Below, one piece after another: positions 1 through 48,197 of a DNA stretch of 48,197 bases. This DNA comes from Bacillota bacterium (GTDB taxonomy: Bacteria; Bacillota; Bacilli; Alicyclobacillales; SLC66). Location of the stretch: positions 1-48,197 of the forward strand of contig JAJZEE010000017.1 of assembly GCA_021805735.1 (NCBI GenBank), given 5' to 3'. How positions within the stretch are numbered: the first letter of the stretch is position 1; each line of letters begins with the position of its first letter. The notes beneath the pieces were generated by a model, which made no database searches, was not told the DNA's origin, and saw nothing but the letters and a program-made list of their open reading frames with translations. The translations under genes were made by a program, and so were the position numbers.

Positions 1-35
1 ACCCACCTCTTACAATAACAAAGGAGTGTGTGCCT

Positions 36-80
36 ATGTTTGCCACCCTGATTTCGTTACGGTTCAAATTACAACTGTAA
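36..80 (+). CDS. possible 14-codon leader peptide upstream of the GNAT gene
   Basis: A short frame (MFATLISLRFKLQL, then TAA) starts at ATG 36 with AAGGAG about ten bases upstream. A second tiny frame (ATG 95, 11 codons, stop at 130) with GGGGG before it ends just before the GNAT start at 133. Two well-placed ribosome sites on tiny frames ahead of an acetyltransferase recall translated leaders of inducible resistance genes, but no alternative RNA pairing was worked out. It may be chance or the tail of something cut off by the window edge. Confidence 0.2.
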   Translation: MFATLISLRFKLQL

Positions 81-132
81 ACAGGGGGCGCTTGATGAAC
101 TCGTCCCCATTTGCAAGATATGGGGGATAACA

Positions 133-672
133 GTGTCGATGAACAAATCTCTTTTCTCGGGGCAATTGGTTCGTTTGTGCGCATCCCGTCCTGACGATGC
201 TGCGAGCTTGGCATTATGGAGTGAAGATGCGGAATATCTAAGGAACTTGGATACTGACTTCGCCATGCCAGGTTCAGTTAAATCATTCGAAAAATCGAAC
301 GACAAGAGTTCAAATAGTATGGAGTTTCGTTTGCGAACGTTCGAAAGCGATACGCTTATTGGATTTGTTGCTCTGTTTAGTATCGAATGGAACAATCAAT
401 GTGGAAAAATGGCAATTGGCATTGGTGATCCAAACTTTCGGGGCAAAGGCTACGGCAATGATGCGTTGCGATTGATTTTAAGTTATGGATTCTGCGAACT
501 GAACTTACATCGAATCGGGCTGGATGTCATCAGTTACAACACAAGAGCAATCCATGCTTACCAGAAAGTTGGATTTCAAGTAGAAGGCACGATGCGGGAA
601 TCTGTACTGAGGGACGGTCAGAAGTATGATCGCATTCTGATGAGTATCCTGCGAAACGAATACCAGCAATAA
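133..672 (+). CDS. GNAT acetyltransferase, RimJ/RimL type
   Basis: A 179-residue GNAT protein that would move an acetyl group from acetyl-CoA to an amine on a protein, peptide or small molecule; the substrate cannot be told. The acetyl-CoA loop is the GIGDPNFRGKGYGNDA segment near residues 96-111. The C-terminal NTRAIHAYQKVGFQVEG block, typical of the RimJ/RimL and spermidine-acetyltransferase group, follows near 135-151. The start is GTG at 133, with GGGGG ten bases upstream; ATG 139 is an alternative. The length is normal for the family. It reads alone on the plus strand and ends in a clear rho-independent terminator. Confidence 0.85.
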   Translation: MSMNKSLFSGQLVRLCASRPDDAASLALWSEDAEYLRNLDTDFAMPGSVKSFEKSNDKSSNSMEFRLRTFESDTLIGFVALFSIEWNNQCGKMAIGIGDPNFRGKGYGNDALRLILSYGFCELNLHRIGLDVISYNTRAIHAYQKVGFQVEGTMRESVLRDGQKYDRILMSILRNEYQQ

Positions 673-676
673 CGGA

Positions 677-707
677 AACAAGGAGCCTGCAAACTGGGCT
701 CCTTGTT
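677..707 (+). terminator. rho-independent terminator of the GNAT gene
   Basis: An 11-bp perfect stem (AACAAGGAGCC / GGCTCCTTGTT) with a 9-base loop starts five bases after the stop codon at 672. The 3' arm ends in TTGTT rather than a long T-run. Confidence 0.75.
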
Positions 708-754
708 CATTGGCTCCCTTAGCAACAATCTTTACGAAAAGAGCCTAAAATAAA

Positions 755-796
755 GAACAAAGGGGGCGCCACTCATCCGTTTATCCCCTTTTGTTA
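755..796. terminator. inverted repeat, possible terminator
   Basis: AACAAAGGGG and CCCCTTTTGTT form a stem with one bulged base around a loop of about 19 bases. It lies just past the 3' end of the minus-strand frame at 815-1186 and could terminate it. Confidence 0.4.
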
Positions 797-814
797 CCGT
801 TGCTCATATTTTGG

Positions 815-1186
815 TTAAAGAATTTTAGCAAGATGTGGCTTGCTATAATGACTAGTTCCTCCACCACCTACCATTATTCTTCCGCGTTTATTAAAAACCA
901 GAAGTTTCCTTTGACCATTTGTAAGTAAAACCTCCACTTTCGCATTATTTGCAGTGGCTGTATATATTATATAGCCACTTTTGGAAATTACTGTCCTCCA
1001 TTTTCTGTCAAATTCAGACCTCGCGACTCGACTTGAATAGACCTGATTTTCCACCCTTGCTCTCTGTGGTTTTTTCACTTGTATTTCACCTTCCTTATTT
1101 AGTGTAAGGGAATCGTTATTTTTCGGGAAACTATGTTTCAATCCTATTTTATTCACGAGTAGCAAATGGGTATGGATAAATATCAC
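815..1186 (-). CDS. hypothetical protein, uncertain
   Basis: A 123-codon frame on the minus strand in an AT-rich stretch. Nothing in it is recognised. The product is basic, with a glycine patch (GGGG near residues 106-109) and a beta-rich middle (SGYIIYTATANNAKVEVLL). The frame opens at GTG with no ribosome site, and no better internal start was found. It may be the C-terminal part of a longer gene that lost its 5' end, or not a gene. The AT-rich, basic character resembles degraded mobile-element or toxin-domain debris, but that is a guess. Confidence 0.3.
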   Translation of the reverse strand: MIFIHTHLLLVNKIGLKHSFPKNNDSLTLNKEGEIQVKKPQRARVENQVYSSRVARSEFDRKWRTVISKSGYIIYTATANNAKVEVLLTNGQRKLLVFNKRGRIMVGGGGTSHYSKPHLAKIL

Positions 1187-1750
1187 AGGAACAACTGTGA
1201 ATTTTTTATTTACTGTAGGCGCTCACGCTCTTTGGCAGTGGCTGTCTCACTGCCCAGTGGCGGTATCATTCCATCGCCAATCGCGCCGGCACCGTGACCG
1301 CTGTAGCGACAGCCATGGTCACGCCCAAAAGCCTATGTAAATTGAGCCCTCTCTTCGGCAGCCGAGTTCTGCCGCTCTTTGGTGAAAGCCTGTGGTGAAA
1401 GCCTGTATCGCAAGGCCCCTGTACACGCGATCTCCCGCGCTCGTCCCTGCCCACACGACGACGTCATCAGTGCTCTGGAACCGCGTTCCGCTCTCCCTTG
1501 GGTCGTCCTAGACTCCCATCCCGGCCTTTCGATGCGTTATCGATAAGGGCCAAAGCCCCACTCTACACAGATGCGCAGCGGTTTCATTTTTAATCCTCCT
1601 GCGCCGCATCAGCGCGGCGTCTTTTTACACAAAGGGTCCCCACACTACAGCCATCTGGACCCATAGCGGCTGGTCACTCGGTGGAAGTATCGACCGGAAT
1701 CCGCCGCCAACGAAACGGTTATATGATAGCCGTATTTGCAGAACAATCTA
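1187..1750. other. gene-poor stretch with a GC-rich terminator and a tiny frame
   Basis: No convincing gene is seen. On the minus strand a 16-codon frame (1587 down to 1537, MKPLRICVEWGFGPYR) follows a perfect AGGAGGA site. The RxCVEWGFG string recalls the C-terminal part of DDE-type transposases, so it may be transposase debris. The rest shows no frame of protein-like composition on either strand. Confidence 0.35.
1602..1626 (+). terminator. rho-independent terminator without an obvious gene
   Basis: CGCCGC / GCGGCG stem with a 6-base loop, followed directly by TCTTTTT on the plus strand. No plus-strand gene was recognised upstream of it after 707, so it may belong to a lost gene or to a small RNA. 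Confidence 0.5.
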
Positions 1751-2503
1751 CTAGTCGCGACTGACCGCCATGATCAGGAATCGATGGCTGGGAACCTCAA
1801 AACATCCATTCGACGTGATAAAGTGATGTAGTTCACGCAGTTTTCCTGCGTAGCGCTCGACCGTGAAGCCTGGAATCTGCCACTCCACCATACGCAGATA
1901 ATAGACCACAGCGCCGACATCGTAAAAACGCGTGACGGGGAATGCCTCGCACGCATCGATGACCTGAAAATTCGCCTGTCGCAATTCCTCTGCCGCAAAG
2001 TCGAGCTTCCAGTGAGCAAACGCCTCATTGACAGGCGCCTGCAGGAACTCGTTGATGCGGTTGTCATTCTGACCACCGACCTGCTGCGTGATGAAGGCGC
2101 CTCCGCTCCGGAGAATGCGATGCACCTCTGTGGGAGCGTAGGACTCGTGGCGATTGATGATCAGTTCAAAGCGGTCCTCTTCAAATGGCAGATGATCGTC
2201 GGATTCGACGTAGGCCACAGATACATCCAGCGGCTCAAGCCTTCTTTGCGCCACGGCAACATTGGGGCCATACCCCTCTGTCGCGCACGTATCCTGCGGC
2301 AACGGCGCCAAAGACGACAAAAATTCTCCCCCGCCCGTACCCATATCGAGCAAAGACGTCACCTGTGCTTTCGCCTCTTGTACGATTCCCTTGTAGTTCC
2401 ATGACAGTTCTTCTTCCACGGATCGCCCATAAAGAAAGGAGAAGCCCCATCCGGTGATAGGCTGTGTTTGCGCTTCCCCTATTAATGCCTCAAACTCGGC
2501 CAT
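1751..2503 (-). CDS. class I SAM-dependent methyltransferase
   Basis: A 250-residue Rossmann-fold methyltransferase; the substrate is unknown. Motif I is LLDMGTGGGEFLSSL (about residues 52-66). An acidic end of strand 2 (ATEGYGPN) and a post-motif segment (LPFEEDRFELIINRHE) follow, with a motif III-like RSGGAFITQQVGG. The C-terminal half (FYDVGAVVYYLRMVEWQIPGF) is typical of small-molecule methyltransferases such as the UbiE/COQ5-like group. I chose ATG 2503 because GGGGG lies eight bases upstream; in-frame ATGs at 2509 and 2518 are possible. It follows the truncated methyltransferase at 2573-2818 in the same direction. Confidence 0.8.
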   Translation of the reverse strand: MAEFEALIGEAQTQPITGWGFSFLYGRSVEEELSWNYKGIVQEAKAQVTSLLDMGTGGGEFLSSLAPLPQDTCATEGYGPNVAVAQRRLEPLDVSVAYVESDDHLPFEEDRFELIINRHESYAPTEVHRILRSGGAFITQQVGGQNDNRINEFLQAPVNEAFAHWKLDFAAEELRQANFQVIDACEAFPVTRFYDVGAVVYYLRMVEWQIPGFTVERYAGKLRELHHFITSNGCFEVPSHRFLIMAVSRD

Positions 2504-2572
2504 TTCCATAACCCCCATCAGGATATCACGTCAGCCCACTGGCGAATCTCTGTTCTTCGCAACTTGCTTGCC

Positions 2573-2818
2573 TCAGTCTGCGACCGCTCCGAGCGACGCC
2601 CAGTACTCCGCTTCATCGCCATGTCCGCAGCCGGCATCGAGCACCCGCGTGCCAGAAACAATCCACTCGGACAGCAGACTCATGAACAGTTCGTCCGCGG
2701 TAGGTCCGTCGCTTTCGCTTTGCCACGGATACTGATACTGACCAGTCACGCGGGCAAGCCGCTCATACCAAGATTGGCTGTGCGGCGCCAACCACTCTGG
2801 ATGATCTTCCGGCCTCAT
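2573..2818 (-). pseudogene. methyltransferase cut off after SAM motif I
   Basis: An 81-residue product starts at ATG 2818 behind AGGGGAG. It contains a helical N-terminus (MRPEDHPEWLAPHSQSWYER) and a clean motif I, VLDAGCGHGDEAEYWA, then stops. A class I methyltransferase needs about 150 more residues for the rest of the Rossmann fold, so this piece cannot be a complete enzyme. Its end lies only 69 bases before the start of the next methyltransferase, which suggests a deletion between two methyltransferase genes. Its start sits 14 bases after the stop of the Nudix-GNAT gene, so it is probably still co-transcribed. Confidence 0.75.
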
Positions 2819-2831
2819 CGAACCACTCCCC

Positions 2832-3848
2832 TTAGCTTGTAAATTCAAGGACATGGTAGTTTTCGTTCTCACTCTCTTCATATGTTCCTCGCGTATACGC
2901 CCCGATCACGTTGCGCCAGAATTGCCGCGCTTGCGTATTTTGCGCAATGGTGCCAACAATCCACCTTCGAGGCGAAAAGCGGTCAAACAGTTGCTGCGCC
3001 GCCGCCTTCCCGACCCCTCCTCGCCGATAGCCGCGCAAGACGAAGAACTCCGCCACAGAATACGGCGGATCCGTCGCTGTGCGCTCTGACATTTCGCGAA
3101 TCAGGGCAAAGCCCGCGATCTGTCCGGAAACCTTGATGAAATAGGGATACCGTCCCGCCTCCGTCCAGTAGTGATCCAGATACTTGTATCCGAAGAGACC
3201 ATGCGGATCAACGGCGTTCCCATCAAATTCGCTGTAATCGTGACGGCACAACTCCAGCAAGTGCTGCAACACGGTTTTATCCTCCTCAGCGACGGACTCA
3301 AGTTCGACATCGATTGATGCGCGCGCCAACTGCGTGGGCTTCTGATCGGTTTGCATCCACTCTTTGATATCGCGCAACAACGGGCGTACTGGTGGACTAA
3401 TGTCCTCTTCGCCAGGCAGTTCGCTCAAAGCGAAGAATTTCACCTCATGGCTCTCGCCACTCACCGCCAGTGTTCCACGATAGGCCCTGCACAGATAGGC
3501 GAGCGTGACGTTGTGCACCTGATCGCCGTTTGGATACTCGTAAAACAATTCCGGTCCCGAATACACGCCAAAGAGAGAAAGGTCGCCACACACTAGACCC
3601 GTCTCTTCGAATAGTTCACGCCGTGCGCTCTCCTCCACCGTCTCGCCGGGCTCGTGAGCACCTCCGGGCAATCCCCATGTGTGATTGTCCATTCTGTGCT
3701 CCAGCAACAAACGCCCCTGATCATCGAGCACCATCACACATGCGCCGACGAGAAGAACCGGCCGATGGCCCACATACTCCCGCATCTCTCTTATGTAATC
3801 GCGCACAGACTTCCCCTCCCCGACACTCCCCGTCGTACTGCAAACCAT
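2832..3848 (-). CDS. Nudix hydrolase fused to GNAT acetyltransferase
   Basis: One uninterrupted 338-residue frame holds two enzymes. Residues about 30-165 form a Nudix domain with the complete box GGAHEPGETVEESARRELFEETG, which binds Mg2+ and cleaves a nucleoside diphosphate linked to X. Residues about 190-335 form a GNAT domain, with VAEFFVLRGYRRGGVGKAAA as the acetyl-CoA loop. The start is ATG 3848 with AAGG a few bases upstream; the open frame runs on to 4034 but overlaps the next gene and has no ribosome site there. It may clear a modified nucleotide or inactivate a nucleoside-type compound. Both active-site motifs look intact. Confidence 0.85.
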   Translation of the reverse strand: MVCSTTGSVGEGKSVRDYIREMREYVGHRPVLLVGACVMVLDDQGRLLLEHRMDNHTWGLPGGAHEPGETVEESARRELFEETGLVCGDLSLFGVYSGPELFYEYPNGDQVHNVTLAYLCRAYRGTLAVSGESHEVKFFALSELPGEEDISPPVRPLLRDIKEWMQTDQKPTQLARASIDVELESVAEEDKTVLQHLLELCRHDYSEFDGNAVDPHGLFGYKYLDHYWTEAGRYPYFIKVSGQIAGFALIREMSERTATDPPYSVAEFFVLRGYRRGGVGKAAAQQLFDRFSPRRWIVGTIAQNTQARQFWRNVIGAYTRGTYEESENENYHVLEFTS

Positions 3849-3930
3849 AGTTACCTTATGATACCATTTGTCTGTCTTCATCAGAGCGATATTGTTGAAA
3901 GAAAGAGTTGCGAGGGCGGGATCTATCGTC

Positions 3931-4494
3931 CTATGCCATCCGGTTATATAACGTATGGAATGCGCTGGTTGTTGGATTGAGATCCTGCAACTTGCGCATA
4001 ATCTCATCCGCGCATTCCGCCAGCGTCCGATCATGCGTATTCACTTCCACATCGTACACGCCATGCCTGTGCACCCTGTCCAGTTGCCACTTGGCTTGGC
4101 CAATATCTCTATCACCACGCGCTTGCTCTCTGCGTTCCAATTCGTGTAATGAACAGTGCACGCCGACGAAGAGTACAGGGTACATGTGCAACGCGAGAAC
4201 ACACTCTTCTAGCCACCCCGCTTCTTGGGGGATGTCGAGAATGACGTGATCGACGATGACGTGAAAACCCAAGTCGCTGAAAGTTGCGATGCAGTGGTGC
4301 ATCGCGGAAGCGCTCTTGGCCAACGTTCGCCAGTAGCTTTTCTCTAAGTGCGCTTCAGGAGCCATATTTTCAAAGACGTCAAGTTCCAGATGGAAATAAG
4401 ACTCTTCATTCATTACTTGCAGTTGTTTCGCAAGACTGGTTTTCCCCGCAGAGGATGTTCCCATTAAGAAGATGATATTGCCCTTCTTCACCAT
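3931..4494 (-). CDS. chloramphenicol phosphotransferase-like kinase
   Basis: A 187-residue P-loop kinase of the CPT family, whose founding member phosphorylates the 3-hydroxyl of chloramphenicol. Walker A is GTSSAGKT (residues 12-19). The Asp of LELDVFENMAP (near residue 39) aligns with the catalytic base of the Streptomyces enzyme. The VGVHCSLHELERREQARGDR segment and HGVYDVEVNT are family hallmarks. The start is ATG 4494 with AAGGGAG upstream and its own extended -10 promoter. Homology supports the family; activity on chloramphenicol is inference. Confidence 0.85.
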   Translation of the reverse strand: MVKKGNIIFLMGTSSAGKTSLAKQLQVMNEESYFHLELDVFENMAPEAHLEKSYWRTLAKSASAMHHCIATFSDLGFHVIVDHVILDIPQEAGWLEECVLALHMYPVLFVGVHCSLHELERREQARGDRDIGQAKWQLDRVHRHGVYDVEVNTHDRTLAECADEIMRKLQDLNPTTSAFHTLYNRMA

Positions 4495-4523
4495 GTCTTC
4501 ACTCCCTTGGGTATCACGAAAAC

Positions 4524-4532
4524 ATTATAGCA
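4524..4532 (-). promoter_or_regulatory. extended -10 promoter of the CPT-like gene
   Basis: Reading the minus strand, TGCTATAATG is a perfect extended -10 (TGnTATAAT) about 30 bases before the start codon at 4494. The -35 region is poor, as is usual with extended -10 promoters. Confidence 0.6.
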
Positions 4533-4785
4533 ATCTGTGGGCACTTTACGACGCGCACAATCACACGCCGGCGCCGGCAGAAAACTAAGAAATCTAACGT
4601 GATTTTTTAAGCCGTAAGCGATGGGATCATAGTGTTCTGCAGCAGATTTGCCGAACTTGGGAGCCACCCTGAGAATGATCGCCCAGCACCAGTGGTGGAT
4701 TGACACCAGCACACATGCGTGGCTGGTGGACGTGACACCAGCATGGCGCGACGTGGAACCATTGACGTTGCGACAGCCATTGTCG
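4533..4785. other. gene-poor gap with a copy of a DinB-gene segment
   Basis: No gene is recognised. Bases 4564-4585 are identical over 22 bp to bases 7467-7488, inside the DinB part of the GNAT-DinB gene, and contain the palindrome GCCGGCGCCGGC. The flanks of the two copies do not match, so this is a short dispersed repeat or a scar. Confidence 0.4.
4564..4585. repeat. 22-bp exact repeat, copy 1
   Basis: Identical to 7467-7488 in the same orientation. The core is the 12-bp palindrome GCCGGCGCCGGC followed by AGAAAAC. Confidence 0.8.
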
Positions 4786-5112
4786 TCAACCTAAGTCTGC
4801 GACCTCAATGCCTGTCTGAATAATCTCTTCCACGATACCGAGACGTTCGTCATATTCTGTACCCGTAAACGCGATCGGTTCCAGATCCCACCCAAATCGC
4901 AAGGCTTGTGTCAATAAATATGTCGTGCCTTCCACGCGTGACATCGACGCGAAATGATCCGAAAATATCGCCAGATCAATATCGCTTTGCTCATCGAAAT
5001 TGCCTTTGGCAAATGACCCGAACACAATGGCCTTTCGTACCGGAATCTGCTGTTCTATATGTTTCACATAGCCTCTGATCGTGTCCGTTATCTCTTGAGG
5101 GATTGTAGCCAT
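4786..5112 (-). CDS. MNT-type nucleotidyltransferase antitoxin
   Basis: A 108-residue minimal nucleotidyltransferase with the motif GSFAKGNFDEQSDIDLAIF (near residues 32-50), the GSx10DxD signature of MntA-type antitoxins. In studied HEPN/MNT pairs the MNT protein inactivates its HEPN partner by transferring AMP groups. Its start overlaps the end of the HEPN gene by 25 bases, so the two are translationally coupled, toxin first. The length is typical. It follows from the family that it neutralises the upstream HEPN; the sequence itself shows only motif and context. Confidence 0.85.
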   Translation of the reverse strand: MATIPQEITDTIRGYVKHIEQQIPVRKAIVFGSFAKGNFDEQSDIDLAIFSDHFASMSRVEGTTYLLTQALRFGWDLEPIAFTGTEYDERLGIVEEIIQTGIEVADLG

Positions 5113-5504
5113 ACAAATACCCCCTTTGTCCGTTCGAGCACGTCTTTCGCCTTATCCCCACTCACCGAAGCTGACAGCTTTTCTCTGTAGGAGGGGTACC
5201 TCTCAGAAATATAATACGCCAATAATTCTGCAAAGAAGGGGGCATGTGCGCGGTCATATTCGGCCGATTCGCTCGCCAACGCCCCCTCATCGAACAGAGT
5301 TCGCATAATCAGGTGAATATTGTGCGTTCTCGGCGCTTCTCGATCTGTGTAGAGGACAAACAGCCCCTTGGCGATCTTCTCAATAGCCTGCTGGCACATG
5401 AATACCACATACAAGTATCGGCCGCTCTGAAACATCGCCTCAGCCGTTCCCAAGTCATAAAGGGCAATATCCTCCCAGTGCGCATACTTCTCCCATGGAT
5501 CCAC
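5088..5504 (-). CDS. HEPN domain ribonuclease toxin
   Basis: A 138-residue helical HEPN protein. VVFMCQQAIEKIAKGLFVL is the conserved second helix, and APRTHNIHLI holds the Rx4H catalytic pair (R-THNI-H) expected of HEPN RNases. The start is GTG 5504 with GAGGTGG six bases upstream, and TATAAT lies at 5528-5533 on the minus strand. The position two after the His, where the AMP-accepting Tyr sits in the studied Rx4HxY toxins, is Ile here, so modification by the MNT partner would need another residue. Confidence 0.85.
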   Translation of the reverse strand: MDPWEKYAHWEDIALYDLGTAEAMFQSGRYLYVVFMCQQAIEKIAKGLFVLYTDREAPRTHNIHLIMRTLFDEGALASESAEYDRAHAPFFAELLAYYISERYPSYREKLSASVSGDKAKDVLERTKGVFVWLQSLKR

Positions 5505-5527
5505 ATATCCACCTCGTCTCTACAATC

Positions 5528-5533
5528 ATTATA
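5528..5533 (-). promoter_or_regulatory. -10 element of the HEPN/MNT operon
   Basis: Perfect TATAAT on the minus strand, 23 bases before the GTG start of the HEPN gene. No good -35 at 17 bp spacing, so the promoter would be weak or assisted. Confidence 0.5.
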
Positions 5534-5885
5534 GGACAAATCCTCAGCAAGCATAAGCGGGCACGGTACGCCCAAAAAGACCGAACCGAATCGGTCCAGC
5601 CTTCTCATGTGTGCTATGGAGATATCCGCCTAGACCCTCCGTCTGACCAGGAACTTGTCCGCGATCTCCTATACGGCATACCCGACCAAATCCGGTTCAG
5701 CACGGCAATGGCCAAGCCGCAGATTAACAATAACCCCCGAACAGGGATCTAGTTTCGTTCCAAGAGAAAGGATGACACGGTGTACCTTACCGGCACAAGT
5801 TCCATCGACATCAGGGTCAGCACCGACATGGTGCTGCGTCCCAGTTTGTTCGCGGGTACAATCGTTTGAAGGTACACCCGGCATC
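5534..5885. other. gap with no recognised gene
   Basis: Between the HEPN promoter and the end of the APH gene. Frames on both strands are short and without family resemblance. The longest minus frame here (71 codons, ending at 5669) has no ribosome site and no protein-like pattern. Confidence 0.4.
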
Positions 5886-6860
5886 TCACTCTTCGCCCCA
5901 GGACAGCATCTCGGGCAGACGACTCCAGTTCCGCGTCAGCCAGACCAATTCATCCGTGAATCGATAGCCTGGTCTTGTGTTGTCCGCTATCGACCAGACG
6001 TAGTGCGCCTCCATCGCGTACAGTACATGGAACGCTCGCACCAGGTCCGACGCCGTCAGCTTTTTTCGCTGCCCGTATCCACGCATGAATGCCCGAACCG
6101 CATCCGTTCGCAACGTCTCTCCCTCGAGCGCAAAGGATAAAATGGCGCGCGCCAGGTCCGCTTCCGAATACCCGATCCTCATACGGTCAAAATCCAGCAA
6201 ACCGCTCACACTATCCCCGGCAAAGAGAACGTTGTCCGCCCAGAGATCCCAATGCATCCAACCCGGCTCGCTCTGTTCCAGCAAAGAGAAGTCAAAGTCA
6301 GTCAAGATACCCCTCTGGATCTCCAGCGTCGACAGGATGCGGTCATCTCCCCGATTCGTCGCCGCGTTCCAATTGCGTTGCCAGCGATCCAGCAAGGCTT
6401 CCGCGGTCGGCCAGGACCACTGCGGCGAGCCCACTGTGCCACGATCGTTCAAATAAGCATGCATCTGGGCGGCGGCCCGCCCGAGACTGTACATTTGATC
6501 CGCGCTGGCTTGGCCAAATTCGACCAGATCGCCTACGCAACGACTCATGATCACGATAGACTCGCCGCTCGGCGTTCGATGGATGGGCCCGCTCCCGGAT
6601 TCGTACACCCGCGGACAAGCCACGCCAGCCCGGTACAGTTCGTTCTGTCGCCGCAGCGCCTCTTCTACGGTGGCAAGTTTCTCGTCCGGGTAGCGCCCTT
6701 TATGGTACTGTTTGACGAACATGATCCCGAGGTCGGTCTGGACCACCCATTTTCGATTCAAATATCCCCGGTCGACAGGCTCCACCCCGATCACTGGGGA
6801 TATGAAGTAGCCCGTAACGTACCGGATGATATCTGCCAATACCCCGTCCGATTCCGCCAC
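5886..6860 (-). CDS. APH-fold phosphotransferase (homoserine kinase-like group)
   Basis: A 324-residue kinase of the APH/choline-kinase fold. The N-lobe has a strand-loop segment NRKWVVQTDLGIMFVKQYH with the ATP-binding Lys. The catalytic loop is GWMHWDLWADNVLF (D and N in place; the usual HGD is HWD, as in COG2334-type kinases). The metal-binding Asp is in SGLLDFDR. The likely start is GTG 6860 behind AAGGAGGTG; the open frame extends to 6929. The substrate is unknown. A decayed second copy of its first 50 codons lies at 13798-13942. Confidence 0.8.
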   Translation of the reverse strand: MAESDGVLADIIRYVTGYFISPVIGVEPVDRGYLNRKWVVQTDLGIMFVKQYHKGRYPDEKLATVEEALRRQNELYRAGVACPRVYESGSGPIHRTPSGESIVIMSRCVGDLVEFGQASADQMYSLGRAAAQMHAYLNDRGTVGSPQWSWPTAEALLDRWQRNWNAATNRGDDRILSTLEIQRGILTDFDFSLLEQSEPGWMHWDLWADNVLFAGDSVSGLLDFDRMRIGYSEADLARAILSFALEGETLRTDAVRAFMRGYGQRKKLTASDLVRAFHVLYAMEAHYVWSIADNTRPGYRFTDELVWLTRNWSRLPEMLSWGEE

Positions 6861-6949
6861 CGCCGCTGTCCACCTCCTTGACCTGTGGGATATGTGATAA
6901 AGTCCGCTGGCAGACGAAATCATTATCACATGTCCCCTGCAGACTACGA

Positions 6950-7078
6950 CTACTCCACGACCAGCGCGACCTCACCGCCACATACGGTACACCATCCACG
7001 CAAGACGGTATCTCGACCTGCGGAGTACATCCGATAGCTGACCATTTCGACGACGTTCCCGCAATGCGAACACCACAC
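6950..7078 (-). CDS. small zinc-ribbon protein
   Basis: A short gene with two CxxC knuckles: WCSHCG at the start and GWCTVCGG near the end, separated by EMVSYRMYSAGRDTVLRG. This is the layout of small zinc-ribbon proteins common in Bacilli. The first usable start is GTG 7078 (42 residues). The frame stays open upstream to about 7130 and encodes a family-like helix (EPFRERILQN), but no standard start codon is there, so the true N-terminus is unclear; an ATT start or a lost start are options. It lies between the GNAT-DinB gene and the APH gene. The same pair appears in decayed form at 13.8-14.0 kb. No function can be named. Confidence 0.6.
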   Translation of the reverse strand: MWCSHCGNVVEMVSYRMYSAGRDTVLRGWCTVCGGEVALVVE

Positions 7079-7121
7079 ATTCTGAAGAATCCGCTCCCGG
7101 AATGGCTCCGTGACGGCCTTG

Positions 7122-7970
7122 TCAGAGACTTTCGCGCTCCAGTTGAACCCTGCCTACGCGGATGTCCGCCTTTGAAAAATTCTCTCCCGGCACGGGAGCG
7201 CCCGCAAGGCGCCGCAACATGAGCAATTGACCGACGTGAGTCATCGCGTCGCACATCGGACCCTGCAAGATTTGTGCCCAGGTGAGCGCCAGAGTCTCTT
7301 GCGGCGCAGCCAAAACTTGATCAAGCATGACCGCACTGCCATAGAAGCGCTTCACCTCGGTTCGCCAATCTGCCAAAGGTGAGTCAATCCTCTCCTCCTC
7401 ACAGATGACTCCGTGCGTCCATACGAGCAAATCCGAGATATGATGAAGGATCTCGACGGGGGTTCGCACGCCGGCGCCGGCAGAAAACGTTGAATATTGG
7501 GCCGGTGCGTCTTCAATCGCCTTTGACGCACGATAGATCAGAGTGGCCAGCATGTGACGAATGACGCATGTATCAAACCCACATTTCTCCAACACGCGAC
7601 GCGATGCGATATTGTCCTTTGCCGCGCGGGCGTATAACGGGCGGGTCGCTATCCGGGGCAGAAATTGTACCAGCGCCTCTGTGGCGATGCCTTTGTTCCA
7701 ATGCGCCCGGTCGATCCAATAACTGACTTCCCGCTCGCCGAACTGCTCAAAGCTCGACACGTGACCCACAACAAGGTTTTGGTTGAGCGTGATACATTGA
7801 CTCACGATCCCGTCGTCGGCAAGAATTCGTATCCAATGGTCGTGAAACGCGGTCCAGTCGGCGGGATCCTCGGCGGTGAAAGCCGCCATATGGTTTGCGA
7901 GGGGGTCCTTCTGGTGCTCAAAGAAGGCAGGGAGGTCGCTCTCTTCCACATCCCTAAGTTTGACAACCAC
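7122..7970 (-). CDS. GNAT acetyltransferase fused to a DinB/YfiT-like domain
   Basis: A 282-residue frame. Residues 1-135 are a RimJ/RimL-type GNAT (SYWIDRAHWNKGIATEAL is the acetyl-CoA loop; NIASRRVLEKCGF the C-terminal block). From about residue 140 it becomes a DinB-fold four-helix protein (MLATLIYRASKAIEDAP, VRTPVEILHHISDLLVWTH, MCDAMTHVGQLLMLRRLAG), with three His positions that could bind metal. The GNAT lacks its usual last 25 or so residues, so the join looks like a deletion fusion. DinB proteins of Bacilli are metal-dependent thiol transferases linked to damage and detoxification. The gene ends just before the zinc-ribbon frame. Confidence 0.8.
   Translation of the reverse strand: MVVKLRDVEESDLPAFFEHQKDPLANHMAAFTAEDPADWTAFHDHWIRILADDGIVSQCITLNQNLVVGHVSSFEQFGEREVSYWIDRAHWNKGIATEALVQFLPRIATRPLYARAAKDNIASRRVLEKCGFDTCVIRHMLATLIYRASKAIEDAPAQYSTFSAGAGVRTPVEILHHISDLLVWTHGVICEEERIDSPLADWRTEVKRFYGSAVMLDQVLAAPQETLALTWAQILQGPMCDAMTHVGQLLMLRRLAGAPVPGENFSKADIRVGRVQLERESL
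7467..7488. repeat. 22-bp exact repeat, copy 2
   Basis: Inside the DinB coding part (residues TFSAGAGV), identical to 4564-4585. Confidence 0.8.
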
Positions 7971-7973
7971 GGT

Positions 7974-8756
7974 TTAGCCTCCTTGCGAGAAATAACTCCC
8001 GATACCATTTCGCGACCTCACACCCATTTGCTGCACATTCCTGACCTCATAATACGAAAGGGCCTCGTCGCAGGCAAGACGCTCGATGACATCCTGAATC
8101 GTTAACTCTTGACAGGCGATACTATCTTCTGGTCCAAGACCGCAAATACTCCCTTGATATTCCGGCGTCAGTGAAAAAGGTTTGAGAGAACGCCAATCTG
8201 TCCCACCTATGAGAACAGCGAATCTGCCGGCGAAATTGTTGATGACCGGCAACGAGGCGGACATACCTTGGCCAGTCGACTTTATTGCGCTTTCTTTCAT
8301 TGTCCACAACGAGTAGAATCGCCTAAGTCGTTCTGCGGGATGAGTCGTGTTTCGTATATATTCCAATTCGTCATGCGCGAAGTAGTGACGTGAGATAGCT
8401 TCATAGTCGATGGGGCGAACCTTCTCTACATCAATTCCTATCGGTCCCTCGTGCCATATTCCCACAATCAGTCCTTCCGTGTGGGATATCGAGAACTCAC
8501 ACGTCGGGATACGCTTGGCGAACGGCTTACCGAATGGCCCCACACCGAATTCGATCCGCTCATTTGCCAGACCGGTCCAAGCCATAATCCCGACTCGCAT
8601 CAGTAACTCACTAAGCAAGGTTTCTACAGCTTTTTCGTATGAATAGGCCTTTTCAATGCGCTCCAACCGATGCGCGGATACGCGACGTTTTAGCTGCTCA
8701 AACCAGGCAGTTGGTAGTTCATTAGTGGAACGCAGGATGTAGAGTTGACTCGTCAC
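7974..8756 (-). CDS. Sfp-type 4'-phosphopantetheinyl transferase
   Basis: A 260-residue enzyme that moves 4'-phosphopantetheine from CoA onto carrier proteins of polyketide or peptide synthases. All family motifs are present: GPFGKPF (near 73), CEFSISHTEGLIV (near 86), IGIDVEKV (near 106, Mg2+ Asp) and FYSLWTMKESAIKSTGQGMS (near 146, catalytic Glu and Lys). Length is slightly above Sfp (224). Its ATG overlaps the stop of the upstream SDR/PfaD gene, so the two form an operon. Its natural carrier-protein partners are absent from this window. Confidence 0.92.
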   Translation of the reverse strand: MTSQLYILRSTNELPTAWFEQLKRRVSAHRLERIEKAYSYEKAVETLLSELLMRVGIMAWTGLANERIEFGVGPFGKPFAKRIPTCEFSISHTEGLIVGIWHEGPIGIDVEKVRPIDYEAISRHYFAHDELEYIRNTTHPAERLRRFYSLWTMKESAIKSTGQGMSASLPVINNFAGRFAVLIGGTDWRSLKPFSLTPEYQGSICGLGPEDSIACQELTIQDVIERLACDEALSYYEVRNVQQMGVRSRNGIGSYFSQGG

Positions 8757-9796
8757 CGTTGCCCACCTAGTTTAAGAGGACGAGGTCTGTACCGGAACGC
8801 GTCCTGTGGCACAGCGATCCCGTATGACCGGATTTGCTGTGCCCGTGTGATGATGGCCGCCCCTTCGAGGAGATTAAGCCCGATTTGGCCAACGTGACGA
8901 TTCTCTGGCTTCTCCATAAAAGTTCCAGACGTCCAAGCGTTGAACGCGCCCATCGCGGGACCGCACCATATCTGATAATCCGCCGCGCGTTCAGAGATAC
9001 CATCAATGGGCCACCGACTTGATTTGCCCAGGTACCAGCGAAAAATCAGCGCCATCTGATGCTTATCGTTTTGCAGCGCCCGTGCAAGCTGAGCTGGGTC
9101 ACGTTTTTCGAAATGTTGCTGGGTTTCCTTCCAGATTTGTTCCAGCGGGGCGCGAAATAGCTCCTGTTCCAACTGTTTTCGCACATCATCAGGCATGTCT
9201 TGAACACTGTTGTAACGATTATATAGCTCGTATAACTTAGTGGCGCGCGCCGCGTACAAAGAGCCTCTTCGAACAACCTGCACCTTTGCTCCAAGCTCGA
9301 ACATGTCAGAAGATGGCGCCATGGCTGTGTCGGACATGCCGACGCTAGATAATATCAGTTTTCCATGATCGGACAACCCAGATTCAACCGCAGCTTGATT
9401 AACAGTTCCGGTCATCACGTACGCAGCCCCCATCGCAAAGGCCGCAGCGACTGCGTCAGGCGTCCCTAATCCACCCGCGGCGCCAATGCGAATCGAAATA
9501 CCCTCGTATCCATACTTTTGCATCGATTCGTCCCGCAATAGGCCAATGGTGGGCAACAAAACCGGCAGCGGACGGTTATCCGTGTGGCCGCCGGAGTCAG
9601 CCTCAACCGTGATATCCTCAATCATGTGAAGATTTCGGCCCGGCTTGAATCCTAATTGGATCATCCGTCGAGCGGCTGGCATCCCACGTTGACTGCGCAC
9701 CATTACAAATACCTGATAACCGTGATCCAGCAACTTTGCCAACAGGGCTTTTCCAAGAAACCCGGATGCGCCCGTCAGAAGCACGCTCTTACTCAT
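8753..9796 (-). pseudogene. chimera: SDR N-terminus joined to C-terminal half of a PfaD-type enoyl reductase
   Basis: Residues 1-60 are the start of a short-chain dehydrogenase/reductase (VLLTGASGFLGKALLAKLLD, the NAD(P) loop). From about residue 62 (TVEADSGGHTDNRPLPVLLP) the rest is the C-terminal part of a PfaD/PksE-type trans-acting enoyl reductase, an FMN TIM-barrel enzyme of trans-AT polyketide synthesis (IGAAGGLGTPDAVAAAFAMGA; WCGPAMGAFNAW; NVGQIG-like end). The first half of the barrel is missing. The join falls where both families read like D-I-T, consistent with a microhomology deletion. The frame is intact from ATG 9796, so a 347-residue protein may be made, but neither enzyme is complete. 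Confidence 0.8.
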
Positions 9797-9853
9797 ATCG
9801 CATCCCTTTCTGCCGTTGGTCGTAAGATTTCAGCCAGAACACACGAGGTTATA

Positions 9854-10702
9854 TCAATCGGTTAGAAAGCGCAGGACTGATTCGCACGCTACGAGCGGCG
9901 TGCCGTTATGTCCGACTCCGGTTACCTTATCGAGTACCGCGTTCGGAACACGTTCCGTCAAATATTGCGCATGGGAGAGCGGCACAGTTTCGTCACAGTC
10001 ACTGTGCCAAAACCGAATCGGAACTTGAATTTCTTCAAGCGGAATCCCCCACGGTTTTGCTAATAGGCGATAATCGTCGATCATGCCGTCCGGTCTCCGC
10101 GCGGCCTCCATGGCAAAGTCTCGAAATACGGGAATCATGTCTTCAGTGATGACGATCCGGTCAGGCTCGGGAAGACTTCTCAGAAAATAAATCGCGAATG
10201 CGTCCGGGTCTGCCTGCACCATACCGACTAACTGATTTGTAAATACAATCAGCCGTTGACCGCTCCCCACACACAGTTGGATCTCTGCGGAGACGTTGTC
10301 CGTAGCGCCCGGCACATCCAATGGGCCGATCCCACTAATGACAGCCGCTTTGACTACTCGGTGCGGCATTGCATACGCGCACCCAATCGCGTGAGGGCCT
10401 CCACCAGAAATGCCAACGAGTGAAAACCGCTCAATTCCGAGATGATCAGCCAACTGTTCAACATCGCCAACCCAATCCAGAATAGTCCGATCCGGTTTCG
10501 GATCGGACAATCCGTATCCCGGGCGCTCGGGCGCGATCAGTCGAATGTTCCCTTGCGTGATTTTGGCAGCCAGGTGTGAGAATAAATGAAATCGTGATCC
10601 AGGCGTTCCATGGAACACAAATATGGGGTGTCCTTCCACTTGCCCGAATTCCGCGAATCCCAATGTCCTTCCATCGCTGAGTTGTATACATCCGTCAATC
10701 AC
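9854..10702 (-). CDS. alpha/beta hydrolase
   Basis: A 282-residue hydrolase of the alpha/beta fold. The oxyanion HG is in FVFHGTPGSRFH (near 30), the nucleophile elbow is GISGGGPHAIG (GxSxG, near 98), the acid is in SDCDETVPLSH (near 238), and the His is in VTGVGHNGT (near 265). It starts at GTG 10702 behind AGGTG. It is divergent from the LAL regulator and lies upstream of the SDR/PfaD gene. The substrate is unknown; in context it may once have served a polyketide locus as a thioesterase-like or epoxide-type hydrolase. Confidence 0.85.
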   Translation of the reverse strand: MIDGCIQLSDGRTLGFAEFGQVEGHPIFVFHGTPGSRFHLFSHLAAKITQGNIRLIAPERPGYGLSDPKPDRTILDWVGDVEQLADHLGIERFSLVGISGGGPHAIGCAYAMPHRVVKAAVISGIGPLDVPGATDNVSAEIQLCVGSGQRLIVFTNQLVGMVQADPDAFAIYFLRSLPEPDRIVITEDMIPVFRDFAMEAARRPDGMIDDYRLLAKPWGIPLEEIQVPIRFWHSDCDETVPLSHAQYLTERVPNAVLDKVTGVGHNGTPLVACESVLRFLTD

Positions 10703-10797
10703 TGGATAACACCTGCATCTCTTATACCCTCTCCTATCACCAAATCTTTCATGGCTCTCGTCGACCTAGTATAATAATGAGAGCCCATTTCGACATC

Positions 10798-10809
10798 GGG
10801 AAATTTCCC
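10798..10809. promoter_or_regulatory. 12-bp perfect palindrome, possible operator before the LAL regulator
   Basis: GGGAAATTTCCC lies in the 170-base divergent gap, just upstream of a -10-like TATAAA (about 10813-10818) reading toward the regulator. Its position between -35 and -10 would suit a repressor site or autoregulation. Confidence 0.45.
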
Positions 10810-10905
10810 TATTATAAAATCATCACTGGCAGTTGGAGCGCTGTTTGATTTCCCGGGCTGACGCACTTCGACATGAATTGTTCCTTGCAGGAGGCTCGCA
10901 CTTTC

Positions 10906-13791
10906 ATGACAGGCACATCAAGAATGGTAGGAAGATTGTCCGAAGTTCAGGTCATCGCGAAGGCTGTGGCACGCGCGGCGAGTGGAGAGGGTGGCGCCAT
11001 CCTGGTCGGGGGCGAGGCTGGGATTGGCAAAACCACGCTTGTAAACCACGTGTTGCTGTCCTGCTCGGAAACATCGGTCTACAGCATCCCTTGCCGGTGC
11101 CCAGGACCTGGTGAGACGATACCATACGGACCATGGCGGGAAGCGTTTTTAAATCTACAGATGCGCGGCCAAAGGTGGGATCCATCCCCATTACCGGCGC
11201 CGTTCGGCAGCGCTCCGGCTTTGGCGGATTCGTTCGAAGTTGCGCTGTCATTGATTCGCTGGCTCAGAAACGCGGAAGAACCGCTCATTATCATCATCGA
11301 TGATCTGCAGTGGTCAGACCGTGCGTCTATGGATTTACTTCGACACCTATCCGGACGGCTTCATGGTGTGCAGCTACTTGTGATTGGGGTATATCGATCT
11401 GAAGACTTACACCGCTCTACGGAGATTCATCGCTATTTCTCCGATATGCTGCGGACCGGCAGCCAACGCATCTTGCTTCGGGAGTTGAACCCCGCAGAGG
11501 TGGAGGAGCTTACAAGGGTCACGATCCCGCACCTTGACAGTTCCTCTCGTTTGGCCGACGAAATCTATCGGTTGACACGTGGGTTCCCACTGTTTGTGGC
11601 AGAAATCTTAGAGCAATTCAAAGGTGGCCGGCAGGCGACAGTTCCAGTGTCAAAAACGGTCCAACAAGCTATTGACAGCAAACTCAATCTCCTGGATCAA
11701 ACCTATGTACCTATATTGGAAGAAGCCGCCCAAATTGGCGAACTGTTTAGTTACCGTCTGCTTGCCGACATTTCCACTAGCACGCAGGAAGCGGTAACCG
11801 CTGCGCTCAGCGATGCCAAACGGTTGGAAATCATCCAAAACATGGACGACCAACCGGATACGTTTCAATTCCGGCACGCGATTGTCAGGAGCCATCTGAT
11901 GGAGCGGATGATTGGCGTTCGGCTGGAGCGGTGTCACCAAACGATTGCCGAGGTTTTGGAGAGAACTTCGCCTGATGCCCTCGACACCATCGCGTCTCAC
12001 TATCGACGTGCTAACGACTCCCGATCCGTCCGGTTCCTCACCCTCGCCGGCGACCAGGCGCTTCGTCTCGGCGCGATCCTGGATGCCGAACAACGTTATC
12101 GTCAGGCGCTTGAGTCGTTGCCTAAAGGAGACGTCCTGCACGCAGAAATTCTCCTCAAGCTTGGTTTTTGCATGCGGCGACAGAATGATGCCGATGCTGT
12201 TCAGCTTATTAACAGAGCGCTTGACGCTGCGCAACAAAGTGAAGACTTACCCGTCGAGGCCTGGGTTCGCCACCTCATCTATGACCGTGCTTTCACCCGA
12301 GGGGATCGAGTCATCCTTGGTGAACTGGCCGCACTCTCGACCTTGCAGGAGCAACTGCTGACCCATGAACGATATATCGAACTCGAACAGCTATTCTTTC
12401 GCGATCAATGCGAATTTCCAAGAATCTTGTTTGTGCACTGGAGCCTTCTGTATACCCATGGACAATTGGAAGAAGCCGAGCAGTTGCTCCGCGATTTACA
12501 AACGAGGGTTGGCGCGCACAATCCGCAGGTTCTGCGCATGACAACGAGGCTCTTCGCGTTCTTGGGGAGAATTGACGAAGCCATCGCCACGGTGCATGAA
12601 CTAAGCAAGGCGGCGCGCAACCGACATGATGACCGGTTAGCCACCGTCTTGTTTGCCAATTATCTGTATCATACATACCTGACGAAAACCGACCAACCGG
12701 ATCAAGTGGACGCGCTCATTCAGGAACTCATGGCCCTGGAAAACGAAATTAACGAGAAAAATGGATTTGGCTTTATGCCAAAGGGCTATTCCGCCTCTGG
12801 ATGGTACCATTATACGAGAGGCAATTGGGCAGAGGCGCGCAAACACCTGGTGGATTACGTCTCGGCGGAATCAGAACCGGACCCACTCATCACCTGGTTT
12901 GCCGCCGCGATGCTGGTGGAAACCGGAGATACTGCGCATTTGAACGCCGTATTGTCGAAGCTGGCGCCCTTTCGTCCGGTTGATCCGCCGCCACCGTCCA
13001 CAACCGTCTTTACCTGGGTGCATGCGATTCGGGCGCAAGCCCATCTTCTGCGCAATGAAGTGGACTTGGCCAAGGCATGGCTGGACGCGGCTGACGCGCA
13101 TCCCCTCAGTCAAGTGTCAAAACTCCATCGCCCATTTCTTGATATAGCATGGTGCGACTATTACCGTCAGACTGGAGACCAGTCAAGGGCCATAGAGGCT
13201 TGCGAACGAGCCTTGACTTGGGCAGAGTCCGTACCGATTCCATGGTTCATCATCAAGGCCCGCCGTCGGCTTGGAGAACTTCAGGGTGAGCTTGCCAAGT
13301 ACGCTGAGGCGTTCACATTGCTGGAAGACGCTGCTACTCTAGCGGAAACATGCCGACTGCCTTATGAAGCGGCGCTCTGCCATCTATCAATCGGACGTGT
13401 ATGGAGAACGTTCGAGACCACTACGGAAATAACGGATCACCCAGAGGTGACTGCACGACGCGGCACTGTGCTCAGGCGCCTGCAAGCGGCATTGGATGTG
13501 TTTACCCGTTTAGGTGCAAGAGAGCAGGCAGAGACTGCGCGTTTATTGGAGGCAGTCCGCGCTTCCAAGACTTTTACCGCAAACACAAGAGTAGCTGACC
13601 CTGACATCCTCACGGAGCGCGAGTGGGAGGTGGCCCGATTAGTTGCGAAAGGACTGCCCGACAAAGAAGTAGCAGCCAAGCTATTCATTTCTCCTCGTAC
13701 CGTGGATCACCATTTGCGCAGCATCTTTCGGAAACTGGACGTTGGTCACCGGGCCGCCTTGGCGGCGCATCTAAAGAAACACGAGAATTAA
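10906..13791 (+). CDS. large LuxR-family ATPase regulator (LAL/MalT type)
   Basis: About 961 residues. The N-terminus is an ATPase of the AAA_16 type: Walker A GGEAGIGKTTL (about residue 35) and Walker B PLIIIIDDLQWSD (about 127). The middle is helical and TPR-like with many alanine/leucine helix pairs. The C-terminus is a LuxR helix-turn-helix (LTEREWEVARLVAKGLPDKEVAAKLFISPRTVDHHLRSI). Such LAL proteins activate secondary-metabolite or catabolic operons when bound to ATP and an inducer. ATG 10906 follows GCAGGAGG with a 12-base gap; ATG 10873 is the longest start. It is divergent from the hydrolase and likely controls that side. Confidence 0.9.
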   Translation: MTGTSRMVGRLSEVQVIAKAVARAASGEGGAILVGGEAGIGKTTLVNHVLLSCSETSVYSIPCRCPGPGETIPYGPWREAFLNLQMRGQRWDPSPLPAPFGSAPALADSFEVALSLIRWLRNAEEPLIIIIDDLQWSDRASMDLLRHLSGRLHGVQLLVIGVYRSEDLHRSTEIHRYFSDMLRTGSQRILLRELNPAEVEELTRVTIPHLDSSSRLADEIYRLTRGFPLFVAEILEQFKGGRQATVPVSKTVQQAIDSKLNLLDQTYVPILEEAAQIGELFSYRLLADISTSTQEAVTAALSDAKRLEIIQNMDDQPDTFQFRHAIVRSHLMERMIGVRLERCHQTIAEVLERTSPDALDTIASHYRRANDSRSVRFLTLAGDQALRLGAILDAEQRYRQALESLPKGDVLHAEILLKLGFCMRRQNDADAVQLINRALDAAQQSEDLPVEAWVRHLIYDRAFTRGDRVILGELAALSTLQEQLLTHERYIELEQLFFRDQCEFPRILFVHWSLLYTHGQLEEAEQLLRDLQTRVGAHNPQVLRMTTRLFAFLGRIDEAIATVHELSKAARNRHDDRLATVLFANYLYHTYLTKTDQPDQVDALIQELMALENEINEKNGFGFMPKGYSASGWYHYTRGNWAEARKHLVDYVSAESEPDPLITWFAAAMLVETGDTAHLNAVLSKLAPFRPVDPPPPSTTVFTWVHAIRAQAHLLRNEVDLAKAWLDAADAHPLSQVSKLHRPFLDIAWCDYYRQTGDQSRAIEACERALTWAESVPIPWFIIKARRRLGELQGELAKYAEAFTLLEDAATLAETCRLPYEAALCHLSIGRVWRTFETTTEITDHPEVTARRGTVLRRLQAALDVFTRLGAREQAETARLLEAVRASKTFTANTRVADPDILTEREWEVARLVAKGLPDKEVAAKLFISPRTVDHHLRSIFRKLDVGHRAALAAHLKKHEN

Positions 13792-13797
13792 ATCAGA

Positions 13798-13942
13798 AAT
13801 GTTCCCGAGGTCGGTCTGGATCACCCATTTTCGATTCAAATATCCCCGCTCGATGGGCTGCACCCCGGTCACAGGAGATGTTAAGCAGTCCGTAACGTAC
13901 CGGATGATATCCGCCAACGCCACGTCCGATTCCGATTCCGCC
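13798..13942 (-). pseudogene. decayed 5' fragment of an APH-fold kinase, copy of 6719-6866
   Basis: Read on the minus strand, this stretch encodes a relative of the first 48 or so residues of the kinase at 5886-6860: ADIIRYVTDCLTSPVTG, then ERGYLNRKWVIQTDLG. The nucleotide match is high over about 145 bases. It breaks at 13798, right after the stop of the LAL gene. No catalytic loop remains. It is a gene remnant, not an independent gene. Confidence 0.8.
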
Positions 13943-14035
13943 GCAGACCGCGCACTGTTCGCACAGCACGATGTTCCGTCCTGCCGGGTACTCGCGAAAT
14001 CCGACCATCGTGAACGGCTCTTGATGACCTTCCAC
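13943..14035 (-). pseudogene. decayed zinc-ribbon fragment, copy of the gene at 6950-7078
   Basis: The minus strand reads FTMVGFREYPAGRNIVLCEQCAVCGG, which aligns residue by residue with EMVSYRMYSAGRDTVLRGWCTVCGG of the intact gene. The first CxxC is gone and the frame runs out of register into the APH remnant, so the intergenic spacer was deleted. It begins just after the stop of the ANT(6) gene. Confidence 0.7.
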
Positions 14036-14058
14036 TTTTGTTGCGGGCTGAGTGAACC

Positions 14059-14946
14059 CTATTTGTCTGACGTTGCACCACGGCCTGCGCGGTAGGAATC
14101 AACCAGACTTGTGATTTTGGCACAGACACCCTCCGGACGGGGCAAACCGACGCCATCAGCGACTTCGCGCGCCAATAGAGTGAACAGAGCGAGTGTCTGC
14201 ATCAAAGCTTGCCACACGTCGTCGACATCATAATGTGCAAATGAAGCGGACAATCCCTCCAACACACGCCGCTCTGCCCATGTGTCCAAGAATCGCCCCT
14301 CGTGCCAAACATCAAATAGTTTCACGTCCCGGGTTGCCCACTTAGCGTGCCACTCAATCATTTTTAGCAGACGCCATTTGAGATATCCGTCGCAACACTG
14401 TTTGGCAGCCCATAGCTCTCCCCGACGCAGCTTCTTCGCCGTCCACACCACATGATACAAAAAATCATCCACGGTTTGTTCGTATTCCGTCTGGTTGGGA
14501 GGAGATGCGTTTAACACACGGGAGTCACTCGAGGAAGCAATCATACTCTCCAGACCATCTTTATCCAAAAGGATCTTGTATCCACGGCTGATAATGCTAT
14601 TTGCTTCTGGTGGTAGACCGTTCCTGATCATATCGAGGGGCACTGGAACGAAGTCGACGTCAAATCCCCCTTCAAACAGGACTCTTCTCTCCATGGACGA
14701 CCCATCGGGCGTGTGTTCTAGAAATGTCAGTATGTATTCGCCCAACTCGGTCAACCAGTCCTGGCTTGAGATGTACTCACGGGGATTACTCGTTACAAAC
14801 ACCAAATCCAAATCCGACCACTCGTCGGCTGGATGATCTTCCCTCGCACGCGAGCCAATAACCATGACCAGACGGATATCTTGCCTGATTTTGGAGAAGT
14901 CAATAAAACGCTCAAGAATGGTGTTGTAGCTGAGACTCACCGCCAT
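14059..14946 (-). CDS. aminoglycoside 6-adenylyltransferase-like protein (ANT(6)/AadK family)
   Basis: About 295 residues of the streptomycin adenylyltransferase family. MVIGSRAREDHPADEWSDLDLVFV (near 28-50) carries the GSR...SDxD nucleotidyltransferase signature that binds Mg-ATP. EGGFDVDFVPVP holds the third carboxylate. The helical C-terminal domain (LKWRLLKMIEWHAKWA) matches AadK/AadE. The start is ATG 14946, with GGAGGTG nine bases upstream; ATG 14964 contains that ribosome site and is unlikely. Streptomycin is the family substrate; activity here is inferred. Confidence 0.88.
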   Translation of the reverse strand: MAVSLSYNTILERFIDFSKIRQDIRLVMVIGSRAREDHPADEWSDLDLVFVTSNPREYISSQDWLTELGEYILTFLEHTPDGSSMERRVLFEGGFDVDFVPVPLDMIRNGLPPEANSIISRGYKILLDKDGLESMIASSSDSRVLNASPPNQTEYEQTVDDFLYHVVWTAKKLRRGELWAAKQCCDGYLKWRLLKMIEWHAKWATRDVKLFDVWHEGRFLDTWAERRVLEGLSASFAHYDVDDVWQALMQTLALFTLLAREVADGVGLPRPEGVCAKITSLVDSYRAGRGATSDK

Positions 14947-15040
14947 CGTTCGTTGCACCTCCATTAATCATGCTAAATCAAACCACCGATTCTGACATCG
15001 GTCTCAAGCATGAGACTTGGCTGATACGCTTGTATTAACC

Positions 15041-15087
15041 TGCCCGAATGCGCCGCAACGGTCCGTGCCCATTCTACAGCATTTTTG
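15041..15087. repeat. 47-bp dispersed repeat, copy 1
   Basis: Nearly identical (two mismatches seen) to 24081-24127, in the same orientation and likewise intergenic. It begins TGCCCGAATGCGCCGCAACG. No coding capacity is apparent. Confidence 0.85.
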
Positions 15088-15115
15088 CGGCCTTTAGCTG
15101 AATAAGGTTTGGTGC

Positions 15116-15985
15116 TCAGGAATATATTTGCTCGGTTGCTGTAACGGTATTCTTGAGAAGATTTGCAATGGTCACTGGGCCAACGCCACCTGGAACTGGG
15201 GTAATCGCACTGACAACGGAAAGACTTGTCGCGTAATCAACGTCTCCCGTATTTTCGCTATACCCCGCGTCTATTACCACCGCTCCAGGCTTTATCCAAG
15301 AACCTTGGACGAATCTACTTTTACCTACTGCCGCTACGAGAATGTCCGCTTCTCTAACAATTTCTTCAATGCTTTCAGTCTGCGAATGACACGTCGTGAC
15401 TGTCGCATCTCTATTAAGCAGCAACATGGAAACAGGTTTTCCTAATATAGGACTGCGGCCAAGCACCACAGCCCGCTTTCGCTTAATGGGAATTTCGTAA
15501 TGGTCCAGGATGTTAAGGACTGCTTCAGGGGTACAACTATGGTGGCTGTCTAACCCGAGGGACATACGTCCAAAACCCGAACTTGTCACGCCGTCGACGT
15601 CCTTTTCTGTTGCAATAGCTTCGAATGCGGCCCGTTCGTCTACATGGCCTGGAACTGGATGCTGCAATAAGATGCCGTGAACTGCTGGGTCGTCGTTCAA
15701 TTTCTTTATAACGCCAACAAGCGCAGAAGTGTCAACTGTTTCGGGCAGGTGAATTCGTCTTGACAGCAACTGATTCCGCTCACACGCTTGCCCCTTCATA
15801 CGGACGTAGGTTGCTGAGGCTGGGTCGTTCCCAACCAGTATCGTAGCAAGACATGGCGTTATACCTTTAGTTTGCAGTCTTTTTACTCTTTCGGAAAGGT
15901 TCGCTTCGATTTCTTGGACAACCGGCCTTCCCCTCAATATTATTGGCTCCATCGGACGATCCCTCATTCGCTTTATTGAGTTCAT
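15116..15985 (-). CDS. folD: bifunctional methylenetetrahydrofolate dehydrogenase/cyclohydrolase
   Basis: 289 residues, full length for FolD, which interconverts 5,10-methylene- and 10-formyl-tetrahydrofolate with NADP. Catalytic Tyr and Lys are in PASATYVRMKGQACE, the substrate loop is HGILLQHPVPGHVDE, the family signature is VDGVTSSGFGRMS, and the NADP site is VVLGRSPILGKPVSMLLLNRDATVT, followed by ITPVPGGVGPVT. The start ATG 15985 overlaps the stop of the protease gene (TAATG), so translation is coupled; ATG 15952 with GAGGGAT is an alternative. Finding folD behind a retropepsin gene is unusual and may mean this is an accessory copy. Confidence 0.93.
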   Translation of the reverse strand: MNSIKRMRDRPMEPIILRGRPVVQEIEANLSERVKRLQTKGITPCLATILVGNDPASATYVRMKGQACERNQLLSRRIHLPETVDTSALVGVIKKLNDDPAVHGILLQHPVPGHVDERAAFEAIATEKDVDGVTSSGFGRMSLGLDSHHSCTPEAVLNILDHYEIPIKRKRAVVLGRSPILGKPVSMLLLNRDATVTTCHSQTESIEEIVREADILVAAVGKSRFVQGSWIKPGAVVIDAGYSENTGDVDYATSLSVVSAITPVPGGVGPVTIANLLKNTVTATEQIYS

Positions 15986-16365
15986 TAGTCCTCGTTAGTC
16001 GTAATCTCCATATTATCAAAATCGATGACAAATCGCCCTAGAATGAGGACATCTAAGCCGATCAACCCATTAATATCCCAATCAATATGCCCAAAGTCCA
16101 ATGGCTTACTTGTCATTCTAACTCCGCCAAACTCCAGGCTGTCAACAGTTTTTTCAAATGCGTAATCCGTTCCACCAACACCAAATGAACGATTTATGGG
16201 ATCACCGATTTTGAAAGCAATTCCAATATCGTCGACCACATCGGATACGATGATGGTATGAGCTGCTCCCGTATCAATCGCCATACGGTCGATAATTTTG
16301 CTTTGACCCCTATACGTGATTGTCAAAGAGGCGAGCAAGAGTCCGCCGGAATATTCAATTCGCAA
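15985..16365 (-). CDS. retropepsin-like aspartic protease
   Basis: 126 residues with the active-site triad DTGAAHT (residues 31-37) in the expected D-T/S-G-A form, a flexible flap region (SFGVGGTDYAF) and the second hydrophobic-glycine element DINGLIGLDVL that packs near the site. One copy of the motif is typical of retropepsins that work as homodimers. No signal peptide or membrane segment is seen, so it is cytoplasmic. It overlaps the 83-residue upstream gene by 11 bases and folD by one base. The substrate is unknown. Confidence 0.85.
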   Translation of the reverse strand: MRIEYSGGLLLASLTITYRGQSKIIDRMAIDTGAAHTIIVSDVVDDIGIAFKIGDPINRSFGVGGTDYAFEKTVDSLEFGGVRMTSKPLDFGHIDWDINGLIGLDVLILGRFVIDFDNMEITTNED

Positions 16366-16606
16366 GGAATCGACCCCTTAGACCTGGTCTTCGTCGAAGT
16401 TCAATAACAACTGAGTCACTGTTTGTATGATAGACGAACAGTTTATCCTTGCACTGCATTAGGGTTTTTGTAGCCTCATCATCAGGAACGGCACGTACTA
16501 CCGCAACATCGTCCACGAGTACCCTGTCATTTTCAATATGCGATGCTAGCTCCTCGACCAATACGAATTGGTTAGGGAAGCGTTCACGAACCTCGGACCA
16601 CTTCAT
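16355..16606 (-). CDS. 83-residue partner of the retropepsin, unknown function
   Basis: The start is ATG 16606 behind a perfect AAGGAGAGG. The small acidic/basic protein begins MKWSEVRERFPNQFVLVEEL, has a VDDVAVVRAV strand, and ends LRRRPGLRG. Similar small proteins are known next to clan AA proteases in Firmicutes; I recall the pairing but cannot verify it here. The open frame continues to 16819 without a ribosome site. Overlap with the protease gene suggests a complex or a substrate/regulator role, which is inference. Confidence 0.75.
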   Translation of the reverse strand: MKWSEVRERFPNQFVLVEELASHIENDRVLVDDVAVVRAVPDDEATKTLMQCKDKLFVYHTNSDSVVIELRRRPGLRGRFLAN

Positions 16607-16797
16607 CCCAAACCTCTCCTTCGTCAGCGCGGATAATATGAATGTACCACATTTCTGTAATCTGAGTGGCATTGAGACGCCACGATAGGTAGAGCCTTCT
16701 TCAGTTAATCTGCCCGTTAGCCCCATAACGAGTCCATGCTCTATGTCGCCAACTTGTCCATTAACAGAACTCTTCGATCCTGGTAACTTCCTCGTAG

Positions 16798-17224
16798 TCA
16801 AACATATAAGTTTTCCCACTCCTCTCTTGTCATAGAATACCGTACGCTGTCAGTTAGATTTCTGCTATACTTGCGTAGCGTTCCTTCGTACGTGAAACCA
16901 CATTTTTCAATAACACGCTTGGATCTTACATTAAACGGATAACGGCAGACTGCACGACCAATAAATCAAGTTCAGTAAAAGCGTATTCTAACACACGCTT
17001 AACCGCTTCTGTGGCATATCCTTGATATTTTCCTTTAAGACGATAGCCCACGATTCCTGGTATTTAATTGATGAACGGATGTATTCAAGGCTTTCATCCA
17101 TATTATCGTGAGTTTTCCAGCCTGCATTTGCTATGTCTGAGCTTTTACGAAACTCATACATATCAACAGCGTCGCTTTCCTGCCATTCCCGTAGAATTAG
17201 GCGTTCAGTTTCGAGCGTTTTCAT
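16798..17224 (-). pseudogene. broken GNAT acetyltransferase (RimJ/RimL type)
   Basis: The N-terminus is clear (MKTLETERLILREWQESDAVDMYEF from ATG 17224). The frame then shifts: the acetyl-CoA loop continues in another frame (GYRLKGKYQGYATEAVKRVLEYAF), and the C-terminal block appears in a third stretch (NVRSKRVIEKCGFTYEGTLRK ... YSMTREEW), ending at TGA 16798-16800. About 25 residues before the loop are missing as well. At least two frameshifts and one internal deletion make a working enzyme implausible. Confidence 0.85.
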
Positions 17225-17347
17225 GACATACTCCCTCCATAACTTAGTGCTAATATGTACCCTACGCGAGATTTACTTCTATCGATTCACTTTTTGAGAG
17301 CGGTTGGATCACTATAGAACATCGAGCGCATGGAAAGACCGTGCTGC

Positions 17348-17977
17348 CTATTCGAGTAAGGCGTTGCGAGCCATTACTGTAAGCGAACCGGCAGGCTTCA
17401 TATCCTTTCTTAAATCTACGCTGACATTTATGAATTCGGCTTGGTTGACCAAGGCTACAATCTCCCGAGAAATATCTTCGACGTCTTGAAAAGATTTCAC
17501 CCACATCGGAGTGAGAGTGACAACAAGACGCCCACCAGGCTTCAAGACACGACGTGCCTCGTTCATGCTCACCTCAGGGCTAGGCCATAGCATAACATTA
17601 TTAACAGAGAGCACCTTATCGAACTGACTATCTCCGAACGGCAAGCTCGGCATCGCACCATGTCTCAATTCCACACGTCCTGATCCGATCCCCGTGGCAT
17701 TTCGCTTTTTCGCTTGTCTCATGACAACTGAGGAAGGGTCAACCCCAACAACAAGCCCTTTCGTAGCCAATTTTGATAAGAATGCAATGCCTAGACCTGG
17801 CCCACATCCGATTTCTAACACGTGGTCCGTCGGTTGTACGTCCAAGTGGCTAACTGCCCATCTGTTTTGCTCTACGCTCACCCGCCCCATTAGCCACCCT
17901 GCAAGTACACCCCAGAATCCTGCTGGATGTGCAAAAACATTTGGCTTACCGAAGGCATGTAACTTTTTGTCGTCCAG
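17348..17977 (-). CDS. class I SAM methyltransferase with a probable CTG start
   Basis: Motif I is VLEIGCGPGLGIAFL and the SAM-ribose acid lies in VVGVDPSS. Motif II is FDKVLSVNNVMLWPSPE and motif III LKPGGRLVVTLTP. ATG 17890 gives 180 residues, but the frame upstream keeps encoding a typical family N-terminus (HAFGKPNVFAHPAGFWGVLAG) back to CTG 17977, six bases after GGAGGG, followed by an upstream stop. No ATG, GTG or TTG exists in that stretch. Either CTG is used (209 residues) or a former ATG has mutated and expression is impaired. The substrate is unknown. Confidence 0.75.
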   Translation of the reverse strand: MDDKKLHAFGKPNVFAHPAGFWGVLAGWLMGRVSVEQNRWAVSHLDVQPTDHVLEIGCGPGLGIAFLSKLATKGLVVGVDPSSVVMRQAKKRNATGIGSGRVELRHGAMPSLPFGDSQFDKVLSVNNVMLWPSPEVSMNEARRVLKPGGRLVVTLTPMWVKSFQDVEDISREIVALVNQAEFINVSVDLRKDMKPAGSLTVMARNALLE

Positions 17978-17989
17978 AACAGTCCCTCC

Positions 17990-18439
17990 CGTGCCGTACT
18001 CGATGAACCGCTATTCAACTTTTCTGTCGGTTAGTCCAGTAATCAAAGGGATGTCTTCATATGTAACAAATGTTACTAAAACCTATTATTACACTAAGCC
18101 CCCAGCCATACATTCCCTCTTCACTTATCACTTCCGATGCTTCGCGAAGCAAAACCGGAAAACAATGCTCGCCCTGAAAACATAGTGCGTCAGAGTCAAG
18201 CCATACCCCTTCGGCGGCGTTACTATTACCTAAATCAAAATCCTGCAAATCGCCGCCGAGACTCCAATGCAACTGCGACACGTTTAAGCCTCCCTTTATA
18301 CTGTAGGTACACGAGGTGCGACACTCCAACAAATTCCACGCTAAAGAACATGGGTTCCCTTGTCAATTGTTTTATGTTTGCGTGCACGTCAGCAGTGCTT
18401 AAGAGCAATAAGGAGTGTTCCGACCGTCTAAGGAACTGG
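17990..18439. other. gap with no recognised gene
   Basis: The longest frame is on the minus strand, 18332-18057 (91 codons), with segments such as GGDLQDFDLGNSNAAEGVWLDSDALCFQGEH that read like protein. It has no ribosome site and no family I can name. It may be a remnant of an acquired gene. Confidence 0.3.
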
Positions 18440-18856
18440 TTAATCAGCCAGAATCATATCTTTGCACATGTTCACTTGTTCAATCATATGCCCAATATTT
18501 CCTTCACCTGCATACAGGGACATGTCAAAGAAGTCATTATCCAAATCAGACCAATATAATTCATTTTCATCCCCTGAGACAATTACATCACGCTTCAATT
18601 TGCCAACATAAACTTCAACATAGCAATGCTGCAAATAATACTTAAAATCCATCATATGATGCAAAATGACATCATCCTTTGAAATGCTGGTCTCTTCAAA
18701 CAGTTCTCTGTAAGCGGATTCAATACCCGTTTCTCCATTCTCAATTTTCCCACCAACCAGATTGCGCAACCCTTTATATGGATTAGTTAATCGTTTGCAC
18801 ATGAGCAATCGGTCCATATCTTTGCTGTATATCATGAGAACGTTGTAGCCTTGCAC
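18440..18856 (-). CDS. Nudix hydrolase (MutT-like)
   Basis: 138 residues with a full Nudix box, GGKIENGETGIESAYRELFEETS (residues 35-57). The N-terminal strand holds an LLMCKR segment as in MutT-type enzymes that hydrolyse oxidised or deoxy NTPs. The substrate is not determined. AT-rich, unlike its GC-rich neighbours. The last third (WSDLDNDFFDMSLYAGEGNIGHMIEQV) is family-typical and complete. Confidence 0.85.
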   Translation of the reverse strand: MQGYNVLMIYSKDMDRLLMCKRLTNPYKGLRNLVGGKIENGETGIESAYRELFEETSISKDDVILHHMMDFKYYLQHCYVEVYVGKLKRDVIVSGDENELYWSDLDNDFFDMSLYAGEGNIGHMIEQVNMCKDMILAD

Positions 18857-18904
18857 TTCCTTGCCTCCTCATTTTTCCCATATAAAGAGGAATTAACCTT
18901 TAAG

Positions 18905-19360
18905 TCATAATTCCTTTGTCATAAATACGCTATTTGGGTCTTCAATGTAATCTGAAAACGGCTCACAATATTGGAACCCAAAACTTGCATATAAGCTTCT
19001 AGCTGGTTCAAAAGCATCCATTGAGCCCGTTTCCAAACTTAACCGCCGATAGCCACATCGCTTGGCTTCTTCAATTATGTGTTGAAGGACTCGCTTTGCA
19101 ATCCCCTTTCTTAAATGTGATGAAGAAGTTCGCATTGATTTGATCTCTCCATGCTGTCCATCCAGTTCTTTAAGTGCCCCGCACCCAACTAAGTCATCTC
19201 CTTCCCATGCGCTCCAGAATGTAATTTCGGGTTTTCGCAATGACTCAAGACCTAGTGCATGTATACTTTCCGGTGGGGAATGTAGTGCCATACTCTGCAG
19301 ATGCTCCCTCACCAATTGAGCCACTTCAGATCCACTTAAATCATCTATTTTAATATCCAT
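18905..19360 (-). CDS. GNAT acetyltransferase
   Basis: About 151 residues. The acetyl-CoA site is IKSMRTSSSHLRKGIAKRVLQHII, with the V-x-x-x-x-R-x-x-G-x-A pattern, preceded by WSAWEGDDLVGCGALKEL. The C-terminus (ETGSMDAFEPARSLYASFGFQYCEPF) resembles the YsnE/YjaB-like group. I chose ATG 19360 because GGAGGG lies just upstream; GTG/ATG 19381 is the longest frame. The substrate is unknown. Confidence 0.85.
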   Translation of the reverse strand: MDIKIDDLSGSEVAQLVREHLQSMALHSPPESIHALGLESLRKPEITFWSAWEGDDLVGCGALKELDGQHGEIKSMRTSSSHLRKGIAKRVLQHIIEEAKRCGYRRLSLETGSMDAFEPARSLYASFGFQYCEPFSDYIEDPNSVFMTKEL

Positions 19361-19421
19361 CCACAATCCCTCCAATCGCACCGTGGAACTACATAGAAAT
19401 ACATTTTATTCTTCACCACAC

Positions 19422-19730
19422 TCAAAGTCCTTTTGATGGCAATTTAAGGCCTTTTCTTCTCTCGCGCACTCCTTCGTGAGAGTACAGGAAATGTGATATA
19501 CCAAGTGCGTGTAATTGATAGAAAGCCCACGACACGATCTCGTAACGGTTTCTCTTCCGAACTTTTTCCGTGGCTGTGCGCATTCCCGTCAAATCTTCCA
19601 AGACAAACAACGTGTTCTTTCCATACCGATCAACGAGTGCCTTACTGACCTGATGATTCACATCGGTCATCCAACGGGTTTCTCGCTGTCCGATTTTCTT
19701 CAATCTACTTCGCGCAGAGGGAGACTGCGT
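19422..19730 (-). mobile_element. TnpB (IS200/IS605-type) remnant
   Basis: The minus strand encodes ARSRLKKIGQRETRWMTDVNHQVSKALVDRYGKNTLFVLEDLTGMRT, followed by VSWAFYQL. This is the first part of the RuvC-like nuclease domain of TnpB, including the FVLEDLTG strand with its catalytic Glu. The N-terminal half, the zinc ribbon and the last catalytic Asp are missing. The 5' side stops at an in-frame TAG (19731-19733), and after FYQL the reading diverges. No TnpA and no complete ends are seen. It marks a former insertion. Confidence 0.8.
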
Positions 19731-19864
19731 CTATTGCAGTTCTCTACATTGCACGCATGATTATACAAGACCTTTAAATCGAGGAACCCATGGGGTCATG
19801 GACTAGTGTGCAATGGAATTCCACATGAAACCGGCACTTAACTTAACGACTTACCGGAGCGATT

Positions 19865-20653
19865 TTAGGAACATACCGCCGCCAAAGCAATTGCGCAGGC
19901 GCGTTCCAAAGCAGTATCCAGACGTTCACTACCGAACGCAGGGTTCCATTCGCGCCACAATTCGTCACTGACGGCCAACACATTGGCAACTTCAACAGCC
20001 CGCACCTGACCAAGTGCGTACATAGCGGAAGTCTCCATGTCTACTCCCAATACTCCCGTCTTGCGATGTCGGTCGATATCCGCCACTGATTCCCGGTAAA
20101 TGGCGTCCATAGTCCATTGCCTGCCCACGGCAATCGGAAACCCCAACGTCTCAGCACACTTGGCCAGCTCTTCAGCAAGTTTCTCGTGTGCACGGACCAA
20201 AGTTTCCGTCGAAACATAGTGACGGGATGTTCCCTCTTCGCACACGCATTCATCAGCAATCAACAGGCTACCAATTGGGTTTTCCGGCTGCAGGCTCCCT
20301 GCGGCGCCAATACCAATAAATCGTTTGGCGCCACAGACGATCAATTCCTCCATATGAGAAATGGTTCCGGGAGCTCCGATTGGGCACTGAACAACCGTCA
20401 CAGGCACTGAATGAAAGTGCCCCGAAACAACATTTCGAAAAGGTGCATTTGGCAACGTCTCTCCGTTCACCATCCGTGTAAGTGATTCGCGTTCACGAGT
20501 AAACCATGTGACGATGACGGTCGGAGATACCCCAATATCTTCAATTTGGATTCCCAGCCTGCGCATGTGATAATCCATGTACATTTGTGGCGTAAATCGC
20601 ATTTCGTCTGTTGCCGGTGTCTGCTGTGAGGCAGTCACGGAATGTGTGCTCAC
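19865..20653 (-). CDS. nucleoside phosphorylase (PNP/UDP family)
   Basis: 262 residues. FIGIGAAGSLQPE (near 110) is the phosphate/ribose glycine-rich strand, and GVLGVDMETSAMYALGQV (near 206) is the nucleoside-binding signature with the M-E pair contacting ribose. It would split a nucleoside with phosphate into base and ribose-1-phosphate; the spacing best fits uridine-phosphorylase-like members. It starts at GTG 20653 with GGGAGAG upstream. It stands alone, between a TnpB remnant and an MFS gene. Confidence 0.85.
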   Translation of the reverse strand: MSTHSVTASQQTPATDEMRFTPQMYMDYHMRRLGIQIEDIGVSPTVIVTWFTRERESLTRMVNGETLPNAPFRNVVSGHFHSVPVTVVQCPIGAPGTISHMEELIVCGAKRFIGIGAAGSLQPENPIGSLLIADECVCEEGTSRHYVSTETLVRAHEKLAEELAKCAETLGFPIAVGRQWTMDAIYRESVADIDRHRKTGVLGVDMETSAMYALGQVRAVEVANVLAVSDELWREWNPAFGSERLDTALERACAIALAAVCS

Positions 20654-20836
20654 CCGTCATCTCTCCCTTCCGGCCCTAGGCTACCGTTTTCCATAAGAGT
20701 AGCACATTGGCTTTGAATCAGGATACGCTGAATTCGAGAATGCTCACACGCGCACCCGGCCGAACTCCATCGTTATGCATAAGGGGCGCCGCCAATGGGC
20801 GCCTCTTCCACTTGCCAAACTATAAGTCAAAGGTAG

Positions 20837-22057
20837 TCAATGTTCCATATCTGTTACATTGCTGTCCATTCCATGCTCTGCCATCAACAAAGGTCTTGCT
20901 CCAAGCAGTACAATTGCCAGAACGATAATCCCGGAACAAACGAAAAGCCCTCTTGCCGTTAACAAGTGGATGAGGAGTGCACCCGAGACGTAGGCTATTC
21001 CCGAGGCAAGCTGCATTAAGCCGTAGATAGCGCTAAACGCACTTGCCAGCATTTCCTGCGGAACCGCTAGTTGGATCACTGTATCCGTTGCGACATTCTC
21101 CAAGGCGTTACCGAACGCCGCAATAAATTGAAAGACAACCGCAAAGATCAGAACAGGAGCTAACCCGGTGAACAAAGTGCCCAAGCCGAACAGGAGAAGA
21201 CCGATAAGCAAAATCCGAGGAGGTGTGACCCGGCGCCGCAGTCGCAACACGCTGAGCGATCCCATAACCATACCCACGCTGTAAACGGAGATCAGGAGAC
21301 CATATCCTGCATCACCCGTGTGCAGAAAACTATGTGTCAAAAAAATGAGCGCTACGTTATCAAATGCGGCAAACACGACATATACGAACATCACCAGCAA
21401 GAGTGTCCGAGTCACGACGAGGCGTGAGACGAAACGCAGACCAATGGCGCCCTCGCGCAGATAGCCGATTTTCCCTACAGGAGCATCCATTTTAAGAGGA
21501 GGTAGCCGGAATATCAAAAGAGCAGAAACAAAGAAGGTTGCCGCATCAATGAGTAATGCTATGGAGGGTCCTGATGCTGCTACCATTATACCAGCCATTG
21601 CCGGCCCAAAGATGGCTGAGAAGTTGGCGCCGGAACGCAATAAGGCATTGGCCTTTATGAGGTCTCGAGATTCGACGAACAATGGTAACACACTGCCTCG
21701 GACGGTGGAAGGCAACGTAGCAAACAGAGAAGTCACAACCACTATAATGATCAACCACAAAAATGACGGATGTGTCAGCGCGATGATCACAAATGCGGTG
21801 GTCTGGAAAATGTCAGACGTGATGAGCAACAAACGTTGTTCCACACGATTTGCCAGAGGAGCTAGCACAGGGCCAAACAAGCTGGGTATTACCTGGGCGG
21901 TCAGTACAATTCCCACCGCAACGGCACCGCCATTGTCGCGGTACACATAGAGGACCAACGTCACGACCGCCAGTGAGTCTCCAAAGGTTGAAATCGTGCG
22001 TGCAATCCAGTAAAAGAGAAATGGCTGATTGGATAATACACGCTGTTTGCTGATCAA
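20837..22057 (-). CDS. MFS transporter (EntS/MefA-like)
   Basis: About 406 residues with 12 predicted membrane segments; the first is FYWIARTISTFGDSLAVVTLVLYVY. The loop LAPLANRVEQRLLLITSD resembles the MFS_3 family, which exports siderophores and macrolides. Start TTG 22057 is preceded by a run of seven G and gives the normal family length; the frame runs on to 22135 without a ribosome site. It is probably a drug or metabolite exporter, with specificity unknown. Confidence 0.85.
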   Translation of the reverse strand: MISKQRVLSNQPFLFYWIARTISTFGDSLAVVTLVLYVYRDNGGAVAVGIVLTAQVIPSLFGPVLAPLANRVEQRLLLITSDIFQTTAFVIIALTHPSFLWLIIIVVVTSLFATLPSTVRGSVLPLFVESRDLIKANALLRSGANFSAIFGPAMAGIMVAASGPSIALLIDAATFFVSALLIFRLPPLKMDAPVGKIGYLREGAIGLRFVSRLVVTRTLLLVMFVYVVFAAFDNVALIFLTHSFLHTGDAGYGLLISVYSVGMVMGSLSVLRLRRRVTPPRILLIGLLLFGLGTLFTGLAPVLIFAVVFQFIAAFGNALENVATDTVIQLAVPQEMLASAFSAIYGLMQLASGIAYVSGALLIHLLTARGLFVCSGIIVLAIVLLGARPLLMAEHGMDSNVTDMEH

Positions 22058-22154
22058 TGGCACCCCCCCATTATTGCTACAGCGATGTACGACGCTGCGA
22101 CAAACTATGGTAATCTTTAGATGAGTTCCAGTCAAAGAGAATGAACACGAGGAG

Positions 22155-22433
22155 ATGTTCCCAGTACACTTGCAAAAAGGTTCTTTGCGACTTCGACCCG
22201 TGCGATTGCCGGATGACGTTTCGCACGCTGCGGCTTGGTATCAGGATCCTGAAGTGCTGTATTATTCTGAGGGAGGCAGCGCCGCCGTTCCCTTTGATGA
22301 GGAACGCGTTGAACGGATGTATCGCTATCTTCGCATGTACCAGAGCCTCAGTTTCGTAAAAACTTCCATACACCCGGATGGTTGCGGCAATGAGTGCATC
22401 GCGCTCCAACTCAGTTTGAACGAAGAGGAGTGA
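22155..22433 (+). pseudogene. N-terminal fragment of a GNAT acetyltransferase
   Basis: The plus strand encodes LRLRPVRLPDDVSHAAAWYQDPEVLYYSEGG, the typical first strand, helix and helix of a RimJ/RimL-like GNAT, followed by FDEERVERMYRYL. The acetyl-CoA loop never comes; after about residue 60 the reading is unlike the family and stops at 22433. It lies divergent from the MFS gene, overlapping its upstream region. Confidence 0.65.
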
Positions 22434-22521
22434 GCGGCGCCCAATTTTTCTGAGCGGTGTATCGCGTGGCTTTTGCGCAAGCCCTGACTGGGCAGTTACT
22501 GCAGATCAAGAATAACGACCA

Positions 22522-23052
22522 TTATTTCCAATTATCAGGATCAGTCAAGACAGTAAAGTGGATTTTATCCTCCATCACATCGTACCCGGCTCGCCCAAGG
22601 AATGGCAACACATGCTGACAATACCCGCGAAAAGATCCCTTGCCCCAGAACTCGACGCTGTACATCAACCGCCGAATGGCGCGGATAAATAAGCGGATAG
22701 AAGGAATCTTCGTTTCCCTTGACATCCGGGAACAGTTCTCGTCGACGCTGCCATTGTTTCAATGCGTTGTATCGCGTGATGCGAATGCACAGTGCCTGTT
22801 GCACGCCGGAATTCCTCCTTAGAAACGGTCGCCGTCCGTGGTGCGGTACCGGGCACAGGATTGCGTCTGCAGCCAGCCTGCCTGTGCCGTCACAAACTGC
22901 AGTTCCCTCACGCCAGGCTGGAAATGAGCCGGAAATCGCAGCGTCGTCCACTTCTGGCCGTCATCCGTTGTTAGCGCAGTCAATTTCTTGTCCGAATCAT
23001 GAAACCAGGGCATGGTCCAGTCAACGACCCAACCAGATGGACTCTTCTGCAA
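22522..23052 (-). pseudogene. degenerate coding stretch with a BNR/YCF48-like fragment
   Basis: At 23052-22819 the minus strand reads KKLTALTTDDGQKWTTLRFPAHF and AGWLQTQSCARYRTTDGDRF, the TTDDGxxW / TTDG pattern of BNR (photosynthesis-stability-like) beta-propeller repeats. Further along, protein-like pieces sit in different frames (ALKQWQRRRELFPDVKGNEDS, then SVEFWGKGSFRGYCQHVLPFLG to a stop at 22522). No single start leads through. It looks like one or two broken genes. Confidence 0.55.
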
Positions 23053-23158
23053 TTATTAAAGAATTCCTGATGTATCACACTTGAACGCATGAAAGCAACG
23101 AAGGCGACGAAAGAAGGATCCGTTTCGGCGGCAATTCCTAATGTCGCATTCGCACCCG

Positions 23159-24025
23159 TTAATCCCATAACGAATCGTTGTTCAAAATAGCCAAGAAAGC
23201 GTTGGCGTGATCAAGTTGTGCCTGTGCAAAATCTAAATCACCATGCCCGTTTAGTGCCAACGCTAGATTAGTCATCGGAGCCATGATAACTCGTGCTTTG
23301 AGAGCGAATTGAAACGATGACCGATCTTGTCCTACGATGCTTTGTAAAACGGACTGGACAACGGGGTGTTTCAAACCATGGAATAATACAGTGTTCCCAA
23401 TAAAACTTGCCATGTCCCAAAACTTTGGCATTAACGATACGTCCTCAAAATCTATCCAACGCCATCCTGTAGAACTCGGAATCAGGTTTCCTCGGTGAGC
23501 GTCTCCGTGTGCTGGATAAAGCGTTTGGTTTTGAAGCAGTTCGTTTACTGGTTCAAATTCCGATAGCATCTTTGAAATGCGAGGATCATCCTTCATTGAA
23601 CGCAGGAAATCTGCGGCTTGATTGACATTCCGCCAAGCTCCCAATGGAGGAAGCGGTTCTTGGAAATCAGACATAGCCTTCACCAAATCGTTCACCATGT
23701 TGATTGCTTCTTCGACACTGAGCCTTGGGAGAGATACTGGTTCTAGGTATTCCCACAATGTCATCCAAGTGTCTCCCACTTTGTGCGGACCTGGAGGCAC
23801 AATGCTTGAACAAGGAACGACGGGGATGTCACGCTCCATAAGGTGTTGTGAAACTTTCACTTCGTATAACCATATTTCTCGCCAGTAGTTCGAGTCATCA
23901 CCATCAAAGAGCTTTGCAACCCTTGCAACAATCCTGTATGGGGCAAGGTGGACAATTAGGTTTCCTGCATCGCCCAGGATAATCGGACTTACATTCTTAA
24001 ACCCCAAATTCTCCGCAACAGACAA
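23159..24025 (-). CDS. APH-fold aminoglycoside phosphotransferase family protein
   Basis: 288 residues. The catalytic loop is YPAHGDAHRGNLIPSS (near 171-186) and the metal-binding Asp is in WRWIDFEDVSLMP. The N-lobe GDAGNLIVHLAPYRIVARVAK carries a glycine-containing loop. The first possible start is TTG 24025, with no ribosome site and a stop a few codons before; a dispersed repeat lies 55 bases further upstream. The N-terminus may therefore have been clipped. The substrate is unknown. Confidence 0.75.
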   Translation of the reverse strand: MSVAENLGFKNVSPIILGDAGNLIVHLAPYRIVARVAKLFDGDDSNYWREIWLYEVKVSQHLMERDIPVVPCSSIVPPGPHKVGDTWMTLWEYLEPVSLPRLSVEEAINMVNDLVKAMSDFQEPLPPLGAWRNVNQAADFLRSMKDDPRISKMLSEFEPVNELLQNQTLYPAHGDAHRGNLIPSSTGWRWIDFEDVSLMPKFWDMASFIGNTVLFHGLKHPVVQSVLQSIVGQDRSSFQFALKARVIMAPMTNLALALNGHGDLDFAQAQLDHANAFLAILNNDSLWD

Positions 24026-24080
24026 TACATCCGAAATTAGAATGCTTTATCGCCTCCACTGAAGGGTTGTTCGACATTTC

Positions 24081-24127
24081 TGCCCGAATGCGCCGCAACG
24101 GTCCGTGCCCATTCTACTGCATTTTCG
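24081..24127. repeat. 47-bp dispersed repeat, copy 2
   Basis: Matches 15041-15087 with two differences seen, in the same orientation, between the APH gene and the cupin gene. Confidence 0.85.
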
Positions 24128-24149
24128 CACCCGTTTGTTTAAGGAGAAC

Positions 24150-24506
24150 CTATTCCCTGTTGGGCATAAAACGTGCGGGATTTAACTCATCAGATTCGAT
24201 AACAATCGCCGTCATTCCAGCGTCGGTCTGCGCTTCGTGCCATTCTCCTTTTTCCCAAAATACCGCATCCCCAACTGCAACATGAACCTTGTCCTCGGAG
24301 TCGCATCCAACCCATCCCTGCCCATTTACAACGAGGAGTAGCTGTGGCGAAGTGGCTTGATGAAAACCAATAATTCCGTTGGATTCGAGATGCATACAGC
24401 CTATATGTGCCGGTTTGTCCGTTACCACAACCCGTGACATCATGAAATTCGAATCGAAGTGATTTATGCTTTTCCCACTTTCTCGACCAAATCTATAGAT
24501 TTGCAT
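24150..24506 (-). CDS. small cupin-domain protein
   Basis: 118 residues. A single cupin barrel: SNGIIGFHQATSPQLLLVVNGQGWVG is motif 1 with one His and Gln ligands, and VAVGDAVFWEKGEWHEAQTD is motif 2 with the closing His. Such single-barrel proteins bind metal and often act in sugar or antibiotic metabolism; the role here is unknown. ATG 24506 follows GAGGTG closely, and CATAAT upstream could be a -10. Confidence 0.8.
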   Translation of the reverse strand: MQIYRFGRESGKSINHFDSNFMMSRVVVTDKPAHIGCMHLESNGIIGFHQATSPQLLLVVNGQGWVGCDSEDKVHVAVGDAVFWEKGEWHEAQTDAGMTAIVIESDELNPARFMPNRE

Positions 24507-24627
24507 TCCATAGTCACCTCACTCCTACGATCATTATGGATTATTTTGTACGCCCTCCTATTCAACGTTCCTCCCGATAATCCCACAAACGTGATTTCGT
24601 CTAATCGATCATAAGGAGCGGTAAGGG

Positions 24628-25584
24628 TTACCGAAGGTCATCAACCTCCCTCTTCAGCCATATCCACTCCTGCGGCCACACGTCAGGGGCGTCTGCTACG
24701 TCCTCCCACCCCCAAGCACGGAAGCGTGCGAGCGCAGTTTCGTTATCGGGGTACACGCGGAGATAGGTCCACTGATATTGTCGATAGGAAGTCTCCCGGT
24801 ACAGCATGCGCATCAATACTTTGCCAACACCACGTTCCCGTTCGGCCGCACATACAATGATATGAGCAAGTTCTGTATCTTTTTCCTCGTCATCGATCCA
24901 GACTTCCCCATACGCGACAGGGCGCCCGTCTTGCTCCAAGATGAAGGGTTGCTGGCCATCGATCTGAAGCCAGGTCATAAATTGTTCCTCCCCGTCCGCA
25001 TCGCGTCCCGTCACCCACAGGCGCTCGCGCGGATCGCGCAACCACTCTCCGATGAGCGCGGCGTCCTCGACATGAGCACGGCGCAGGTGAAATCGCTCGT
25101 CGTACGGACGTACCATCACGACGAACAGAACCTCCCCTTGCATGAACATGGCCGTACTACGAAATCCGAAACGCTCGTAAAGACGAGTGGCGCGGCGATT
25201 GAATGCAGCCACGGAGAGACGCGCGTTTCCACCGGGATGACAGGCATCCAATGCCTGCAACACAAACGCCAAAAATGTGTCGCCAAGTCCTCGACCAGTG
25301 AGATCCGGCCGCATGCCAAGGCCAACATCGACTGTATTGAGCGACACATTCTGATAGGCGCCGGCCGGATGTCCGGCAGGCACCTGCGCTGAGTTGCCAA
25401 AACAGTAGAAGCCGACGATCTCGTCTGCATCATTTGCGACTGCGGCATATTGACCGTTTAAGAGTTCGGCCAGATCACCGTCCGACTGGCTCATGTTATA
25501 TAGCTCATAGGGCGAATCGTACCGCCAGTTCACAATGCGCAGAGCGATGTCCAGCGTCATATTGATCGTTCGCATGTCACGCAC
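24628..25584 (-). CDS. tandem double-GNAT acetyltransferase
   Basis: 318 residues with two GNAT folds in a row. Domain 1 (about 10-160) has VGLGMRPDLTGRGLGDTFL as its acetyl-CoA loop and NRRATRLYERFGFR at its end. Domain 2 (about 165-315) has IIVCAAERERGVGKVLMRM and NETALARFRAWGWE. Both loops keep the R/Q-x-x-G-x-G/A pattern, so both may bind acetyl-CoA. Start GTG 25584 or ATG 25575, with GAGG before. The tandem arrangement resembles mycothiol-synthase-like and antibiotic acetyltransferases. The substrate is unknown. Confidence 0.85.
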   Translation of the reverse strand: MRDMRTINMTLDIALRIVNWRYDSPYELYNMSQSDGDLAELLNGQYAAVANDADEIVGFYCFGNSAQVPAGHPAGAYQNVSLNTVDVGLGMRPDLTGRGLGDTFLAFVLQALDACHPGGNARLSVAAFNRRATRLYERFGFRSTAMFMQGEVLFVVMVRPYDERFHLRRAHVEDAALIGEWLRDPRERLWVTGRDADGEEQFMTWLQIDGQQPFILEQDGRPVAYGEVWIDDEEKDTELAHIIVCAAERERGVGKVLMRMLYRETSYRQYQWTYLRVYPDNETALARFRAWGWEDVADAPDVWPQEWIWLKREVDDLR

Positions 25585-25641
25585 ATCCTCAACCTTTCGT
25601 TCGACATCACTCGTATCATTTACGCACCCGTAGCGGAATGA

Positions 25642-26196
25642 CTACAATTGGTCTGCGAACAGCTTGTCGAACTCGCCCCTAGTCATCCCATAATATATTT
25701 CATCAAAGAACTCCCCGTGTGAATAAACCATGTTTCTTAGTTGTCCTTCTCGTTTGAAGCCCATTTTCTCGTGCAGCTTTATCGAGTGATGGTTGAACGA
25801 GTATACATGTGGAGTGACCTTTTGATACCGCAATTCATGGAAGTAGTAGCGCAGTACAAGAAAAATCATCTCCCCTGCATAACCCTTTGCTTGGTGTTGC
25901 GGTGCTAATGCCAAGCCGTACTTGAAAGTACCGAATCTCCGATTACATTCGAAAGTATCGATTATGCCAAGGGGCTGGTCTTCCAAACTCTCTGCTACCC
26001 ACCGAAATGAATCATCGTTTCTTTCCTTATTCATTTCGCCATCAAACCACTTCTGAAAATGTTGCTTCGATTGCGGGAAATGCACTGCATCAACATTCCG
26101 GGATACATCATCATCAAAGGCATCAAACAATGAAACATCCGAAGATGTCATGGCTCGTAATTTAATCCTCCGACCCTGCCAATCATTCGTTGCCAT
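25642..26196 (-). CDS. GNAT acetyltransferase, RimJ/RimL type
   Basis: 184 residues. KYGLALAPQHQAKGYAGEMIFLVLRYYF is the acetyl-CoA loop, and NHHSIKLHEKMGFKREGQLRNMVY the C-terminal block. The start ATG 26196 lies after GGAGGG; ATG 26214 is in frame but contains no site of its own. The end MTRGEFDKLF is typical. It belongs to the same family as the genes at 133 and 16798, but is too divergent to be a recent copy. Confidence 0.87.
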   Translation of the reverse strand: MATNDWQGRRIKLRAMTSSDVSLFDAFDDDVSRNVDAVHFPQSKQHFQKWFDGEMNKERNDDSFRWVAESLEDQPLGIIDTFECNRRFGTFKYGLALAPQHQAKGYAGEMIFLVLRYYFHELRYQKVTPHVYSFNHHSIKLHEKMGFKREGQLRNMVYSHGEFFDEIYYGMTRGEFDKLFADQL

Positions 26197-26298
26197 ACTA
26201 CACCCTCCATTCATAGTGTAGAGCGCTCACGGTGTATGGCGAAAACTCTCTCACCGCCATTGTCGTGGTCGAACGACTCTCGATTGGCCCCCGTACGT

Positions 26299-26610
26299 TC
26301 AAAAATCAACCCGTTTGAGCCATAGATATCTATTCCGTCCAAACGTGATATACCATAAGCCAACGAAAACCTTAAGCCCAGTCAACCCACCGCACCTAAA
26401 CTCCGGGGCTTCACCCTCAAACGTCTCGAAACTTACCTCATTACTTCTACACCAATCGATTTTGAGAGACAGAGTATGAGACCCAGGTTGTGTTTTGAAC
26501 TCGAGGGTCTCTCCACGAGAGAGGGAGCCGACATCAGAGCCATCTAATATCACTTGATACGTCCGAAGTCGGTCGGGATACTGTCTAGATATCCTTGATA
26601 TTCGTACCAC
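26299..26610 (-). CDS. small conserved protein with a PEGA-like beta domain
   Basis: 103 residues. The core, YQVILDGSDVGSLSRGETLEFKTQPGSHTLSLKIDW, has the DGxxxGxxxxGxxxxxxxxPGxHxLxxxxxW pattern of small beta domains often found at membranes. A weakly hydrophobic segment (LKVFVGLWYITFG) follows. It starts at GTG 26610 with AAGGGTGG upstream. The function is unknown. Confidence 0.6.
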   Translation of the reverse strand: MVRISRISRQYPDRLRTYQVILDGSDVGSLSRGETLEFKTQPGSHTLSLKIDWCRSNEVSFETFEGEAPEFRCGGLTGLKVFVGLWYITFGRNRYLWLKRVDF

Positions 26611-26803
26611 TGGGTTCCACCCTTGTTTAGCTTGTGTACCTTCATTATTTTAGACCACCATTGATAGTGGAAGCTGTGAGTACCGTCATATGGGATTATG
26701 CTGTCCGTTAACGCAATAAGCTTAACACATTTTTTCCAAAGTGACGTGCTCAGCGGCCCGGGCGATGCATTCTTTGTATGGTATGTTCTGAACTAACGCG
26801 CCC

Positions 26804-27160
26804 TTACGCGCCATAAGGGATCTCCGCTGAGGAATTGGCGGGAGGCAGTAACGCACGGAGATCAATTCCACCTGCCAAACTGCCAACCACAATGCCTGCA
26901 AGCCAGTCTTCAGCCATCCCGTGGGAACTGTCCATCCCGATCGGGAACGTGTAAAGGAGCTTCAGTGGTATGCCGCCCACCGCAAATGCGATGCACACGA
27001 TCGCCGCCAAGTACCATTCCATGAGTACAATTTTGCGATAGAAGCTCATGCGAGTCATTCGGCCGGACATTAACCGGCGATACATTCGAATACCGAGGAA
27101 AGGCTCACCGACAGCGCAATAGACAACAATGAGCCAAAGCACAACCATCGAGAATGACAT
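26804..27160 (-). pseudogene. N-terminal part of a CPBP-family intramembrane protease
   Basis: The frame starts at ATG 27160 behind GCAGGAGG and encodes 118 residues with three or more membrane segments (FSMVVLWLIVVYCAVGEPFLG; MEWYLAAIVCIAFAVGG; WLAGIVVGSLAGG). The layout matches the first half of CPBP (CAAX-like) proteases, but the EExxxR and HxxxN motifs, which hold the active site, are absent because the gene stops. It is probably a truncated gene; a short unknown membrane protein is the alternative. Confidence 0.55.
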
Positions 27161-27188
27161 CAATCTGCCTCCTGCAGCGTGATCGATC

Positions 27189-27299
27189 CTAAATCCTCCG
27201 TAGCTCGCGAGTCACATTCACCCATCCGTATCCCAGCAAAAGGTCCAATAGAACGAGGATGCCAAGGAGCGGCCACCAAGGATTCAGCGCATCCCGGAT
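27189..27299 (-). pseudogene. C-terminal membrane-helix fragment
   Basis: The minus strand reads NPWWPLLGILVLLDLLLGYG then WVNVTRELRRI and a stop. This is one hydrophobic helix with a basic tail, without a start codon. It is probably the 3' end of a lost membrane-protein gene upstream of the CPBP fragment. Confidence 0.35.
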
Positions 27300-27380
27300 T
27301 CAACATGCGTCACCATGGCCTCTGGCCCGTAGCGGCGGCTCAGGGTGCCACATTCCGGTATTGCTGCGTACTTGCCTCCG

Positions 27381-27773
27381 TTACTTAAGCACCAGAGGCC
27401 TTACTTTCCCGATCCATTCACCGGTTTCGTCTGCGAGTAGGGTACCCCATCCAAGGTTAGACGCCGGTGTCAGATTTTTCTCCTGATCATCCACGAACAA
27501 AACTGCTCCAACCGCGTTTAGTTTCGCTGCCGCCAACTCATAAATTCTTGGATCGGGCTTGCAAAAACCAACATCGCTGGATATTGTCGCGCTCTTTATG
27601 TATTTGCGAGCGGCGGTTAGTGTTGAAACGAGCCATTCCGTTCGATGATTGCTCAAGAGATGGATGTCTGCAACCTGGCACCAATCAGACAGATGTTCCA
27701 TAGCGGGCAACGGCCTGAGACTGGATTGCAATATGTCATGTGCATCATTTAGATCAAGTCTGGAACTCATCAA
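27381..27773 (-). pseudogene. HAD-family hydrolase lacking its N-terminal nucleophile segment
   Basis: 130 residues contain HAD motif II (IHLLSNHRTEW, with Ser), motif III (GFCKPDPRIYELAAAKL, with Lys) and motif IV (VLFVDDQEKNLTPASNLGW, with the DD pair), plus part of the cap (LDLNDAHDILQSSLRPLP). Motif I, DxDxT, which supplies the nucleophilic Asp, is missing. There is nevertheless a ribosome site (GGAGAA) before ATG 27770-27773, so the shortened protein may be made but should not be a phosphatase. It follows the HxlR gene closely. Confidence 0.7.
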
Positions 27774-27788
27774 ACTATTCTCCTCGAT

Positions 27789-28118
27789 TCAGCGCGAATG
27801 CGCAAAAAAAGAATGACCCCAATCGTTAATAAGGAGCAGAAGCGGTTTCAGGTTTACTCCCTTGTCCGTGAGAGTATACTCGACGCGGGGAGGAATCTCC
27901 GGATAAATCGTGCGTTGAATCAACTGGCTGAATTCCAGTTGCCGTAGCTTCTCTGTCAACATCTTCTGCGACACGCCCGGTATTTTGCGCTGCAGTTCCG
28001 AAAACCGAAGACATTCATCCCGGAGATGCCACAAAATCAATACTTTCCATTTCCCGTCTATCATCTCGACGACACGTTCGAGCGGACACGGGTTGGTACG
28101 CTCCACTGACACGGGCAT
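27789..28118 (-). CDS. HxlR-family transcriptional regulator
   Basis: 109 residues, winged helix. CPLERVVEMIDGKWKVLILWHL is the family start; FSELQRKIPGVSQKMLTEKLRQLE is the recognition region, and VEYTLTDKGVNLKPLL the wing and end. Start ATG 28118 with AAGGAGCGG upstream. It is divergent from the metallo-beta-lactamase-fold gene, which is its probable target. The Cys near the N-terminus (NPCPLER) is where redox- and aldehyde-sensing relatives react. Confidence 0.88.
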   Translation of the reverse strand: MPVSVERTNPCPLERVVEMIDGKWKVLILWHLRDECLRFSELQRKIPGVSQKMLTEKLRQLEFSQLIQRTIYPEIPPRVEYTLTDKGVNLKPLLLLINDWGHSFFAHSR

Positions 28119-28261
28119 CACCGCTCCTTGGTTTCGAAATCGATACGTTCCCACATAATAGTGCCTACTTCTCAGCCGGTTTGTACAGTGGTAACTTGAT
28201 TAGGCCATAGCAAAATCCGAACAGCGACGGTCTAGCATATGAAACGAGGAGGATGAAACGG

Positions 28262-29221
28262 ATGGGAATCCTGAAACTGCCAACATCGGACTACTTTCGA
28301 TTGGAGCAACTGGATGATGGCGTCTATGCCGCCTTTGCAACAGAGGATCAGGGTGTCTGGAGTAATTCCGGCATCGTCGATCTCGGAGACGCCGCCCTGG
28401 TGTTCGACACGTTCTTGACTGCCACGGCCGCTGCGGATTTACGAAGGACTGCCAAGGATCTGATGCAACGTCCGATTCAGTATGTGATTAACAGCCACTA
28501 TCACTTTGACCACGTATTGGGCAACCAGGTGTTCTCGGATGCAATCATCATTTCCACGACTCGCACGCGAGAATTGATTCAGTCCGACTTAGGCGGAGCA
28601 GATCTTCCAAGTCTTTCGGCTCTGCTTTCAGAGAGCATTCAAGAACTCGATCGCGATCGCACGGGGCACAAGGACGAGCGGATTCGCCGAGCCATTGACA
28701 ACGAAATCAATGAACGCAGGAAATTCATTGAAGCTCTGCCTACACTCCAGATAACGCTTCCGACGGTAACATTCGAACATCAACTCCAGATTCACGGTTC
28801 GCGCCGCACCGTAGAGGTCGTCACCTACGGAGGAGGCCATACGCCTAGCGACGCCTTCTTGTATCTACCAAGCGAGAAGATCGCTTTTATGGGCGATTTG
28901 GTCTTGGTGGATACGCACCCCATGATCGGGGACCAGGGTAATCCGAGCGAGTGGTTAACCATATTGGACAAAGTGTCCATGTTAAACATCGACGCCATCG
29001 TTCCAGGGCATGGAAATATCGGCAACCAGAGAAATATTTCAGACATGCGACAGTACCTTACCAGAGTGGAGAGACACGTCGAGAACGCCATGCGCGACGG
29101 TATCAGTCTGGAATCGCTGTTGGCCGAAGATGTCCCGAACCAGTACGCAGATTGGCGATTTTCGCACGTGTATGCGTGGAACTTGACCACATTGTACAAC
29201 AAATCCTACCGACCAGTATGA
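28262..29221 (+). CDS. metallo-beta-lactamase-fold hydrolase
   Basis: About 319 residues. The zinc-binding HxHxDH appears as NSHYHFDHVLGN (near 80), with further ligands in GGGHTPSDAFLY, FMGDLVLVD and IVPGHGNIG. The fold is shared by lactonases, SoxH-like hydrolases and thioesterases. A long helical insert (about 105-160) separates the first motif from the second half. GAGGAGG abuts ATG 28253, so ATG 28262, nine bases later, is preferred. It is divergent from HxlR over a 143-base gap. Confidence 0.85.
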   Translation: MGILKLPTSDYFRLEQLDDGVYAAFATEDQGVWSNSGIVDLGDAALVFDTFLTATAAADLRRTAKDLMQRPIQYVINSHYHFDHVLGNQVFSDAIIISTTRTRELIQSDLGGADLPSLSALLSESIQELDRDRTGHKDERIRRAIDNEINERRKFIEALPTLQITLPTVTFEHQLQIHGSRRTVEVVTYGGGHTPSDAFLYLPSEKIAFMGDLVLVDTHPMIGDQGNPSEWLTILDKVSMLNIDAIVPGHGNIGNQRNISDMRQYLTRVERHVENAMRDGISLESLLAEDVPNQYADWRFSHVYAWNLTTLYNKSYRPV

Positions 29222-29278
29222 GCGTTAGGGAAGGAGTCTGGATGCGCAGGTGTTTTTGTCGCACGCTGCGCACCCCCT

Positions 29279-30181
29279 TCACGTCAAACATTTGGCGAAT
29301 CGTTCCGATATCTGTATCCCCACGGGCCAATCCGAGTTCTCATCTTCCACGCGCCAACACGCTTCGAGCACACCGCGCGCTACACCCCACTTCGCGATTC
29401 GGCGCGGGTCCAGACTGAGAGATTCAGAGATCATCGTAATCCGTCTGTGTAACACGGAGAGAGGGTCGCCGCCGCGCTCCTCGTAATTGAGCAGGTATTG
29501 AATCGTATCGAAATGCCGATCACCGATCATTCCCTTGGGGTCTATGACAACCCAATCCCCTTCCCCATGACTCAGAATGTTGTCGTGGTGCAGATCGCCG
29601 TGAAGCAGCACGCTCTCGTCGGTGGACGAGAGCAAATCGTTCAGGTATTTTTGCGCACGCTCCACCCAATGCTCAGGCAACGGCCCCGCGCCCTTGCCAA
29701 ATCGGCGGCGGTATCGTTCGAGTCCTGCAAAATGCGCCTTCATAGATGGATATGCGTCCGTTGAGGAGGGACAATGAAGACGCCTGAATACACTGGAGAA
29801 AATTTCTGTCGCAAGCTGATCGTCCTCAATCGAGGACAACGGCGCTCCCGGCTCGACACGTTCTAACAGCAGGGCGCCTAACTCATCGTCTCCATCTATG
29901 ACGCGTACGGCACCACGTCCGGCGTAGGCATACAACGCGCGACGTTCCTGATCCAGCTCGGCCTTTATGAATCCGAGTTTGAGCACAACAGGCGTGCCAT
30001 CGTGCTGTCTCGCCTTCAGAATCAGGTTCCATGACAAATTTGCAAAGGGGGCTTCAAAGCGTATACCAAAACGGCTTGCGCATCGGCCTAACAGCTCGGG
30101 TAAATCTTGCGCCCATGTTTCTCCTTCGCTCCCATGCAATTGGCGCATTCTGACCACGAATTCCTCAGGAATGAGGATCAT
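29279..30181 (-). CDS. aminoglycoside/hydroxyurea kinase (APH(6)-like)
   Basis: 300 residues of the APH(6)/hydroxyurea-resistance kinase family, whose best-known member phosphorylates streptomycin at the 6-hydroxyl. The N-lobe PVVLKLGFIKAELDQERRAL holds the ATP-binding Lys and its Glu partner. The catalytic loop is VLLHGDLHHDNILSH and the metal-binding segment is DWVVIDPKGMIGD, typical of this family. It is convergent with the metallo-beta-lactamase-fold gene; ends are 57 bases apart. Confidence 0.88.
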   Translation of the reverse strand: MILIPEEFVVRMRQLHGSEGETWAQDLPELLGRCASRFGIRFEAPFANLSWNLILKARQHDGTPVVLKLGFIKAELDQERRALYAYAGRGAVRVIDGDDELGALLLERVEPGAPLSSIEDDQLATEIFSSVFRRLHCPSSTDAYPSMKAHFAGLERYRRRFGKGAGPLPEHWVERAQKYLNDLLSSTDESVLLHGDLHHDNILSHGEGDWVVIDPKGMIGDRHFDTIQYLLNYEERGGDPLSVLHRRITMISESLSLDPRRIAKWGVARGVLEACWRVEDENSDWPVGIQISERFAKCLT

Positions 30182-30302
30182 CCGAGCATCGACCTCCTAT
30201 CCGAATATCCCGAGTAACCCAACACCAGTGGTGATCAACTACGCTGGTATGAAGAGCTTTGAGAAGAGGACACGACTTGCGCCGATGCCCTCATGAGTAC
30301 TC

Positions 30303-30830
30303 TCACAAATACAACACAATCGTTTGGCCACATCGAACACGCGTACTCTTTTCGCAGATGCTTCCGTCCAGAAGCACCCTTTCACTGCCGATCCATTGCG
30401 CGACCTGGCTCCGGCTTACGCCCTGCAGTCTGCCGGTCAGAAATTGATCCATTCGCATCGAACCGGAACCACCGACCAAAGTGATCGTCACTGTTTCTAT
30501 CCCCTCAGAACGACAATCGGCTACATCAATAACCCCCGCGTCGCTGGGTTCCCAGAACGACAGAGCAGGCGCCTTCGCTTCGGTCTGACGATCGGTCGAC
30601 CGCGTTCCGGACACCGCGTAGATGCCCATCGGTTTATTCCAAGTGTGGTCCATGGGACATTTGAAAATCGCAAACTCGTAGATGTGGTGTCCGTTGCCGT
30701 TTCTTCTTTTCCTGTTCGAGTTCCGAAAGGATGTCATTTTTCCACATCGTTTGCAATAACGCTCTTCCGTCACGGCATCTCCCGCAGGATCGAGACGCCA
30801 CGTTACCTGCAGTTGTTTGATCTCCTTCAC
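30303..30830 (-). CDS. zinc-ribbon protein with C-terminal S4 RNA-binding domain
   Basis: 175 residues. The N-terminus has YCKRCGKMTSF and, 25 residues on, FKCPMDHTWNK, a split zinc ribbon. The C-terminus (MRMDQFLTGRLQGVSRSQVAQWIGSERVLLDG) is an S4 domain, the small RNA-binding fold of ribosomal S4 and pseudouridine synthases. I recall a conserved family of this architecture in Bacilli without known role. GTG 30830 is the longest start; the ribosome-site spacing is poor and a CTG 21 bases downstream has a better-placed GGAG. Confidence 0.75.
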   Translation of the reverse strand: MKEIKQLQVTWRLDPAGDAVTEERYCKRCGKMTSFRNSNRKRRNGNGHHIYEFAIFKCPMDHTWNKPMGIYAVSGTRSTDRQTEAKAPALSFWEPSDAGVIDVADCRSEGIETVTITLVGGSGSMRMDQFLTGRLQGVSRSQVAQWIGSERVLLDGSICEKSTRVRCGQTIVLYL

Positions 30831-30845
30831 CCCTTGGGCAAAGGA

Positions 30846-31249
30846 ACGCCATCATAACGCCTCGATTCGCACTCCCAAAATGTCAAAAGCAGAGAAACCC
30901 CATAAAGGTCTCTCCGCCAGCATGTTGAATCGTCATACTATGCGACGTTCCTTTTGTAATGGGATCTACGGGAACAAGAGCCCATGAAAAAACAAGGGTC
31001 TTCGTCCCATATTCTGGTGTCCCATTACATGCTGGACGGCATAGTCTTTCCTCCCACTTGGAAGTGCTTCACTGCCAGTCTACTAAGAACCGGTTCATAC
31101 GTCAATTCGGCTGGCTGCTCGTGAAGGATGCAGATATGGGGTGAAAGCCAATTTTGTGCTGTTTGGGTGATTGTCCGAAGCAGTTCAAGACCTTCCTGCA
31201 TCCCTTGATATTGTACTGTTGAACCGTACGACAATGGGAGGAGAGCTCA
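30846..31249. other. gap before the His-rich gene; an uncertain minus frame
   Basis: A minus-strand frame (31234-31025, 69 codons, TTG start) reads partly protein-like (EGLELLRTITQTAQNWLS) but has no ribosome site. A 9-bp inverted repeat (GTAATGGGA / TCCCATTAC) spans 30957-31027. A possible sigma-E-like box (ATATT, then CGTACG) lies 31208-31228, just before the His-rich gene. Confidence 0.3.
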
Positions 31250-31738
31250 ATGGGCGATCATCATCACGATCATCACGACCACGATCACGATCATCACCAT
31301 CATCACGAGCAAGGGTTGGTCGAAGACTTCAATTTCGATGAGCCTTACAGCACAAGCGGCAGCACGGCGATCGTGTTGTCAGTAGTTCCCACGGTCCTTG
31401 CATTCTTATCGGGTGCCACAGTCTTGCACCACGTGGATCCGAACGACCGCATACGACTTGTGGCAACGGTGGGCTGGCAGGCGATTACAGGGACACCCAG
31501 CGTGCTGTTCAAGATCTACCGCGATGCCCCTCCCCCTGCTGGAACACTTGTTTTCAGCACCACCGATTCGGCAGAGTCTGGTCTGGACGACACCGGAACC
31601 ACCAGTTTTTCTCATGTGGAAACCGGGGTTCTTGGCCATGCGACCTCATACTTCCTCACAGCAGAAGTGCCAACCGGAGCCGCAAATGTAATCGGGCCCA
31701 TCAGTTTCAGCGGCGAGGTCATCGAGCATAACCGTTAG
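31250..31738 (+). CDS. His-rich, spore-surface-like beta-sandwich protein
   Basis: 162 residues. The first 20 are almost all His and Asp (DHHHDHHDHDHDHHHHHEQ), a natural metal-binding tag. The rest is a Ser/Thr/Val/Gly-rich beta domain (STAIVLSVVPTVLAFLSGATVLHHV ... VIGPISFSGEVIEHNR), like exosporium and coat proteins of the BxpB/ExsC sort. GGGAGGAGAG sits six bases before the ATG. No signal peptide is seen, which suits a spore-coat protein made in the mother cell. The role is inferred from composition. Confidence 0.65.
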   Translation: MGDHHHDHHDHDHDHHHHHEQGLVEDFNFDEPYSTSGSTAIVLSVVPTVLAFLSGATVLHHVDPNDRIRLVATVGWQAITGTPSVLFKIYRDAPPPAGTLVFSTTDSAESGLDDTGTTSFSHVETGVLGHATSYFLTAEVPTGAANVIGPISFSGEVIEHNR

Positions 31739-31862
31739 TTCGACCGAATCGCAGTGTGTAGGTGATTTTTCGGCGAGAGAGAGCGAGCATGAGTCGCCCT
31801 CTCTCGAGTTGTACGCCAAAGGCGCGATCCATGTGACGATTGCGGCGCAAGAGACGCCCTCT

Positions 31863-31914
31863 CACGAATTAGACTTTCTTCACGTTACTGCCCCGCTGCT
31901 TTACGTGACATCAA
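31863..31914. repeat. 52-bp dispersed repeat R1, copy 1
   Basis: Matches 43819-43870 with two differences seen, same orientation. It is an imperfect palindrome (TCACGT ... ACGTGA ends around an inner CTGCCCC/ACTG part). It runs straight into repeat R2. Confidence 0.85.
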
Positions 31915-31998
31915 GTTGGCGTCGCAGACTATCCAGAGCCTGCCGATCTGAAGACAGAAAAAAACCGTGCGCGACGCGCGAACTCGTAGACCTATTAT
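31912..31998. repeat. dispersed repeat R2, copy 1
   Basis: About 85 bases closely match 46990-47076 in the MutS2 leader. The copy at 46990 includes a working-looking terminator; here the stem (CGTGCGC / GCGCG) has decayed. Confidence 0.8.
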
Positions 31999-32200
31999 AC
32001 CCTTGGGTGTTTTGCATCCCGCTCTCCGAAGGCCTTGCGGCAGATTGTTCATTATCTATAACCGGCGATCCAGTGGGCGTACCTAATCAGCCGCCTGACG
32101 GGCTATATGAATCTTATACATGTCGATTCCCTGCCGAACTCTTTGCAGCCAGTGTAGTTTGTAGACAATTGGCCTGCACGCAGCAAGGTTTTACCTTGAT
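31999..32200. other. gap with no recognised gene
   Basis: After repeats R1 and R2 the sequence holds only shadow frames and no family-like peptide. Confidence 0.4.
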
Positions 32201-32587
32201 TCACGGGGTTTTGAGGCTAATCCCGACTCCCGCTCCAAACGGTTGGCTCAACTCATCGCGCAGCGTGCTCTTTCCAGTTCCATTCGGTCCGACGAAAACC
32301 GTCATAATGGGTTGACTATCCGGAGTGTTAGGCAAGGGGAATCTCCCGTGCTCCCGTGCTCCGTGTCCGTCACTCGCCACTTCGACTTGACGGAGTGACC
32401 ACCATGCGACGACGGGAAGAGAGATTCCCAGAACAACCAGAACGATACGAATCATAGCTAATGCCTTTCGCCGCAACAAAGACAGGAGAAATAATACGAC
32501 CATCCCCAGTACCATGTAAACAAAGAGCGGCCACGTGAAAGGAGGAGTCTTGTCCGAGAGCTGTTTATCCGACGAATCATCTTTCAA
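32201..32587 (-). pseudogene. membrane protein fragment fused to the start of a P-loop kinase
   Basis: A 128-codon frame. Residues 18-66 hold two membrane helices (WPLFVYMVLGMVVLFLLSLL; IRIVLVVLGISLPVVAWW). From residue 94 it becomes MTVFVGPNGTGKSTLRDEL, the first strand, Walker A and helix of a zeta-toxin-like or AAA_33 kinase, then stops 15 residues later. Neither part is complete. The Met at 94 was probably the real start of the kinase gene, now fused in frame to the membrane gene by deletion and truncated at its 3' end. Confidence 0.65.
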
Positions 32588-32812
32588 CCGCAGTTTCTCA
32601 CCCTATCGTAACAGGACAAGAGATTGCCAGATTTCCATTTCCGTGTCAAAGTAACCCTTGTGCGGTCGATAAGCTGTTTGGCTGATGCTTGTGCCAGACA
32701 AGTGAGGGTTGTCTCTATCGATGACTGACAAGTCAAGCCCCATCTTCTTGGCGAGAGAACAGCCGAACTCTCTGGAACGGGGCCTGATATTCTGAATTTG
32801 GAGGAAAAGCGC

Positions 32813-33730
32813 ATGGATTTGGATCTGGCCCTCGTGCAAAGCCGCATCGAGCCCTTGGCGTCCGCCGTTTCCGTAGAGAAGATCATGAAGGGTTTTTCCG
32901 CTGATCACAAGTATCGCGTCGCAACACAGGATGGAACTGTCTACCTCTTGCGCGTGAGTTCGCTGTCGCAATGGGCTCGCAAACAAAACGAGTTTCACAT
33001 CCTGCAACGCATGCGCGACTATCAGGTCCAGTCACCGGTTCCCATTGGCGCGGACCCACTCCCGGATCTGCAGCTCTGCTATTATGTGGTCTCGTACGTG
33101 GAAGGAGAAGACGCGCGGGATGCGCTTCCCGGCTATTCACAGCAGGTTCAATTTGCCATCGGCGCGGCGGCAGGGCGCGATCTGCGCAAGATGCACCAAT
33201 ATCTTGCGCCGCCCGACATCTCGCCTTGGCCTGAGCGACTCATAAGAAAGCACCGAAAATATGTGGACGCCTACCGTACGAGCGGTATCGTGCTCAAGCA
33301 CGCCGACGCCGTTTTCACATTCATTGACGATCACCTGCCATACATCCAGCAAAGCGCTAACGTCTTTCAACACGATGACTTTCACGTCGGCAATCTGATC
33401 GTTCGCGACGGCGCCTACTCTGGAGTGATTGACTTTAACCGTTATGACTGGGGAGACCCCATTCATGACATGATTAAAGTCGGCTTCTTCAGTCGAGAGA
33501 TCAGCGCTTCGTTTGCCAATGGGCAATTGCAGGGTTACTTTGCAGGAGAGCGGCCTCCGGAACATTTCTGGGAGACGTACGCAGTCTATGTGGCCATGAC
33601 CGTCATAGCGTCCGTGGTCTGGTCGCTGCAAATGGCGCCAGAACAGATGGATGCCATGATGGAACGCTTATACTTGGTGATGGAGGATCACAAACAGTTT
33701 ACATTGGCCAAACCCTCATGGGCAGAGTAG
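32813..33730 (+). CDS. APH-fold phosphotransferase
   Basis: 305 residues. FSADHKYRVATQDGTVYLLRVS is the N-lobe hairpin, VFQHDDFHVGNLIVRD the catalytic loop (HDDFHxGN, D and N intact), and GVIDFNRYDWGDPIHD the metal-binding segment, a pattern seen in fungal-type and COG3173 kinases and in some macrolide phosphotransferases. Start ATG 32813 has GGAGG eight bases before it; ATG 32798 is in frame without a site. It is followed 74 bases on by another APH-fold gene in the same direction. Confidence 0.88.
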   Translation: MDLDLALVQSRIEPLASAVSVEKIMKGFSADHKYRVATQDGTVYLLRVSSLSQWARKQNEFHILQRMRDYQVQSPVPIGADPLPDLQLCYYVVSYVEGEDARDALPGYSQQVQFAIGAAAGRDLRKMHQYLAPPDISPWPERLIRKHRKYVDAYRTSGIVLKHADAVFTFIDDHLPYIQQSANVFQHDDFHVGNLIVRDGAYSGVIDFNRYDWGDPIHDMIKVGFFSREISASFANGQLQGYFAGERPPEHFWETYAVYVAMTVIASVVWSLQMAPEQMDAMMERLYLVMEDHKQFTLAKPSWAE

Positions 33731-33804
33731 CGCTTCTGTCTGAGAATTCGCCGCCCTGCGCATGCGACTCACGGCCGTGGAATTCCCCTTGAGGAGGTGA
33801 GTAC

Positions 33805-34806
33805 ATGGAATCCCTGAAACGACCCCTATTTGACGACGTGAGCGAATATGGGCAATGTTTCGCGGATGCAGACTACTGGCATCCCTACGTGTCGGAGGTG
33901 ATCCGGCGCCACAACCTGCCAAGCGCTGGTCGAGTGCGAGAAACACTGCCCGGCACGCACCCGGTCTTCATTGTCGATAATCGCTTTGTGGTGAAGTTCT
34001 TTACCCACCTTTTTCAGGGCTCGCAATCCGCAATCATAGAAAAAGCCGTGTATGATCGACTGACTAAGGATTCGTTCGTGCCCGCCGCTGCACTCGTGGG
34101 GTCTGGCGACCTGTTCCCGGTGCAGGATGGCCAGTGGCACTGGCCGTATCTCATCACCACTGTCGTAGAAGGATCGAGCTTTGGCGAAACGGAACCTCAC
34201 ACGTGGGAAGATCGGGTTCACGCCGCAGCCGCAGCGGGTGTGCTGTTGCGGCAGTTTCATTCGCAGCGACTTTCGGCGCAGGGGGTCCTCTCCGCGCACT
34301 GGCATGATTTTGACGAACTGTTGGAGCGTCGCCGCCGCGCCATGTGCATGCCGGGCGCCCTGGATGCGGCGCCGCCCCATGTGCGGCCCTTGATCAAGGC
34401 GCGACTGGAGTCTGCTTCGCCGCCATTTGATCCGCATCAGACGTGCCATCTTCTCCACGGTGATCTGAACGCCGATCATCTCTTTGGTGTGCAAGAAGCC
34501 GGAGGATGGAGATTCACGGGCGTCATCGATTTCGGAGATGTCAAAGTGGGCGACCCGATCTACGACTTCGTGCCGCTGCATATTGGACTGTTTCGCTGCG
34601 ACAAGCGTCTCCTGCGAATTTGTCTCGACGCCTATGAACCGGACAGGACGATGCTGCGTGATTTTGCACAGCGCGCGATGGATTATACCTGGTTGTATGA
34701 GAGTTGCGTCGTGAAGGATCTGTTTGCCGCGAACCCAGCTTTCGCTCTGGCGCGCACCATGGAGGAATTGGGCGGCGCCGTGTGGAACGTGAATCAGCAG
34801 CCGTAG
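33805..34806 (+). CDS. APH-fold phosphotransferase (hygromycin-kinase-like)
   Basis: 333 residues. The N-lobe is THPVFIVDNRFVVKFFTHLFQGSQSAIIEKAVYDRL, with the Lys and Glu pair. The catalytic loop is CHLLHGDLNADHLFGVQ (HGDLNxxH; His replaces the usual Asn), and the metal site is GVIDFGDVKVGDPIYDF. The layout resembles APH(4)/APH(7'')-type hygromycin kinases, where a His in this place is known. The start ATG has a perfect GAGGAGGTGA upstream. Sequence similarity to the preceding kinase is limited to motifs, so they are not a recent duplicate. Confidence 0.88.
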   Translation: MESLKRPLFDDVSEYGQCFADADYWHPYVSEVIRRHNLPSAGRVRETLPGTHPVFIVDNRFVVKFFTHLFQGSQSAIIEKAVYDRLTKDSFVPAAALVGSGDLFPVQDGQWHWPYLITTVVEGSSFGETEPHTWEDRVHAAAAAGVLLRQFHSQRLSAQGVLSAHWHDFDELLERRRRAMCMPGALDAAPPHVRPLIKARLESASPPFDPHQTCHLLHGDLNADHLFGVQEAGGWRFTGVIDFGDVKVGDPIYDFVPLHIGLFRCDKRLLRICLDAYEPDRTMLRDFAQRAMDYTWLYESCVVKDLFAANPAFALARTMEELGGAVWNVNQQP

Positions 34807-34887
34807 ATCAGTAGATTCGACACGATCACGGCGCGTGGACCGAACAAGCCATTGTCGCGTGATATACTGCTGTGGGAGGTGTCATGG

Positions 34888-35487
34888 ATGACAAACCGTA
34901 GTGACATTCGCGTCGTAATCGGCGCTGGCGATTACGCGCACAACAACCCGGGCTGGCTTCATACCCAGGAAGACAACTTGAACCTTCTCCGGCGCGATGA
35001 CTGGCTGCGCCAGTTTGCTCCAGCATCGCTGACGGCCATCCTGGCCGAGCATGTATGGGAGCACCTGACAGAGGACGAAGGAACAAGGGCGGCCCGCATC
35101 TGCCATGAATTCTTGATGCCAGGCGGATACGTGCGCTGCGCGGTGCCCGATGCATACTTCCCCAACGCGTCGTATCAGCACATGGCGCAGGTTGGCGGTC
35201 CACCGGACATCCCCAATCACCCGGCGGCCAGTCACAAGACCGTGTACAACTACCGCACGCTGACCGACGTATTTGCGGGAGCAGGGTTCGAAGTCCGATT
35301 GCTGGAGTATTGTGACGAAGCAGGCGTATTTCACTCCACAGATTGGGATCCTGCACAAGGACTCATTTACCGCACGCTGCGCTATGATCAGCGAAATCAA
35401 AACGGGCAGCTTGAGTTCGTTTCACTCCTGATCGACGCGATCAAACCGGGCCGGCAAACAACAGGTGAACGTCATGCGCAGAGTTGA
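34888..35487 (+). CDS. SAM-dependent methyltransferase-like protein (COG4627-like)
   Basis: 199 residues. VVIGAGDYAHNNPGWLHTQE is a short form of motif I without the full GxGxG, LTAILAEHVWEHLTEDEGTRA the motif II region, and LMPGGYVRCAVPDAYF motif III. The WEHL and PDG-like features match the predicted methyltransferases found next to glycosyltransferases. Start ATG 34888 has GGGAGGTG seven bases before. The end overlaps the start of the GrpB gene, so they form an operon. Confidence 0.75.
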   Translation: MTNRSDIRVVIGAGDYAHNNPGWLHTQEDNLNLLRRDDWLRQFAPASLTAILAEHVWEHLTEDEGTRAARICHEFLMPGGYVRCAVPDAYFPNASYQHMAQVGGPPDIPNHPAASHKTVYNYRTLTDVFAGAGFEVRLLEYCDEAGVFHSTDWDPAQGLIYRTLRYDQRNQNGQLEFVSLLIDAIKPGRQTTGERHAQS

Positions 35488-35980
35488 AGTTTCGCCCTAT
35501 CTGGCGCGGTGGGCGTCGACGTTTGAGGAAGAAGCCGACCGTCTGCGTCAGACCTTTGGTGACGAGGTCGTGGACATCCATCACATTGGGAGCACGTCCG
35601 TACCCGGACTAAAGTCCAAGCCCATCATTGATATCCTGATTGTCGTCAAAGCGATCCACCGAGTCGATCTATATAACGACGCCATGATCACACTGGGTTA
35701 TCATCCGAAAGGAGAAAACGGGGTCAGTGGACGCCGTTACTTTGAAAGAGGCGGCGATCAGCGTACCCATCACGTACACGTATTCCAGGAAGGCAGCCCC
35801 GATATTGAACGCCATTTGGCCTTTCGGGCGTATTTGTGCGCTCATCCCGCAGATGCCAAACGGTATGGCGATCTGAAAGAGGAACTGGCAAGGCAGTTCC
35901 CCTTCGATATTGAATCGTATATAAGAGGCAAGGAAGATCTGGTACTTGAGATCGAACGAAAAGCCATGCGGCGACCATAA
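35474..35980 (+). CDS. GrpB-family (UPF0157) nucleotidyltransferase-like protein
   Basis: 168 residues. HHIGSTSVPGLKSKPIIDILIVV (near 37-59) is the GrpB signature, a nucleotidyltransferase-like GS...D-x-D core; HHVHVF and HLAFRAYLCAHPADAKRYGDLK complete the family. The activity is not established; members occur next to kinases and acetyltransferases. Start ATG 35474 with GGTG upstream lies inside the methyltransferase gene's last codons. Confidence 0.87.
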   Translation: MRRVEVSPYLARWASTFEEEADRLRQTFGDEVVDIHHIGSTSVPGLKSKPIIDILIVVKAIHRVDLYNDAMITLGYHPKGENGVSGRRYFERGGDQRTHHVHVFQEGSPDIERHLAFRAYLCAHPADAKRYGDLKEELARQFPFDIESYIRGKEDLVLEIERKAMRRP

Positions 35981-36079
35981 TGGTGTGTCTCGCAACAGTA
36001 TGCGACTGAGTTGTCAGTGATCGAACAGACACCGTCATGCACTCATCGAACACGATTTCGCAAATGAGGGAACCGACAT

Positions 36080-36256
36080 ATGAGTAAGAGCATTATACTG
36101 TTAAGGAGACCGGACGAAGCATTCGCAATTTCAGGAATTCTTCACATTATCGACTTACTTACACCAAGGTGGTTTACAGAGAATGTTCTTGAGGATACAC
36201 GAAAGGATTTACATTTTCAGGATGCCCTGTGCTTGACCACGACTAGAAACTTTTAG
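36080..36256 (+). CDS. 58-residue hypothetical protein
   Basis: A short frame from ATG 36080 to TAG 36256 with GAGGG eight bases before it. It begins MSKSIILLRRPDEAFAISG and contains IDLLTPRWFTENVLEDTRK, a plausible amphipathic protein. Base composition is more AT-rich than the preceding genes. No family is recognised; it could be the N-terminal part of a truncated gene. Confidence 0.4.
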   Translation: MSKSIILLRRPDEAFAISGILHIIDLLTPRWFTENVLEDTRKDLHFQDALCLTTTRNF

Positions 36257-36597
36257 TATCAACAGGGGAATTCTGTCCCACGGAGGTCTTAGCGACAGCC
36301 GAAGGAGTTTTGCGGATTCTCTAAGTACGCGGAGTCAGTTGGCTGCACGCGCCCGAGCAACTTCTCGCCTACTCCTTGTTTCGTCAATAACCCGACTTTG
36401 GAGTGTGTAGGTGCCCCGGCTCCCGCGGTAGCGCTTGGAACTGCAAATCAGCAAATCGGGAGTGCTGATTCCTGCTGCTTGCCATTTGGGCTTAAGCCTA
36501 TCATGGTTTTTTGCTTGTCTTGAATGACGCGGTGTATCATCTACGACCTGCCTCGAAGGAACTGGCGACCTTTCTCAGTTGACTGTCAATACAGCAA
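36257..36597. other. gap with a possible mobile-element 3' end
   Basis: No gene is recognised. The plus strand contains a long open stretch with odd, low-information codon content (from AESVGCTRPSNFSPTPCFVN on), like the untranslated ends that follow IS200/IS605 genes when read as protein. I cannot confirm an element. Confidence 0.25.
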
Positions 36598-36601
36598 CAA
36601 A

Positions 36602-36622
36602 GGAGCATCGAGAAGATGCTCC
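36602..36622 (-). terminator. rho-independent terminator of htpG
   Basis: 8-bp perfect stem GGAGCATC / GATGCTCC with a 5-base loop, 42 bases after the htpG stop. On the minus strand it is followed by TTTGTTG. Confidence 0.7.
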
Positions 36623-36663
36623 TCCTGGCTCTAAGAAACAGTTTCTGCCGCAGTCTTGAAGCA

Positions 36664-38544
36664 TCACACCATGATTTTGCAAATATCGTTGGTAAAATCG
36701 ACCGGATCATGGATTGGCAGTCCTTCAATCAGCAATGCTTGATTGTACAACAGATTCGTGTAGAGATTTAATTTCTCCTTGTCGTGTTCAAAAGCCGCTC
36801 TCAGCGATTGAAACACATCGTGGTTGATGTTGATTTCCAACACCTTTTCAGCCTTGACGTTTTGGTTGTTCGGCATGGCTTTCAGTACCTTCTCCATTTC
36901 TATGGTGAGATCGCCGTCAGCCGTCAAGCATACAGGGTGGTTCTTGAGTCGCTTGGAAATCCTGACATCCTTCACCTTGTCGGCTAGAATCTTTTTCATT
37001 TCGTCAAACATAGCTTGGTTTTCATGCGCCTCTTGCTCCGTCTGCTCCTGACTCTCGTCAGCTTCAATGCCTAAATCGCCGCTGGATACCGACTTGAATT
37101 CCTTTTCTTTGTACGTCATCAGCATTTTGATGGCGAACTCGTCGATATCTTCAATGAGGTACAGAATCTCATATCCTTTATCGATCACAAGTTCCGTCTG
37201 GGGCAACTTGTCAATCCTTTCATACGTTTCGCCTGTGGCGTAATAAATGTACTTTTGCTCTTCCGGCATTCGTGAAACGTATTCATCCAAAGTGACCATT
37301 TTCTTTTCTTTCGACGAGTAAAACATCAAGAGATCCTGCAACACGTCTTTGTTACTTCCATAATCACTGTAAACCCCGTACTTCAACTGTGTGCCAAAAG
37401 ACTTGTAAAACGCTTCATATTTCTCTCTATCGTCCTTTAACAGGCGTTGCAATTGACTGGTAATTTTACTCTTGATGTTTTTAGCGATTAATTGGAGTTG
37501 CTTGTCCTGCTGCAGAATCTCTCTGGATATGTTCAGCGACAAATCTTCTGAATCGACCATGCCTTTCACAAAACTATAATAATCCGGAAGCAGGTCTGGG
37601 CTTTTGCTCATGATGAGCACGCCGTTTGAATACAGCTCCAATCCCTTTTCAAATTCCTTTGTATAATAGTCAAAGGGGGTCTTCTCAGGGATATACAAAA
37701 TGGCGTTATAGCTCACAGCGCCATCTACGCTGATGTGGATATGTTTTAAGGGCTTGTCAAAGCCGTAATGCTTCTCCATGTAGAAATTTTCATAGTCTTC
37801 ATCCGTGAGCTCATTCTTATTCTTTCTCCAAATCGGAACCATGCTGTTGATCGTTTGTTCTTCCCGATATTCTTCGAATTCGCCTTCGCTGCCTTCCTTC
37901 GGCCTATGTTTCGTCACATCCATTTTTATCGGATAACGGATGAAATCAGAGTACTTCTTAATCATCGATCTCAATCGATATTCGTCCAGGTAATCGTCGT
38001 AGTTCTCGTCTTCTGTACTCTCTTTGATTTTTAAAATAATCTCCGTACCCACGGCATCCTTTTGATCTGCCGCGATCGTGTATCCGTCCACCCCGGACGA
38101 TTCCCACTTAAACGCAGTTTCGCTCCCTAAAGCTCTGCTGATGACCATGACTTCGTCGGCAACCATAAATGCGGAATAAAAACCAACACCAAATTGCCCG
38201 ATAATGTCATGCCCATCTTTCGCTTCATTGTCACGCTTAAAAGTCAAAGACCCACTTTGGGCAATCACGCCAAGGTTATTTTCGAGTTCATCTTTGGACA
38301 TGCCAATGCCCGTATCCAAAATCGTCAATGTTCGGGTTGCCTTGTCAGCCACCACCTTTATGTAGTAATTATCTTGATCAAAGACTAAGGTGGGATCCGT
38401 CAGTGCCTTGTAGTAGATCTTATCAATCGCATCGCTCGCGTTTGAAATCAATTCCCTCAAAAAAATTTCACGATGAGAGTAGATGGAATTAATCATCAAC
38501 TCTAACATCCGTTTCGATTCCGCCTTAAATGGCGTTTTTTCCAC
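36664..38544 (-). CDS. htpG: molecular chaperone HtpG (Hsp90)
   Basis: 626 residues, full length. The N-terminal ATPase has the GHKL motifs: [43 protein letters not shown], and [11 protein letters not shown]. The middle domain carries [15 protein letters not shown] with the Arg that contacts ATP, and the C-terminal dimer domain is complete. GTG 38544 is the likely start, with AAAGGAG eight bases upstream; ATG 38571 is possible. AT-rich compared with the surrounding kinases. It is a single-gene unit with a sigma-A promoter and a CIRCE operator, so HrcA should control it. Confidence 0.97.
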
Positions 38545-38609
38545 AGGAACGTCTCCTTTCACCTGTCTCAATGTACATTTGGTCTCTCCCTGATGCCTAC
38601 ATCAACGAA

Positions 38610-38636
38610 TTAGCACTCAACACCAAAGAGTGCTGA
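38610..38636 (-). promoter_or_regulatory. CIRCE operator (HrcA site)
   Basis: TTAGCACTC, nine bases, GAGTGCTGA: eight of nine positions of each arm pair, matching the CIRCE consensus except for one base at the end. It lies between the promoter and the htpG start, where HrcA binding blocks transcription. Confidence 0.92.
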
Positions 38637-38647
38637 CACTAATGCTT

Positions 38648-38675
38648 ATTTTACATATCTTTTGGTTCTCGTCAA
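38648..38675 (-). promoter_or_regulatory. sigma-A promoter of htpG
   Basis: TTGACG (38675-38670) and TAAAAT (38653-38648), spaced 16 bases, on the minus strand; a TG precedes the -10. The CIRCE element starts 11 bases downstream. Confidence 0.8.
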
Positions 38676-38848
38676 TTTTACTTCCCGTTCGCGATGTAGA
38701 ATCATCCAGGACTTGCGACCGCACATCGTATACGCCTACCTTGTTTTTTGCATAACATTCTTGTATTGTTAAGATCGCCATAATCAGAACAGTTCGACTT
38801 GTAAACTAGTTGTACACAGATAAATTTAGATGTGCAGGTGGGTGGCCG

Positions 38849-39055
38849 ATGATTCGTTGCATGCTGGGAAAAATCATGTGGGAACGCAAATTAACCAACG
38901 CTGAGGTAGCGGATATGGCTGGAGTCAGCAGAAATACAATCTCCAGCTTAGTCAACGAAAAAAATCAAAGGATTGATTATCCGACTTTGGATAGGCTCTG
39001 CAAGGCATTGAATATAACCGTTTGTGAGTTGATTCAATATTTTCCCGAAGAATGA
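38849..39055 (+). CDS. XRE-family helix-turn-helix regulator (YozG-like)
   Basis: 68 residues: a single Cro/CI-type domain (LTNAEVADMAGVSRNTISSLVNEKNQ is the helix-turn-helix) ending in LCKALNITVCELIQYFPEE. Start ATG 38849 has AGGTGGG before it. Sixteen bases separate it from the Fic gene, so it probably represses or partners the Fic operon. It is divergent from htpG. Confidence 0.88.
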   Translation: MIRCMLGKIMWERKLTNAEVADMAGVSRNTISSLVNEKNQRIDYPTLDRLCKALNITVCELIQYFPEE

Positions 39056-39070
39056 AGCGAGGCGAAGATC

Positions 39071-39832
39071 ATGAGCCTGAACGGTCTATTGAAGCGATTG
39101 GACACAAAAAAAACCATATTGGACACAGCGCGTCCGCTTCCATCCGCTTCCGTGCGGAGTTTAATCAAAGACTTCCGGCTCCGTTACACGCACGAGACCA
39201 CGGCCATCGAAGGCAACACGCTCACCCTGAGAGAGACACAAGCCGTGTTGCAACACGGCATCACGGTTCATGGAAAACCATTGCGCGACCATCTGGAAGT
39301 CATCAATGCGAACGAGGCTCTGGATTGGCTTGACAAGGCTGTGGAGAACAAGGAGCCGGCGTCAGAAAAGCTCATCATGGAATTCCACCGAATTCTGATG
39401 AAGGGGATTTTGAAGGAGGATGCCGGATACTATCGTAGAGTCCCGGTATTTATCCAAGGCGCCAAACATATCCCACCCAACTGGCGGAAAGTGCCGAGCC
39501 TCATGGAAGAACTCGAAACATGGCTCAAAGAGGCTAAGGATCACCCCGTTGTGCTTGCAGCTAAAGCTCACATTCGATTGGCGCGGATCCATCCGTTCGT
39601 GGACGGAAACGGCCGAACGTGCAGGTTACTGGTGAACTATATGCTGATGCAACGCGGCTACCCACCAGCTTTGTATACATCAGAGAACCGAGACAAGTAC
39701 ATGAATGCACTCGATGACGTGGAACAAGGTGACGAAGAACCGTTTATTCGAATTACGGCGGAGGCGACCGAATGGTTGTTTGATCGGTATTTGCATTTGG
39801 TCAATGAGGTGAACGTGACAGAGGATCAATGA
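39071..39832 (+). CDS. Fic-domain AMPylase-type protein
   Basis: 253 residues. The active site is RIHPFVDGNGRTCRLLVNYML (near 173), the complete HxFx(D/E)GNGRxxR motif that transfers AMP or a related group from a nucleotide to a target hydroxyl. The N-terminus carries THETTAIEGNTLTL (near 39), the S/TxxxE(G/N) inhibitory helix that marks a class II, self-inhibited Fic. The flap strand (YYRRVPVFIQGAKHIPP) is present. It follows the XRE gene; no separate FicA antitoxin is needed. The target protein is unknown. Confidence 0.92.
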   Translation: MSLNGLLKRLDTKKTILDTARPLPSASVRSLIKDFRLRYTHETTAIEGNTLTLRETQAVLQHGITVHGKPLRDHLEVINANEALDWLDKAVENKEPASEKLIMEFHRILMKGILKEDAGYYRRVPVFIQGAKHIPPNWRKVPSLMEELETWLKEAKDHPVVLAAKAHIRLARIHPFVDGNGRTCRLLVNYMLMQRGYPPALYTSENRDKYMNALDDVEQGDEEPFIRITAEATEWLFDRYLHLVNEVNVTEDQ

Positions 39833-40521
39833 GACGGGCGATTTGGAAGAAGGACAGCGGGTCTCGTTCCATCATCCTGGTTACATCCCTCGGGGGAAAA
39901 TCACGGAATATTGTCAGCCCCGCGTTTCGCCTGGAGAGACCGGATCCTTCACTGTGGCTGCTTACCGTGCGGGAGGGATGGAACGACTCAGTACTCCTGT
40001 CCAGGTCGTATTCAGCGGCAGATAGAACGGCCCAACCCAAACGAATCCCATCCGGAGTTTCCCCTCCTTCCAAACGGAAGATCCATATGGTGGGCCAACT
40101 CTCCAGCGGCAGGCCGACTGGGGCGCCCTCTCATCCAATCCCATTCACAGGCCGCCCCAACTCTCGCGCCGATGGCTCTAAGTGTTTTGCAATCTCCTCC
40201 AGACGCACTCCAGCCTCGGCCAGACGCTTTGCGAGAGCCGACCCGATGCACGACAGTAAAGAGGTATGGAAAGTAAGAACAGAGAAGATGCTGTATACGA
40301 AATTCGACCTTCGCGCCGTGTTTACTCCCAGGTCAAACGAATCGGACGTCCAGCCAAAATGAGTGGCAATCACTTCGGTTCACCTCGCTGGTCACGCTTG
40401 GTATACGATGTGGGCCGCGCCACACCGCCACAATCCTAACCAGAGTAATCCATTTGGTACTGTAGATCTCGGCACAGCAAGTATACCATTGTGGGTTGCC
40501 TCCCGCACGGCCTCCTCACAG
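39833..40521. other. gap with gene debris
   Basis: On the plus strand 39843-40025 a frame reads KITEYCQPRVSPGETGSFTV, like the end of an Ig-like domain protein, without start or ribosome site. On the minus strand 40373-40131 a frame contains ALAKRLAEAGVRLEEIAKHL, a protein-like helix of unknown kin. Neither can be called a gene. Confidence 0.35.
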
Positions 40522-40881
40522 CTACGGCCGCGGGTTGGTTCGTTCGCATGGTTTTCCCGATGAGTGGATTTTAATTCCATAACGCTGGATTTCCTCCACC
40601 AAAGGGCCGCCATTCTGGAAATCTTTAACACCAAGTCCATGAACCTCGATGTCACAGGGGGTATCGAAATGCCAAAACACTCCATTGGCTTTCCCATAAG
40701 CCTCTAAATAGTCCCCATCGAATTCATGAGAAACCACGGCAACATCCAGATCGCTTTCTTCTGTTGCATCGCCCCGGATTCGCGAGCCGAACAGCCAAAT
40801 CGATTCAACCTGCATGATTTCATGAAGCCGCTCCAGATAGGCTTTCCCCCATTCTGTCAAATCATTTTGTTTGAAAGCCAT
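40522..40881 (-). CDS. MNT-type nucleotidyltransferase antitoxin
   Basis: 119 residues. IWLFGSRIRGDATEESDLDVAVV (near 28-50) is the GSx10DxD nucleotidyltransferase signature. Its start lies 25 bases inside the end of the HEPN gene, the same overlap as in the pair at 4786-5504. By family it should inactivate the HEPN partner. The C-terminal KPCERTNPRP tail is unusual and may come from a read-on past the original stop. Confidence 0.85.
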   Translation of the reverse strand: MAFKQNDLTEWGKAYLERLHEIMQVESIWLFGSRIRGDATEESDLDVAVVSHEFDGDYLEAYGKANGVFWHFDTPCDIEVHGLGVKDFQNGGPLVEEIQRYGIKIHSSGKPCERTNPRP

Positions 40882-41363
40882 GCCAGCACCTCCTCCATTT
40901 TGGACAGTGCGCTTTCTATAAAGCCCCTGTCCGTGCGACTGATGATAATATCCATTTCTGCGGGGTATTTCCCTGCTGTCTGAAAAGCATTTAATTTTTG
41001 TGCGAACTCACGAATCCAATCTGGCGGCGATTCATCGGACAAGGCTCTTCGAAAAAGAGTGACCAAATCATGACCATGTTCAAACCTCTTATCCCGGCTC
41101 CATATTACGCACTTCAACATTTTCTCGATGGCAAGATGTGCTAAATACAGGCTTAAATATGGGTTGGGCTCAGACCGCATTTCACGTATGGCCGCCCGTG
41201 CCGTTGCGTATATGTCGTCGGCTTGTTTGCGAATGCTTTCTGATGCGTGCTTGGCAAGATCAGCAGGAGGATAGTGCTTGGCGCAAGAAGGACCGACCCC
41301 GCGACGAATACTATCAGCACTTTTCATTGGGCGCCCGCAGACTTTACAGTGAGCCCCTGTCAT
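40857..41363 (-). CDS. zinc finger fused to HEPN toxin
   Basis: 168 residues. Residues 5-30 are HCKVCGRPMKSADSIRRGVG then PSCAKH, a four-ligand zinc finger of the DUF6011 sort usually found in phage and plasmid proteins. From about residue 45 an HEPN domain follows (PYLSLYLAHLAIEKMLKCVIW), with RFEHGHDLVTLF holding the Rx4H RNase pair. The AMP-accepting Tyr two after the His is Leu here. Start ATG 41363 follows AAAGGAG by 11 bases. Zinc-finger fusion to HEPN is uncommon as far as I know; it may direct the toxin to nucleic acid. Confidence 0.8.
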   Translation of the reverse strand: MTGAHCKVCGRPMKSADSIRRGVGPSCAKHYPPADLAKHASESIRKQADDIYATARAAIREMRSEPNPYLSLYLAHLAIEKMLKCVIWSRDKRFEHGHDLVTLFRRALSDESPPDWIREFAQKLNAFQTAGKYPAEMDIIISRTDRGFIESALSKMEEVLAWLSNKMI

Positions 41364-42022
41364 GGATGCCGTTTCTCCTTTCCGGGCGATCCGTTTGCAT
41401 GCATTTTTAGATCGCTAATTATTGGCTAAAGATCCAATTGACAGCGCCGCTCACGGAACGGCACTCTTGGTCGACTTTTTGTGGGCGTTTAGTCTTCTTT
41501 AATGCGCATTCCCTTTAGTTCAAGAAGAAACTGGATCGACTCACTTGCCATTATAAATCCTTGCCCGAGAGCACGTCTATAGACATCAAAACACCCAGCC
41601 GCCGCAAGGCAAGCTGGGTTCCTTCCACGAGGGTGGTCGTGGGCTTGCATGGTGGGGGCGATTCGTGGCAGACACAACCATGGTTCACGACTCCGAATGA
41701 GCTGTCGCGATTCCCACGCTTTTTGGGCTGTGCAGGCCGACGCCGCGAATTTGGCCTGCCGCCGATCACGTCAAGTGGACGCCTCAATGCTTCTGTCGGT
41801 TCAATTCCTCTATCTGCTGACGAGTCAGTTTCGTGTACTTCATGACCTGGTCGTACCTTGGAGCGTGGACGAAAGAGCCAGACGGGAAATTCAAACCGAT
41901 CCACCATTTCGTATACGAAACCCCGTCGGGAACCTGGCGCAACGTGTAGTGGCCTTATCCCATTTGACCTAACGCCGCCGTTATTTGAAGAACAAACTGC
42001 AGGGGCGACTGAGTAAGCTAAA
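41364..42022. other. gap with gene debris
   Basis: The minus strand at about 41965-41800 encodes TLRQVPDGVSYTKWWIGLNF and then YDQVMKYTKLTRQQIEELNR before a stop, which is protein-like but has no start or known family. The segment 41567-41506 reads MASESIQFLLELKGMRIKED, also without kin. A small palindrome TAACG-CCGC-CGTTA lies at 41970-41984. Confidence 0.35.
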
Positions 42023-42799
42023 TCACCAGAAACCACCATCGGAATGAATAATCTGCCCGGTAATCCATTCCGACTCATCACTCGCCAGAAAAACGATTAA
42101 CTTTGCCGCATCACGAGGTTCGCCAATTCGACCCATCGCGAATTTTGGCAACAAGACCTCTTTTAATTCGCCACTCATCCACCCGGAGTCCGTCGGTCCG
42201 GGATCTACGGCATTAACCGTGATTTTAAGTGGCGCCAATGCAAGAGCGACTGATTTGGTGAACGTGGAAATCGCACCTTTTGTTGCAACATATGCTAAAT
42301 TTCCGGGCTCAGGCGACTTGTCTTGCCCTGACACCATGTTAATGATTCGCCCACCATGTTTGCCCTCAATTTGACGAGCAAACTCTACAGTCAAAAGACA
42401 TGTGCCTCTTACATTCACACTGTAATGAGCATCGAGAATTTCCGCGCTAATCGAACGAAAGTCCACGTCAACGGAATGCGTCGCATTATTCACAAGAATT
42501 GATGGGGAACCTAATTTCTCCTGGACTTCATCGAGCAGTTTCCTTGGTGCATCTGGTTGCGATAAATCCAATTCCATGGATTCGCATCGTACTCCAAGAC
42601 TGCGGATCTCTTTCATCAAATGCTGTGGCCAATCGGAATCATCCTCAATGAAATACTCCATCAGGCGGTCATACTTTGACCAATGAGTGAAAAAAATATC
42701 TGCTCCTTCTCGGGCTAATTCTCTACATATTGCAGTACCAATACCGTTTACTCGGCTAGTACCAGTAACAATCGTAATCCTATTTGTTAATCGTTTCAC
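42023..42799 (-). CDS. short-chain dehydrogenase/reductase
   Basis: 258 residues. The NAD(P) loop is IVTGTSRVNGIGTAICREL (TGxxxxxGIG), followed by SILVNNATHSV and the catalytic SGQ ... YVATKGA (Ser-Tyr-Lys), then VDPGPTDSGWM. The ending ASDESEWITGQIIHSDGGFW is typical of 3-oxoacyl-ACP reductase-like SDRs. Start GTG 42799 has GGGG seven bases upstream; the frame continues to 42865 without a better site. The substrate is unknown. Confidence 0.88.
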   Translation of the reverse strand: MKRLTNRITIVTGTSRVNGIGTAICRELAREGADIFFTHWSKYDRLMEYFIEDDSDWPQHLMKEIRSLGVRCESMELDLSQPDAPRKLLDEVQEKLGSPSILVNNATHSVDVDFRSISAEILDAHYSVNVRGTCLLTVEFARQIEGKHGGRIINMVSGQDKSPEPGNLAYVATKGAISTFTKSVALALAPLKITVNAVDPGPTDSGWMSGELKEVLLPKFAMGRIGEPRDAAKLIVFLASDESEWITGQIIHSDGGFW

Positions 42800-42975
42800 A
42801 AAATCATCCCCTTCGTCGAAACGCTGAACAAGCACTATTGGAGATGTAGTATCTTCACCAAACAAAACTGTCCGATAGTCCAGTAACGACAGTATCGACG
42901 TTACTCATAATTATACGCCGCTCTGGCTCACGGGTGTTGTGGCACTCTCGCCGCCGTTAGTTCAAGGAGAATATA

Positions 42976-43569
42976 CTAGTCATTTAATCCCTTTCCATCG
43001 AGAATTGCCGGCAGCCATTTTTCAACCCTTGACTCTCGAGTTTTGGATTGTTTGGGTTCAGAAAAATGAAGAATGTATGCTCTTTGCCGTCCCGGCGTCA
43101 ATGCTTCAAAAGCAGTTTTCAAGGCCGGGATTTCATCGAGTTTATTTTGGAATTCTTCAGGAATGATGAATTCTGTCGTCTTCTTGAAATTCACTTCCAA
43201 TTCGGATTTTTCGACTTCAATGGCTTCATAAATATAGGCTTTCAAGATGGTTTCCATTTCAACGACTTCCTGAATATTGGTGAACCGAATCTGGCGCGCC
43301 GCCTGTACATTCTCCGTTTGTTGGATCAGAATCCCATGGGCATCCTGTAACAAGGCACCTTTGTGAAACAGAAGCGCGCAATATTCTTTAAACCCATGTA
43401 TTAAAACTATGTTTCTTTTCTCAAACGTGTAACAAGGATGCATCCACTTAAATTCTTCGGTCAGCTCACAGTCAAGAACGATATTTCTCAACTTCTCATA
43501 TTCTTGCTTCCATGTTTTAGCTTTACTTAAAAATTCATCGACCTTAGGATTCGTTCTACTATTTGTCAT
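42976..43569 (-). CDS. YdeI-family protein (DUF1801 plus OmdA-like end)
   Basis: 197 residues. TWKQEYEKLRNIVLDCELTEEFKWMHPCYTF is the DUF1801 core; the C-terminus (ALTPGRQRAYILHFSEPKQSKTRESRVEKWLPAIL) is the OmdA-like bacteriocin-resistance segment. B. subtilis YdeI has this architecture and has been linked to resistance against a lantibiotic-like stress. AT-rich. Start ATG 43569, with GAGGGG upstream; TTG 43572 is adjacent. Confidence 0.85.
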   Translation of the reverse strand: MTNSRTNPKVDEFLSKAKTWKQEYEKLRNIVLDCELTEEFKWMHPCYTFEKRNIVLIHGFKEYCALLFHKGALLQDAHGILIQQTENVQAARQIRFTNIQEVVEMETILKAYIYEAIEVEKSELEVNFKKTTEFIIPEEFQNKLDEIPALKTAFEALTPGRQRAYILHFSEPKQSKTRESRVEKWLPAILDGKGLND

Positions 43570-43572
43570 CAA

Positions 43573-43856
43573 GAAACACCCCTCTTCAATTTTTCGATCA
43601 GCTGACTGTCAAACAGATCTGGTTTGGAATATTACAGGAAGCTTATGTCTCTACCCACCCCTTATCCGCAGGAACATTCTCCAACATCATACTGCTCTAT
43701 TCCCGGTGAGTGTTAGAGTGGACAGGCGAACCCGCGGACCTCATTCAGATGGCTTCATTCGAAGCAGTCTGTGCACACAGAGCCATGGGTATCACTCGGA
43801 AACCCCCTGCATCTCTCCCACGAATTAGACCTTCTTCACGTTACTGCCCCACTGCT
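43573..43856. other. gap with repeat R1
   Basis: No gene. It holds a small hairpin (GCTTC ATTC GAAGC, 43752-43765) and most of repeat R1 copy 2. Confidence 0.5.
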
Positions 43857-43870
43857 TTACGTGACATCAA
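43819..43870. repeat. 52-bp dispersed repeat R1, copy 2
   Basis: Matches 31863-31914 with two differences. It starts inside the last codons (DVT, stop) of the tandem GNAT gene and runs into its 3' flank. Confidence 0.85.
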
Positions 43871-44924
43871 ACGATCCGGGCCAAATAACCAGACCGGGAT
43901 TCCGCGTCCCCTGCGACACACCATCACAATAGGCAGCCACCGCCGCATGATCCGGATTCAGTGGACAGATCATGCCGGCCGCCCAACTTTGCATGACGGG
44001 TCTACAGGGTTGTCGCGACCGCCTTACCATTTGCGAATCAGGATGGAGCGGAAGAGTCAATTCCTGCACATGTCCGTCGCACCGACCAAACAGCCAACTG
44101 AGCATACGCTCCAGTGCATCAGCGCCGCTTGGCAGAATACATCGGATGTGCTCTGGGTTCGTACTGTCTACCCGCACGTAGCCAATCGGCTCATCACGCT
44201 CGCACAAAATCCCTGCCATGGTGCGCTTGTCGGAACTCAGCCAATCAAGGGACGATGAGCCTGGGCGAATCGAGAGGTCAACATCGCCAAGCCACTGCTC
44301 CCACCAGGAGAAAAGGAGGGGTATGTCCTCTGACCGAATCCTTCGAATCTGATAGAGTTTGTTCTGATAGCAGTCAGCGGAAGCGGCGATCTTGACGTTC
44401 CGACGGTCGCTCACGACTCCGCACGTTCCGTACATGTGTGTGCGGTAACCAAATCGCGGATAATACTCCGAATGCCCAAGCACTACCACCATATCTACAT
44501 GTAACTCACGCAATCGGCGATGGCCTTCGCGGATGAGCCGACTGCCAATTCCTCGTCTCTGCCACATGGGGAGAACACCCACGGGAGACAAAATGGCTGC
44601 TTCGACCTGTTGTCCGCCAAGCAGGATAGACACAGGCGTAAACATAAGATGGCCGATGATTTGTCCGCCGGAATCGGGCATTGTGCCATCTTTGCCTTCC
44701 ACCTCTGCAACCAGGGAAAGTACAGGATTGTACGTCGAACTTAGGCGAAGAGCGGAAACCAATGACACGACTCCCATGTCCAGCCCTTCATCAAATGCAT
44801 GGACGTGCACATCTGCAATGGCTCGCGCATCGGATGCACGCTCCCCCCGAATGCAGATCGACAGCGGCGGCTCTCCAGACAGATGTTCCGTTCGGATATT
44901 CCCGTTTGCTTCATCAATGCTCAT
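43857..44924 (-). CDS. GNAT acetyltransferase with a second GNAT-like half
   Basis: 355 residues. The first half (about 22-170) is a YhbS-like GNAT: LSPVGVLPMWQRRGIGSRLIREGHRRL is the acetyl-CoA loop, and GHSEYYPRFGYRTH the family block. The second half (about 180-350, IRRIRSEDIPLLFSWWEQW ... PIGYVRVDST) has the same fold layout but a weak loop and may be a degenerate acetyltransferase or a binding domain, as in Eis-like proteins. No ribosome site is present; the ATG at 44924 lies in the tandem repeat after the mutS2-like gene, so coupling is likely. Confidence 0.8.
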   Translation of the reverse strand: MSIDEANGNIRTEHLSGEPPLSICIRGERASDARAIADVHVHAFDEGLDMGVVSLVSALRLSSTYNPVLSLVAEVEGKDGTMPDSGGQIIGHLMFTPVSILLGGQQVEAAILSPVGVLPMWQRRGIGSRLIREGHRRLRELHVDMVVVLGHSEYYPRFGYRTHMYGTCGVVSDRRNVKIAASADCYQNKLYQIRRIRSEDIPLLFSWWEQWLGDVDLSIRPGSSSLDWLSSDKRTMAGILCERDEPIGYVRVDSTNPEHIRCILPSGADALERMLSWLFGRCDGHVQELTLPLHPDSQMVRRSRQPCRPVMQSWAAGMICPLNPDHAAVAAYCDGVSQGTRNPGLVIWPGSFDVT

Positions 44925-44970
44925 CAATGCTCATCAATGCTCATCAATGCTCATCAATGCTCATCAATGC
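44911..44970. repeat. six tandem copies of a 10-bp unit
   Basis: TCATCAATGC repeated six times without error (GCATTGATGA on the coding strand). The array holds the last codons and stop of the MutS2-like gene and the start of the GNAT gene. A 10-bp unit shifts the frame with each copy gained or lost. Confidence 0.97.
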
Positions 44971-46876
44971 TCAACCCCTCCACGTGACGTTTTGACATGC
45001 TTTTATGCGCACGACGAACCTCCTTCGATTCCAGTACAATGTCCAAGTCATAGTCTGGCGGGTACAATGTCTCTCGGGACAGATACGGCGCCAGGCGCTT
45101 ACGGTGAATGATCCGTTTTTGCTTCTTGACCACGACGATGACTTTGCCCCGATCATCCGCAGGGCCTGCATAAATGCCACTGCACTTCCAGGACCGAATC
45201 CATACACGGTCGCCCGACTGGTATGATGGTTGATCCGCAGCTTTCCCTCCACGTTCCGCCAAAGCCGCTGATTCAGTTGGTCCTGCCGTCGACGCGCCTC
45301 TCTTCACCTCAGCGGAGGATCGAGAAGAGTCCGGTCGACCTCTCACAATCGTTTGCTGTGATTCGGCCAAGGAACGGGCACGCTGCACGATTCGCTCGGA
45401 AACTCCCAGTTTTTCTGCAATGATGAGCGCATAGCTCTGTCCTGCCACGCCAATCTGGAGTCGATATAGTGGCTGTAATGTCTGCGCGTCAAACTCCATC
45501 CTTGCATTTTCAAATCCAGGCGCGCCTTCAGCAAATTGTTTAATTTCATTGAAATGGGTCGTGGCTACAATCGTTGCCTTCAGGCCGTAAAGCGCCTCAA
45601 GAACCGCAATAGACAATCCGATTCCTTCGCCCGGATCAGTTCCAGCCGCCAATTCGTCAAGCAGCACCAAAGAGCGAGGGCCTGCATACTTCAGAATTTC
45701 AATCAGACGGGTCACATGTGCAGAAAACGTGCTCAGAGAGTGATCCATGCTTTGCCCGTCCCCGATATCAACCAAAATGTGTTCAAAAACCGTCAACTCA
45801 GTTCCCGGTCCAACAGGAACCAGCAAGCCAGACTGGGCCATCAGCGTGAGCAGACCGATGGTTTTGAGGGCAACGGTTTTGCCGCCAGTGTTCGGACCGG
45901 TGATGATGAGCGCCTGATAGCTTTCGCCGATCGTAAAATCGAGCGGCTCTGCCTCTCGTTCGAGCATCGGGTGGCGTCCACGGCAGATCTTGATATGTCC
46001 CTCAACATTCAGTTCCACCGATCGCGCGTCCATCGTTTTGGCCAACTTCGCCTTGGCAAACAAGAAGTCGTAATGTCCTACAATTTCGAGATTGCGCACC
46101 GTGGTACGCTGACTCTGCTCAATACTTTCTGTCAAGACACTGAGTATTCTCGACACTTCCTGCTCCTCTTCATGATGCAGCGCGGACAACTGATCGTGCT
46201 GAACCATGACCTCCTCCGGTTCCACGAACAGCGTTTGCCCGCTTGCTGATTCATCCAGGACTGATCCCTTAACCATTCGCTTATGCTCACGCTTCACCGC
46301 CAGCACGAAGCGCCCGCCTCGAGTGACATCAAATGCTTCTTGCAAGTACGCCCTGTATTTCTGCCGGACGACCTCTATTTTCCGACGCACCCGTTCCTCT
46401 ACAATGCGTATTTGCTTGCGAATACGGGCCAACTCGTGACTGGCGCCATCCAGAACTTCCTCGTGTTCCACGCAGCGTGCGATTTCGGCGCGCAAGTCGG
46501 GCAACGATACCAGCGATAACGCGTACGAGCTCACGACAGGAGCGACGTCGCTCTTTCTGGCCATGTACAATCGCAACTGTTCCATCCCATCAAGGAAGCG
46601 GGCGAATTGGGTAATTTGAACGGTTCCCAAAACCATCCCCTTGTTGATTGACTGCATGATGGCATGAATCCCGTCCAAGGAAGGGATGGGCACGCTCGAA
46701 GAGGCAATGACACGCATCGCCTCCTCCGTCTCCGTCAACCAGCGCTTGATTTGTCGTACATCGGCAGACGGCGTCAACGCTTCAACCTGCTGTCGTCCCA
46801 GATGGGAAACGGTGTGCGACAGCAACCGAGTCTTAATCTTGTCATAATCCAGCAGGCTAAATGCACTCGACAACAT
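44954..46876 (-). CDS. MutS2-like ATPase without Smr domain
   Basis: 640 residues. The core and lever helices (residues 1-290) precede the ATPase: Walker A is LIITGPNTGGKTVALKT, Walker B is SLVLLDELAAGTDPGEG, with ATTHFNEIKQFAE between. A disordered, Ser-rich linker follows, then a small beta segment (GDRVWIRSWKCSGIYAG). It ends HKSMSKRHVEGLSIDEH without the Smr nuclease domain of B. subtilis MutS2 (about 785 residues). It matches my recollection of a short MutS2 paralogue in Bacilli. Start ATG 46876 has GGGGAG seven bases before; the frame runs on to 47035 through a terminator. Confidence 0.88.
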   Translation of the reverse strand: MLSSAFSLLDYDKIKTRLLSHTVSHLGRQQVEALTPSADVRQIKRWLTETEEAMRVIASSSVPIPSLDGIHAIMQSINKGMVLGTVQITQFARFLDGMEQLRLYMARKSDVAPVVSSYALSLVSLPDLRAEIARCVEHEEVLDGASHELARIRKQIRIVEERVRRKIEVVRQKYRAYLQEAFDVTRGGRFVLAVKREHKRMVKGSVLDESASGQTLFVEPEEVMVQHDQLSALHHEEEQEVSRILSVLTESIEQSQRTTVRNLEIVGHYDFLFAKAKLAKTMDARSVELNVEGHIKICRGRHPMLEREAEPLDFTIGESYQALIITGPNTGGKTVALKTIGLLTLMAQSGLLVPVGPGTELTVFEHILVDIGDGQSMDHSLSTFSAHVTRLIEILKYAGPRSLVLLDELAAGTDPGEGIGLSIAVLEALYGLKATIVATTHFNEIKQFAEGAPGFENARMEFDAQTLQPLYRLQIGVAGQSYALIIAEKLGVSERIVQRARSLAESQQTIVRGRPDSSRSSAEVKRGASTAGPTESAALAERGGKAADQPSYQSGDRVWIRSWKCSGIYAGPADDRGKVIVVVKKQKRIIHRKRLAPYLSRETLYPPDYDLDIVLESKEVRRAHKSMSKRHVEGLSIDEH

Positions 46877-46908
46877 TCGGAACTCCCCTTTTCTCTCCTT
46901 GCATAAAC

Positions 46909-46954
46909 AAAAAAACAGGCGAACGAGAACCAACGCGTGGTTATCGTTCGCCTG
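46909..46954 (-). terminator. strong terminator just before the MutS2-like gene
   Basis: Stem CAGGCGAACGA / TCGTTCGCCTG (11 bp) continued by AACCA / TGGTT, followed by seven T on the minus strand. It ends 33 bases before the start codon, an attenuator position. Confidence 0.9.
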
Positions 46955-46989
46955 TTTGACGATGCCTGTACCGTCTGTCCTCATCCAAC

Positions 46990-47076
46990 CAAGTTGGCGC
47001 CGCAGACGATCCAGAGCCTGCCGATCTGAAGACATAAAAAACCCGTGCGCAACGCACGGGCCCGTAGACGATATCA
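46990..47076. repeat. dispersed repeat R2, copy 2
   Basis: About 85 bases shared with 31912-31998. It includes the first terminator of the MutS2 leader and the following transcript segment. Confidence 0.8.
47035..47060 (-). terminator. first terminator in the MutS2 leader
   Basis: CCCGTGCG / CGCACGGG stem with a 3-base loop, followed by six T on the minus strand, 160 bases before the start codon. Confidence 0.85.
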
Positions 47077-47571
47077 GTCAAACATCGTGTTTACGCAGCG
47101 CGATTTTACCGTTGTTCTTCTCTGCAATGCACACCGAAACAATCCTATTGGTCAGCCGATGAGAGTCATCCGCTCACGCAGGGCTAGTTGGTCATGTGTG
47201 CACAGATATGCAGTTGGCTAACGAAGAACAACGCTTCCCGACATAGAAACATCCCCTATAATACGATCTTTACTTAAGTTACTACGCGCAACATGGTCAA
47301 GTCAATCGGTATCTTGACAGAGCTTTTTGCGATGTCCCTTTTTCAAAGTCCAACGGGCGCGCGCAATCCCTCGCGTTAGCGTCTAAGTGTCGCCTCTGCC
47401 AGCATCACACACACAGCGCCAGTCCACAACGCACCTTCATCTTTGCGAGCCTACGGATCGTATAAGCGGGAATGGATTGCGTTCGCCATGTGCCTGAGAA
47501 ATCCTAGCCTACCCGCCTGCCTGTTCCTGTACTGCGCATTCGCGCCCATAAGTCCAATAAGTTCACTAACA
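47061..47571. other. leader and gap upstream of the MutS2-like gene
   Basis: Apart from the leader frame at 47218-47244 no gene is seen. Nothing of note was found in 47310-47571. Confidence 0.4.
47218..47244 (-). CDS. possible 8-codon leader peptide (MSGSVVLR)
   Basis: ATG 47244 with AGGGGAT six bases upstream, stop TAG at 47218. It lies upstream of both terminators on the MutS2 transcript. Short frames in this position are used by antibiotic-induced attenuators of Bacilli. The promoter is unclear: TTGACT/TTGACC boxes lie at 47295-47305 but with a poor -10. Confidence 0.35.
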   Translation of the reverse strand: MSGSVVLR

Positions 47572-48066
47572 TTATTCTCGGTAATCGAAGAATCCATCGT
47601 TCACGGGAAATATGCGTGAAATGAACCATTTTACTGCATTCATAACAAGCGGGGATGAATTCGATGATGTTAGGTCAGTTACCGGAACCCATTTGGCGGC
47701 TTTAGAATCCTGTCCAACAAATGTCTTGATAGAACGAGGGTCTTGTTCAGTGTCAACTTCTACTTCGTACATTATCGCAATGTGGTGTAATTGCTCGGCA
47801 GTGTTATCCTTAAGGGTCCAAAGTACGTTAAAATCACAAACGCCTAATTGTTTTGTATTACTTACTACGAACCCAGTTTCTTCATAAAACTCCCGTACGA
47901 TGGTCTGTGTCAGCGATTCGTAATTCTCTGGTCTTCCTCCAGGCAAATCGTATTGTCCAGTGTATGGACCTAGGGTCTTCTCAATAACGAGTAATTGATT
48001 CTTTCTAACGCAAATCCCATACACACCCATGTGGCGGTGGAAATCATCACTGCGAATACTGGTCAC
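47572..48066 (-). CDS. Nudix hydrolase
   Basis: 164 residues. GGRPENYESLTQTIVREFYEETGF (near 43-66) is a Nudix box with Arg-Pro in the loop after GG, and Ile-Val before the REFYEETG helix; the catalytic Glu residues are present. QYDLPGG in front is typical. The C-terminus (AAKWVPVTDLTSSNSSPLVMNAVKWF) is complete. It starts at GTG 48066 with AAGGAAGG upstream. The substrate is unknown. It may be preceded by group II intron debris. Confidence 0.85.
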   Translation of the reverse strand: MTSIRSDDFHRHMGVYGICVRKNQLLVIEKTLGPYTGQYDLPGGRPENYESLTQTIVREFYEETGFVVSNTKQLGVCDFNVLWTLKDNTAEQLHHIAIMYEVEVDTEQDPRSIKTFVGQDSKAAKWVPVTDLTSSNSSPLVMNAVKWFISRIFPVNDGFFDYRE

Positions 48067-48104
48067 TGAATACGCCTTCCTTCATTCCGTAGAATAGGCC
48101 CGAG

Positions 48105-48197
48105 CCGACCCACCCCTGTGAGGGGGCAGTTTGGCGCCCGAGCCCTTCCCCGAACCGGACTTGCGACTTTCACCGCATCCGGCTCTCCATTTGAAGT
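48105..48197 (-). mobile_element. group II intron fragment
   Basis: The minus strand reads GAGAGCCGGATGCGGTGAAA followed by GTCGCAAGTCCGGTTCGGG. The GAGCCGnATGnGGTGAAAGTC...CGGTTC stem-loop is a hallmark of bacterial group II introns near their reverse-transcriptase gene. No reverse transcriptase lies on the inner side, where the Nudix gene begins, so the element is truncated or continues beyond the window. Confidence 0.5.

Follow-up and report, generated by a model that had tools for sequence, protein, structure and literature searches.

A conserved putative leader-peptide attenuator upstream of a Smr-less MutS2 paralogue

Introduction

Inducible resistance to ribosome-targeting drugs is known in Firmicutes in the form of Erm methylases, ABC-F proteins, HflXr and exporters. 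One of these, HflXr, is homologous to a ribosome-splitting factor; it is under attenuator control and confers resistance to lincomycin and erythromycin (PMC6310831). On the leader peptide MsrDL (MYLIFM), erythromycin stalls the ribosome at the UAA stop codon and termination is prevented (PMC10314930). The MutS2 protein of B. subtilis splits stalled ribosomes, and deletion of its gene renders cells hypersensitive to chloramphenicol, tetracycline and erythromycin; mutants affected in the Smr domain show merely modest erythromycin sensitivity, and loss of Smr strongly lowers ribosome binding (PMC10897456).

An earlier note on a 48,197-nucleotide stretch of Bacillota DNA (the window) had proposed that a gene for a MutS2-like protein is controlled by an attenuator. 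The present analysis favours, with a probability of roughly 0.8, a ribosome-mediated transcription attenuator that would most likely be triggered by a drug and would induce a ribosome-splitting ATPase together with, in some genomes, a BpsA-like partner, the trigger and the activity both being inferred.

Results

The gene in question occupies positions 44954 to 46876 of the minus strand and encodes a 640-residue protein composed of a MutS2 core, an ABC ATPase, a KOW-like domain and a conserved tail. Its start codon, an ATG at 46876-46874 with AAGGAGAG upstream as ribosome binding site, was preferred on the basis of that site and of homologue alignment to a mechanically assigned ORF start at 47035, which falls inside the leader and was discarded. 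The MutS2-like identity that had been claimed for the protein is borne out by TIGR01069 (578 bits versus a cut-off of 400), and the closest solved structure is that of B. subtilis MutS2 (8qpp, 7qv3). The reported absence of the Smr domain also holds: no Pfam match to Smr was obtained in the window's protein, and the Smr D[LVI]RG motif is present in 0 of 89 sequences of the paralogue clade as against 20 of 21 canonical MutS2 proteins. As the Smr domain is missing, the gene product is a MutS2-like paralogue and not canonical MutS2. Walker A is present in all 89 sequences of the clade, and the KOW domain is retained in the window's protein (hhalign probability 87.5% over 52 columns; sequence GDRVWI). 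The clade is distinct from canonical MutS2 (support 100/100), and the source genome encodes both proteins. Records labelled as phage that contain relatives of the paralogue were not counted as phage genes, since they apparently represent host DNA in wastewater assemblies.

The paralogue gene is probably co-transcribed with a GNAT acetyltransferase gene (43857..44927, minus strand; ATG at 44924), and a related GNAT gene also lies 3' of the paralogue in loci L034, L039, L051 and L087. A 10-bp tandem repeat of 6.3 copies (44911..44973) spans the stop of the paralogue and the start of the GNAT gene, and is not found in L034, a 95% identical relative.

Upstream of the paralogue, the 8-codon leader frame described in the earlier note was recovered as MSGSVVLR* (ATGTCGGGAAGCGTTGTTCTTCGTTAG; 47244-47218, minus strand), located behind the AGGGG ribosome binding site ATAGGGGATG (47253..47257). 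The earlier note had also suggested comparing the leaders of homologues, and this comparison came out in favour of the attenuator: a leader of six to eight codons, nearly always ending in Val-Leu-Asn-stop, occurs at 83 of 88 Smr-less paralogue loci in Bacillales and Clostridia, and no leader peptide was found upstream of canonical mutS2 at any of 22 loci. A ribosome binding site likewise precedes the leaders of the homologues used, its presence there having been a condition of the search. The homologues comprise 76 distinct leader ORFs, 62 of which have the VLN ending, and selection at the peptide level is indicated by a leucine that is preserved through CTT, CTG, TTG and TTA codons, CTG retaining the residue yet breaking a base pair. 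Leader ORF, ribosome binding site and terminators occur together in the same 83 of 88 loci; translation of the leader is inferred, there being no direct data. Since tens of homologues retain this arrangement in full, it is considered to lie beyond chance.

The promoter is the sole soft point in the confirmation of this arrangement. A putative sigma-A promoter of the leader (47276..47305, minus strand) matches the consensus at only 8 of 12 positions, with a good -35 element (TTGACT, 47305-47300) and a weak -10 element (AGTAAC/TAACTT, approximately 47283-47276). Among the homologues, clear sigma-A promoters stand at the equivalent position, and at least 9 of 12 positions match upstream of the leader in 66 of 82 loci (mean 9.2, versus 4.8 in shuffles). 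Similarity between the window and its two nearest relatives begins at approximately 47316 and runs downstream from there.

Both intrinsic terminators that had been noted were supported by folding. The first, T1 (47063-47039, minus strand), has a computed energy of -17.3 kcal/mol (z -3.2), a value equalled by 1 of 200 shuffles, and its CCGTGC..GCACGG stem is kept in most homologues. The second, T2, extends with its U tract over 46905..46957 (minus strand); the hairpin at 46957-46913 plus U tract reaches -28.8 (z -6.6), which none of 200 shuffles equalled, and the U tract ends approximately 33 nt before the ATG of the paralogue, in line with the distance originally given. GA(A)C..GTTC is present in 38 of 56 homologue T2 hairpins against 2.3 expected. 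An obvious apical GTTC or TCTT match is seen in only 44 of 82 T1 hairpins, and that about half lack it counts against the model.

In the minimum-energy fold the leader strand CGUUGUUCUUC (47223..47233, minus strand) forms an 11-bp helix, the putative anti-antiterminator, with the antileader GAAGAACAACG (47110..47120, minus strand), which is predicted to pair with the 5' arm of T1 instead if a ribosome covers the leader. RNAalifold applied to 71 full leaders was unhelpful for this helix, recovering T1 alone, since the leader columns barely vary; covariation was therefore counted directly on the leader:antileader columns. Two-sided changes were found in 27 cells, compared to 7.75 ± 2.5 in 2000 shuffles (maximum 17), and the compensatory pairs, which include the stop TGA with TCA, CAT with ATG and AACTC with GAGTT, cross the stop codon. 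A possible NusG pause motif (TTNTTT; TTGTTT at 47137..47142, minus strand) lies between leader and antileader, and 39 of 71 loci contain such a motif where 28.4 would be expected, a weak excess that is merely suggestive and on which the model does not depend.

Folding of the leader for anti-terminator pairing had also been proposed. Since the energies of the antiterminator duplex alone gave modest support (mean z -0.9; window z +0.4), a stronger test was used in which a ribosome was parked on the leader as a mask, with a shuffled T1 arm and a shuffled antileader as controls. Across 71 loci, the mask raised the median number of pairs between the antileader and the T1 5' arm from 0.09 to 7.8, with a gain of more than two pairs in 53 loci and a loss in one, compared to control means of 2.2 (shuffled T1 arm) and 2.8 (shuffled antileader; Wilcoxon p 6e-11 and 1e-9, respectively). 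The window's own antiterminator is weaker than that in Paenibacillus, going from 3.3 to 6.2 pairs. In full-length folds the terminator is favoured in most loci with or without the mask, and the model consequently requires that, as the RNA is being transcribed, the antiterminator forms ahead of the terminator. The covariation and the computed switch together satisfy the requirement that an anti-antiterminator and an antiterminator exclude each other and overlap the leader, again less strongly in the window.

Many genomes of Paenibacillaceae and of the Brevibacillus family contain the leader/antileader pair in identical form; this pattern was detected in 86 of 245 Paenibacillaceae genomes, and a backward control gave none. 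Among 78 sites examined, 57 lie upstream of the MutS2 paralogue, 20 upstream of a BpsA-like gene and one is unclassified. This second target encodes a BpsA_C protein in which a motif known from branched polyamine synthases, GDDD, is retained (PMC12979288). Many hosts of the mutS2 leader, the source genome included, have no such leader at a bpsA-like gene, and the source genome contains no PF01861 protein. Leader, antileader and terminators are conserved jointly across genera at approximately 45-50% protein identity. Neither the separate paralogue clade nor the BpsA-like gene found elsewhere under the same leader had been seen in the earlier note.

No Rfam leader or riboswitch (e.g., T-box) matched the leaders of five loci even at E 0.1, the sole Rfam match within the window being a group II intron. 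A literature search found no account of this leader or of a mutS2 attenuator, preprints and most subscription journals being outside its reach.

Discussion

An attenuator upstream of the paralogue, as first proposed, is well supported as a prediction from sequence, in view of the conserved leader, the covarying helix, both terminators and the computed switch, and of its absence from canonical mutS2. Comparison between genomes is what establishes the putative leader peptide, helix, terminators, promoters and two-gene regulon, and the switch to the antiterminator is a computed one; the drug or stress that would stall the ribosome on the leader and the action of the paralogue on ribosomes are inferred, with no transcript, stalling or phenotype data. 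According to the proposed mechanism, transcription would begin upstream of the leader, and free reading of its six to eight codons would let ribosomes leave and the leader end pair with the antileader, upon which T1 (and T2) would form and RNA polymerase would halt before the gene. A ribosome stalled at the leader end, with Val-Leu-Asn or -Arg at the stop, would instead cover the leader strand, and the freed antileader could then pair with the T1 5' arm, and possibly with the GTTC of T2, so that termination is prevented and the gene is expressed. An antibiotic that acts at the peptidyl-transferase centre or in the exit tunnel would be the most likely cause of the stall, and the product, a MutS2-type ATPase with a KOW-like domain and without Smr, would probably split or clear ribosomes that have stalled, in the manner of HflXr in Listeria. 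The BpsA-like enzyme would be a further target of this leader in Paenibacillus and Brevibacillus, as part of the same response.

It is unlikely, although conceivable, that what the attenuator senses is not a drug but the state of translation, metabolic or physiological (for example polyamine level, shortage of release factor or EF-P, or generally slow termination), in which case the BpsA-like target would be the metabolic clue. Polyamines support ribosomes, and the stop codon belongs to the conserved helix, both of which count for such sensing. The same may be said of the BpsA_C target, which keeps the GDDD of branched polyamine synthases (motif: PMC12979288). However, many hosts of the mutS2 leader have no leader at a bpsA-like gene, the source genome is without PF01861, and a very short hydrophobic peptide with a stall near the stop fits the drug-induced msrDL and vmlR leaders.

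The switch may alternatively be real and serve a DNA-processing (anti-recombination) factor, a suggestion that draws on the membership of the product in the MutS-family ATPases and on the link of MutS2 homologues to recombination (e.g., PMC4739419). We regard this as distinctly improbable, as the control by a ribosome-sensing leader, the retained KOW-like domain, the B. subtilis MutS2 structures (8qpp, 7qv3) as best solved relatives and the loss of Smr, the proposed nuclease domain, all speak against it. Classical attenuation in response to a shortage of Val-, Leu- or Asn-charged tRNA is very improbable: each leader has one to three Val codons besides the conserved Leu and Asn codons, but there is no run of a single amino acid, the residue before VLN varies (S, N, K, G, Y, V, A, L etc.), and neither the MutS2-like nor the BpsA-like target is an amino-acid biosynthesis gene. 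With the codon run and the biosynthetic target both absent, an attenuator of amino-acid biosynthesis was rejected. That the hairpins act simply as terminators of the usual kind or as protection for the mRNA, beside an incidental leader ORF, as two strong terminators and the window's weak antiterminator might suggest, is nearly refuted by the joint cross-genus conservation, the covariation, the absence from canonical mutS2 and the recurrence of the same arrangement before a second, unrelated gene.

A drug-triggered attenuator of a ribosome-acting paralogue thus remains the preferred reading, with the reservation that, since loss of Smr weakens the binding of MutS2 to ribosomes, the paralogue must recognize them in another way, which counts against it. 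As a further and tentative proposal, for which we see somewhat less than even odds, the locus may belong to an undescribed and widespread antibiotic-stress regulon of Firmicutes, in which an MS-x-x-V-L-N-stop leader, representing a new class of stalling peptide, controls a Smr-less MutS2 that frees drug-stalled ribosomes and a BpsA-like factor that protects or modifies them. If true, the Smr-less MutS2 would be a further inducible, ribosome-acting resistance factor beside the ABC-F proteins and HflXr, and the BpsA-like enzyme would represent a second such factor, of a new type, that protects or modifies ribosomes. A conserved attenuator before a paralogue of a ribosome splitter suggests another, uncatalogued intrinsic defence, and suggests that the role of MutS2 on ribosomes need not end with the loss of Smr. 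The attenuator would serve as a ready reporter of the signal that induces the paralogue, and it links the BpsA-like enzyme, whose role in these bacteria is unknown, to translation stress.

Among known systems, canonical B. subtilis MutS2 (PMC10897456; PDB 8qpp, 7qv3) has the core/lever, clamp, ABC ATPase and KOW-like domain in common with the paralogue, which differs in lacking Smr, in its own conserved tail, in its separate clade (100/100) and in its putative attenuator control. HflXr (lmo0762) of Listeria, with its leader rli80 (PMC6310831), is likewise a second copy of a ribosome-splitting factor preceded by a small leader ORF, and is likewise controlled by transcription attenuation through an anti-antiterminator, an antiterminator and a terminator; however, HflX is a GTPase and not a MutS2-type ABC ATPase, the leader is a 14-residue peptide with RLR rather than one of 6-8 residues with V-L-N-stop, and drug induction and resistance have been shown for HflXr and not for the Smr-less paralogue. 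The vmlR leader of B. subtilis (PMC9226507) similarly has a very short uORF inside an anti-antiterminator, a pause region and an intrinsic terminator, although its target is an ABC-F protein, its uORF is MIN, and its leader and helix sequences are unlike those described here. In the msrDL attenuator (PMC10314930), which also has a six-residue leader, drug-blocked termination at the UAA stop prevents formation of a Rho-independent terminator; its peptide and target are different, and drug evidence is available there and not yet here.

Locus organization and promoter

The paralogue gene is located on the minus strand (ATG at 46876, stop at 44954) and encodes a MutS2-type ATPase in which the Smr domain is absent, bearing out both points of the earlier note's description of a MutS2-like protein without this domain. 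A canonical MutS2 (C131), sharing 37% identity with the paralogue, is encoded by a separate gene in the same genome. The leader frame with ribosome site that had been proposed corresponds to the ORF MSGSVVLR-stop (47244-47218, minus strand), preceded by AGGGG, and the two proposed intrinsic terminators were likewise recovered on this strand, i.e., T1 at 47063-47039 (fold -17.3 kcal/mol, z -3.2) and T2 at 46957-46913 together with a U tract (-28.8 kcal/mol, z -6.6), which ends about 33 nt from the ATG.

Across the homologous loci (L numbers), a sigma-A-like match of at least 9/12 is present directly upstream of the leader in 66 of 82 cases (mean score 9.2 versus 4.8 for shuffled sequence), while the interval between T2 and the ATG leaves no room for a promoter. 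A promoter downstream of 46909, which would have refuted the proposed attenuator, is therefore unlikely, although experiments have yet to rule it out.

A tandem repeat made up of 6.3 copies of a 10-bp unit (44911-44973; not a multiple of three) spans the paralogue stop and the start of the GNAT gene; it is lacking in the nearest relative, whose paralogue C-terminus differs. The contig end (48089-48187) carries a domain of a group II intron (Rfam RF00029), upstream of a NUDIX gene.

A separate clade of MutS2-type paralogues

Homologue searches located the paralogue in Paenibacillus, Cohnella, Brevibacillus, Fictibacillus, Bacillus, Neobacillus, Clostridium, Lutispora, Thermoclostridium and others, along with seven further relatives. 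In a tree of 43 sequences, a branch with 100/100 support separates the paralogues from canonical MutS2. The Smr motif is found in none of 89 paralogues versus 20 of 21 canonical proteins, while Walker A is present in all 89, the KOW-like domain is kept, and the closest solved structures are those of B. subtilis MutS2. One paralogue resides, with a full leader, on a 115-kb Paenibacillus plasmid (L114, NZ_CP013204.1). In two relatives (L010 and G047:C6) the copies are frameshifted or stop-broken, and the paralogue thus seems dispensable there.

The leader peptide

Comparison of the leaders of homologues, as the earlier note had suggested, identified an ORF of 6-8 codons, preceded by an RBS, upstream of the paralogue in 83 of 88 loci; no such leader precedes any of the 22 canonical mutS2 genes examined. 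Nearly all paralogue leaders end in Val-Leu-Asn-stop (e.g., MSVSVLN, MSAVVLN and MLGVVLN), VLR (the window), VHN, VQN, YLA and VLNS being less common. The VLN end occurs in 62 of 76 distinct leader ORFs, a set that includes bpsA-like loci. Leu is encoded variously by CTT, CTG, TTG or TTA, and the Cohnella CTG forms preserve it at the cost of one helix base pair, for which reason the peptide itself seems to be under selection.

A Smr-less relative, 32% identical, occurs on Enterococcus/Listeria-type contigs (L116, L117 and L118), where the leaders, read by eye, end in Gly-Ile-stop (MSVVGI, MSVAGI) and have their own downstream complement, GATACC. This suggests that the arrangement is older and that the peptide has since diversified. 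These three records are labelled 'phage', yet look like host contigs.

Almost every locus has a conserved AATTnnATA-like motif approximately 2-10 nt 3' of the leader stop (window ~47215-47203), apparently within an internal loop of a long helix.

The leader:antileader helix as a proposed switch

Control of the paralogue locus by an attenuator is well supported by comparative evidence. The complement of the leader's end, the antileader, is located ~70-125 nt past the leader stop in all but a few loci, where the distance is greater; the pairing is GTTCTTAACTAA with TTAGTTAAGAAC, and in the window CGTTGTTCTTC with GAAGAACAACG (11 bp). Among 36 distinct rows, 83% of cells are paired and 27 carry two-sided changes, versus 7.75 ± 2.5 (maximum 17) in 2000 shuffles. 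Such shuffles leave relatedness in place, but the two-sided changes arise in separate genera; compensatory pairs include the stop TGA with TCA (L039, L046), CAT with ATG (L073) and AACTC with GAGTT (L065).

The antiterminator pairing for which the earlier note had advised folding the leader emerged in folds of transcripts ending at the T1 loop in which the leader's end was masked to mimic a stalled ribosome: here the antileader shifts to the T1 5' arm, median pairs rising from 0.09 to 7.8 across 71 loci, with a gain of more than 2 in 53 and a loss in one. With either the T1 arm or the antileader shuffled, about 2 pairs remained. The window is a weaker case (3.3 to 6.2 pairs). In the full-length transcript the terminator is still favoured at equilibrium in most loci, which means that the antiterminator has to fold earlier and so prevail on kinetic grounds. 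For L083 and two leaders of the Clostridia type (L101, L102), the terminator itself drops from 0.8-1.0 to below 0.1. The T2 hairpins of 38 of 56 loci contain GA(A)C..GTTC, versus 2.3 expected, from which we infer that the same antileader could also act on T2.

Regulon and neighbouring genes

Among the Paenibacillaceae, 86 of 245 genomes contained the exact pattern GTTCTTAACT-N70-100-AGTTAAGAAC, as did 22 of 39 in a Brevibacillus-like family (family labels being our reading from the named loci), while the backward control returned zero matches in both; with a stricter form, 37 of 398 genomes in the class matched. Classification of 78 loci placed 57 upstream of the MutS2 paralogue, one at a contig edge, and 20 upstream of a BpsA_C-family (PF01861) protein, resembling branched polyamine synthase (L122, L124-L126, L133, L135-L137, L153-L156, L158, L160, L163, L166, L176, L187, L189 and L195). 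Some genomes contain both leader-controlled genes, and in one (G413) there are three copies of the leader, two of them upstream of bpsA-like genes. Two Paenibacillus loci, L053 and L094, have the bpsA-like gene 4 nt downstream of the paralogue, so that the two genes are connected through both the leader and an operon. The GDDD motif needed in branched polyamine synthases (PMC12979288) is retained in the BpsA-like protein, which also carries a C-terminal CxxC..CxxC segment. The genome of the window has a single leader and no PF01861 protein. GNAT acetyltransferase genes neighbour the paralogue in the window, L034, L039, L051 and L087, with another GNAT in Fictibacillus, and lepA (elongation factor 4, EF4) lies ~100 nt downstream in four Cohnella loci (L077, L079, L086, L088).

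Putative function and relation to known attenuators

A role of the paralogue on stalled ribosomes is inferred from MutS2, which in B. subtilis splits stalled ribosomes, its loss causing sensitivity to chloramphenicol, tetracycline and erythromycin, and its ATPase being far more important than Smr or KOW for erythromycin survival (PMC10897456). The trigger of the leader stall is probably a drug, an inference by analogy, because the short leaders of vmlR (PMC9226507) and msrD, the latter stalling at the stop codon (PMC10314930), are stalled by drugs. No Rfam model matches the leader, and a literature search returned no account of an attenuator upstream of a mutS2-type gene, nor of a V-L-N leader. 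The kind of system is already known, while the peptide class, target and regulon appear to be new. HflXr, an attenuator-controlled homologue of a ribosome splitter that confers resistance, provides a precedent (PMC6310831), and vmlR (MIN) and msrD (MYLIFM) have very short leaders, like the V-L-N leader of the paralogue.
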